The position numbers and the translations under genes are program-made. This document shows positions 1 through 37,515 of a stretch of 37,515 bases of DNA, one piece after another. The first letter of the stretch is position 1, and every line of letters begins with the position of its first letter. Source of the DNA: Gammaproteobacteria bacterium (GTDB lineage Bacteria; Pseudomonadota; Gammaproteobacteria; SG8-11); the NCBI GenBank assembly GCA_013151345.1, contig JAADIM010000022.1, forward strand, positions 1-37,515, given 5' to 3'. A model generated the notes under the pieces. The model was not told the origin of the DNA. It saw only the letters and a list, made by a program, of their open reading frames with translations, and ran no database searches.

Positions 1-221
1 AATCTAAACCCGTTGCGCAAACAATAATCTGCACCACGTTTAGACGATTTTGATACGGCAGGTTGGCTGATTTCAAGGAAACGGGCAATTTTTGTCGACG
101 ATATGCCCAAAACATAAATTCCCCAATAACAAATTAGCCCTTTCGCATCTGATACATTGTTTGATCGCCCTTTATGTTGAAGTTGAGATGGTTGAACATC
201 CATATCGGTAAGTGTCAACAT
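1..221 (-). pseudogene. REP-associated tyrosine transposase (RAYT), C-terminal fragment, cut by window edge
   Basis: The minus strand is open from an ATG at 221 to the window edge (73 codons) and reads through. The protein has the C-terminal accessory domain typical of REP-associated Y1 transposases: a 'DAKGLICYWGIYVLGIS' helix followed by a helix-turn-helix 'LEISQPAVSKSSKRG'. The N-terminal catalytic Y1 domain is missing, because a stop (TAA) lies just upstream in frame and an attC-like site follows. The family link is by recognition of this C-terminal pattern only. It is probably a remnant that lost its N-terminus, and the gene continues beyond position 1. Related RAYT debris lies at 1807-1945, and a REPIN-like palindrome of the kind such enzymes mobilise lies at 24831-24918. 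Confidence 0.5.
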
Positions 222-231
222 ATCTCGATTT

Positions 232-370
232 GCTTAAGTTATTAAGTTATCGGTGTCCCTACCCCCCGTATTTCTACCTTCCTCACGGTGTTTGAATTGC
301 GCTCTCCGCTGTGCTACGTTGACACAATTCAAGCACCGCTACGGCGGTCCGGTTATGCGCGACGTTAAGC
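232..370 (+). other. attC-like recombination site (left end of a cassette)
   Basis: A GCTTAAG box at 232-238 and a GTTAAGC box at 364-370 fit the R'' and R' core sites of an integron attC (consensus RYYYAAC and GTTRRRY), with one mismatch in the left box. Between them is an imperfect palindrome: GGTGTTTGAATTGC at 287-300 pairs with the arm at 324-337. Total length of about 139 bp is within the attC range. No integrase gene is visible. The call rests on core boxes plus symmetry and on a second such site at 1692-1790. Confidence 0.45.
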
Positions 371-430
371 AAACAAATCAATTTTTTACATTAGTTTTTT
401 TTAAATATTTAGATTCATAAAAGTGAGAGT

Positions 431-1243
431 ATGGCAACGTTACAAAAATTAAAAAGTAGTGCGGAGGCATGTTTAGCTAAGAAAGTAGACATTCCAATGT
501 CACCTTTGTTTAACATGGCAAAAGTAGCAAAACTTGATTCAAGTGAAGATCTTAAATACATTCAGGAGGCTGTAAACTACTTAACCTGTAAAGCAATGGC
601 TAAATTGAGCTTTACAGATGATGAAAAAGAATTCCTGAAGGAAATATACGAAGCATTTTGGTGGGGCGGCCAGTATAGTGGTTATAAAGAAGCAGCCCAA
701 CTTGCAAATAACTATGTAAATGGACCTGGTAACACTCAGGCTAATGCATATGTTTTAGATTCTGAAGTGTATAGAACCTCTAAAATCGTTATTGCCACTA
801 TGGGTGCGATGAAACAATTCATTCTCGATCAAAAGAAATTAAATAAGCCATTCTTACATATTCGATGTGATAATGCTCAGTTCCGGTCGAAACCATATGC
901 AAAAAAATTGCTGACAATGAATTATCGAACAGAAGGAAAAATGAAGTCTAATGGTGTTCTTGAAGCGGCTCAAAACAATCAAAGGCTTCATAAAACTGAC
1001 GGACATTTCTATTTGCAGGCAATATCAACATTACTTCCCGACAAAAGCATAAGAACTATTTGGCGGGTTGAAAGCATGTATGATTTTGAACCATTTGAGA
1101 AACACGATTACTACACGAACATACCTCTAGGATCTAGTAATTTGAAGTTACCTGACGGTTTATCAGAATACATGACAAAGATAGGAGTAGCAAAAGTATT
1201 TTGGTATAAGGCAGAATGGTCAGAAGTGTGGCGGACAAATTAG
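431..1243 (+). CDS. Hypothetical protein, probable gene-cassette cargo
   Basis: This 270-aa protein is not one I recognise. It has no signal peptide or membrane segment and looks like a soluble cytoplasmic protein, mixed alpha/beta, rich in Lys and aromatic residues. The C-terminal third is notable: an aromatic and acidic stretch 'RVESMYDFEPFEKHDYYTN' near residue 215 is followed by 'LPDGLSEYMTKIGVAKVFWY'. The ATG at 431 is preceded by GTGAGAG, a weak ribosome site at good spacing. The stop codon is directly followed by the ATG of the lipoprotein gene at 1244, so the two are very likely co-transcribed. Both lie between attC-like sites and are AT-richer than the dsr genes, which fits acquired cargo. 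Function is unknown. Confidence 0.75.
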   Translation: MATLQKLKSSAEACLAKKVDIPMSPLFNMAKVAKLDSSEDLKYIQEAVNYLTCKAMAKLSFTDDEKEFLKEIYEAFWWGGQYSGYKEAAQLANNYVNGPGNTQANAYVLDSEVYRTSKIVIATMGAMKQFILDQKKLNKPFLHIRCDNAQFRSKPYAKKLLTMNYRTEGKMKSNGVLEAAQNNQRLHKTDGHFYLQAISTLLPDKSIRTIWRVESMYDFEPFEKHDYYTNIPLGSSNLKLPDGLSEYMTKIGVAKVFWYKAEWSEVWRTN

Positions 1244-1654
1244 ATGAAGTATTTTAATTTTCGTTTCTTTATTAAGGTAGTATTAATTTCAATTACTGTT
1301 TTAGTATTCACATCGTGTTCTAATTCTTCTAACGACAGCAATGACTGCCCGGTGGCAGTAGATACAGTCAATATTATTGATGAAAAAGTAGTTGGAAATG
1401 CTAAATACTATCTAGTGTTAAGAATATCTGGGTGGCATGATAAATCTGAAATCGTTGAACTATATAACGTGAAGCCATCCTTTGATCGTTGTTCTATAAG
1501 TGACGTAGAACCAGTTTATGGAAATTCATTGGAATTAGATAAAACTGTAGCGCACTTATATTTTGATGTAGAAACAAAGTCACTTAGTATAGAGTATAAA
1601 GATGGCGAGCCCAGTAAAGCTCATAATAAAAATCTCAAAATTGAAATCAAGTAG
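1244..1654 (+). CDS. Small lipoprotein of unknown function
   Basis: A 136-aa protein with a clear lipoprotein signal: positive N-terminus, hydrophobic core, then lipobox VFTSC with the lipidated Cys at about residue 25. Ser/Asn-rich residues follow as a linker. The mature part is a short, probably beta-rich domain with a 'YYLVLRISGW' strand and no motif I can name. It starts immediately after the stop codon of the upstream unknown gene, which suggests translational coupling. It is therefore a membrane-anchored partner or second cargo of the same cassette-like unit. The stop is TAG and the attC-like site begins about 38 bp downstream. Alternatives such as an immunity or inhibitor lipoprotein are possible but not shown by the sequence. 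Confidence 0.75.
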   Translation: MKYFNFRFFIKVVLISITVLVFTSCSNSSNDSNDCPVAVDTVNIIDEKVVGNAKYYLVLRISGWHDKSEIVELYNVKPSFDRCSISDVEPVYGNSLELDKTVAHLYFDVETKSLSIEYKDGEPSKAHNKNLKIEIK

Positions 1655-1691
1655 TAACTACAAACAGTAATTCTCACCTCAACGCTATATC

Positions 1692-1790
1692 GCCTAACAA
1701 GACAAATTCACACGGACATGTTTACTTGCGCTCTTTCTTTTATCGGGTCAGAGGAAGCCGCAGCTTCCGTCTGCCCACGAAAAGTTAGGG
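1692..1790 (+). other. attC-like recombination site (right end of the cassette)
   Basis: GCCTAAC at 1692-1698 is a perfect R'' core (RYYYAAC). GTTAGGG at 1784-1790 is an R' core with only the last base off (C expected), exactly where the following GGGGTCA repeat begins. A perfect inner hairpin GGAAGC-CGCA-GCTTCC lies at 1753-1768. Length is about 99 bp. With the site at 232-370 it brackets a unit of about 1.4 kb holding the genes at 431 and 1244, both on the plus strand. Confidence 0.5.
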
Positions 1791-1806
1791 GGTCAATTTG
1801 CTTGTA

Positions 1807-1945
1807 TCATTTCCAAAGCCCACTCCAGCATTTTATATCACAAATCACATTACTCACCGACCCGACATGATTAATACCAAAGCGAGTTGCAATCCCCTGT
1901 AATGTTGCCGCCTCGATTGATTTTTGAATGTTATACAATCAACCT
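1807..1945 (-). pseudogene. Fragment of a RAYT-type transposase C-terminal HTH
   Basis: On the minus strand this short open stretch reads 'SIEAATLQGIATRFGIN' then 'GSVSNVI', ending at a TGA at 1807-1809. The pattern resembles the C-terminal DnaA-like helix-turn-helix found at the end of many REP-associated Y1 transposases. There is no start codon or catalytic domain. The scrap is flanked by GGGGTCA (1789-1795) and its inverted match TGACCCCC (1945-1952), so it may be the inside of a small palindromic element. Family assignment is tentative. Confidence 0.35.
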
Positions 1946-1957
1946 GACCCCCATTTT

Positions 1958-2881
1958 TACTATGTCCCACATTCTTGTGGTCACCGCAGTTGTCCTCACT
2001 GTCAAAACCACGAAAGCCAGCAATGGCTGGAACGGCAATTGAAAAAGTAGGTGGCGGGGGAGTATTTTCTGCTGACCTTTACCCTGCCAGCGCAGTTTCG
2101 ACCATTGGCCTGGGCGCATCAACGCACGATCTACGATTTTATGATTAAGCTTAGCTGGGAAACACTCAATACTTTCAGTCAAAACGACAAACAGCTTCAA
2201 GAGACTCCCGGAGTAATTACCGTGTTACATACCCATGCGCGTCATCTTGGTTTTCACCCTCATGTGCATGTGGTGATGCCCGCGGCGGCAATCAATAAAG
2301 CCCATCATCTGTGGAGAACCAAAAAAAGCGGAAAAAACAAACCTTATCTTTTTAGCCATACGGCATTGGCCAAGGTCTTTCGTGCCAAGATGCTTGAAGC
2401 GATCACACAGGCGGGGTTCGCTTTGCCCGTGCAACATCCAGAAAAATGGGTCGTTGATTGCAAGTCTGTCGGTACCGGTGAAAAGGCGCTGATTTACCTG
2501 GGCCGTTATCTGTATCGTGGCGTCATTCGGGAAAAAGATATTGTGAGTTGTAAAAACGGAAACGTGACCTTCCGCTATCAAAATAGCAAGACAAAACAGA
2601 TGGCATTCAAAACAGTGACCGGAGAACGGTTTTTGTGGTTGATCCTCCAGCATGTGTTACCGAAACGTTTTCGGCGCACACGGAATTTTGGTTTCTTGCA
2701 TCCCAACAGCAAACGCCTGATTCAAGTGCTTCAGATTTTGCTCGGGCTCGATCCAAACCGGGCATTGGCTTGGATAAAAGAAAGACTGACAATGTGCTGT
2801 TACGCCTGTGGTGGGGCGTTGAAGATCATCAAAACCCGTATTCCTACCGCCAGTGTGCTAGCGACTCTGGTCCCGACTTGA
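1958..2881 (+). pseudogene. IS91-family transposase, N-terminally truncated, with in-frame TAG
   Basis: The reading frame from about 1958 encodes the zinc-binding start of an IS91-type (HUH, rolling-circle) transposase, 'YYVPHSCGHRSCPHCQNHES', then hits TAG at 2048-2050. It continues in the same frame to 2881 with 'GEYFLLTFTLPAQFRPLAW', the HUH metal site 'FHPHVHVVMP' and the tyrosine motif 'YLGRYLYRG'. The C-terminal Cys motif CCYACGG is present near the end. Intact relatives have a glutamine where the stop falls, so one C-to-T change explains it. The first 50 or so residues of the family are missing upstream. An internal start at 2051 (GTG) could make a 276-aa product without the zinc domain, but that is unlikely to be active. 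Confidence 0.8.
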
Positions 2882-3202
2882 TGAAGGAGAATGACCGCTA
2901 GTGATGTAACCGCAAAGACCAAGCCAGAAAAAATTGCAGTGTGACGTGCTGAGGGATGCGCTTGTCTTCAATTAGGACAAAACTGACAAGTATCCTTCTG
3001 TTATAGGAAAAAATGACCGCAATGGGAATATAAATGCTTGAACCCAAGGTTTGCACAATACCGCAAGCCTTCAGTGACAGTCAAAGTCAAAAAGCTATCT
3101 TCATAATCAATCTATATGCCAAGCATCGGGCTTGTCCAACAAACCGGTTCAGATTTTGGTTCGCTCACTCACAAAATCTAACCTAATTCGTTAGCTTTGT
3201 TC
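2882..3202. other. Intergenic, presumed IS91 right flank
   Basis: No gene is supported here. It lies between the transposase remnant and the nuclease remnant. It should contain the right end of the IS91 copy, but IS91 elements lack terminal inverted repeats, so the end cannot be placed by eye. Confidence 0.4.
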
Positions 3203-3832
3203 TTAAACATCCCATTTATTTGCAGCGACAATATAGTCATTAACATATTTTATTAACTCGGAAAAACTGCAAAATTCAAGCCCTTTTGTTGGATATAATA
3301 TGGGGTATTTATTTTCAGCTGCTTCATGCAACATCATCTAAATAATGCCTAACTCACCAAATAACATTGTTCGTTCAACACTATATTCATGAGCTTCAGA
3401 TTTTTTCTTGATTTCTAATAGTCTATTTTTTGCCTTTAACACTTCCCAAGCTGTTTTTCCCGTTAGAGTGTTTGTGGCAAAACTTGCAGTTATAGCACTT
3501 AAATCTTCAATGCTTGTAAGGGTAATGTTTGACGTCTGAGACGATCTTATTGCGCCGGATTGAAAACCTACTTCAGACATTAGAAAGCCTCTGTCCGCAC
3601 CAACATCCTGCACAATTGCAGACAAAGCCAAAACCTTTTCTTTAGGAATATTAGTTTTCCAAGCTTTGCACTCAATTACCCATTTAAATTCTATCCCGCT
3701 AAATTCTCCAACGGCATATACATCAATTTCGTGCTTACCTCTCACACCTACTACTTCATATTCAATTTTAGTATGCAATCCTATTCCCGAGAAAAATTCG
3801 GCTGTTTTAATTTGATATTCTCGCCAATTCAT
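3203..3832 (-). pseudogene. Mrr-like restriction endonuclease, interrupted by in-frame TAG
   Basis: The 164-aa ORF (3338-3832) has a PD-(D/E)XK nuclease core: 'GKHEIDVYAVGE' near residue 33 and 'WVIECKAWK' near residue 51, with a later Q-x3-A-region typical of Mrr_cat domains. These proteins cleave modified or foreign DNA. Its stop, TAG at 3338-3340, is followed in the same frame by 44 more codons of coding-like sequence ('HEAAENKYPILYPTKGLEF', 'ELIKYVNDYIVAANKW') ending at TAA 3203-3205. The simplest reading is a 209-aa gene carrying a nonsense mutation, since the nuclease core is intact but the C-terminus is lost. A functional 164-aa form cannot be excluded. No partner methylase or other restriction gene is nearby. 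Confidence 0.65.
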
Positions 3833-3862
3833 GAAATGTCCGATTAGAAGCTAACAGTTATA

Positions 3863-3905
3863 TAGACAGTCGCACGGTAAATCAGATTTACCGTGCGACC
3901 GTCTA
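3863..3905. repeat. Near-perfect 43-bp palindrome
   Basis: The arms 3863-3883 and 3885-3905 are reverse complements in 20 of 21 positions (core CGCACGGTAAATC) around a single central base. In RNA this gives a very strong hairpin on either strand. It lies just upstream of the nuclease start, so it could be a terminator for incoming transcripts or the tip of a palindromic mobile element. There is no T-run on either side that would make a classic terminator. Confidence 0.75.
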
Positions 3906-4045
3906 AATCGAGTCGCGCAATTATTGTTCCTGATGACCATAGCTTGGTTTCATATTATTTTTCGGCTGTATAACAACAGTTATCGATCCGTTTCTCGCTA
4001 TTGACTCACTGATAATATTAAATAAAACTCATGTAGTTATACACA

Positions 4046-4092
4046 TAAAGTTAAGCTAAAAGTTAAGCTAAAAGTTAAACTAAAAGTTAAAC
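4046..4092. repeat. 12-bp tandem repeat, about 4 units
   Basis: Units TAAAAGTTAAGC at 4057, 4069 and 4081 (A/G variation at one site) are preceded by an 11-bp copy at 4046. It is intergenic and AT-rich. Confidence 0.85.
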
Positions 4093-4376
4093 AATCGGAT
4101 TATTTTCATGTATTGCTTGCAGCTAAATTATAGTTTACATATGTGTTTGAAATACTGCTTAAGTGGTTATATTAGCCGTCTAAATCAGTTTTTGTCATTC
4201 CTCTAGAATTCAGTTCAGAAATTAGACAAATTTTACTGCTTCAGATTTGAGTGGAGAACGGGTATATTGCATATCCCATTTACAGTATAACTAGGCGGGT
4301 AGTTTAATTTACAAGATAACCAACAAGCTACCGGACAACCAGCAGTGCAAAACCAAGTACGTACTCTATTTAGCAA

Positions 4377-4679
4377 CTATCCCTTAGGCGCCTTATGATC
4401 CGGATCATTTGGATTAAAAAAGATAAACCCAAATGCTCCACCTTCCAACTCAACATAATCCAACACCGTATCTTCCAACATCTCCCGACATTCCGGTGCC
4501 ACAATAAGGCTCACCCGCTCCGACGTAATCTTCACATCATCTTCTTTAACCTCATCAAATCCCATCCCATATTCATACGTGCCATCCGGATTAATTTTTC
4601 CCGCGATACGCAGGGAAGTGTTTTCGATTTTTTCTTGTTGAAGAATTTGTTTAGCTGCAGCTTCAGTGACTTTAATCAT
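4377..4679 (-). CDS. dsrR: DsrR, A-type iron-sulfur carrier-like protein
   Basis: A 100-aa HesB/IscA-fold protein (starts 'MIKVTEAAAKQILQ', family-like 'SLRIAGKINPDGTYEYGMGF' middle). The cysteines that bind Fe-S or iron in IscA are absent: the C-terminal Cys-Gly-Cys end is replaced by 'FFNPNDPDHKAPKG'. Loss of those cysteines is the hallmark of DsrR in Allochromatium vinosum, where the protein affects dsr expression post-transcriptionally rather than carrying clusters. It is the last dsr gene here, separated from dsrN by the decayed toxin-antitoxin pair. DsrS, which follows DsrR in A. vinosum, is not in this window. Identity is by sequence pattern plus operon context. Confidence 0.85.
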   Translation of the reverse strand: MIKVTEAAAKQILQQEKIENTSLRIAGKINPDGTYEYGMGFDEVKEDDVKITSERVSLIVAPECREMLEDTVLDYVELEGGAFGFIFFNPNDPDHKAPKG

Positions 4680-4778
4680 AGTGTGCCTTTAAATTGTTAA
4701 CCACGGAGGACGTGGAGAAAAGATTTGTATGTGTATAACTATCGTTCTTCCCGAATAATTAGGTGTCCTGTTCCACAT

Positions 4779-5072
4779 TCAGAAAAAATTATATGCAGGA
4801 AATGGGAGGCCTGTGACATTCATTTTTGCACATTCATCTGGTGTGGCTTGTTTTGAACTATAAATAACTGAGAACGGAAATTTGCTTAGTAAAAACCTTC
4901 GAAACCCTCCTTGAAATTTTGGCCATGTCTCTGGTAACTCTTCAATTGCTTCATAGGCACTTTCTAGCTCATGAATGAAGTCTTGACCTAAACCATTAGC
5001 TTGTTCCTGATACCATTGATAAGATGCTTTTACTTCTATCGCAACATTTGGGTGGAAAATTAATTCAGGCAT
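4779..5072 (-). CDS. RelE/ParE-family toxin with an atypical C-terminus
   Basis: A 97-aa protein with the ParE/RelE fold signature: 'FHPNVAIEVKASYQWYQEQ' N-terminal helix, 'FIHELESAYEAIEELPETWP' in the middle and 'RRFLLSKFPFSVIY' core strands. Family members normally finish with a strand and a short 'H-x-R-x-P-x-Y-W' tail. Here the last 27 residues ('QATPDECAKMNVTGLPFPAY') do not match, so the active-site end is probably lost or replaced. The start overlaps the stop of the upstream antitoxin (ATGCCTGA), the usual coupled arrangement. As the antitoxin is also broken, the pair has probably decayed together. Confidence 0.65.
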   Translation of the reverse strand: MPELIFHPNVAIEVKASYQWYQEQANGLGQDFIHELESAYEAIEELPETWPKFQGGFRRFLLSKFPFSVIYSSKQATPDECAKMNVTGLPFPAYNFF

Positions 5073-5294
5073 CCTCGCCTTTAATCTCCATTTTTATATC
5101 ACTCCACGTAACGCCTTGTACTTTACCCGATTCAAGTTCTTTATAGCGTTTTTCGGCAAGCTTAGCCCATTCCTCGTCAACACCATCATCCTGTTTATAT
5201 TCAAGAGACGATATAAACAATGAGCAACCAACGCCCGCTCTTGAGCAGTTAAATCTTTAATTTCTTCAATAACTTGCTTCATTTTCGTGGACAT
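5065..5294 (-). pseudogene. Addiction-module antitoxin, single-base frameshift
   Basis: The first 24 or so residues ('MSTKMKQVIEEIKDLTAQER') match the small antitoxin family TIGR02574 that pairs with RelE/ParE toxins. Around 5220 the frame is lost. Skipping one base restores the expected remainder, including 'DDGVDEEWAKLAEKRYKELE' and 'GVTWSDIKMEIKGEDA', down to a TGA at 5065-5067 that overlaps the toxin start. So a one-base deletion breaks an otherwise well-preserved antitoxin of about 76 aa. The out-of-frame product of 66 aa ending at 5094 is not expected to work. A sequencing error at this site is the alternative. Confidence 0.75.
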
Positions 5295-5391
5295 ATCATT
5301 ACCATCTATTAATTACTATGTTGTCTATTTTAGCACGAAACCCTATAATTTTTACACATAACGTTTACGTAGGGGTTAAACAATTGTTTTA

Positions 5392-6765
5392 CTAGTGTAG
5401 ATTTTTTCGAACGAAATTTATGAATCTTTCTGCCCAGTGGTTCGTTTCCACATCACGTAAGTGCATAAAATTCGCCAGCAGGTTTTTGTAAATAATACCA
5501 TCGTACTTCCCATTTATTCCATAGCCACGCAATACTTCGTAAGCAAAATCAGTATCATCTGGAATATTTTCTAAACTGGAATAATGAAATTCATGCGCAG
5601 GAATTTCTGTGGTTTGGTTATTGTCAGCCAGTTTCCAAAGTCCTTTCCCTGTTTCCTTCAAACGAACGTACCCACGCCCCTGTGGTTTTTCATGCATAAC
5701 AACATCACCCTGAATCACACCCACCATTTCACTCTTTTTATCATTCCATGCAATACTGCGCGCAAGATACATCAAACCACCGCACTCGGCATAGGTGGGG
5801 AGTCCGGCTTCGATTTTATCGTAGATATCTTTTCGTAATGCTGCGTTTTGTTCCAGTGCTGCCATTTGCATTTCAGGAAAACCGCCACCAATAAACAGTC
5901 CATCAATGTCTGGAAGTTGTGTGTCTTTTAATGTGTTTATAGGCATAAGCTCGGCACCTGCGTTTTGTAATGCATCCAGGTCACCGGGATAATAAAAATT
6001 AAATGCGGCATCTTGGGCAACACCAATGCGAATATCTTTGGTGTGTGTGGCAATCGCGATGACTTCTTTTGCTTCAGGTGATTTGGCTTTGTTTGCTATG
6101 GCTAAAATAGCATCCAGGTCGACTTGTTCTTCTATCATCGTGGCGACGTTGTGTATTAATTTATCGGCGATAGCAGATTCTTCACTGGGGATTAAACCAA
6201 GATGACGTTCTGATATTTCTAATTGGCTGTCACGTAGTATAGCGCCAAGTACCGGTATGTTGGTGTAGTGTTCTATCACCGCACGTAATTTTTTCTCGTG
6301 GCGGCGTCCACCGAGTTTGTTGAGGATAATGCCCGCGATGTTCACATCGGCGTCGAATGCCTGGTATCCTAAAATAAGTGGTGCGATACCGCGTGTCATG
6401 CCGCGGGCATCGATAACTAGAATGACAGGGGCTTGTATTAATTTACACAGCGCCGCATTACTGTTACTGCCGTTGAGATCCAATCCATCGTAAAGACCTT
6501 TGTTGCCCTCGATGATGGAGATGTCTGTATTCTGACTAAAGTGGGCAAAGGTAGTAGTGATTTCGTTGTTCGACATGGTATTAAAGTCGAGGTTATGACA
6601 GGGGCGGGCCGCGGCTCGGCCTAACCACATTGGGTCGATATAATCAGGGCCTTTCTTGAAGGGTTGTACAATGAGTTTGCGTTTTTTAAGCGCGGCACAT
6701 AAGCCGAGGCTAACGGTTGTTTTTCCAGAAGACTTATATGCGGCTGATATGAAAAAATGTGCCAT
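5392..6765 (-). CDS. dsrN: DsrN, siroheme amidase (cobyrinate a,c-diamide synthase family)
   Basis: 457 aa, the usual CbiA/CobB length. An N-terminal P-loop/DRTGG-like ATP domain ('SAAYKSSGKTTVSLGLCAAL', then 'DYIDPMWLGRAAARPCHNLD') is followed by a class I glutamine amidotransferase domain with 'GLFIGGGFPEMQ' and the nucleophile in 'AECGGLMYLARS' near residue 332. In A. vinosum DsrN makes the siroheme amide that is the DsrAB prosthetic group. Its presence in a dsr operon, away from any cobalamin genes, supports that job here. It is separated from the TrpD2-like gene by about 75 bp. Confidence in the family is very high and in the siroheme role high. Confidence 0.92.
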   Translation of the reverse strand: MAHFFISAAYKSSGKTTVSLGLCAALKKRKLIVQPFKKGPDYIDPMWLGRAAARPCHNLDFNTMSNNEITTTFAHFSQNTDISIIEGNKGLYDGLDLNGSNSNAALCKLIQAPVILVIDARGMTRGIAPLILGYQAFDADVNIAGIILNKLGGRRHEKKLRAVIEHYTNIPVLGAILRDSQLEISERHLGLIPSEESAIADKLIHNVATMIEEQVDLDAILAIANKAKSPEAKEVIAIATHTKDIRIGVAQDAAFNFYYPGDLDALQNAGAELMPINTLKDTQLPDIDGLFIGGGFPEMQMAALEQNAALRKDIYDKIEAGLPTYAECGGLMYLARSIAWNDKKSEMVGVIQGDVVMHEKPQGRGYVRLKETGKGLWKLADNNQTTEIPAHEFHYSSLENIPDDTDFAYEVLRGYGINGKYDGIIYKNLLANFMHLRDVETNHWAERFINFVRKNLH

Positions 6766-6839
6766 GCATTTACTCTAAAGAAACTAGTTCGAACGTGGTG
6801 AGTAAAGAAGCGGTTAGTAAGAACGGGGTTTGTAATAAG

Positions 6840-7841
6840 CTAAGTCGCATTACTGTACTTTTCTTTCGTTCGGTTTTCCCACATTTGTTTTGCGAGTGCT
6901 TCAGCCTCTTCGATGCTGTTTGCTTTGCCCATCATTTTAAGTGTGATGGCCGTGGTGCCGATGACAGAGCCTGTACCATACTCGTATTCGATTTCACCGC
7001 GCCATAGCGCGATTAAATTGGCGATATCCAGAGTGTCATCTTTGACGTGGCGTTGTTTAAACATCGGTGGCCATTCTTCATCCATCATTTTGCCATCGTG
7101 GACACTTTGCACCAAGCATTTCATATCGGGGTTGCGTTCAATTTCTCCGCCATCACCTTTTACCACCGCCATATGGGGTTGCTTTAATATTAGTCCGGCT
7201 TGTTGATGGGTTGGGTGGTAGCCTGGGTGAAAGATGCCTTGCATCATGTACGGTGCATTTAATGGGTTGATCATGCGCGACAGGGTATGTACTGGGGATC
7301 GCAAGCCTAATATGGGTCGTAGTTGAATAATCTGGTGTAGTTTGGGGCACAGGTGTTCCAGATCCATGTAAGCGAAATTGTCTTGTTCGATGGCTTTTTT
7401 TGCTTCGTCAAACGTGGTTGAGACATTGAGTCCTAATTTTTGCAGCACGTCTTTGGTATAAATTCGACCATCGGTATGGCCGCTGGCACCGTGCATGAAA
7501 ATACGTACGCCGTTTTCGGCAAATAATAATGCGGTTAGAATAAACCAGGGGAGGTGGCGGCGTTTTCCGGCATAGGAAGACCAGTCCAGATCAATGTTAA
7601 TGTTGTTCTCGGCTGTCTTGAGAAAATCGCGTACGGCGCGCACAAAGCCGGCGACTTCTTCCGCAGTTTCTTCTTTGACGCGTAATAACATCAAGTAGGC
7701 GCCCAATTGTTCGGGTGTGACCTGTTCGTTGAGTATCATTGAAAAGGTGGTATACGCTTCTTCTTCAGTATATGAGCGTGATCCGTTTTTTCCTTTGCCA
7801 AGGATGCGGATGTATTGGGCGAATGGGTGTTCTTCGTACAT
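6840..7841 (-). CDS. TrpD2/YbiB-like phosphoribosyltransferase-fold protein inside the dsr operon
   Basis: A 333-aa protein of the anthranilate-phosphoribosyltransferase fold but of the YbiB/TrpD2 branch. It starts 'EEHPFAQYIRILGKGKNGSR', has the helical TrpD N-domain ('LGAYLMLLRVKEETAEEVAG') and lacks the canonical PRPP/anthranilate GTGGD motif, which here reads 'HGASGHTDGR'. E. coli YbiB binds nucleic acid and has no shown transferase activity. I chose ATG 7841, preceded by AAGGAA at 7-bp spacing, because the longer reading to 7898 would run into the heptamer repeat. It lies between dsrP and dsrN on the same strand, so it is likely co-transcribed. That position is not part of the classic A. 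vinosum order. Function unproven. Confidence 0.85.
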   Translation of the reverse strand: MYEEHPFAQYIRILGKGKNGSRSYTEEEAYTTFSMILNEQVTPEQLGAYLMLLRVKEETAEEVAGFVRAVRDFLKTAENNINIDLDWSSYAGKRRHLPWFILTALLFAENGVRIFMHGASGHTDGRIYTKDVLQKLGLNVSTTFDEAKKAIEQDNFAYMDLEHLCPKLHQIIQLRPILGLRSPVHTLSRMINPLNAPYMMQGIFHPGYHPTHQQAGLILKQPHMAVVKGDGGEIERNPDMKCLVQSVHDGKMMDEEWPPMFKQRHVKDDTLDIANLIALWRGEIEYEYGTGSVIGTTAITLKMMGKANSIEEAEALAKQMWENRTKEKYSNAT

Positions 7842-7861
7842 GAGTGTTCCTTGTATTTGGT

Positions 7862-7931
7862 GCTGAGTGCTAAGTTCTAAGTGCTCAGTTCTTAGCACTC
7901 AGCACTTAGCACTTATCACTTAGCACTTATA
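7862..7931. repeat. Palindrome plus heptamer repeats between dsrP and the TrpD2-like gene
   Basis: GCTGAGTGCTAAG (7862-7874) is exactly inverted at 7891-7903. This is followed by near-identical heptamers AGCACTT at 7901, 7908, 7915 (one change) and 7922. It would form a stem-loop in the dsrP-to-TrpD2 intercistronic RNA, so it may attenuate or stabilise. The heptamer array looks prone to slippage. Confidence 0.85.
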
Positions 7932-7935
7932 AAAA

Positions 7936-9183
7936 CTAAACAGCTACTTTTCCTTCTGCTTCTGTAACTGGTTTAGCTTTATGATGCGGGTCTGCGAGGG
8001 CATTGTCCAGACTCAGTGGCAGGAAGCGTAATATTTTAATGGCGATGGTGACCATAATCAGGGCGATGGCGACACCACCGATACCCAGCGCGATTTCAGG
8101 TAGGCTAGGGGTGTATTGGCTGACTACACCATCAAAAAAGCTGCTGCTGACTTCGAATCCCGGGAACATGTTTAATGGGAATGCCTGGCCACCAATAATA
8201 ATACCGTACATTTGTGCCAGTCCGCCGACGATAACTAAGATACAACCGATGATGGTCCAGATAGGGGCGTCCTTTGTTACTCGGCTGTAGAAAAGAAATA
8301 ATGGGATCAAGCTGCCAAGTAAGATTTGCACCACCCAGAATAAAAAGGTGTAAATGCCACCACTGAGTAAAATAAATTGCTCAAATTCATGGTGTTCTGT
8401 GGCGTAAAGATTAGTGAGATGGTAAATCGCCACGATAAGTAATACGGCTGCAACAAACACACCGAGTAAATTCTTTAAACGTTGCACCACGATGCTGCCC
8501 AAAGGTCGGCCTGTGCCGGCATAACTGGCCATTAAGATCAGGATGAAAATTGCCATACCGAATGAGAAGGACATAAGGATGAACATTGGCGCCATGATGG
8601 CGGCATCATAGCCCTGGCGGGCGACCAGGAACCCGAAAATAGAGCCAGTACCCGTGGTCAGTATCAAGCGCCAGGTAAAGGCGACAAAACCCACCACCTT
8701 GCTGTATTTATTCATGCGGTGCTCCATCATCATCCACAGATAGACGGCGACGATGGCGATAAAGCCATTGTAGAGGATAATGTTCCAGGCGAAGATGGAT
8801 TTAAAATTATAGGCCGTCATCGCGACGATGAGTCGGTCAGGTCGACCCAGGTCTAATACTAATACACAAAGCCCGCCGACAAGCAGTGCGATCGCAACCA
8901 GTCCGGAAAGCGGTGCCAGCGGTTTATAGGCGGTTTTACCAAACACAGAGGCAATGGAGGCGACGTTAAGTGCACCAGAGGCGGCAACAATGAGAAAAAC
9001 GGCGAAAACATGCGGTATACCCCAAACAATTTGATTGGTCATGCCGGTCACATGATGGCCATTGTGTTCCATGTAATAGGTGGCGGCGAGGGCCAGCGCG
9101 ATAACAGTGCCTAAAAAACCCAACAGGATGTAGTAATTTACACTGTTGCCTTCGATCTCTCTGTAGTGAATTTTTTTTATCAT
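7936..9183 (-). CDS. dsrP: DsrP, NrfD-like quinone-interacting membrane subunit
   Basis: 415 aa with about ten hydrophobic membrane spans, spread from 'YYILLGFLGTVIALALAATY' near residue 17 to 'IALGIGGVAIALIMVTIAIK' near residue 370. This is the NrfD/PsrC-type topology and the expected length. It is the quinone-facing integral subunit of DsrMKJOP, pairing with periplasmic ferredoxin DsrO. The start codon shares bases with the stop of dsrO (9183), indicating coupled translation. The C-terminus is a short, charged cytoplasmic tail. It lies directly downstream of dsrO in the operon. Confidence 0.95.
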   Translation of the reverse strand: MIKKIHYREIEGNSVNYYILLGFLGTVIALALAATYYMEHNGHHVTGMTNQIVWGIPHVFAVFLIVAASGALNVASIASVFGKTAYKPLAPLSGLVAIALLVGGLCVLVLDLGRPDRLIVAMTAYNFKSIFAWNIILYNGFIAIVAVYLWMMMEHRMNKYSKVVGFVAFTWRLILTTGTGSIFGFLVARQGYDAAIMAPMFILMSFSFGMAIFILILMASYAGTGRPLGSIVVQRLKNLLGVFVAAVLLIVAIYHLTNLYATEHHEFEQFILLSGGIYTFLFWVVQILLGSLIPLFLFYSRVTKDAPIWTIIGCILVIVGGLAQMYGIIIGGQAFPLNMFPGFEVSSSFFDGVVSQYTPSLPEIALGIGGVAIALIMVTIAIKILRFLPLSLDNALADPHHKAKPVTEAEGKVAV

Positions 9184-9947
9184 CAGATTCCCTGATACCT
9201 AACGCCAGGATTGAGCCTCAGGTCACCACGTACTTGGGTGCTTGCCTCGGTGCTGACGCGTTTTGCGATGTCGCTCGTTGGGTCTTTTAAGTCACCAAAG
9301 ATGAGCGCTTTATGCCCGTCTTTTTCACAGGCTTCTACGCAGGCGGGTCTTTCGCCTTTGTCGACGCGATGTACACATAAGGTACAGCTTTCGACTGTGC
9401 CTTTTCCGCGTGGAATGCCTTGCACCTGCCCGGTTAATTCTTCGTGTATAAAAGAACGTGCTTTGTAAGGGCAGGCCATCATGCAATAACGGCAACCGAT
9501 ACAAAGGTGTTTGTCTACTAATACAATGCCATCGGCACGTTTAAAGGAGGCACCCGTTGGGCAGACATCCACACAAGGCGGGAACTCGCAATGTTGGCAC
9601 ATCATCGGTAAAGACACAGTGCGCGCAGTGCTTTTATCTTTCAGTTTAACGGTGCGTATCCATTGAGCATCTGTTTCAGGGCGATCTAAATCTTGTAAAC
9701 CGTTTTCTTCGTTACAGGCGGTGACGCAGGCATTGCATCCGTCGCCGCATTTGCTGGTATCAATGAGTAATCCGTAACGAACGTTGCTGGTGACGGCCTG
9801 GTCAGCAGGGCGTGCTTCTGCAAAATTGTGCAATATCAAGTTCGAACCCAGCGCACCTGTCGCGGTGACGGCCGCAAGCTGCCCAAGGAATTTGCGTCGG
9901 TAATTGTCGATGGGTTTGTCCGTAATTGATTGTTTAGAGTCGCTCAT
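9183..9947 (-). CDS. dsrO: DsrO, periplasmic iron-sulfur protein (Tat-exported)
   Basis: 254 aa. The N-terminus has a twin-arginine signal (RRKFLG at about residues 17-22, followed by a hydrophobic stretch), so the folded Fe-S protein is exported by Tat. Four cysteine groups follow: 'CGDGCNACVTACNEENG', 'CQHCEFPPCVDVCPTGA', 'CIGCRYCMMACPYKAR' and 'CTLCVHRVDKGERPACVEAC'. This fits a multi-cluster ferredoxin of the NrfC/DsrO type. It carries electrons between the trihaem DsrJ and the membrane subunit DsrP. It overlaps dsrP by a base or two and sits about 10 bp after dsrJ. Confidence 0.95.
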   Translation of the reverse strand: MSDSKQSITDKPIDNYRRKFLGQLAAVTATGALGSNLILHNFAEARPADQAVTSNVRYGLLIDTSKCGDGCNACVTACNEENGLQDLDRPETDAQWIRTVKLKDKSTARTVSLPMMCQHCEFPPCVDVCPTGASFKRADGIVLVDKHLCIGCRYCMMACPYKARSFIHEELTGQVQGIPRGKGTVESCTLCVHRVDKGERPACVEACEKDGHKALIFGDLKDPTSDIAKRVSTEASTQVRGDLRLNPGVRYQGI

Positions 9948-9957
9948 TCATGTTTAC

Positions 9958-10404
9958 TCATTGTAGGTTTGTTTTGCTTCTTTTTACGGTAGAGTTTGTG
10001 CGGTTCAGCTTGTTGTTGTCAGGCCGGGACGCGTGGCACTCAAAACAATCGATTTTCACTGCGGCATAGGTATGACAGCTATTACAAAAGTGCTTAGGGC
10101 TCTTGTAACTTACAGGCAAGTTATTCTCATCTTTTACAGCATGGCAATTAATACATTCCTTAAAACTGTGTTTTTTTGTGCGAATGCCTTTATGAACGGT
10201 TTCATCACGTTGATGCAAAATCATTTCCATATGGTCTGTGCGCATGAGGCTGGTTTCTTCAACGCATTTATCACCCTTGCCCTTGGGAATATCCGGCATG
10301 GGTACACCCGCTTGTGCAGGTAGACAAATCAGCATTAAAGTGATTAATGCTGATTTGGTCCAAGAAATTGATTTAAAAATTTCTACGTTCATGACTTTGT
10401 TCAT
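9958..10404 (-). CDS. dsrJ: DsrJ, periplasmic triheme cytochrome c
   Basis: 148 aa with an N-terminal signal or anchor (hydrophobic 'SALITLMLICLPAQAG' ending near residue 33) and exactly three haem c sites: CINCH, CNSCH and CFECH, between residues 80 and 125. A lone Cys at about residue 47 ('GDKCVEET') matches the Cys that is a haem axial ligand in A. vinosum DsrJ. The protein is the periplasmic cytochrome of DsrMKJOP. Alternative starts exist (ATG at 10404 or 10392) and no strong ribosome site decides between them. Gaps to dsrL and dsrO are 8 and 10 bp. Confidence 0.95.
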   Translation of the reverse strand: MNKVMNVEIFKSISWTKSALITLMLICLPAQAGVPMPDIPKGKGDKCVEETSLMRTDHMEMILHQRDETVHKGIRTKKHSFKECINCHAVKDENNLPVSYKSPKHFCNSCHTYAAVKIDCFECHASRPDNNKLNRTNSTVKRSKTNLQ

Positions 10405-10412
10405 GATTAAGC

Positions 10413-12401
10413 TTAGCCGCCTAATCCCATTTTAATGTAGCCAGTAGGGCATACGTCTGCGCAGATATGGCAACCGATACATCGATTATAGTCGGTATAG
10501 ACATAACGACCCATTGTGGATTCTTCTTGTGGTGTTTTATGCACCGCGTCTTGTGGGCAGTATATAACGCAGTTATCACATTCAAAACACATGCCGCAGC
10601 TCATGCAGCGTTTTGCTTCTGCAATGGTTTCTTCTTCGCTGAGCCCGGCAACACGTTCTTCAAAATGCCCGAGCACTTCGTCTGAACTGGGGACGGTTTC
10701 TTTGCGTTTAAAACGGTCTTCATGTTTAAAATGCCCGAGGAAAAGCTCATCAGAAGGAATGATTTTTTGTGCTGATCGGTCTTCATAATTGTGAATAGCA
10801 AAACCACCGACGGCTTTACCTGTTTCATCGGTGCCGTGTACACCACGATCAATACCGCGAATATGCTCGTCGCCAACAGGTTTGAATGACTCAGGTTCCA
10901 ATTTAACTTCACGTAGTTTATTGATCAAATCAAAATGATGTACATCCACTTTGGGTCGTTTCGATACTTCTTTATGTGTTAGAAAGTGATCAATACTATC
11001 AGCAGCGATAGAGGCTTGTCCGATAACGGTGGTTAATAGATGCGGATGTACAATATCACCACAGACAAAGAAGCCGGGTTTGCCTGGCATTTGAAAGTGA
11101 CTGTCTGCATCCATCAAGCCTTTGTTGTTGGCAAATTGAGTAAAGCCTTCGAAGTTACCCATTTGACCGATTGCCGAGACGATGAGATCACAAGGGATAT
11201 CATGCTCAGACCCTTCAATCACCTCAGCTTTACCGTTTTCGTAGCTTAGTTTTGCTACGCGCAATGCCTTTGCGCGTCCACCATCATCTAATATAACTTC
11301 GACGGGGGTTAATGAACCGCGTATATCTACGCCTTCGCGTGTTGCATCTTCTATTTCATGTTGTGCGGCGTTCATTTTTTCAACTGCTTGACGGGACATA
11401 AGTATGACTTCTGCTCCCTGTTTTGACGCGACACCTACAACATCATGTGCGGTAAAGCCTAGGACAACATTTTCCGGGCGGTCTTTTTCGTTGATATTGG
11501 TGATATGCCCTAAGCGTCTGGCGACCGACGCGACGTCGATAGACGTATCGCCACCACCGATCACGATGATTTTATTAGAAACCGATTTCAAGCGTCCGTC
11601 ATTAAAGGCTTCAAGAAACGCGACGCCGGTAATGCAGTTTGTTGCTTCTGCACCAGGCACTGGAATTGCCCGGCCTGATTGGGCGCCAATGGCGAATAAT
11701 ACCGAGTCAAAATCTTTTTCTAGCTGTTCGATTGAGATATCAGTACCCACGCGTGTTTTCAGTTTAACTTCTACACCCATGTCAACGATTCGATTAATTT
11801 CGCCATTGAGAACATCGCGCGGTGTTCGATATCCGGGAATGCCATAACGCATCATACCGCCTAAAAATTCGTGTTCATCGAACAGGGTAACGCCGTATCC
11901 CTTGAGTCGTAATTGGTATGCGGCCGCCAGACCAGCGGGGCCACCGCCGATGATAGCGACTTTCTGGTCTTTTGTGTCGCCCGAGGTAAACGCATATTTT
12001 TCAGACAGGGCGTGGTCACCGATAAATTGCTCAACAGCATTAATGCCGACACGGTCTTCAACCTGGTTGCGGTTACAGCCATCTTCACATGGTGCAGGGC
12101 ATACACGACCCATAATGGAAGGGAATGGGTTTGCAGCGGTTGATCGACGAAATGCATATTCCTGCCAGGTTGATCCTTCAGCGGGTTTTTCTATGCCTCC
12201 GACAATATTCAGCCAGCCTCTGATATCTTCACCAGAAGGACAACTGCCTTGGCAAGGGGGTGTTTGGTGTACATAGGTAGGACATTTATATGTTGTATCT
12301 GCTGAAAAAATTTCATCCTTCCAGGCGAGAGGTTTATTATCGCCGTCTTTGTATTTTCGAAACGTATGTTCCTTGCTTACTTTATCAGCCGGAGTCGACA
12401 T
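10413..12401 (-). CDS. dsrL: DsrL, iron-sulfur flavoprotein NAD(P)H:acceptor oxidoreductase
   Basis: 662 aa, related to the GltD small subunit. The N-terminus holds two cysteine clusters ('CPTYVHQTPPCQGSCPSG' and 'GRVCPAPCEDGCNR'). Next are an FAD dinucleotide fold 'IIGGGPAGLAAAYQL' near residue 150 and an NAD(P) fold 'VIGGGDTSIDVASVARRLG' near residue 280. A linker precedes a C-terminal double [4Fe-4S] ferredoxin ('CMSCGMCFECDNC', 'CIGCHICADVCPTGY'). DsrL is essential for sulfur oxidation in A. vinosum and is thought to link DsrAB electrons to NAD(P). The start at 12401 has AGGAG upstream. A 12-bp tandem repeat fills part of the gap to dsrK. Confidence 0.95.
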   Translation of the reverse strand: MSTPADKVSKEHTFRKYKDGDNKPLAWKDEIFSADTTYKCPTYVHQTPPCQGSCPSGEDIRGWLNIVGGIEKPAEGSTWQEYAFRRSTAANPFPSIMGRVCPAPCEDGCNRNQVEDRVGINAVEQFIGDHALSEKYAFTSGDTKDQKVAIIGGGPAGLAAAYQLRLKGYGVTLFDEHEFLGGMMRYGIPGYRTPRDVLNGEINRIVDMGVEVKLKTRVGTDISIEQLEKDFDSVLFAIGAQSGRAIPVPGAEATNCITGVAFLEAFNDGRLKSVSNKIIVIGGGDTSIDVASVARRLGHITNINEKDRPENVVLGFTAHDVVGVASKQGAEVILMSRQAVEKMNAAQHEIEDATREGVDIRGSLTPVEVILDDGGRAKALRVAKLSYENGKAEVIEGSEHDIPCDLIVSAIGQMGNFEGFTQFANNKGLMDADSHFQMPGKPGFFVCGDIVHPHLLTTVIGQASIAADSIDHFLTHKEVSKRPKVDVHHFDLINKLREVKLEPESFKPVGDEHIRGIDRGVHGTDETGKAVGGFAIHNYEDRSAQKIIPSDELFLGHFKHEDRFKRKETVPSSDEVLGHFEERVAGLSEEETIAEAKRCMSCGMCFECDNCVIYCPQDAVHKTPQEESTMGRYVYTDYNRCIGCHICADVCPTGYIKMGLGG

Positions 12402-12464
12402 GTTGTTATCTCCTAAGTTACATCAAACGAATTAATAAGGTTAATAAATTAGTTTTTAGAAATA

Positions 12465-12524
12465 GTTCTTAATACACTTCTTAATACAGTTCTTAATACA
12501 GTTCTTAATACAGTTCTTAATATA
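12465..12524. repeat. 12-bp tandem repeat, exactly 5 units
   Basis: GTTCTTAATACA repeats head-to-tail at 12465, 12477, 12489, 12501 and 12513 with one base changed in the second and fifth units. It lies in the dsrK-dsrL gap (12402-12557), so it is transcribed within the operon. Copy number could vary between strains. Confidence 0.9.
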
Positions 12525-12557
12525 ATGCTCTAAATAATGCTTTAAATAGCTCAGGTA

Positions 12558-14048
12558 TCAGTCGTTAGTACCGAGTTCCAGCGAATCGCCCACTATCTGG
12601 TGTAGACTGGTAATCATGTCCATATCAAATTTATAATAGGGCAGGGTTTTCGCGAACTGGGTTTTACATATGGCGCAAATGGCGACGAAGGTATTGACAT
12701 CATATTCGTCGACCACCTGTTTTAGTGCTTCCATTCTGGGTAATGCACCTTTAACACGTAATTCCATTAAATCGTCGGTGAGCAAACCACCGCCACCACC
12801 GCAGCAAAACGTATTTTCATGAATGGTTTCGGGCGCCATATCATAAAAGTTGTTTGCGCAGGCTTTGATAACTTCACGCGGGATAATAAATTGACCACCC
12901 GGTATATTGCCCATGCGCGAACCACGTGCGACGTTGCACGAATCATGGAAGGTAATGCGTCGGTGATCGTTTGCTTCTTTGTTAATTTTTAGTGCGCCAC
13001 GCTGAATTAAGTCATGCGTGACTTCACAAATATGGGAAGGCATCGGATATTTTTTATCCAAAAAATCCATATCTTTAAATAAGGTGTTCCAGAAACTGTA
13101 GGCGACGCGCCAGGCGTGTCCACATTCACCTACAACGATACGTTTAACACCCAGATCGTACGCGGCGTCGCGTATGCGTGTAGCCGTTTTTAGCAGATTT
13201 TCATTACTGCCAATAAACATTGAAAAATTGGCGGCTTCAGAGGCGTAAGAACTGACGGTCCAGCTGATGCCCGCTTGATGAAATACTTTGGCATAACCGA
13301 TCAAGCCATCGATATGGGGTTCTGCAAAAAAATCAGCAGAGGGGGTGATTAATAATACATCTGCACCTTTTTGGTCGACCGGTACACGTACATCGATGCC
13401 GGTTTCGTCTTTTATATCTTCTTCCAGGCCTTCCATGGTGTCGACCAGAGCCGGTTTGGGCAAGCCCAGGTTGTTACCTATTTTGTGGACCTTGCCGAGA
13501 ATTTCGTTACAGTATTTCTGTCCGACGCCCACGGTGTCGAGTATCTCGCGTGCTGCCATGGAGACTTCAGCGGTGTCGATGCCGTAAGGGCAAAAAACCG
13601 AACAGCGTCTGCATTGTGAACATTGGTGGAAGTAGCTGTACCATTTGTCCAGCACGTCTTTGGTGAAATCTTTGGCGCCGACCAGTTTTGGAAAAAATTT
13701 ACCGGCGAATGTGTAGTAACGCCGATATACGCTACGTAATAAATCCTGACGCGCGACGGGCATGTTGAGCGGGTCGCTGGTGCCTAGATAATAGTGGCAC
13801 TTGTCAGTACAGGCGCCGCACTTAACGCAGGTATCTAAAAATACTTGTAATGCACGTGATCCGCTGACTAATTCACCGAGTTTTTTGACGCCTACTTCTT
13901 GCCAGTTGTCGACAAGCTCACCTGGAAAGCCCACGCCTGCTTGAATATCCGGTTTTGCTACATAGGGTTTGCTATGCGCCATCGACCCTTTCTTAATTAG
14001 AGGAATGATCGGGTATTCTTTTAATACGGGGGTGTCAAAATCAGCCAC
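12558..14048 (-). CDS. dsrK: DsrK, HdrD-like catalytic iron-sulfur subunit
   Basis: 496 aa, cytoplasmic. Two [4Fe-4S] ferredoxin motifs lie in the first 180 residues ('CVKCGACTDKC' and 'CSQCRRCSVFCPYG'). The CCG-type catalytic site of heterodisulfide reductases follows: 'CNVARG' near residue 370 and 'CCGGGGGLLTD' near 415, plus a final 'CAICKTQF'. This site binds the special [4Fe-4S] cluster that reduces or oxidises the DsrC trisulfide or heterodisulfide. It sits 9 bp downstream of dsrM, its membrane haem b partner. All expected cysteines appear intact. Confidence 0.95.
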   Translation of the reverse strand: MADFDTPVLKEYPIIPLIKKGSMAHSKPYVAKPDIQAGVGFPGELVDNWQEVGVKKLGELVSGSRALQVFLDTCVKCGACTDKCHYYLGTSDPLNMPVARQDLLRSVYRRYYTFAGKFFPKLVGAKDFTKDVLDKWYSYFHQCSQCRRCSVFCPYGIDTAEVSMAAREILDTVGVGQKYCNEILGKVHKIGNNLGLPKPALVDTMEGLEEDIKDETGIDVRVPVDQKGADVLLITPSADFFAEPHIDGLIGYAKVFHQAGISWTVSSYASEAANFSMFIGSNENLLKTATRIRDAAYDLGVKRIVVGECGHAWRVAYSFWNTLFKDMDFLDKKYPMPSHICEVTHDLIQRGALKINKEANDHRRITFHDSCNVARGSRMGNIPGGQFIIPREVIKACANNFYDMAPETIHENTFCCGGGGGLLTDDLMELRVKGALPRMEALKQVVDEYDVNTFVAICAICKTQFAKTLPYYKFDMDMITSLHQIVGDSLELGTND

Positions 14049-14057
14049 GGGGGTTCC

Positions 14058-14774
14058 TCATTTCGCAGTCCAACCGGCGGTGTGTCTTACATCGCGGGAG
14101 TTATCGACTTGATTGCGTGTTGGGCTAAAGAATAATCCCGGCGCATGAATTAATTTACTGATCGGGAAAATGATCATTAAGATAACGACGAGCGTTAAAT
14201 GGGTAATTAAATACAGGTTAGAAGGTAATGGTTGAATATCAAAATACATTAAGCCCAGCACATAGGCTTTTAAGGAAACAATATCGGTGTGATCGATATA
14301 TGTCATGCCCAGGCCGCTGAGGCCAATGGCAATCAACAGCATCAGCATTAAATGATCAGACGGGCTGGAGATATAACGAATGCGATCGACTAGAAAGCGA
14401 CGCGCCCATAAGCCAAACAGGCCAATCAGCATCGCAAAGGCGGCGTATTTGCCAAACGGTTGAATTAATACGACCCAGGTCCAGACAGGTTCGGTTACAT
14501 AGCGTAAATGACGTAACAGTACTAACAAAAGGCCTACATGGAATAACCAGCCAAACAGCCAGATCCACTTGTTGGCATTGAACAAACTGCGAAATACAAC
14601 CACTTCTTTTGTCAAGCGCCAGGCAACACCTTTTTTGGTGAGCGGGGCCGGCATAGTAGGAATTTTTAGCGGTGCAGGTGTGCGTGCATAAATAACGATT
14701 TTACGTGCAACGCCTACAATAAAGAGCAGAGTTGCAAAATAAAACAAGATGGCATATATCACAGATAATGACAT
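14058..14774 (-). CDS. dsrM: DsrM, membrane diheme b subunit
   Basis: 238 aa with five to six hydrophobic spans, for example near residues 3-23, 70-90, 105-125 and 190-210. Histidines in membrane context ('LFHVGLLLVLLRHLRY', 'LITHLTLVVILMI') fit haem b ligands. It belongs to the NarI-like cytochrome b family and anchors DsrK, passing electrons between quinone and the DsrC-reacting site. It lies between the stem-loop after dsrC and dsrK. Length and order match DsrM of sulfur oxidisers. Confidence 0.93.
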   Translation of the reverse strand: MSLSVIYAILFYFATLLFIVGVARKIVIYARTPAPLKIPTMPAPLTKKGVAWRLTKEVVVFRSLFNANKWIWLFGWLFHVGLLLVLLRHLRYVTEPVWTWVVLIQPFGKYAAFAMLIGLFGLWARRFLVDRIRYISSPSDHLMLMLLIAIGLSGLGMTYIDHTDIVSLKAYVLGLMYFDIQPLPSNLYLITHLTLVVILMIIFPISKLIHAPGLFFSPTRNQVDNSRDVRHTAGWTAK

Positions 14775-14792
14775 AGATAAGTCTCAGATTGG

Positions 14793-14834
14793 CAAACTGG
14801 ATCATCATTTTTTTGATGACGATGACCCAGTTTG
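14793..14834 (-). promoter_or_regulatory. Stem-loop directly after dsrC
   Basis: CAAACTGG (14793-14800) pairs with CCAGTTTG (14827-14834), and the inner TCATCA pairs with TGATGA, giving a long bulged hairpin that starts about 11 nt after the dsrC stop codon and ends 18 nt before dsrM. There is no clear U-tract on the far side, so it looks more like a 3'-stabilising or processing hairpin than a full terminator. That would fit a need for much more dsrC than dsrM transcript. Confidence 0.65.
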
Positions 14835-14844
14835 AAAATCATCG

Positions 14845-15177
14845 TTAGACACAACCGGTAGGTTTAGGTAAACCAGCGATCTTACATGCTTGCTTCGCAG
14901 GTCCATAAGGAAACAATTCATATAAATATTTACTGTTACCTTTGTCTTTACCCAGTTTTTTGCCAATCGCTTTTGTTAAAACGCGAACAGCCGGTGCAAT
15001 TTGATATTCTTCGTAATATTCACGTAAAAAGTTGACTACTTCCCAGTGATTGTCACTCATATCAATGCCTTCTGCGACCGAGATAGCTTTTGCAATCTCA
15101 TTGCTCCATTCATCACGATTGCTAAGATAACCTTCCTCATCTGTTTCAACTACTTTGCCGCCGACATCTAAAGCCAT
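14845..15177 (-). CDS. dsrC: DsrC, sulfur carrier with two C-terminal cysteines
   Basis: 110 aa with the conserved DsrC C-terminal arm 'ELFPYGPAKQACKIAGLPKP' followed by TGCV. Cys-B lies in 'QACK' and Cys-A is the penultimate residue. Both cysteines are needed for DsrC to carry sulfur as a persulfide or trisulfide between DsrEFH, DsrAB and DsrMKJOP, so this is true DsrC, not single-Cys TusE. It sits between dsrH and dsrM, with a good GGAGAAAGCGCT ribosome site. A cysteine-free paralogue is at 22414-22755. Confidence 0.97.
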   Translation of the reverse strand: MALDVGGKVVETDEEGYLSNRDEWSNEIAKAISVAEGIDMSDNHWEVVNFLREYYEEYQIAPAVRVLTKAIGKKLGKDKGNSKYLYELFPYGPAKQACKIAGLPKPTGCV

Positions 15178-15225
15178 AGCGCTTTCTCCTATTCAAGTTT
15201 AACTAAGTAATATGTTTAACAATTT

Positions 15226-15255
15226 TTTGTAGACAATGTTTTTGTAAACAATGTA
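15226..15255. repeat. 15-bp tandem duplication upstream of dsrC
   Basis: TTTTTGTAGACAATG (15226-15240) is directly repeated at 15241-15255 with one change, in the dsrH-dsrC gap. Confidence 0.8.
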
Positions 15256-15294
15256 TTGCAGTTGGTACGTTGTAGTCAGTATTTATTAACAAAT

Positions 15295-15597
15295 TTACAA
15301 CCAGGATTGAACAGCATCATGTTCAGCTGCCAAGTCTACAAAACCGCTGTAATCAATAAGCTTAATTCCATCCATTACCTTATTCTTCATACCTCGTGCA
15401 TTGACATCAGGCTCTAATGCATAAATTTTATAATTTTCTAAAGCATTTTTTACCTTTTCGGAAAATTTGCCCTTGTTTAACGCAGCGAATATGCCATCTT
15501 CAATAAATAAAATCGAGCTGCCTTTTTTTACGTGTAACAGACAACTTTCAAATGTGCTTTTTTCAAACGGTGATTTGTTTACGACGTGTAATTGCAT
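15295..15597 (-). CDS. dsrH: DsrH, subunit of the DsrEFH sulfurtransferase
   Basis: 100 aa, TusB/DsrH family. The Cys near residue 20 ('FESCLLHVKKGSSILFIEDG') is the conserved DsrH cysteine. DsrE, DsrF and DsrH assemble into a hexamer that donates persulfide sulfur to DsrC. It follows dsrF after about 24 bp and precedes dsrC by about 117 bp. Length and order match A. vinosum. Confidence 0.94.
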   Translation of the reverse strand: MQLHVVNKSPFEKSTFESCLLHVKKGSSILFIEDGIFAALNKGKFSEKVKNALENYKIYALEPDVNARGMKNKVMDGIKLIDYSGFVDLAAEHDAVQSWL

Positions 15598-15621
15598 TGC
15601 TGTCCCCTTAAAATTTAGGCC

Positions 15622-16044
15622 TTAGAAACTCAGAATTACGTCTTGTGAATCCATTAAATCGGCCAACTCTTCAGAGTTTACGATATGGATTGAATCCTTT
15701 TCGGCCCAATCGTCATCTTCATCTTCGTATTTGAGATCCATCAGGTCGTCTTTGCTTAAACCTCGTGCGTCCAGAGACTCTTTCGATACGTAAATCTTGT
15801 TGATGTCATAATCACCTAGTGCTTTATAAGTTGGTGAAAAATTTTTCTGGCCTATTGCCTTGGTGTCCATGCCCTTGGCAATTTGATAAACGCCGTCATC
15901 AAAAAACGCCAGACTGACATCCTGGTCAAACGCAGCGGCAATGAGTACGACTTCCAGTGATTCCAAAGCGTATACTGTGCCGTAAGGTGCTTTACGATTG
16001 ATGTATAAAAACTTTTTAACTACACCGCTTGCTTCTTCACTCAT
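15622..16044 (-). CDS. dsrF: DsrF, subunit of the DsrEFH sulfurtransferase
   Basis: 140 aa, TusC/DsrF family, with typical 'INRKAPYGTVYALESLEVVL' start region and 'AFFDDGVYQIAKG' near residue 64. Like other DsrF proteins it carries no conserved active cysteine, so it is a structural or non-catalytic subunit of DsrEFH. The acidic C-terminal part ('YEDEDDDWAEKD') is typical too. It lies 63 bp downstream of dsrE. Confidence 0.94.
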   Translation of the reverse strand: MSEEASGVVKKFLYINRKAPYGTVYALESLEVVLIAAAFDQDVSLAFFDDGVYQIAKGMDTKAIGQKNFSPTYKALGDYDINKIYVSKESLDARGLSKDDLMDLKYEDEDDDWAEKDSIHIVNSEELADLMDSQDVILSF

Positions 16045-16107
16045 TGCTCTTTACTCATAGTAAGTCCTCGCCGCTATTTATTTGTCTGCTCGCATACATT
16101 TGCTCAC

Positions 16108-16467
16108 TTAGTCGCCAAAAGTTATCATGCGATCAGCCTGAATGCCTGATTCAATTAATTGGCCCAAACCTGAAATTCGAAAGCCCTCGGCCAGGTTTTC
16201 TTCCTGTATTCCTCGGCGTAACGCGGCCGCGACACAAACAACCAGATCAAGATTGTGTTCTTTGGCCAATGCAGACCAAAGGTTAACTATGTTGCGGTCA
16301 TCTTGTGGTGGTTCAGTCAATTTGGTCGCGTTGTTAACGCCATCGTGATAGAAAAAGACACGAAAAATTTCATGACCTTTTTCAAGCGCTGCTTTGGTGA
16401 ACTGATACGCGCTATCAGTTGCCTGGTGCGTATAAGGTCCTTCGTTAATTAATATGCCAAATTTCAT
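16108..16467 (-). CDS. dsrE: DsrE, catalytic sulfurtransferase subunit
   Basis: 119 aa from the ATG at 16467 ('MKFGILINEGPYTHQATDSA'). I prefer it to the TTG 12 bp upstream because DsrE proteins begin MKF-x-x-x-INEGPY and a GGAC box lies 7 bp before it. The catalytic cysteine is in 'VVCVAAALRRG' near residue 77, and the family ending 'FRISGLGQLIESGIQADR' is intact. DsrE carries the persulfide that is passed to DsrC. It follows dsrB by about 32 bp. Confidence 0.95.
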   Translation of the reverse strand: MKFGILINEGPYTHQATDSAYQFTKAALEKGHEIFRVFFYHDGVNNATKLTEPPQDDRNIVNLWSALAKEHNLDLVVCVAAALRRGIQEENLAEGFRISGLGQLIESGIQADRMITFGD

Positions 16468-16499
16468 AGTCTTGTCCAAAAAATGTATAGCGCTAATAT

Positions 16500-17582
16500 C
16501 TAGAATCGGATATGCGTAGAGGCATTAAGTGAGTTTCTCGCGCCATGCCAGTTATCAATATGATACTTTGTGAACGGTAATTCAGTTAATTCGAAAAATC
16601 GTGGCCAACCGATACGTTCAATCCAATCGCCGACGCGTTCCCAATCTTTTGCATCTTTTTTGTAAGTTGACAAAATATTGAGTACCACTTTTGTTGCTTC
16701 TGGCCATCTAGGTGGATTGTTGGCAATACCCGCAGCGACCAACTTATGAAACATGGGTTTGCTACGTGCATTGGAGTGTTTGCCACCGACCCAAACGGCT
16801 AATTTAGAATGATCCGGATCGTTAATTTGCATTGGTGGGCAGGGGGGGAAACATGCGCCACAACAAATACATTTTTTCTCATCCACTTCAAGTGAAGGTT
16901 TGCCGTTGACGATGGCCGGGCGAATCGCCGCAACCGGACAACGTGCGACAACTGAAGGTCGTTCACATACATTCGCGACCAGGTCGTGATTAATTTTAGG
17001 TGGTTTCGTATGCTGAATATTTATCGCGATATCACCCTGGCCACCACAGTTAATCTGGCAGCAAGAAGTAGTGATATGGACACGGTTTGGCATTTCTTCA
17101 GCTATAAACTCTTTATGTAACTCATCCATCAGGGCTTTTACAACACCGGACGCATCGGTGCCAGGTATGTCGCAATGTAACCAGCCTTGGGTATGAGATA
17201 TCATTGTGACTGAATTGCCTGTGCCACCAACAGGGTATCCGGCATCTTCAAAAGCCTGAATCAGAGGCGCCACTTTTTCTTCTTTGTCGACGGTGATTTC
17301 CAGATTACTTCGAATGGAAAAACGCACAAAGCCATCTGCATATTTATCGATGATGTCGCACAGCAGATTTATCTCATACGGGCCTAGTTGACGCTGAGTG
17401 CCAACACGCACTGTCCAGACTTCATCGCCGCTATGTGCAACATGGTGTAACACACCAGGTCGAGGACGGTCATGATATTTCCAATTACCAAAATTCTTCA
17501 GCAACGTGGGATGTAGATACTGCATTCCATCGGGACATCCGCTTTCAGTTGGATACTTGGGAGCTGCCTTTGCTTCAGCCAT
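16500..17582 (-). CDS. dsrB: DsrB, sulfite reductase beta subunit (reverse type)
   Basis: 360 aa, the usual length. The sirohaem/[4Fe-4S] cysteines are in 'TTSCCQINCGGQGD' near residue 174, and a ferredoxin domain follows with 'ARCPVAA' and 'CICCGACFPPCPPMQI'. With DsrA it forms the alpha2beta2 enzyme, working here in the oxidative direction to make sulfite. A strong GGAGG box sits 6 bp before the ATG. The gap to dsrA is about 74 bp. Confidence 0.97.
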   Translation of the reverse strand: MAEAKAAPKYPTESGCPDGMQYLHPTLLKNFGNWKYHDRPRPGVLHHVAHSGDEVWTVRVGTQRQLGPYEINLLCDIIDKYADGFVRFSIRSNLEITVDKEEKVAPLIQAFEDAGYPVGGTGNSVTMISHTQGWLHCDIPGTDASGVVKALMDELHKEFIAEEMPNRVHITTSCCQINCGGQGDIAINIQHTKPPKINHDLVANVCERPSVVARCPVAAIRPAIVNGKPSLEVDEKKCICCGACFPPCPPMQINDPDHSKLAVWVGGKHSNARSKPMFHKLVAAGIANNPPRWPEATKVVLNILSTYKKDAKDWERVGDWIERIGWPRFFELTELPFTKYHIDNWHGARNSLNASTHIRF

Positions 17583-17656
17583 TTAATGCCTCCAAAAAAA
17601 AATATTGTTATAAGCTTAAATATAATTAGCTAACTTATTATAGGTTAACGTAAGCG

Positions 17657-18964
17657 TTAGTTTGCCGCTTTGCGGTTTTTCCACTTTTCAGCTTCTGCAT
17701 CCCAATCATCCAGTCGTACATAGTTACTTGTGCGTGGATGGTTAATCATATGGGGGTCTGGGTCGATACCAACACCTTCCAGGAAGTTAACGAGACCGAT
17801 ACGATCAATGGTTTCACCTACACGCTCGTGTTCAAGTGCATTTTCAGCCCAGAAATCGATCGTCTCTTCAGCAAGCCCTGTCAGTTTTTCGTAATCTTCG
17901 TCTGTTTCCAGTTTCATGAATGGCACTATGACCGTGCCCATGGTGTCACCAATCTTTAGGGTACGTTTGCCGCCGAGTAACACCGTTACACCTTTATCTT
18001 TACCGGGTGAGAGCGCTTTTGTCATTACGTTGATGCAATGCATACAACGAACGCAGTTTCGGTTGTCGACGTCCAATGTATTATCATCGTTGAGTGACAA
18101 TGCATTGGTAGGACAACGGCTGACTACGTTATCTATTATATTTTTACGGCCTTTTTCAGCAACGATTTTTTTGACTTCTTCCTGATCGACCTGCATATCG
18201 TCGCGCCAGGTGCCAATAACCGCAAAGTCAGAGCGCTGTATGGAGTTCATGCAGTCATTAGGACATCCGGATACTTTGAATTTGAATTTGTAAGGCAGGG
18301 CGGGGCGATGCATATCGTCGAGGAAGTTATTAACTAATGAACGATGGACTTTCATTTCATTAGTACACGATTGTTCGCAACGGGCTGCGCCGACACAAGA
18401 CATACCTGTTCTGACGCAAGGGCCAGCACCACCGAGGTCCCAACCGTATTCGTTAATTTCATCAAAAAAGTGCTGTGTCTTTTCTGTCGTGGTGCCAATG
18501 AACATGATGTTGCCGGTTTGACCGTGGAAAGCAATCAATCCTGAACCGTATTTGTTCCAGGAATCAGATAATTTTCGCAACATTTTAGTCGAATAATGAT
18601 TACCAGCGGGGGGTTGGACACGCAGGGTATGAAATTCTTTTGATTCGGGAAACATGGGTTTACCGTCATCACCCATTAATTCTGTAAACCTGGGAATAAT
18701 GCCGCCACCATAACCAAATACACTGACCGTGCCGCCTTTCCAGTAACCTATACGGGTTTTGTAAGAATGTTCTAATTGCCCCAGTAAATCGACTGACATG
18801 TTGTTGTCATGGGCGAGGCGTTTTAGGCCGGTTACAAAACTTGGCCATGGCCCATCAACTAGTTGATCGAGCATGGGTGTATCATGAAAAGGTTTTGTAG
18901 ACTTCTTGTCTTTCGGTAAGTAAGTAGCGTGTACTTCAGGGTTCTTTGGTTTTTGCCCAGCCAT
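17657..18964 (-). CDS. dsrA: DsrA, sulfite reductase alpha subunit (reverse type)
   Basis: 435 aa from ATG 18964 ('MAGQKPKNPEVHATYLPKD'). The reading frame extends 18 codons further up, but the shorter start agrees better with family length and has AGGAG upstream. The [4Fe-4S]/sirohaem ligands appear as 'SCVGAARCEQSC' (CX5C) and 'VSGCPNDCMNS' (CX3C), followed by a ferredoxin insert 'SRCPTNALS' and 'NCVRCMHCINVM'. It is the first gene of the dsr operon. Its promoter should lie in the 569-bp divergent gap to the TauD-like gene. Confidence 0.97.
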   Translation of the reverse strand: MAGQKPKNPEVHATYLPKDKKSTKPFHDTPMLDQLVDGPWPSFVTGLKRLAHDNNMSVDLLGQLEHSYKTRIGYWKGGTVSVFGYGGGIIPRFTELMGDDGKPMFPESKEFHTLRVQPPAGNHYSTKMLRKLSDSWNKYGSGLIAFHGQTGNIMFIGTTTEKTQHFFDEINEYGWDLGGAGPCVRTGMSCVGAARCEQSCTNEMKVHRSLVNNFLDDMHRPALPYKFKFKVSGCPNDCMNSIQRSDFAVIGTWRDDMQVDQEEVKKIVAEKGRKNIIDNVVSRCPTNALSLNDDNTLDVDNRNCVRCMHCINVMTKALSPGKDKGVTVLLGGKRTLKIGDTMGTVIVPFMKLETDEDYEKLTGLAEETIDFWAENALEHERVGETIDRIGLVNFLEGVGIDPDPHMINHPRTSNYVRLDDWDAEAEKWKNRKAAN

Positions 18965-19533
18965 CGGTATGTTTCTCCTAGATCCGAATTCGCGATTTCT
19001 GAACAGACTCTGCTTCATTCTTTACGTAGAAAGAAGAAGATCGCCTGCACAGTACCTATTATTGATCAATATACACAATTCGTTATGCAACAAGTTTAGT
19101 CAAGACTTTAGCCTCTTCCTAGTCACCAAAGGGGAGAGGTGTTCGTAGGGGCTTATATCCCATTGGTGATATACCCATTGCGCTAGCGGTTAATTTTCCT
19201 TATATAAAAGATATACTGTGTGTTTATCGCCACGGTTTTGTATATGTTGTAAATTGCGATTATTTTGAGTGTGATAATGTGATCTCCATCATGGGCACCT
19301 ATCTTTATTTTATGGCGTCCTTTGTCTGAGCATAGCGATTAGCCCAACTATAAGCCAGCTTGGCTCGCGCGACCATTAGTTCATATAGCTCATAAGTTCA
19401 TATAGCTCATAGCTCAATTAGCGCAACGTTTAGCTTAAAAAAACAGGCGATTTATTATTCGGTACACATTCTTACATATTGACCCTTTTTCATATATGGA
19501 TATAGTTAAGGGGCGAGAGGAGGGCTTACTTAA
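18965..19533. other. Divergent promoter region of dsrA and the TauD-like gene
   Basis: There is no credible ORF. This must hold the dsr operon promoter (leftward) and the promoter of the plus-strand module. AT-rich stretches such as TTATATAAAAGATATACTG (about 19199-19217) are present, but I cannot assign -10/-35 boxes or an operator with confidence. The 17-bp duplication at 19378-19411 lies inside it. Confidence 0.6.
19378..19411. repeat. Exact 17-bp tandem duplication
   Basis: AGTTCATATAGCTCATA occurs at 19378-19394 and again at 19395-19411 without change, about 120 bp before the TauD-like start. Position in a divergent promoter region means it could alter spacing of regulatory sites. Confidence 0.9.
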
Positions 19534-20445
19534 ATGTTAAGCCGACGTAGTGAGCGACATGCTGATCCATCCAATTCCTTTGATCTGAGTGATAATCGGT
19601 CATATCTGCTTTGGCGTGAGCGAAAATTGGCCAATTCACCTCAGTCTATTGGGCAAGTTATAATCAATGTTGAAAATATTAATGCATTAAACCCTATTGA
19701 AGTGCATGAAATTAAACAACGGTGCCAGTGGGCAAATATGGCGGTGTACCAATGTAGGCAATCTGAGTCTGTAGATCGTGAGGCTATTCGTGATTTAGGC
19801 AAACAGTTTGGCTTAAACCATCTTGATCGAAATATCCGTGCTGATGATGGCGGAATTTCAGCCTTACACGTCTCGACAATTCAACAAGCACACGAGTATA
19901 TACCGTACAGTAATCGTGCGATTAATTGGCATACAGATGGATATTACAACGAATTACATAAAAAAATCCGTGCAATGATTTTGCATTGTGTCTCACCGGC
20001 AGCCAGCGGCGGTGAAAATACGTTTGTGGACCATGAGATTTTGTATTTATTAATGCGAGATGAAAATCCTGCCTACATTACGGCGTTGATGCAGCCCGAT
20101 GCAATGACTATTCCTGCAAATATAGAAAATGGCGTCGAATTAAGGCCTGCACAATCAGGCCCGGTGTTTTCGATTGACCCACAATCCGGTCAGTTGCATA
20201 TGCGTTATACGGCAAGAACAAAATCGATCGAATGGAAAGCGGATAGCCTTGTTCAAGAAGCCGTTGAGTTTATCAAGGTGTTTTTAAGATCTGATTCATC
20301 TTTTATTCTCCGTCATCGGATGGCGGCTGGGCAAGGCCTGATTTGTAATAATGTGTTGCACAATCGCAGCGAATTTGTCGATGATGCCGAGTCTGACCAA
20401 CAACGGCTGGTTTATCGAGGTCGATTTTATGAACGCATCGAATAA
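19534..20445 (+). CDS. TauD/TfdA-family 2-oxoglutarate-dependent dioxygenase
   Basis: 303 aa. The Fe(II) facial triad is visible: H-x-D in 'NWHTDGYYN' (about H133/D135) and the distal His in 'NNVLHNRSEF' (about H276). It is followed by the 2-oxoglutarate-binding Arg in 'RLVYRGRF' (about R291). The central 'GGENTFVDHEIL' is typical of TauD and gamma-butyrobetaine hydroxylase relatives. TauD releases sulfite from taurine, but substrate residues cannot be read here, so an organosulfonate role is only a suggestion from the neighbours. It has a good GGAGG ribosome site and is the first gene of the plus-strand module divergent from dsrA. Confidence 0.85.
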   Translation: MLSRRSERHADPSNSFDLSDNRSYLLWRERKLANSPQSIGQVIINVENINALNPIEVHEIKQRCQWANMAVYQCRQSESVDREAIRDLGKQFGLNHLDRNIRADDGGISALHVSTIQQAHEYIPYSNRAINWHTDGYYNELHKKIRAMILHCVSPAASGGENTFVDHEILYLLMRDENPAYITALMQPDAMTIPANIENGVELRPAQSGPVFSIDPQSGQLHMRYTARTKSIEWKADSLVQEAVEFIKVFLRSDSSFILRHRMAAGQGLICNNVLHNRSEFVDDAESDQQRLVYRGRFYERIE

Positions 20446-20474
20446 TCAACGGAATAATCAAAGAGCAGACATAG

Positions 20475-20708
20475 ATGATTTATTTAAGTGAAGTTTTGAT
20501 TCAAAATCCACATTTGAATTCATTCGATGATTTAATGAATGTGATTCGTGAGGTGGTGAAGCAAACCAATGAAGTGCATTTGAAGATAGATATAAAACCG
20601 AATTATCAGGATACACCGGCAAACTGGGAAGACAAAATTGAAGGCGCTTTTTCTGGTGTGCATTCTGTTATCGATCCACCAAAAATAATGACGGAAGATG
20701 ACTTTTAA
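20475..20708 (+). CDS. Small conserved-looking hypothetical protein
   Basis: 77 aa, soluble, with an N-terminal helix pair ('LNSFDDLMNVIREVVKQTNE') and an acidic end 'PPKIMTEDDF'. I do not recognise the family. It starts about 30 bp after the dioxygenase and the next gene follows by about 88 bp, all in the same direction, so co-transcription is likely. No cysteine is present, so it is not a sulfur carrier. Its tight position between two module genes is the only clue to function. Confidence 0.6.
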   Translation: MIYLSEVLIQNPHLNSFDDLMNVIREVVKQTNEVHLKIDIKPNYQDTPANWEDKIEGAFSGVHSVIDPPKIMTEDDF

Positions 20709-20796
20709 GATGGCAGTTACGATGGCTTTTTATTGTGACTTTATTTATACGGCTTTTTACTGCGATAAGTATGAAAAATTTTAAGAAGATAAATAT

Positions 20797-21507
20797 ATGA
20801 CAAATAAATTTATATCTAACAACGAAGGGCTGGCGGATGCTGATAGCGCTGATGATGCAGTGACATCAACACGGCTGCTCGAGCAAAAAATTCTGGCTTA
20901 TGAAGATCAATTAAATGCGCTGCCAGCAGATGTCAATGCGGTGGAAAAGGGTGACATACAAATTAAAATGGGCGCGGCGTTGGCTGATCTGGAGCGTGGT
21001 GAAGAGGCGTTCGCTGTTGCGCGTGAGGCATTTGACAGTTTGGTAAAAGCGGAAGAATGGGAAGAAGCGGTGCATGCTTGTAAAATCATGTTTCTTGCTG
21101 ACCAGGAACTGTCGCTTGCCGCACTAGGACAGGGTGTCTGGCTAAGCGTGACATTTCCGATTAATCCGGAACTGACGGTTGCCATGCTTGAACATATTGT
21201 TGATGAAACGCCAGAAGAGTCTGATGGTGCTGCGATTGCTGCCGCTGTTGCGCATTATATTGCAGATAGTCGGGCAGAGGGTAAAGTTCATGAAGAATTA
21301 ACCTTTTTTACTAATAATTTATTCGCAACCGTTGCGCGTCGTCACAGTGGTGTGAATAGCCAGGAGAAATTTAGTTTTTGGGTTGATAAACTGGAACTGA
21401 ATGATCCGGAAAAGTTTTTACCGAGATTACGTAATGTCGTTGATGTGATGGTACAGGATGATTGGTGGGTGGATAGAGAAGCTATTTGGGCTAAACTTCC
21501 ACATTAA
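20797..21507 (+). CDS. Helical-repeat (TPR-like) protein
   Basis: 236 aa, acidic and Ala/Glu-rich, predicted almost all helical. Segments such as 'KMGAALADLERGEEAFAVAR' (about residues 54-73) and 'EAFDSLVKAEEWEEAVHACK' resemble TPR pairs, though the repeat is irregular. No signal peptide or membrane span. Probably a protein-interaction scaffold for the neighbouring module. The sole near-terminal motif is aromatic ('QDDWWVDREAIW'). I do not recognise a named family. Confidence 0.65.
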   Translation: MTNKFISNNEGLADADSADDAVTSTRLLEQKILAYEDQLNALPADVNAVEKGDIQIKMGAALADLERGEEAFAVAREAFDSLVKAEEWEEAVHACKIMFLADQELSLAALGQGVWLSVTFPINPELTVAMLEHIVDETPEESDGAAIAAAVAHYIADSRAEGKVHEELTFFTNNLFATVARRHSGVNSQEKFSFWVDKLELNDPEKFLPRLRNVVDVMVQDDWWVDREAIWAKLPH

Positions 21508-21510
21508 AAA

Positions 21511-21586
21511 TTACACATTACATTACACATTACATTAATAGTTATACAAAGTAGTTGTAGCAGTAGTTACGCAAGTAGTTACAAAA
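21511..21586. repeat. Two different 12-bp repeat tracts before the Cas6-like gene
   Basis: TTACACATTACA is exactly duplicated (21511-21522, 21523-21534). After a short spacer, three looser 12-bp units sharing GTAGTT begin at 21551, 21563 and 21575. They are not CRISPR repeats: units are too short and there are no spacers. Confidence 0.85.
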
Positions 21587-21621
21587 GAACTACAAAAAAT
21601 TAATTTATTTTAGGCGTTAAT

Positions 21622-22287
21622 ATGCTTTGGAAAGACAGCGACAAAAACACAACGAATGCTACTGATAGTGTGTTGGATCTAGTGTTCAGCATCAGATGCA
21701 AAAGTTTACCTTCGGACCATGCGTTTCCGTTGTCACAAGCATTACAGCAGTTGTTGCCCTGGTTTGTTGAAGAAAAACACGCCGGGATGCATATTGTACA
21801 TATTATGACATCAGGTCATGGGTGGACACGTCCCACTGGTGATGGTGCTTTGCTACTACCCTCGCGACGAACCAAATTTATTTTGCGACTTCCAAAACAT
21901 CGCGTAGATGATGCCAGGACAACATTGACTGGCAAGACACTTGATGTGGATGGGCATGCATTAACAATCGATAGTGCGTTGACACGCCCATTGAGTGATA
22001 TTACAACTGTGATCGCGCGTTATATCGTTACCGATGGTAACCAAGAAGACGTATTTACACAGGATGTAATTAATCAAATGCATTCGATGGGAGTCAAGCC
22101 CAATAAATTGTTATGTGGTGTTGAAAAAACAATAATGATAGACAAGCAGTTAATCGCAACACGTAGCGTGATGGTGGCGGATATGAGCGAGGAAGAGTCG
22201 TTGTTATTACAACAAAATGGTTTAGGCCCATACAGAGAGTATGGTTGTGGTTTGTTCATACCACAGAAAGATATTAATGAAATATAG
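21622..22287 (+). CDS. Stand-alone Cas6/Cmx6-like RAMP endoribonuclease
   Basis: 221 aa. The pattern matches the MYXAN-type Cas6 family (Cas6/Cmx6): an N-terminal ferredoxin-like half with 'LPSDHAFPLSQALQQLLPWF', where H33 is in the place of the usual catalytic His; a middle 'RRTKFILRLPKHRVDDA'; and a C-terminal glycine-rich RAMP loop G-L-G-x5-G-C-G at 200-210 ('QNGLGPYREYGCGLFIPQK'), a perfect GhGx5GhG. Cas6 proteins cut CRISPR precursor RNA at hairpins. No array and no other cas gene exist in the window, so the target here must be something else or lie elsewhere. It lies between the helical protein and the DsrC-like gene, about 127 bp before the latter. Family call firm, role open. Confidence 0.85.
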   Translation: MLWKDSDKNTTNATDSVLDLVFSIRCKSLPSDHAFPLSQALQQLLPWFVEEKHAGMHIVHIMTSGHGWTRPTGDGALLLPSRRTKFILRLPKHRVDDARTTLTGKTLDVDGHALTIDSALTRPLSDITTVIARYIVTDGNQEDVFTQDVINQMHSMGVKPNKLLCGVEKTIMIDKQLIATRSVMVADMSEEESLLLQQNGLGPYREYGCGLFIPQKDINEI

Positions 22288-22302
22288 TTTGGAAGCATAG
22301 TT

Positions 22303-22381
22303 TGAGAATATGGCCTGGAAATTGAGAATATAGTCTGGAAATATAGTTACAAATGTTACGTAAGTTACAAAAGTTACAATT
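22303..22381. repeat. 20-bp duplication followed by 9-bp repeats
   Basis: A 20-bp segment TGAGAATATGGCCTGGAAAT is followed by a second copy with two or three changes (22303-22342). Then four 9-bp units based on GTTACAAAT cover 22346-22381. They fill the gap between the Cas6-like and DsrC-like genes and are probably transcribed. Confidence 0.8.
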
Positions 22382-22413
22382 TTTAAGTTTTTAGTTACAG
22401 ATAGGAGAAAAAT

Positions 22414-22755
22414 ATGTCATTAGAATCAAACGGTAAAACAATCGAAACAACTGCCAGCGGATTTCTGGTTAATATTGAAGATTGGGATGAATCTGTCGCA
22501 TCAGCTATTGCAGAAAAAGAAAGCCTGGCGCTGACGGATGAACATTGGGATTTGATGAATTATTTACGCGATGAATTTATCAATAATGGTGGAAACCAAC
22601 CAAATACGCGCAAGATGGTTAAGGCTATGGAAGAAAAATGGCCGGATAAAAAAGTGGATTCAAAATATCTGTATATATTATTTCCAGGCGATCCTTCCAA
22701 GCAAGGGGGGCGTATTGCAGGTTTGCCCGAGAGTCGAAGAAAAGGCGGGTATTAA
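22414..22755 (+). CDS. RspA-like DsrC/TusE homologue lacking both cysteines
   Basis: 113 aa with the full DsrC fold: family start 'MSLESNGKTIETTASGFLVN', 'EHWDLMNYLRDEF' near residue 50 and a C-terminal arm 'LFPGDPSKQGGRIAGLPESR'. The arm residue that is Cys-B in DsrC is Gly here, and the penultimate Cys-A is absent ('KGGY'). Members with no cysteine are called RspA and are proposed to be regulators rather than sulfur carriers. Compare dsrC at 14845-15177, which has both. A strong AGGAG box is 5 bp before the ATG. It is directly downstream of the Cas6-like gene and 14 bp upstream of the sulfurtransferase. Confidence 0.9.
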   Translation: MSLESNGKTIETTASGFLVNIEDWDESVASAIAEKESLALTDEHWDLMNYLRDEFINNGGNQPNTRKMVKAMEEKWPDKKVDSKYLYILFPGDPSKQGGRIAGLPESRRKGGY

Positions 22756-22769
22756 ATTAAGGGCAAGTA

Positions 22770-23621
22770 ATGTTTACAACGCTGATCTCTGCAAAGGATT
22801 TGTTTGCGCATATTAACGATCCTGAATGGATTGTGTTTGATTGTCGCTTTACGTTAACTGAAACGGAAGCGGGGCGATATGCTTATCAACAATCGCATGT
22901 CCCGGGTGCGATTTATGTTCATCTGGATGAAGATATGTCTTCGCCGGTAACGCAATCGACCGGCCGGCATCCGCTGCCTGATGTGAAGGCATTTTCAGAA
23001 AAACTCTCCGCCTGGGGCGTTGACGGTACAAAACAGGTGGTTGTTTATGATGACGTATTCGGTGCGGTGGCCGGGCGAATGTGGTGGTTACTGCGCTGGA
23101 TGGGCCACACGCAGGTCGCATTGCTTGATGGCGGATTGCCGGTGTGGCAAAGAGAGAAATATCCCGTGCAGGATCAACTGCCTGCTTTAACACCTTCGAC
23201 ATTCATTCCGAATGTGAACCATGATTTATTGGTTGATACCGATTTTGTTGAATCCAGCTTGTCAGACAACAATATTGTCATCATAGACGCACGTGCGGAA
23301 CAACGTTTTCTTGGCGAAGTTGAACCACTGGATAAGGTTGCCGGACATGTCCCGGGTGCGATTAGTATGCCCTATGATGACAATCTTGCTGTTAGCAGCA
23401 ATTTTGAAACACCAGAAGAATTATTTAACTTGTACAACGAAAATATCAATCAAGTTAATTATAAAAAAGTTATTCACATGTGTGGCTCTGGTGTAACGGC
23501 ATGTCATAATATTTTGGCAATGGAGCATGCTGGCATGAACGGGTCAAGGTTGTACGCCGGTTCGTGGAGTGAATGGATTACAAATCCTCAGCGGCCTGTG
23601 GTGGTAAGTACAGACTGCTAG
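22770..23621 (+). CDS. sseA: 3-mercaptopyruvate/thiosulfate sulfurtransferase, two rhodanese domains
   Basis: 283 aa. An N-terminal inactive rhodanese domain ('DCRFTLTETEAGRYAYQQSH', 'HVPGA'-type loop) is followed by a catalytic domain with the loop 'HMCGSGVTACHN' near residue 238. CGSGVTA is the motif of 3-mercaptopyruvate sulfurtransferases. It can mobilise persulfide sulfur for the DSR pathway. It is the last gene of the plus-strand module. Its stop codon abuts the stop of msrB, which is convergent. Confidence 0.9.
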   Translation: MFTTLISAKDLFAHINDPEWIVFDCRFTLTETEAGRYAYQQSHVPGAIYVHLDEDMSSPVTQSTGRHPLPDVKAFSEKLSAWGVDGTKQVVVYDDVFGAVAGRMWWLLRWMGHTQVALLDGGLPVWQREKYPVQDQLPALTPSTFIPNVNHDLLVDTDFVESSLSDNNIVIIDARAEQRFLGEVEPLDKVAGHVPGAISMPYDDNLAVSSNFETPEELFNLYNENINQVNYKKVIHMCGSGVTACHNILAMEHAGMNGSRLYAGSWSEWITNPQRPVVVSTDC

Positions 23622-24020
23622 TTATTCGTTAAACTTCAGGCACACAGAGTTAATACAATAACGCAGGCCTGTTGGTGCCGGGCCATCATCAAATACATGG
23701 CCAAGGTGTGCGTCACATTTGCTGCATAATACCTCTTTGCGCATCATTGCAAGGCTATGGTCTTCTACTTCGATGGTCGAATCTGAAGTAACGGGTTCGA
23801 AAAAGCTTGGCCAGCCGCTACCCGAATCAAATTTTGCATCCGAAGTGAAAAGTGGATTGTCACAACAAACACAGCTAAAAGTACCATGCCCTTTGCCGCT
23901 ATCCTGACTAGCGTACTTACCCGAAAACGCGGGCTCTGTGCCTTTTTGCCGACATACGCGGTATTGTTCCTCGGTAAGTTGCTCTTTCCATTGTTCGTCG
24001 GATTTGATTATTTTGCTCAT
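23622..24020 (-). CDS. msrB: MsrB, peptide methionine (R)-S-oxide reductase
   Basis: 132 aa, complete. Two CxxC zinc motifs ('CVCCDN' and '[12 protein letters not shown]'), the substrate region '[12 protein letters not shown]' and the catalytic Cys in '[11 protein letters not shown]' at about residue 121 are all as expected. It repairs oxidised methionine using thioredoxin. It is cytoplasmic (no signal). Its stop codon directly abuts that of the sulfurtransferase gene with zero intergenic bases. Confidence 0.95.
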
Positions 24021-24118
24021 GTTATGCTCTTTGCGTTAGTTAAGGTTTGCTGAGTTAAGGTTAAACTTTTGTTTGTGCCCGTGTTTTTATAGAGTTGATT
24101 ATTTGATTTTACGAGGTA

Positions 24119-24793
24119 CTAAAATTCACTCCACATGCGCACCAAATTTACATAGGTATGGTCGATTTGTTTGGTTTCTTCTGTCTCAGGATTGTTAAGC
24201 ATGAGTTTACTGCGGGCTTTTTCCAGGTTAAAAAGTAATTCTCTTTTTGTCGGGTCACGGATTAAGCTTTGAATCCAGCAGACGCTGACAAGTCGCGCAC
24301 CTGAGATAACTTCATTGACATGATGAATACTGGACGCTGGATAAAGAACAGCGTCACCAGCAGAGAGTTTTACTTTTTGCAGGCCAAATGCAGTGTTAAT
24401 TACTAGCTCACCGCCTTCATAGTCGGTGTTATCACTAATAAATAATGTAACGGCGATATCGCAACGAAATCGACCACCTGCAGAGCCCATAATAGGATCA
24501 TCGATATGGTCGCCATATTGCATTCCCTGTGTATAGCGAGCAAATATGGGTTGAGACACCTGGTGCGGTAATGCGCCATTTTGAAAAACTGTGTGTTCAG
24601 CTAGACTGCGCATAACGAGCTGATCGAGATAGTCTGATTGTTTTTGGTTTAATACGCTTTCAAGGTTGTGTTTGATGGGTTTTGCAGCAAGGCCAGCAGA
24701 CAATTTGCCATCAACAAAATCCACTTTATCCAGCATGCTGCGGATATTTTCAATTTTGTTCTGATCTAAAACAGATGGTATTTGAATAAGCAT
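24119..24793 (-). CDS. PKHD-type Fe(II)/2OG hydroxylase (PiuC/YbiX family)
   Basis: 224 aa, the family length. The iron site is H-x-D in 'YGDHIDDPIMG' (about residue 98) with the distal His in 'YPASSIHHVNEV' (about residue 158), and 'YEGGELVINTAFG' is the standard jelly-roll strand. PiuC proteins are usually linked to iron uptake with TonB receptors, but none is nearby. The last 50 residues are the helical C-terminal extension normal in this family. A REPIN-like palindrome lies just upstream of the start. Confidence 0.9.
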   Translation of the reverse strand: MLIQIPSVLDQNKIENIRSMLDKVDFVDGKLSAGLAAKPIKHNLESVLNQKQSDYLDQLVMRSLAEHTVFQNGALPHQVSQPIFARYTQGMQYGDHIDDPIMGSAGGRFRCDIAVTLFISDNTDYEGGELVINTAFGLQKVKLSAGDAVLYPASSIHHVNEVISGARLVSVCWIQSLIRDPTKRELLFNLEKARSKLMLNNPETEETKQIDHTYVNLVRMWSEF

Positions 24794-24830
24794 TAGCTTT
24801 TCGTCCTTATTGAAGGTGCCGCAAATTATT

Positions 24831-24918
24831 CTGTAGGCTGGAGTGAGGAACGAAGTCCAACAGACCAGGGTTCATTAAAAGTTCCGCTGTTGGACTTCGT
24901 TCCTCACTCCAATCTACG
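24831..24918. repeat. REPIN-like long palindrome
   Basis: A 24-bp arm at 24840-24863 (GTGAGGAACGAAGTCCAACA core) is exactly inverted at 24887-24910. The match extends outward to about 31 bp with two mismatches (GTAGGCT/AATCTAC). The loop is 23 bp. The shape and sequence type (GTAGG-TTGG...CCAAC family) are those of the REP/REPIN elements spread by RAYT transposases. It lies between TSUP and PiuC and could end transcripts from either side. Confidence 0.75.
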
Positions 24919-24975
24919 AAGAACCGCATTTTTGACACTTCCATACTACCTCATCTTTTACCAATAGAAGTGTTA

Positions 24976-25695
24976 TTAACTTTGTTTTAACAACATCGTA
25001 ACGCCACCGAACAGGATTACCCAGGATACAACTTTTTTGAATAATACATCATTGATTTTATAGTGTAAGTGATTACTAAACCAGAGTGCAATTGCAATAA
25101 AGGGGGCAGAAATATAAATCATTTCCAGAATATCAGGCGTGAATGTACTGTTAATTACATACCCGCCAACACGAAAAATATTGAGGGTTAAAAAAAAGGC
25201 GAGGGCGTAATTTCGAATAACTGTTTTATCTTCAAAAGTGCCCATCAATCTGGTCATGGCGATTGGGCCACTGATACCGAATAATGCCTGTGATGCTCCC
25301 GCGGTTATATCGAGTAGGCGGGCGACTATACTGTTAAATTTTAATATTTTTGGCGATATCACCAAAAATAAACCGAACAGGGTGATAGCGGAAGCAAGTA
25401 ACTGGTGGAATAGGGTTTGTGGTAAATAGTAAAATACCGTTATGCCTACTACCGCACCTAGCGAAGCAAACAGCACCATTTTGATAAAAAATCCTGATTC
25501 GATTGTTTTTTTCGTTCGAATTAATCCAATCGCACCCACCAGTATCTGTGGCAAGACTGAGTATACAACCAGTGTTTTACTGTCATACAAAAAAGTCATT
25601 ATCAAAATCATAATGATCGTGCCTGCCAATCCAAAGATGATTTCGAAAATATAAGCAATGATGCAGGTGATTGTGAGAAGCGCTAGTGCCAACAT
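24976..25695 (-). CDS. TauE/SafE-family (TSUP) membrane transporter
   Basis: 239 aa with seven to eight membrane spans, starting 'ALALLTITCIIAYIFEIIFG'. The two half-repeats carry TSUP-like motifs ('FEIIFGLAGTII' and 'ASQALFGISGPIAM', near residues 18 and 135). This family exports sulfite or sulfoacetate or moves organosulfonates, so sulfite export from the Dsr pathway is a sensible but unproven role. It lies 11 bp downstream of the P4H-like oxygenase gene in the same direction. Confidence 0.85.
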   Translation of the reverse strand: MLALALLTITCIIAYIFEIIFGLAGTIIMILIMTFLYDSKTLVVYSVLPQILVGAIGLIRTKKTIESGFFIKMVLFASLGAVVGITVFYYLPQTLFHQLLASAITLFGLFLVISPKILKFNSIVARLLDITAGASQALFGISGPIAMTRLMGTFEDKTVIRNYALAFFLTLNIFRVGGYVINSTFTPDILEMIYISAPFIAIALWFSNHLHYKINDVLFKKVVSWVILFGGVTMLLKQS

Positions 25696-25706
25696 AGGAT
25701 TTATTT

Positions 25707-26315
25707 TTATGCGAACACAAGCCAGGTTGTCGCAATATACTTAACACCTTTTTCCAATGTGACACCGCGATGTTCATGTGTCCAAAAGGGGGGGAATATG
25801 AGCATTTTTGCTTGTTGTGGTTTTACCTTTAGGTCCTGAAATAGAAACTCGGTTTCACCGCCCGGGCCTTCTACATCATTTAGATACCAGATAATGACAA
25901 GCTGTCGCTGACTAAAGTCATGGCTGCCGCCGTCTATGTGCCAATGATAGTGTTCGTTTGGTAATGTTCTTTGAATGTTATATCCCATGTCTTTAAAGGG
26001 GCCCTTAAAAAATGGATATTTTTTCCTGAAGTCGCGCAGTGCAAGTCCGAGAGAGTGATGCAGTATTTGGTCTATATCTTTCCAGTCTTTATGTGCGCTT
26101 GCGGCAAGGTCGGTGGATTTTTTTATCGAGGCATCAGTGTCGGCAAGTTGTCCTATTCTGCCTTTGTATTGCTGGTTTTCGCTTGTCTCAAATCTATGAA
26201 TGATTTCTGTGCAAATTTCAGACGTAAGCGCGTTTTCAATTTCAAATATAAACGTATCCGGCTTTATCTCCTTGATAATATAAGGCTTAACTTGCGTATT
26301 AATCGGGTTATTCAT
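25707..26315 (-). CDS. 2OG-Fe(II) oxygenase, prolyl-4-hydroxylase type
   Basis: 202 aa. H-x-D in 'HYHWHIDGGSHDF' (about residue 125) and the distal His in 'FWTHEHRGV' (about 182), with 'YLNDVEGPGGETEF' between them, are the P4H signature; 'KGVKYIATTWLVF' closes the jelly roll. Substrate unknown. It is cytoplasmic. It is probably co-transcribed with the TSUP exporter 11 bp downstream. It is the third Fe(II)/2OG enzyme within 7 kb of dsrA. Confidence 0.85.
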   Translation of the reverse strand: MNNPINTQVKPYIIKEIKPDTFIFEIENALTSEICTEIIHRFETSENQQYKGRIGQLADTDASIKKSTDLAASAHKDWKDIDQILHHSLGLALRDFRKKYPFFKGPFKDMGYNIQRTLPNEHYHWHIDGGSHDFSQRQLVIIWYLNDVEGPGGETEFLFQDLKVKPQQAKMLIFPPFWTHEHRGVTLEKGVKYIATTWLVFA

Positions 26316-26623
26316 GAGGATAAAATCAGGGTTCCATAATTAAATGTTAGTAAAAAGAGATATTCACAATTGAGTATTATTTTTCCTGACCTATTTTGTC
26401 AATATGCAATCCATTGATTTTATTTTTGTTTTTATTGTTAGCCTTTTAAGGTATCAGAATTATTTACCTATAAATTAGGTGGATACAAGTTGAAAAAGGT
26501 ATATCATTGGCTATTATTAGAGTTACCTAATTTACTATAATAACGTTTGTTAGAACATAGCAATGCTAAAGCGTAAAGCAATGAGAATATAAACTTTTAA
26601 AATTTAAGCACTGGAGAACAATT
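26316..26623. other. AT-rich intergenic gap
   Basis: No gene, RNA or repeat is supported. It separates the leftward oxygenase gene from the rightward small protein, so it holds two divergent promoters that I cannot place. Confidence 0.5.
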
Positions 26624-26821
26624 ATGAGTAATGTTTACTACGATACCATTGATCAAATGGAAAAAGGCAATGTAAACAAGGAATATGTCACTGGTTGGGC
26701 CACTGGGTTTTTACATAGCCCGAAGGTTGAAGAGCAATGTATCACTGACGCTTATGATGCCGGTTATCAAGACGGGCTGGATCAAAAGACAGATGGTTTC
26801 ACTAGCTGGGCTGGGAAATAA
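26624..26821 (+). CDS. Small acidic hypothetical protein
   Basis: 65 aa ('MSNVYYDTIDQMEKGNVNKE', ending 'DGFTSWAGK'), soluble, one Cys, no membrane span. A GGAG box lies 6-9 bp before the ATG, and the 'AYDAGYQDGLDQKTDG' repeat-like end is regular enough to suggest a real short gene rather than noise. The family is not recognised. It stands alone, with an IS-free upstream gap and a decayed gene downstream on the other strand. Confidence 0.6.
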   Translation: MSNVYYDTIDQMEKGNVNKEYVTGWATGFLHSPKVEEQCITDAYDAGYQDGLDQKTDGFTSWAGK

Positions 26822-26988
26822 GCCAGGTTGGGGAAACAGAAATCTAGCTATTGTTAGTTATCGTTTTTCGATGTAGAAACTGCCATCGTAAAGCCTTAAT
26901 TAAAATTCACTCAAACTTCCAATTTAGTTTATAAGCGTGATGATGCCAGATCATCACGCGACCGACCATCACATTCTCATCCATAGTT

Positions 26989-27237
26989 TTAAGGCCCAGA
27001 GACGCAACGAACAGCATGGCGGTTCTGCTGCACATCGTTTCCGGTCCCACCAAAACTAAAATGTACCACGAAAGCACTTTGATTACCGGCGGTGGTTGAT
27101 GTCCATGCACTGAGGCCTTCTCCGCGAAATGTGCACGACATCCATGTTGGCGTAAAACGAGTATCGACGATTGATTCAAGCTCTACTTGGGTCGGCAGCC
27201 GTAATCCTTGGATCGCGTAACGGTTAACAGCCTGTAC
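26989..27237 (-). pseudogene. Remnant of a DUF1566 (Lcl C-terminal domain) protein
   Basis: On the minus strand an 82-codon stretch without an ATG start reads 'IQGLRLPTQVELESIVDTRF', then 'LSAWTSTTAGNQSAFVVHFS' and 'NRHAVRCVSGP' before TAA. This is the DUF1566 pattern (RLPT-x-x-EL ... W-S-T-T ... VRCV). The upstream part of the gene is missing and a TGA precedes it. A surface or periplasmic protein has decayed here. The 90-aa ORF in another frame over this stretch is a shadow. Confidence 0.7.
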
Positions 27238-27262
27238 TCAATTATAGTCAGCAGGCCCCGAA

Positions 27263-27709
27263 TTACGTTGCCTCAATTTCTTCAGCCATCTTATACCAGC
27301 GCCGGGCTTCTACTTCATTTTTTTCTACGCCCTGGCCATTTTCATATATCATGCCCAGTGTCATCATGGAGCCCGGTAACCCTTGTTCTGTCGCCAGTTT
27401 GAACCACTCAATCGCTTTGAGTTCGTCTTTTTCTACGCATTCGCCATATAAATACATTATTGCCAAACTATGACGAGCGTAGGCATGTTTTTTATCCGCT
27501 GATTTTTGCATTGCGTCAAACGCGTATTCTTCGTTTTTGACACGACCGAGTCCGGTTTGAAACATGATAGCCATTCGATAAAGTGCTTCTGCGTTACCTT
27601 CATCTGCCAGAGGGGATAGTAAACGCATTGCACGTGTAAAGTCTTTTGATTCGAATGCGGCAATACCACTCATGAGGTCATTGTCGTAACTTGTTATGTC
27701 GTCAGACAT
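27263..27709 (-). CDS. Sel1-repeat protein
   Basis: 148 aa made of about three Sel1-like repeats: 'AEALYRMAIMFQTGLGRVKN', 'AYARHSLAIMYLYGECVEKD' and 'PGSMMTLGMIYENGQGVEKN'. The repeats have the A/G-x-x-x-LG-x-x-Y-x-x-G-x-G-V pattern. The N-terminal 35 residues are a helical cap. No signal peptide, so it is a cytoplasmic scaffold. It is followed upstream by the gene at 27797 on the same strand with an 87-bp gap. Confidence 0.88.
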   Translation of the reverse strand: MSDDITSYDNDLMSGIAAFESKDFTRAMRLLSPLADEGNAEALYRMAIMFQTGLGRVKNEEYAFDAMQKSADKKHAYARHSLAIMYLYGECVEKDELKAIEWFKLATEQGLPGSMMTLGMIYENGQGVEKNEVEARRWYKMAEEIEAT

Positions 27710-27796
27710 TTAAATTCTCCATGTTTTCTTAAAATATAGTTTTAAAATGTATGCAGTATACGATATTTTTTAGGGTTAGCTTGAAACTTATATTTT

Positions 27797-28837
27797 CTAA
27801 AACAACAATTCAATTTGCTTTTCAAGGAGAGAGCGTTCTTGTCTATATAAAGCAAGGATTTCCTGGGCTTTTTCGTGCCATCTATTTTTCCCGGAGTCAC
27901 ATGCGCGGTACAAAGGCGCTGTATCATTGGATTTTATCCAGCTATTGTATGCGTCATATGCTTCCGGGAACAGTGTTTTTCGTATGCCTGAAAAATTAGC
28001 GAAATAAAAATGCAGCGATGGTTTATAATCACGTTCCAGCAACGTAGGTAAGGTATAGATACAATCGGCTAGTAGATCACGTACTGCTCTAACTAAAATT
28101 TCAGCTTTTGATCGGGCAAGGGTAATCAGCATTTCCTCCCACTGCTTTCCCAATATATTGCCTGCTTTAATTTCACCTACTTCATGGTAGAACATAGATT
28201 TAGTTTCTTGATGTACCATTTTATCTAAAATGTGTTCAATATTGCTGTCGCCGCCATATAGTTCTATTGCGCGTGCCATTGGTACATCTGGTTTTTTTTT
28301 CCATTGCCACTCTTCAATTTTCTCCCAAATAAACCGACGCACAGACTCTTGTCTTATGAAAATAGTTGATCCTTGTAACATAGCTGGTGGTGCAGTCAGA
28401 TCTCTGGCATATTCACGCGAACTTACTGCAAGCGTGTAGTCTTCGATAATGTTTTTCTTTTGCAATTTTCCGAGAAAGAAATGTGGTTTGCTAAATAGCC
28501 CATATCCACTGCTATAAATGTACCCTTCTTTTTGTATGATTTCATTGATCGCTGTTGAATCAAACGGGCCTAAGTCTTTGTTGTTTATTCTTAGTGATAA
28601 ATATTCTTCATCAGGATTTAGTGATGTTATTTCTTGCCACATAGATTCGCGATCGACAAGCCATTCCCCAAGTTCGCTTTTTGGTAATGGTTGCGACAGC
28701 GGGATCTGCTGTTCCCATCTATAATACTCGCGCATTTTAAGTAAAAAAGTGCACATACTATAATTGCCAGCATGATAAGCATCAGATATGTGGCAATTAT
28801 TTTGAACTGTGTCTGAGAGTTGGTTTAAATTAAACAT
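27797..28837 (-). CDS. Conserved hypothetical protein, possibly Sfum_1244 family
   Basis: 346 aa, soluble. The start ('NQLSDTVQNNCHISDAYHAG', then 'YSMCTFLLKMREYYRWEQ') resembles the NCBI family named after Sfum_1244, which is widespread but of unknown function. I am recalling that name rather than checking it. No catalytic motif is obvious. Helix-rich middle and end. It is on the same strand as the Sel1 protein gene and may be co-transcribed. The gap to the 196-aa gene (divergent) is about 170 bp. Confidence 0.75.
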   Translation of the reverse strand: MFNLNQLSDTVQNNCHISDAYHAGNYSMCTFLLKMREYYRWEQQIPLSQPLPKSELGEWLVDRESMWQEITSLNPDEEYLSLRINNKDLGPFDSTAINEIIQKEGYIYSSGYGLFSKPHFFLGKLQKKNIIEDYTLAVSSREYARDLTAPPAMLQGSTIFIRQESVRRFIWEKIEEWQWKKKPDVPMARAIELYGGDSNIEHILDKMVHQETKSMFYHEVGEIKAGNILGKQWEEMLITLARSKAEILVRAVRDLLADCIYTLPTLLERDYKPSLHFYFANFSGIRKTLFPEAYDAYNSWIKSNDTAPLYRACDSGKNRWHEKAQEILALYRQERSLLEKQIELLF

Positions 28838-29009
28838 AGTGTATGATACCTGTATTTCTAGTTTAGCATTGTCCCTATGTCTTGAGGCAACGCTAAAATT
28901 AATGAGGAAAATAGGCTATCATTAGTAATATTAATCACTATGTTAATATTATTATGGTTGATATCAATCTATAATTAATTGCTAAGTATTTAGGTTAAGA
29001 GTTTTCAAT

Positions 29010-29600
29010 ATGGCAGTTCGCATAAAATCAAAATGGCATCGCTCCTCACGCAGTGAGCGCAATATTAAAGGCTCAAATGAGTCTAAAACACTGAAAGATT
29101 TATCAAGTGTCATAGCATTTAATATGTGGAAACTCGTCCAGAATGTTTTTAAACATATGGAAGGGGAAGGTTTCAGATTTGCTAAAGATGAACAGGTGAT
29201 TGCTGTGTTGACCGAGTTGCTGGCCTACGGCGTGCATAGTGTTGATCGATTAATTTATGAGAAAGTGGATGAAAAACAGCGTGGGCCTTTTGTAATAGCG
29301 TTAGCAAAAGACCTGGCAAAAACAATGGAAGGTAATCAAATTGATTTGTTGGGTGAGGGTGACTATGTTGATAATTTTATCAATACGCTCAATCAACGCT
29401 TTGAAGCGTATTCAGAATGTTCTTTTGAAAACAAGCAGCCTGGTTATGAATTTAATCGTTATTTGGCACGGAATATTTCTGACATTATGTCCGAGACAGA
29501 TGACAAATGGGTTGTTGAACAAGTAATGGACATAGAAATACCAGACCTATTTCCAAAATTGAAAAGACTGGTGGAAGATGTGTTGGGCGCAAAAGACTAA
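29010..29600 (+). CDS. Hypothetical helical protein
   Basis: 196 aa. The N-terminus is very basic ('MAVRIKSKWHRSSRSERNIK'), followed by helices such as 'LTELLAYGVHSVDRLIYEKV'. There is no membrane span or signal. It ends in a conserved-looking 'EQVMDIEIPDLFPKLKRLVE'. The family is not recognised; the basic tail suggests nucleic-acid or membrane contact but nothing proves it. It is divergent from the gene at 27797. Confidence 0.7.
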   Translation: MAVRIKSKWHRSSRSERNIKGSNESKTLKDLSSVIAFNMWKLVQNVFKHMEGEGFRFAKDEQVIAVLTELLAYGVHSVDRLIYEKVDEKQRGPFVIALAKDLAKTMEGNQIDLLGEGDYVDNFINTLNQRFEAYSECSFENKQPGYEFNRYLARNISDIMSETDDKWVVEQVMDIEIPDLFPKLKRLVEDVLGAKD

Positions 29601-29614
29601 ACGGTTAAAGCTTA

Positions 29615-29642
29615 TCCAGCTAACCTAGTCCAGCTAACCTAG
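29615..29642. repeat. 14-bp tandem duplication
   Basis: TCCAGCTAACCTAG occurs twice without change (29615-29628, 29629-29642), just after the stop of the 196-aa gene. Confidence 0.85.
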
Positions 29643-29702
29643 GCGTAATCGGCGAATGGTGCTTGATGATGAAGGGTCTGGTAAAAACGGAGTAGGTTTA
29701 GG

Positions 29703-29843
29703 TTAGTGCTGCCTTGTGTCGCTCTTTACTTTAACCTTCGCTATTTCTTTGTTAGTGCTTGATAAATGAAGCGCAGTGACTGCTCCAACAATACCGCCAA
29801 TCATAAATGCGACAATAATAGATTCCATAATTATTTCATTCAT
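29703..29843 (-). CDS. Small single-span membrane protein
   Basis: 46 aa from ATG 29843 ('MNEIIMESIIVAFMIGGIVG'), preceded by GAGGG. An upstream ATG at 29894 would add 17 residues without hydrophobic character, so I prefer the short form. One membrane span at residues 8-26, then a charged tail with 'STNKEIAKVKVKSD'. A sarcoplasmic-type small protein of unknown role; a chance ORF is possible. Confidence 0.45.
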   Translation of the reverse strand: MNEIIMESIIVAFMIGGIVGAVTALHLSSTNKEIAKVKVKSDTRQH

Positions 29844-30182
29844 AAAACTGCCCTCAGTATTTACATTTGTGTCGGAATTAGAATTACAGTACAACTTAAC
29901 AATTAAGGCTGCCTTATCTCTTCCTATTTATCGGTATTACTAAGCTGATATTTAGCGTAATTTATACAGAGTCTAATTTTTACTTGTATTTGCTTGTATA
30001 TAACTGTCTGAGTGCATAGTTCAGGCCTAATTGAGTTAAAAAAGTATTAGACATAATAATCAAGATGTTGCAATGAGTATTCGATTGATTGTTGTTTGGT
30101 TAATACGTTAGGATAGGGCTGTTATCAAAGAAGATTTGACTCGTGTCAATTTTAGGGGGCCTTAAGGTTTTATTAATTTACT

Positions 30183-30596
30183 ATGCTGATTCAGGAACAA
30201 ATTAACGTAAATACCGATGGCAGAGGTACTTACGAAGTGACGAGTGATGTACAACAAATCGTAGAAAGCGCCGCAGTAGAGACCGGGTTGTGCCATGTGT
30301 TTATTCATCATACGAGTGCGTCGTTGATATTGTGTGAGAATGCAGATCCTAGTGTTCGAAATGATTTAGAGCGATTTATGGCCCGTATTGCACCCGACGG
30401 AGATCCGGCGTATACCCATAATAACGAAGGGCCTGATGATATGTCTGCTCATATACGTACCGCGATTACGCAAACGGGATTAATGATTCCGGTCAAAAAT
30501 GGTCGGTGTGTATTGGGCACATGGCAGGGTGTTTATTTATGGGAACACAAGGCGCGAGGCCGACAACGCCAATTGACAATTACCGTGTATAATTAA
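30183..30596 (+). CDS. yjbQ: YjbQ/UPF0047 family protein
   Basis: 137 aa, full length for the family. All marker motifs are present: 'FIHHTSASLILCENADPSV' near residue 40, 'HNNEGPDDMSAHIRTAIT' near residue 80 and 'GTWQGVYLWEHK' near 113. Proteins of this family are annotated as secondary thiamine-phosphate synthase, with the metabolic role poorly settled. It is a soluble cytoplasmic enzyme. No thiamine gene is nearby. Confidence 0.93.
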   Translation: MLIQEQINVNTDGRGTYEVTSDVQQIVESAAVETGLCHVFIHHTSASLILCENADPSVRNDLERFMARIAPDGDPAYTHNNEGPDDMSAHIRTAITQTGLMIPVKNGRCVLGTWQGVYLWEHKARGRQRQLTITVYN

Positions 30597-30685
30597 AATG
30601 GCAGAATACAAAATACGAGCACAAGGCCTTTTTAAATCCCATTACGGCCTGCTAGCTCAGCCTTTCTCGTAAAAATGACTACGGC

Positions 30686-31135
30686 TTAGTGTGCCACTGG
30701 GATCTTTCGTGGTTTTTCTGTTTCTTTTTTATTTAAAGTTATTTCCAGAACGCCATCTTTACTGACCGCGCTGATTGAATCAGCATTTGCTGTGTCCGGA
30801 AGACTAAAGCGGCGATAAAAAGAACCATAGGTTCGTTCTACTCTTTTAAAATTCTCTTTTTCCTCCTTGGATTCTGTTTTGCGTTCGCCTTTTATAGTTA
30901 AGATTCCATTTTCCATAGTGATATCAATGTCCTTTGGGTCGACGCCAGGAATATCAGCAAGAACGACAAATTTATTTTTATCTTCCTTGATATCCACGGC
31001 TGGATGCCAGTCACTGGTCAATACACTGCTTTCATCCGTAGTTGAAAAAGGGTTAAGTTGTTTACCAAACAGTGTCTGAAATTCATCATGCAACTGCGTG
31101 AGTGTATTGAATGGGTCTCTTCTGATGATGTTCAT
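30686..31135 (-). CDS. Hsp20/alpha-crystallin small heat-shock protein
   Basis: 149 aa. The alpha-crystallin domain runs from about residue 40 ('DWHPAVDIKEDKNKFVVLAD') to 'GVLEITLNKKE'. The C-terminal 'RKIPV' supplies the I-x-V-like anchor. The N-terminal arm 'IIRRDPFNTLTQLHDEFQTL' is typical of bacterial class A forms. An ATP-independent holdase. AGGAGG lies upstream of the start at about 31140. Confidence 0.95.
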   Translation of the reverse strand: MNIIRRDPFNTLTQLHDEFQTLFGKQLNPFSTTDESSVLTSDWHPAVDIKEDKNKFVVLADIPGVDPKDIDITMENGILTIKGERKTESKEEKENFKRVERTYGSFYRRFSLPDTANADSISAVSKDGVLEITLNKKETEKPRKIPVAH

Positions 31136-31434
31136 GATGCACCTCCTATTTAAAAATGAGATATTAAATGAAGATTAATCGTTGAAAAAAATTCTTCGTA
31201 TTACCTTACTCTTTAACTAATGTTTATTTATTTTTTATATCGAATCGCTCTTTATATTATTAGTATAGGCTATTTTTTGTGATTTTCACTATTACAAATT
31301 GAGGTGTAAATACAACGAAGCAGAAATAAATACATGAGTAATTTAGTCAATTTGAATAAATTATTTATTTAATGATTATGAAGCAGTAAACTATGTGCAA
31401 TATTTACTTTAATAAAACGGATTTAAAGGCGGCT

Positions 31435-31779
31435 ATGTCAAAATTTATATCGCTTAATCAGTTCGATTTTCATTCCACTATGGAAGATATTAGGGGGGTG
31501 GCTATCGTTTTTTTTGAAACGGAAGGTTGTTCGTCTTGCCATTATTGGGAAAATATACTGGCAGTATATAAAAAAGAACATCCGTTGATAAATGTGTTTC
31601 ATATAGATGCGGCACAAGATCAGGCATTGACCGAAGAATTTGAAATATTTCATCTGCCCGCATTATTTCTTTATATGGACGGTAAATTTCATTCTAATAT
31701 TCAATGTGAAGCGAAGCTGGATGCTTTAAATAGTGAAATACAGAAACTAATGGCTGAGCCAGCTCAAGAGGTACCCTAA
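31435..31779 (+). CDS. Thioredoxin-like protein
   Basis: 114 aa from ATG 31435, where AAGG sits 5 bp upstream. A 128-aa form from 31393 lacks a clear ribosome site. The active site is 'ETEGCSSCHYW' (CxxC near residue 34) and the cis-Pro region is 'IFHLPALFLYMDGKFH'. No signal peptide, so cytoplasmic. It could maintain reduced partners of the sulfur genes, but it is isolated here. Confidence 0.8.
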   Translation: MSKFISLNQFDFHSTMEDIRGVAIVFFETEGCSSCHYWENILAVYKKEHPLINVFHIDAAQDQALTEEFEIFHLPALFLYMDGKFHSNIQCEAKLDALNSEIQKLMAEPAQEVP

Positions 31780-31811
31780 TTGTTTAGATTTTACTGATGA
31801 AAGGTCAGCAA

Positions 31812-32387
31812 TTACAAATTCAGCAAGGCTAACACTTTTTCTTTTAATTTAATCATTGCGCTGTTCGGATTTTCGCTGCTATCAGATTTGGACTTTTCTA
31901 TTACCAAGTGAAACGTAACGCTGTCTTCGATTACGGTCTCTGGTGTATTCCCTGTTCCGTGTAAAACAAGTCGATAAATCCCCGGTTTTGCGTCTTTACC
32001 AATATCAAGCTTTATTGTACTGGTGTTTCCTTCGACTGGGTTTTTTTCAAATTGATATGCGAGCCAGCTTGGTGGATCAATTAGGCGCATATCAATAGTG
32101 GGAGCAAATTTGGATGAATCAACGTTGCGGTTTATCGCCACAACAGCAGTGCCTGTCTTACCCTGACTTATACTGATATCGCCAAAAACAGAAGAGAGTA
32201 AATTTAGTTCAAACCGTCCTTGTTTTGCACTTGAATTGCAACCGAGTAGCAAAAAAATAAAACTGAAAAGAAAAATATAGGTAAGTGCATTAAGTAATGA
32301 AAAAAATGTAATTTGCGCACTTTTAGGTCTGGTATTCATGCAAAGTGACCAAGAATATTTTTGATCTTTACGACCGAGCACTAACAT
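31812..32387 (-). CDS. Lipoprotein with Ig-like beta domain
   Basis: 191 aa. A hydrophobic stretch 'YIFLFSFIFLLLGC' ends in a lipobox (LLLGC). From ATG 32387 (GAGG at 8-bp spacing) this gives an unusually long 50-residue pre-sequence; starting at the internal ATG at 32339 gives a normal one but lacks a ribosome site. The mature part has a beta-sandwich look ('GTAVVAINRNVDSSKFAP', 'IKLDIGKDAKPGIYRLVLHG'), similar to Ig-like NEW3-type domains. Function unknown. Confidence 0.75.
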   Translation of the reverse strand: MLVLGRKDQKYSWSLCMNTRPKSAQITFFSLLNALTYIFLFSFIFLLLGCNSSAKQGRFELNLLSSVFGDISISQGKTGTAVVAINRNVDSSKFAPTIDMRLIDPPSWLAYQFEKNPVEGNTSTIKLDIGKDAKPGIYRLVLHGTGNTPETVIEDSVTFHLVIEKSKSDSSENPNSAMIKLKEKVLALLNL

Positions 32388-32871
32388 TTGCGGAATCCTC
32401 TGTAAAAATTTGATAACACACGACAGAACAGACTGTTTGCTTATTAAGATATTAATTGGATCAAGAGGTGCGGGCAGTTAAGTTTTACCCATGTCAGTGT
32501 GGATAATTACCGCTTTGAGCACCTATCTAAAGGCATAGTTTAAGAGCATCAAAATAACCATTTTTTATTATGGGAATATATTTTGATGAATATCGATAAT
32601 ATTGTCCAAAACAGCAGGTTTTTTGTATTTTTTCAATTTATGCTTAATTAATACACCTGACATTCTCTAAATTGTTATAATGACCAAGGGGATTGGCTGG
32701 TGCATTTATGCGCCAGACGTACGCTTGAGCTATGATGGTACGTGAAACTCACCCTTCCTAAGTTTAAGTTCCCGGGTATATATTTCACATTTATAATATA
32801 AGAAAACAAAAAATTCGCTGTTTACACATAGTTTGATACGTAGATATATCATCTGCTTTGAAAGGATAAAA
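32388..32871. other. Leader region of the FGE-like operon
   Basis: No gene. A small hairpin CTGGTGC-ATTTAT-GCGCCAG lies near 32698-32717, followed by ACGTAC...GTACGT around 32717-32743. These could be part of a structured leader of the plus-strand FGE-like genes, but the pattern matches no riboswitch I know. Confidence 0.35.
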
Positions 32872-33969
32872 TTGAAAAATTATCATGTGATTTTTCTGTT
32901 ACTTGGATTAAGTTTTTTTTATGGTAATTTTTCCGGTGACATTATAAACGCCGCTACTACTGATTTGCATATCGCTGATCAGGATTGTATTGCCTGCCAC
33001 AACAGTATTATGCAATCTAGTGGTCAGCTACCACCTACGGAGTTATCTTCAAATCTGAACGAAGACTGTTTGCAATGCCATGTTGATAACGATGTAAGTG
33101 CGCGTTTTATCCATATCGCGCAATTAGAGGGTCAGCAGTTAACGGAATCTTTGTCCAAGACTTCACCCAAGACAAACGCTGATGATGGGCGGGGGTTTAA
33201 GAAAGCTAGCGGCAAGGGACCCGGAATGAATGTAACGATGTATTATGAAAAATCCAGAATTGGTGACCAGCCTAATCAGATGGTTTTTATCCTTGGAGGT
33301 GAATTTGTAATGGGATCAAATTCGCGCTTACCTGACGAAGCTCCAGAGCATAAAGTAATGTTAAACGGATTTTGGATTGACAAATATGAGGTGACGAATT
33401 TTCAATATAAAAAATTTATAGACGAAACTAAGTGGCGATCACCTAGTCATTTTGAAAATAGGACATTTCCTGCAAACAAAATTGACCATCCGGTTACTTT
33501 TGTATCTTGGAAAGATGCCAGTGCCTATTGTGAATGGGCTGGCAAAAAATTGCCCAGTGATAAAGAATGGGAGAAAGCAGCGCGTGGTACCGATGTGCGT
33601 ATTTACCCATGGGGAGATGTATATCACACGGACAAAGTTAATTCACCGCAACGTTGGCTGGAGCGCAAGCTGGAAGGGGATACAACACCGGTTGGTGCGT
33701 TTGGAGAAGGTAAGAGCCCTTATGGACTATATGATATGTCTGGAAATGTTTGGGAGTGGACTGCGTCGTGGTATCAGGCCTACCCGGGTAATACTCATGC
33801 CTCAGAGAATTACGGCCAAACCTATAAAACACTCAAAGGTGGATCATGGTGGAATTGCTCGTTTTACAAATGCGGAATTTCTGCGCCGACCTTTAATCGT
33901 TCTTTCTTTTTACGTTCGACTAAAAACAAAAGCTTTGGATTTCGTTGTGCTAAAGACGCTGTATTATAG
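32872..33969 (+). CDS. Two-haem cytochrome fused to SUMF1/FGE-like domain
   Basis: 365 aa from TTG 32872, chosen because AAAGGA precedes it and it gives a normal signal peptide ('MKNYHVIFLLLGLSFFYG'). An earlier TTG at 32833 is possible. Residues 36-75 hold two haem c sites, CIACH and CLQCH. From about residue 130 an FGE/sulfatase-modifying domain follows: 'GGEFVMGSNSRLPDEAPEH', 'YPWGD', 'GNVWEWTASWY' and 'GFRCAKDA'. The FGE copper-site cysteines are kept: 'KGGSWWNCSFYKCGI' has C-x4-C at the position of human Cys336/Cys341. So it may be a true formylglycine or copper-oxidase enzyme in the periplasm, wired to haem. Role not proven. Confidence 0.85.
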   Translation: MKNYHVIFLLLGLSFFYGNFSGDIINAATTDLHIADQDCIACHNSIMQSSGQLPPTELSSNLNEDCLQCHVDNDVSARFIHIAQLEGQQLTESLSKTSPKTNADDGRGFKKASGKGPGMNVTMYYEKSRIGDQPNQMVFILGGEFVMGSNSRLPDEAPEHKVMLNGFWIDKYEVTNFQYKKFIDETKWRSPSHFENRTFPANKIDHPVTFVSWKDASAYCEWAGKKLPSDKEWEKAARGTDVRIYPWGDVYHTDKVNSPQRWLERKLEGDTTPVGAFGEGKSPYGLYDMSGNVWEWTASWYQAYPGNTHASENYGQTYKTLKGGSWWNCSFYKCGISAPTFNRSFFLRSTKNKSFGFRCAKDAVL

Positions 33970-34021
33970 ACGCTTCTTATAGTCAATAAAATTTAAATAA
34001 TAACTATATAGAGTATTTGCA

Positions 34022-34993
34022 ATGATGAAACATGAATTGAATACGGTTAGATTAGTATCTTTGTTGATAATTATATTATTTCATTATCAAGCAGTGGCTA
34101 AAGATGGTCCGCCGGTTACCGCAAAAGAAGGTATGGTATTGATACCTTCTGGTGAGTTTATTATGGGGAGTAATAAAGTGGATGATGAGACTAATAAGTC
34201 ACTAGGTGTAGGGAATGCTAAACCCTGGTATGTTGACGAGCATCCTGAACGTAAAATCAATCTTCCAGCGTATTATATTGATAAATATGAAGTCACAAAC
34301 AAACAATACAAGGAGTATGTAAAAAAAGCGGAATATAGTCCGCCTACCCATTGGATTGAATCAGGCTATATTCTCAGTATGAAAATAAGCCGAGTACTTG
34401 AGCTTGATGCCGAAAAGTTGCGTACTCTAGTAATAAAAGTATTTAAGCTAGACATCGATACAAGGAAAATGAGTAAAGAGCAGCTCATTAAGGCCATTCA
34501 GGATCGATTATCTTATATGGATACGTTGCCCGTTATTTACGTGAACTGGTATGACGCAAATGGATTTTGTAAATATACCGGAGGCCGCTTACCCACGGAG
34601 CAAGAGTGGGAAAAAGCGGCGCGCGGTAGTAATGGCAATGAGTTTGTCTGGGGCAATGAGTGGAAGGTCAGTATGAGTAATACCGGCGACGAAGAATGGG
34701 GCGATGGTATTGCGCCGGTTGGTTCGTATAAAACCGACATATCAAGCTATAAAGTTGCCGATTTGGCAGGGAACGTATCAGAATGGGTGGATGACTGGTA
34801 TCAAAGCTACCCCGGTTCAGATTATAAGAGCAATGATTTTGGTAAAAACTATAAGGTACTTCGGGGCGCGGCATGGGGAAGAGAAGGTCATTATGCTATT
34901 AGTCTTTTTCAACGAGGTGCCTATCGGTTTGATTTAACGCCACAGTCTGTGCACGCGGACCTGGGTTTTCGTTGCGCTAAGGATGCGTCATAA
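34022..34993 (+). CDS. SUMF1/FGE-like periplasmic protein without active-site cysteines
   Basis: 323 aa with a signal peptide ending near 'HYQAVAKDG'. FGE-type domain: 'GEFIMGSNKVDDETNKS', 'YEVTNKQYKEYVK', 'TGGRLPTEQEWEKAARGSNG' and 'GNVSEWVDDWYQSYPG'. The ending 'VLRGAAWGREGHYAISLF' lacks both cysteines of catalytic FGE, so it is probably a non-catalytic or structural paralogue. An insert of about 50 residues ('KISRVLELDAEKLRTLVIKV') interrupts the domain after residue 118. It is 52 bp downstream of the haem-FGE gene, in the same direction. Confidence 0.85.
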   Translation: MMKHELNTVRLVSLLIIILFHYQAVAKDGPPVTAKEGMVLIPSGEFIMGSNKVDDETNKSLGVGNAKPWYVDEHPERKINLPAYYIDKYEVTNKQYKEYVKKAEYSPPTHWIESGYILSMKISRVLELDAEKLRTLVIKVFKLDIDTRKMSKEQLIKAIQDRLSYMDTLPVIYVNWYDANGFCKYTGGRLPTEQEWEKAARGSNGNEFVWGNEWKVSMSNTGDEEWGDGIAPVGSYKTDISSYKVADLAGNVSEWVDDWYQSYPGSDYKSNDFGKNYKVLRGAAWGREGHYAISLFQRGAYRFDLTPQSVHADLGFRCAKDAS

Positions 34994-35035
34994 CATTTAT
35001 TCTGCGCTCATTTGATTTGCAATATAGGGTCCTTA

Positions 35036-36220
35036 ATGCATGGAAGCGATATGACAACATTGAATAAACCAGATTACTCAGGCGGAAGTATCGTTAATCT
35101 GATGTGCTCCGTAGCAGATGCGCTCGGTGCGGGGCCGTCGGATATTTCCTGTGCCAGATTGTTACCAGCTGATCAGCTTACATCCTCTAAAAATATCATT
35201 TTTTTTGTTGTCGATGGTCTGGGGTATAATTATTTAACCAGTCAAGGTAAAGGGAGCGTTTTCGCGCAGCATTTGCAGGGATCATTAACATCTGTTTTTC
35301 CGACGACCACCGCATCAGCTATTACCAGTTATTTTACCTGCCAGACACCTTTGCAGCATGGATTGATGGGTTGGTATATGTATTTAAAAGAGATTAATGA
35401 CGTTATAACTGTGCTTCCGTTTAAGCCGCGTGGTAGTTCGGTATGGAAACGACTGGAAAATGAATGCATAGATATACTTTATAATTTCCAGTCAATTTTT
35501 GAAAAAATAAATGTGCCATCGTATGTTGTTACCCAAAAGAATATTGTTAATTCGGTCTATTCTCTTGAGGCGACACGAAATGCAATGCGTGTTGGATATC
35601 AAAATTTGGATGATCTATTTGTACAAGCCAAAAAAATCGTTTCTGCAGCGCAAGAAAAAAGCTTGATCTATTGTTACTGGCCCGGCTTTGATGCAATAAG
35701 TCATGACTATGGTGTAAACAGTGCTGAAGCTTTTGCTCATTTTGAATTACTTGATAGCCATTTTAATAAATTGTTAAATGACTTAAGGGGAACAGACAGC
35801 GTCGTTATAGTAACGGCCGATCATGGTTTTATTGATATCGATCCGTCCAAAGTGATTCATTTGGAAAAGCATCCAGTACTGAAAGACACGTTAATCAGGC
35901 CGTTATGTGGTGAACCGAGAGTTGCCTATTGTTATGTGGATCCATTAAAAACGGAACAGTTTGAGAAATACGTAAACGAAGCATTGGTAGATTACTGTTC
36001 AGTATTTAAAAATGATGAACTAATCAAGGATGGCTATTTTGGAATCGGCCATCCTCATCCTTCAATTCACAGTCGGATTGGTGATTATGTTCTTATTATG
36101 AAAGAAAACTACGTTATCAAAGACACCTTGGTATCCGAAAAACCATTTTCACAAATCGGTGTACACGGCGGTCTTTCGGCTGATGAGTTATATGTGCCTT
36201 TGATTGTATCTGAGGTATAA
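35036..36220 (+). CDS. Alkaline-phosphatase-superfamily phosphodiesterase/nucleotide pyrophosphatase
   Basis: 394 aa from ATG 35036 (AGGG 6 bp upstream); ATG 35051 with GGAAG is almost as good. Metal and nucleophile residues of the type I phosphodiesterase family are present: 'FFVVDGLGYNYL', 'FPTTTASAITSYFTC' (Thr nucleophile), 'YWPGFDAISHDYG', 'VIVTADHGFID' and a last 'GVHGGLSADELYVPLIV'. The nucleophile is Thr, not Cys or Ser in a CxPxR motif, so it is not itself a sulfatase substrate for FGE. No signal peptide is seen, so it is cytoplasmic as written. It closely follows the second FGE-like gene. Confidence 0.9.
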   Translation: MHGSDMTTLNKPDYSGGSIVNLMCSVADALGAGPSDISCARLLPADQLTSSKNIIFFVVDGLGYNYLTSQGKGSVFAQHLQGSLTSVFPTTTASAITSYFTCQTPLQHGLMGWYMYLKEINDVITVLPFKPRGSSVWKRLENECIDILYNFQSIFEKINVPSYVVTQKNIVNSVYSLEATRNAMRVGYQNLDDLFVQAKKIVSAAQEKSLIYCYWPGFDAISHDYGVNSAEAFAHFELLDSHFNKLLNDLRGTDSVVIVTADHGFIDIDPSKVIHLEKHPVLKDTLIRPLCGEPRVAYCYVDPLKTEQFEKYVNEALVDYCSVFKNDELIKDGYFGIGHPHPSIHSRIGDYVLIMKENYVIKDTLVSEKPFSQIGVHGGLSADELYVPLIVSEV

Positions 36221-37143
36221 CGAACAGATCTCTATTCTTAAATATAAGCCTACTTATGTTTAACGGATACTTTAAATAAGCGATAATATCTCCTGCATCC
36301 AAATACAAATACAAATACAAGTAATAGTGTCATCAACAAAATCAAGAAGTTGAATCTGAAACTAAACCAGTGTTGAAAATACGTTATACGCGCGTGGTAT
36401 TGAGTCATCACAACTGTCTCCTGTAGCCACTTTATTTGGTTCAAATATTAAATACAGAATAACGTACTGGTATGTGTTTATAGACTCAGCCATCCTTTCG
36501 TTCCCGGCCATAGTAATAATGATAATAGTGATGGTTAGTGTAACGCTTTGCCTCATCCTCGTTATCAAAATGATGTTGGTAGCAGGAGTGATACTTCCCT
36601 TCGATTGAGAGTTGGGAAGCCAGTTGTGCTTCTGCATGCTGCAAGTGGTCTGGGTGATGCCAGTTACCACCATTTTTCAATGGGGGGTAAAGAATCACTT
36701 TTCGGGGGCGTGATGTCTTTCAGGGGATCATCTGTTCGAGCAGAATTAAGTGTTAGCATTGAGAGTGGGAAATGGTAGACCCTAGCTATATTCATGTAAA
36801 TTCCAATTAGATGCGGTAATAAAATCACAATTTGTTGCATTAAACTATTTGTTTTGCAAGTATATAGTGTTTTTTATTCACGTTCCCAGTCCTCGCCGCT
36901 GTGCTAGCAACCGTCATATGGTTTGGTAACAATCGCGTCGCTGATTGTAGCCAAAAATTCCAAGGAAAATTTGCACTCCACGCTGGCCTAATCATCTCGA
37001 CAAATAGAATTTTCAATACTAAAACTGTTTGTTTAAATTGCCAATCTGAAATGCGGTTATTGCAGTCTAAATCGTTAAGCTATTTTTCTAGTGTATGGTC
37101 TGAATGTTGTACCAGCCGTAATCCTTGGTGTGCATCAATATAG
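36221..37143. other. Unassigned, probably decayed DNA
   Basis: No confident gene. A His-rich 70-aa ORF (36486-36698, minus; e.g. 'NGGNWHHPDHLQHAEAQLAS') and an open minus-strand stretch 36845-37083 are the best candidates, but neither shows family motifs. A 6-bp repeat AAATAC x3 lies at 36301-36318. The area separates the phosphodiesterase from the maturase remnant. Confidence 0.4.
36301..36318. repeat. 6-bp tandem repeat, 3 units
   Basis: AAATAC occurs three times in a row, followed by a partial unit. A short microsatellite. Confidence 0.85.
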
Positions 37144-37515
37144 ATTTCAACCTGCCTGACGTACCCTCTTCTAAAGCCTCGTGGTATTCAGCTCTCGGAG
37201 CAGAAAACCAAAGTGACACACATCAGCAAAGGTTTTGATTTTCTAGGACATTCGATTCGTAAACATCAGCACCAAGACGGTCTTCTTGGAAAAATACAAA
37301 TCACGCCTAGTAAACCATCGATCAAATCGATAAAGGAAAAAATCAAAACAATCTGTCAATCTTCCGGGCAACTCACACAAGCACAATTGATCAGTCGACT
37401 GAACCCGATACTAAGGGGTTGGGCGAACTATCATAGACATCATATTCCAGGAAAAACATATTCTGGATTAGATAGCTTTGTGTGGTTCCGACTCATGCGC
37501 TGGGCCAAGCGACGC
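37144..37515 (+). pseudogene. Group II intron reverse transcriptase/maturase, C-terminal piece, cut by window edge
   Basis: The frame is open from 37144 to the end. It reads 'PRGIQLSEQKTKVTHI' and 'GFDFLGHSIRKHQHQDG', then 'SRLNPILRGWANYHRHHIPG' and 'FVWFRLMRWAKRR'. These are the thumb/maturase (GIIM) region of LtrA-type proteins, which help intron splicing and mobility. The reverse-transcriptase catalytic part (YADD) is absent upstream, where unrelated or decayed DNA sits, so the gene is truncated at its 5' end. The rest continues beyond the window. Confidence 0.85.

Follow-up and report, generated by a model that had tools for sequence, protein, structure and literature searches.

A Cas6/Cmx6-family protein accompanies the oxidative Dsr pathway in Gammaproteobacteria, very probably outside CRISPR-Cas

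The Cas6 family is, to our knowledge, known only as an enzyme cutting CRISPR RNA, and the locus described here raises the question of what a member of that family does among genes for sulfur oxidation. The window, meaning the whole 37.5-kb stretch of gammaproteobacterial DNA that was analysed, encodes at 21622-22287 (+) a 221 aa protein with the glycine-rich loop G200-L-G-x5-G208-C-G210 and a histidine, H33, as the original prediction had described. The genes dsrA to dsrP lie to its left, and those for a DsrC-like protein, a rhodanese and an MsrB-like protein to its right; the neighbours are therefore DSR and sulfur genes on both sides. The description of the gene as stand-alone is also borne out, with no CRISPR array found in the window and no cas genes adjoining.

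The assignment to the Cas6/Cmx6 family, which had been made from a sequence pattern, is correct, as PF09559, TIGR02807, PADLOC, the predicted fold and the motif all agree. PF09559 matches the protein at E 1.1e-54 (185.8 bits, cut-off 26.7) and has matches in 0/14 control genomes, while the NCBIfam model for type I-MYXAN Cas6/Cmx6, TIGR02807, scores it at 105.1 bits, just over the cut-off of 98.85, and matches 40/40 aligned relatives at E ≤ 1e-3; PADLOC makes the same Cas6 call. An AlphaFold model built with 40 homologs has a mean pLDDT of 90.6 and a pTM of 0.87, and its top Foldseek match in the PDB is Cas6 of a type I-B CRISPR-associated transposon (CAST) (TM 0.79/0.82, E 1e-15), with Cas6 of Pyrococcus and others ranking next. 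Foldseek gave no non-Cas6 fold in the PDB copy searched that matched better, and a viral fold library gave no match.

A protein of this family could be an orphan crRNA-processing enzyme serving CRISPR arrays elsewhere in the genome, as may be argued from the NCBI name of the family, that of a CRISPR protein, and from a solo cas1f on another contig of the window's own genome (contig C11, L074:5768-9177, cas1f at 6993-7958). That 9.5-kb contig also encodes a WYL regulator and a Fic-like protein, and has no array and no other cas genes. The genome itself has one PF09559 gene with no second match, no Csy4 and 0 matches to the I-MYXAN repeat core GATGCCNNNNGGCGTTGA; because the assembly is 68.5% complete these absences are weak evidence, and the argument is carried by the relatives. 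Among 113 related genomes of one class, taken almost one per family, Cas1 is present in 16/42 with the protein and 20/71 without it (p = 0.30), which is no association, and the orphan-enzyme reading is contradicted by seven single-contig genomes in which the protein is present and Cas1 absent (G086, G038, G084, G048, G023, G112 and G310). The Cas3 core model gave only sub-threshold helicase background in 11 genomes including those seven, and the I-MYXAN repeat is absent from those of the seven that were scanned.

The surroundings of the gene give the same picture. Across 126 dsr-type loci, 1.98 Mb in all, the array scan gave nothing credible; its five array-like candidates are repeats of different kinds, of exact period or low copy number, and the I-MYXAN repeat is not among them. 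As a positive control, the same scan recovered arrays near the CRISPR Cmx6 genes of cyanobacterial plasmids, with GATGCCNNNNGGCGTTGA or close variants as their common repeat core, and these control loci show a cas operon where dsr-type loci show dsr genes, tauD and rspA. Among the 113 relatives the repeat core forms an array in G004 only, with a single match in three other genomes, and G004 has a second, true CRISPR Cmx6 on a contig with Cas1 and the ten repeats. Type I-MYXAN cas genes with an array but without their own cas6, which the dsr-linked protein could then have served, were thus found in no relative. The separate Cmx6 of G004, together with the missing arrays and the missing Cas1 association, makes the orphan enzyme highly improbable. 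Cargo of a mobile element was also considered and rejected, as no relative occurs in phage records or viral contigs; the plasmid matches are Cmx6 genes of cyanobacteria, nearly all within CRISPR loci. The protein is thus, on the evidence of the genomes compared, very probably a CRISPR-independent, dsr-bound Cas6.

Two cases met in this comparison deserve mention on their own account. G004 holds both versions of the gene (L072 on contig C146 and L073 on contig C420), with Cas1 and the array of ten repeats next to the CRISPR Cmx6 and rspA next to the dsr-type Cas6, and offers a natural pair for comparison. On plasmid pGMOR1 of Gloeobacter morelensis (L196) a Cmx6-family gene is surrounded by genes for hypothetical proteins, a cupin and a PAPS-reductase-family protein. 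Neither cas3 nor cas8 is annotated beside it, and the plasmid may offer a further non-standard setting for Cas6.

The tie to dsr proved stronger than could be foreseen from the window. Counting as true (oxidative-type) DsrA those proteins at least 57% identical to the window's DsrA, a Cas6-family homolog was found in 42 of the 113 relatives, DsrA in 41 and both in 39, so that DsrA occurs in 39/42 genomes with the protein vs 2/71 without it (Fisher p = 2.6e-24), the co-occurrence spanning about 40 families. There are five exceptions, three genomes with cas6 only (G071, G097 and G004) and two with DsrA only, and they look like assembly gaps: in G071 and G097 cas6 lies on short contigs with tauD, the contig ending before the expected dsrA (the dsrA promoter palindrome is present near the contig end in G097); G004, cas6-only by the DsrA count, has a DsrB fragment; and the assemblies of the two DsrA-only genomes reach 78% and 81% completeness. 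The count was repeated on a second, independently drawn sample of the phylum (397 genomes, almost all with a completeness of 90% or more). PF09559 turned up in six, all of them Gammaproteobacteria and exactly the six Gammaproteobacteria with DsrA, a set that includes the window's own genome, with G078 common to both samples; the 33 DsrA genomes of other classes in this draw are all without PF09559. Relatives are encoded by 563 stretches with one common peptide pattern, and the protein is retained in genomes of 1.1 and 1.4 Mb. By this near-perfect co-occurrence the oxidative (reverse) Dsr pathway has, in the Gammaproteobacteria examined, a fixed companion in the Cas6-family protein.

In the usual gene order, tauD, cas6 and rspA point rightwards and the dsr operon (dsrA to dsrP) diverges from them to the left. 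The window has dsrA as the first gene of its operon (17657-19018, −; the true start is probably near 18967 or later), and the divergent operon begins with tauD, which encodes a TauD/TfdA-family dioxygenase (19534-20445, +), and continues with a gene for an all-helical, TPR-like 236 aa protein of no Pfam family (20797-21507, +), then cas6, then an rspA-like gene (22414-22755, +) for a DsrC-family protein without C-terminal cysteines. The 236 aa protein is encoded directly upstream of cas6 in many lineages and is missing in others; it was considered as a Cas11-like subunit, but the PADLOC match was weak (Cas11e, E 1e-4) and probably spurious, and its structure is predicted to be a helical repeat of TPR type, without significant similarity to any PDB entry. 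Further to the right, at 27797-29600, the window has a divergent gene pair for a DUF6866 protein and an unnamed 196 aa protein, which recurs beside many gammaproteobacterial dsr-cas6 loci.

Across loci, dsr genes lie upstream of cas6 in 70 of the 84 with at least 6 kb of upstream sequence, and a DsrC-like gene is next after it in 92 of the 110 with at least 900 bases downstream. No cysteine is present in the last 16 residues of 94/99 RspA-type products, while two are present in 68/69 products of operon dsrC. In four further Gammaproteobacteria (G292, G310, G326 and G415), dsrA is directly divergent from cas6 and a DsrC-like gene. At three unlinked loci (L121, L064 and L101) cas6 and rspA stay together although dsr is elsewhere, and this suggests that the two function as a pair; in Thiotrichaceae such as Thiomargarita and Marithrix even this link is lost. 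Oxidative dsr loci of other proteobacterial classes, which are without cas6, have dsrA divergent from tauD followed by a siroheme-synthase-like gene, and tauD therefore seems to be the older neighbour of dsrA and cas6 with rspA a gammaproteobacterial addition. Six such loci (L184-L189) have the divergent dsrA and tauD, with a small protein and the siroheme-synthase-like gene in L185, L187 and L189.

The pairing with RspA, a member of the DsrC family, could also be read to mean that the two proteins process RNA of a more general kind, for instance a tRNA or a small RNA needed under sulfur stress. TusE, a relative of RspA, works in tRNA thiolation, and some Thiotrichaceae and others have the gene away from dsr; against this, the gene is strictly limited to dsr genomes, and a general RNA substrate is considered quite improbable.

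What the protein itself has kept was judged by comparing 125 dsr-type with 10 CRISPR-type sequences. Both types have His33 (123/125 and 8/10), Arg89 (125/125 and 10/10), Gln197 and the G-rich loop, in which G200, G202, G208 and G210 are near-invariant in the alignment of relatives; His57 is found in 118/125 dsr-type sequences. In the AlphaFold model His33, the candidate catalytic residue, stands at the start of helix 1 (residues 34-44). Conserved in the dsr type only are Trp3, Trp47, the GNGWxRP loop at 65-71 (GHGWTRP in the window), Glu142, Lys162, Gly166 and Lys216, and the loop before Gly166 is shorter than in the CRISPR type; in the dsr-type sequences that diverge most, L181 for example, the GNGW loop is missing. 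The loops are the parts most unlike CRISPR Cmx6, and they may mean a loss or change of RNA recognition. A quick, unrooted maximum-likelihood tree separates the CRISPR-type rows, without exception, from the dsr type by a branch with an SH-aLRT of 95. Other Cas6 families are CRISPR enzymes, and we infer on this ground that the dsr type was derived from a CRISPR Cas6.

These residues bear on two further readings. The protein may be a regulator that binds a hairpin without cutting it, protecting the RNA or controlling its translation, in agreement with the intact fold, with the shorter loop before residue 166 and with the fact that many Cas6 proteins remain bound to their product; binding alone, however, would not need His33 and His57, which are kept in 123/125 and 118/125 sequences, and a non-cutting binder is considered unlikely. 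Alternatively, the RNA work may be lost and the protein may act as a partner in sulfur transfer, for example as a scaffold for RspA, DsrC or DsrEFH. The strict tie to dsr and rspA suits such a role, and the dsr-only Trp3, Trp47, GNGWxRP and Glu142 could form a protein contact, but the almost exceptionless retention of His33, Arg89, Gln197 and the G-rich loop, all common with CRISPR Cmx6, speaks against it and leaves the protein partner a doubtful proposal.

If the protein still acts on RNA, a target may be sought in the dsr operon itself. Upstream of dsrA lies a bipartite element, consisting of the palindromic E1 (TATATCCC-N4-GGGATATA, in the window TATATCACCAATGGGATATA at 19154-19173, −) and then E2 (19122-19141, −) at a fixed spacing, with a -10-like box, TAAACT, at a conserved distance from E1 (19093-19098, −). 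The whole arrangement (window 19093-19173, −) is seen upstream of dsrA in about 80 gammaproteobacterial loci. In 78/83 loci E1 is followed by the -10-like box, whose start lies 73 to 76 bases past that of E1 in 76 of those 78, vs 18% of background windows. As a -10-like box at a fixed distance is the geometry of a promoter, E1/E2 is most probably an untranscribed DNA operator, and a dsrA leader hairpin was rejected as Cas6 substrate, since the E1 palindrome precedes the box and is probably outside the transcript. The element remains at dsrA where cas6 sits elsewhere (G112 and G102), and is at background score in six loci of other classes without cas6. RspA is a candidate for the regulator acting on E1/E2. 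Folding of the dsrA leaders showed no unusual degree of structure (mean z −0.71), and a search of the window against Rfam gave no match.

Hairpins between dsr genes were the other candidate. A hairpin with a stem of about 16 bp lies between dsrC and dsrM (14793-14834, −) and is a candidate structured RNA, though a link to Cas6 is not supported. Perfect stems of at least 8 bp are present in 59% of dsrC-dsrM gaps and 33% of dsrA-dsrB gaps, as opposed to 1% in shuffles, so these hairpins are real. They are also found in loci without cas6 (dsrC-dsrM 2/6, dsrA-dsrB 1/6, the six loci being too few to separate the groups), are lacking in some loci with cas6, and have no obvious common sequence, not even within one genome; as far as six loci allow a judgement, they are not specific to genomes with the gene, and they were set aside as a Cas6 substrate. 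The proposal that a repurposed Cas6 processes sulfur-gene mRNA or a small RNA thus finds support in its first part, a stand-alone Cas6-family protein embedded in a dsr locus, while two candidate signals lend no support to a specific dsr-mRNA substrate.

Taken together, the findings make it probable that this Cas6-family protein has taken on a new, RNA-related role in sulfur metabolism. The best explanation is a non-CRISPR Cas6, fixed with RspA as a companion of the rDsr pathway, that acts as an RNA-cutting regulator of dsr, and we give this joint reading an even chance of being right. In it the protein would still bind one or a few structured RNAs and cut them as Cas6 cuts CRISPR repeats, by a metal-independent single cut at a hairpin; the cleavage would set the levels of dsr proteins post-transcriptionally, and RspA, DsrC-like and without the sulfur-carrying cysteines, would be a possible sensor or partner. 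This cutting mechanism, taken by itself, is put forward tentatively, at somewhat less than even likelihood. Also possible, though we lean slightly against it, is that a Cas6 ribonuclease was taken over once, early in Gammaproteobacteria, and became with RspA a fixed post-transcriptional regulator of dsr working on non-CRISPR RNA. Counted against the explanation are that no RNA substrate was found, that the remodelled loops may point to lost or altered RNA recognition and that the dsr loci of other proteobacterial classes manage without cas6. The dsr genes of A. vinosum are co-transcribed, dsrC and dsrS having additional promoters (PMC3368242), and the dsrEFH and dsrC transcripts nevertheless exceed that of dsrA (PMC3397948), so that segment-wise control of dsr does exist. 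A dsr-regulating ribonuclease is plausible because of this uneven expression, the kept candidate catalytic residues and the pairing with RspA.

No paper linking Cas6 with dsr was found among the open-access papers searched (subscription papers lay outside the search), and a cas6-like gene is absent from the dsr gene lists in those read. The protein family was already known, but that it is firmly linked to an energy pathway seems not to have been described. TIGR02807, an 'equivalog' model for a CRISPR protein, scores this dsr-linked non-CRISPR protein above its cut-off, and genome annotations will therefore label it CRISPR-associated. Several hundred genomes thus have a gene that is named for CRISPR but is linked by the data to sulfur oxidation; genome surveys that score it as CRISPR-Cas are misled, and surveys of the Dsr pathway miss a companion gene that in Gammaproteobacteria equals dsrA in conservation. 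The case also allows a direct test of whether enzymes of CRISPR RNA processing can become metabolic regulators, and if the proposal is true, a CRISPR-derived enzyme would be a riboregulator of a core energy pathway.

In comparing the protein to known systems, the closest in setting are the rDsr accessory genes dsrR, dsrS and rspA (the last of which we take to belong among them), which are likewise dsr-linked and without a settled catalytic role, some being proposed regulators; none of them encodes a Cas6-fold protein. The sources for these accessory genes are PMC11406059 for DsrR and PMC3368242 for DsrS. The closest structure is the CAST Cas6 mentioned above (PDB 8fcj chain B and 8fcu chain B; TM 0.79 to 0.82, profile E 1e-25), which is about 23% identical to the 221 aa protein, belongs to a Cascade transposition complex, and has Asn at the position of the dsr-type His33. 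Type I-MYXAN Cas6/Cmx6, with examples on cyanobacterial plasmids, has the same fold, length, G-rich loop, candidate catalytic His and Arg89; however, the dsr-linked cas6 has no adjoining cas3, cas8, cas7, cas5, cas1 or cas2 and no array, and its product falls on the other side of the tree, having gained the GNGWxRP loop and an N-terminal Trp and shortened the loop before Gly166.
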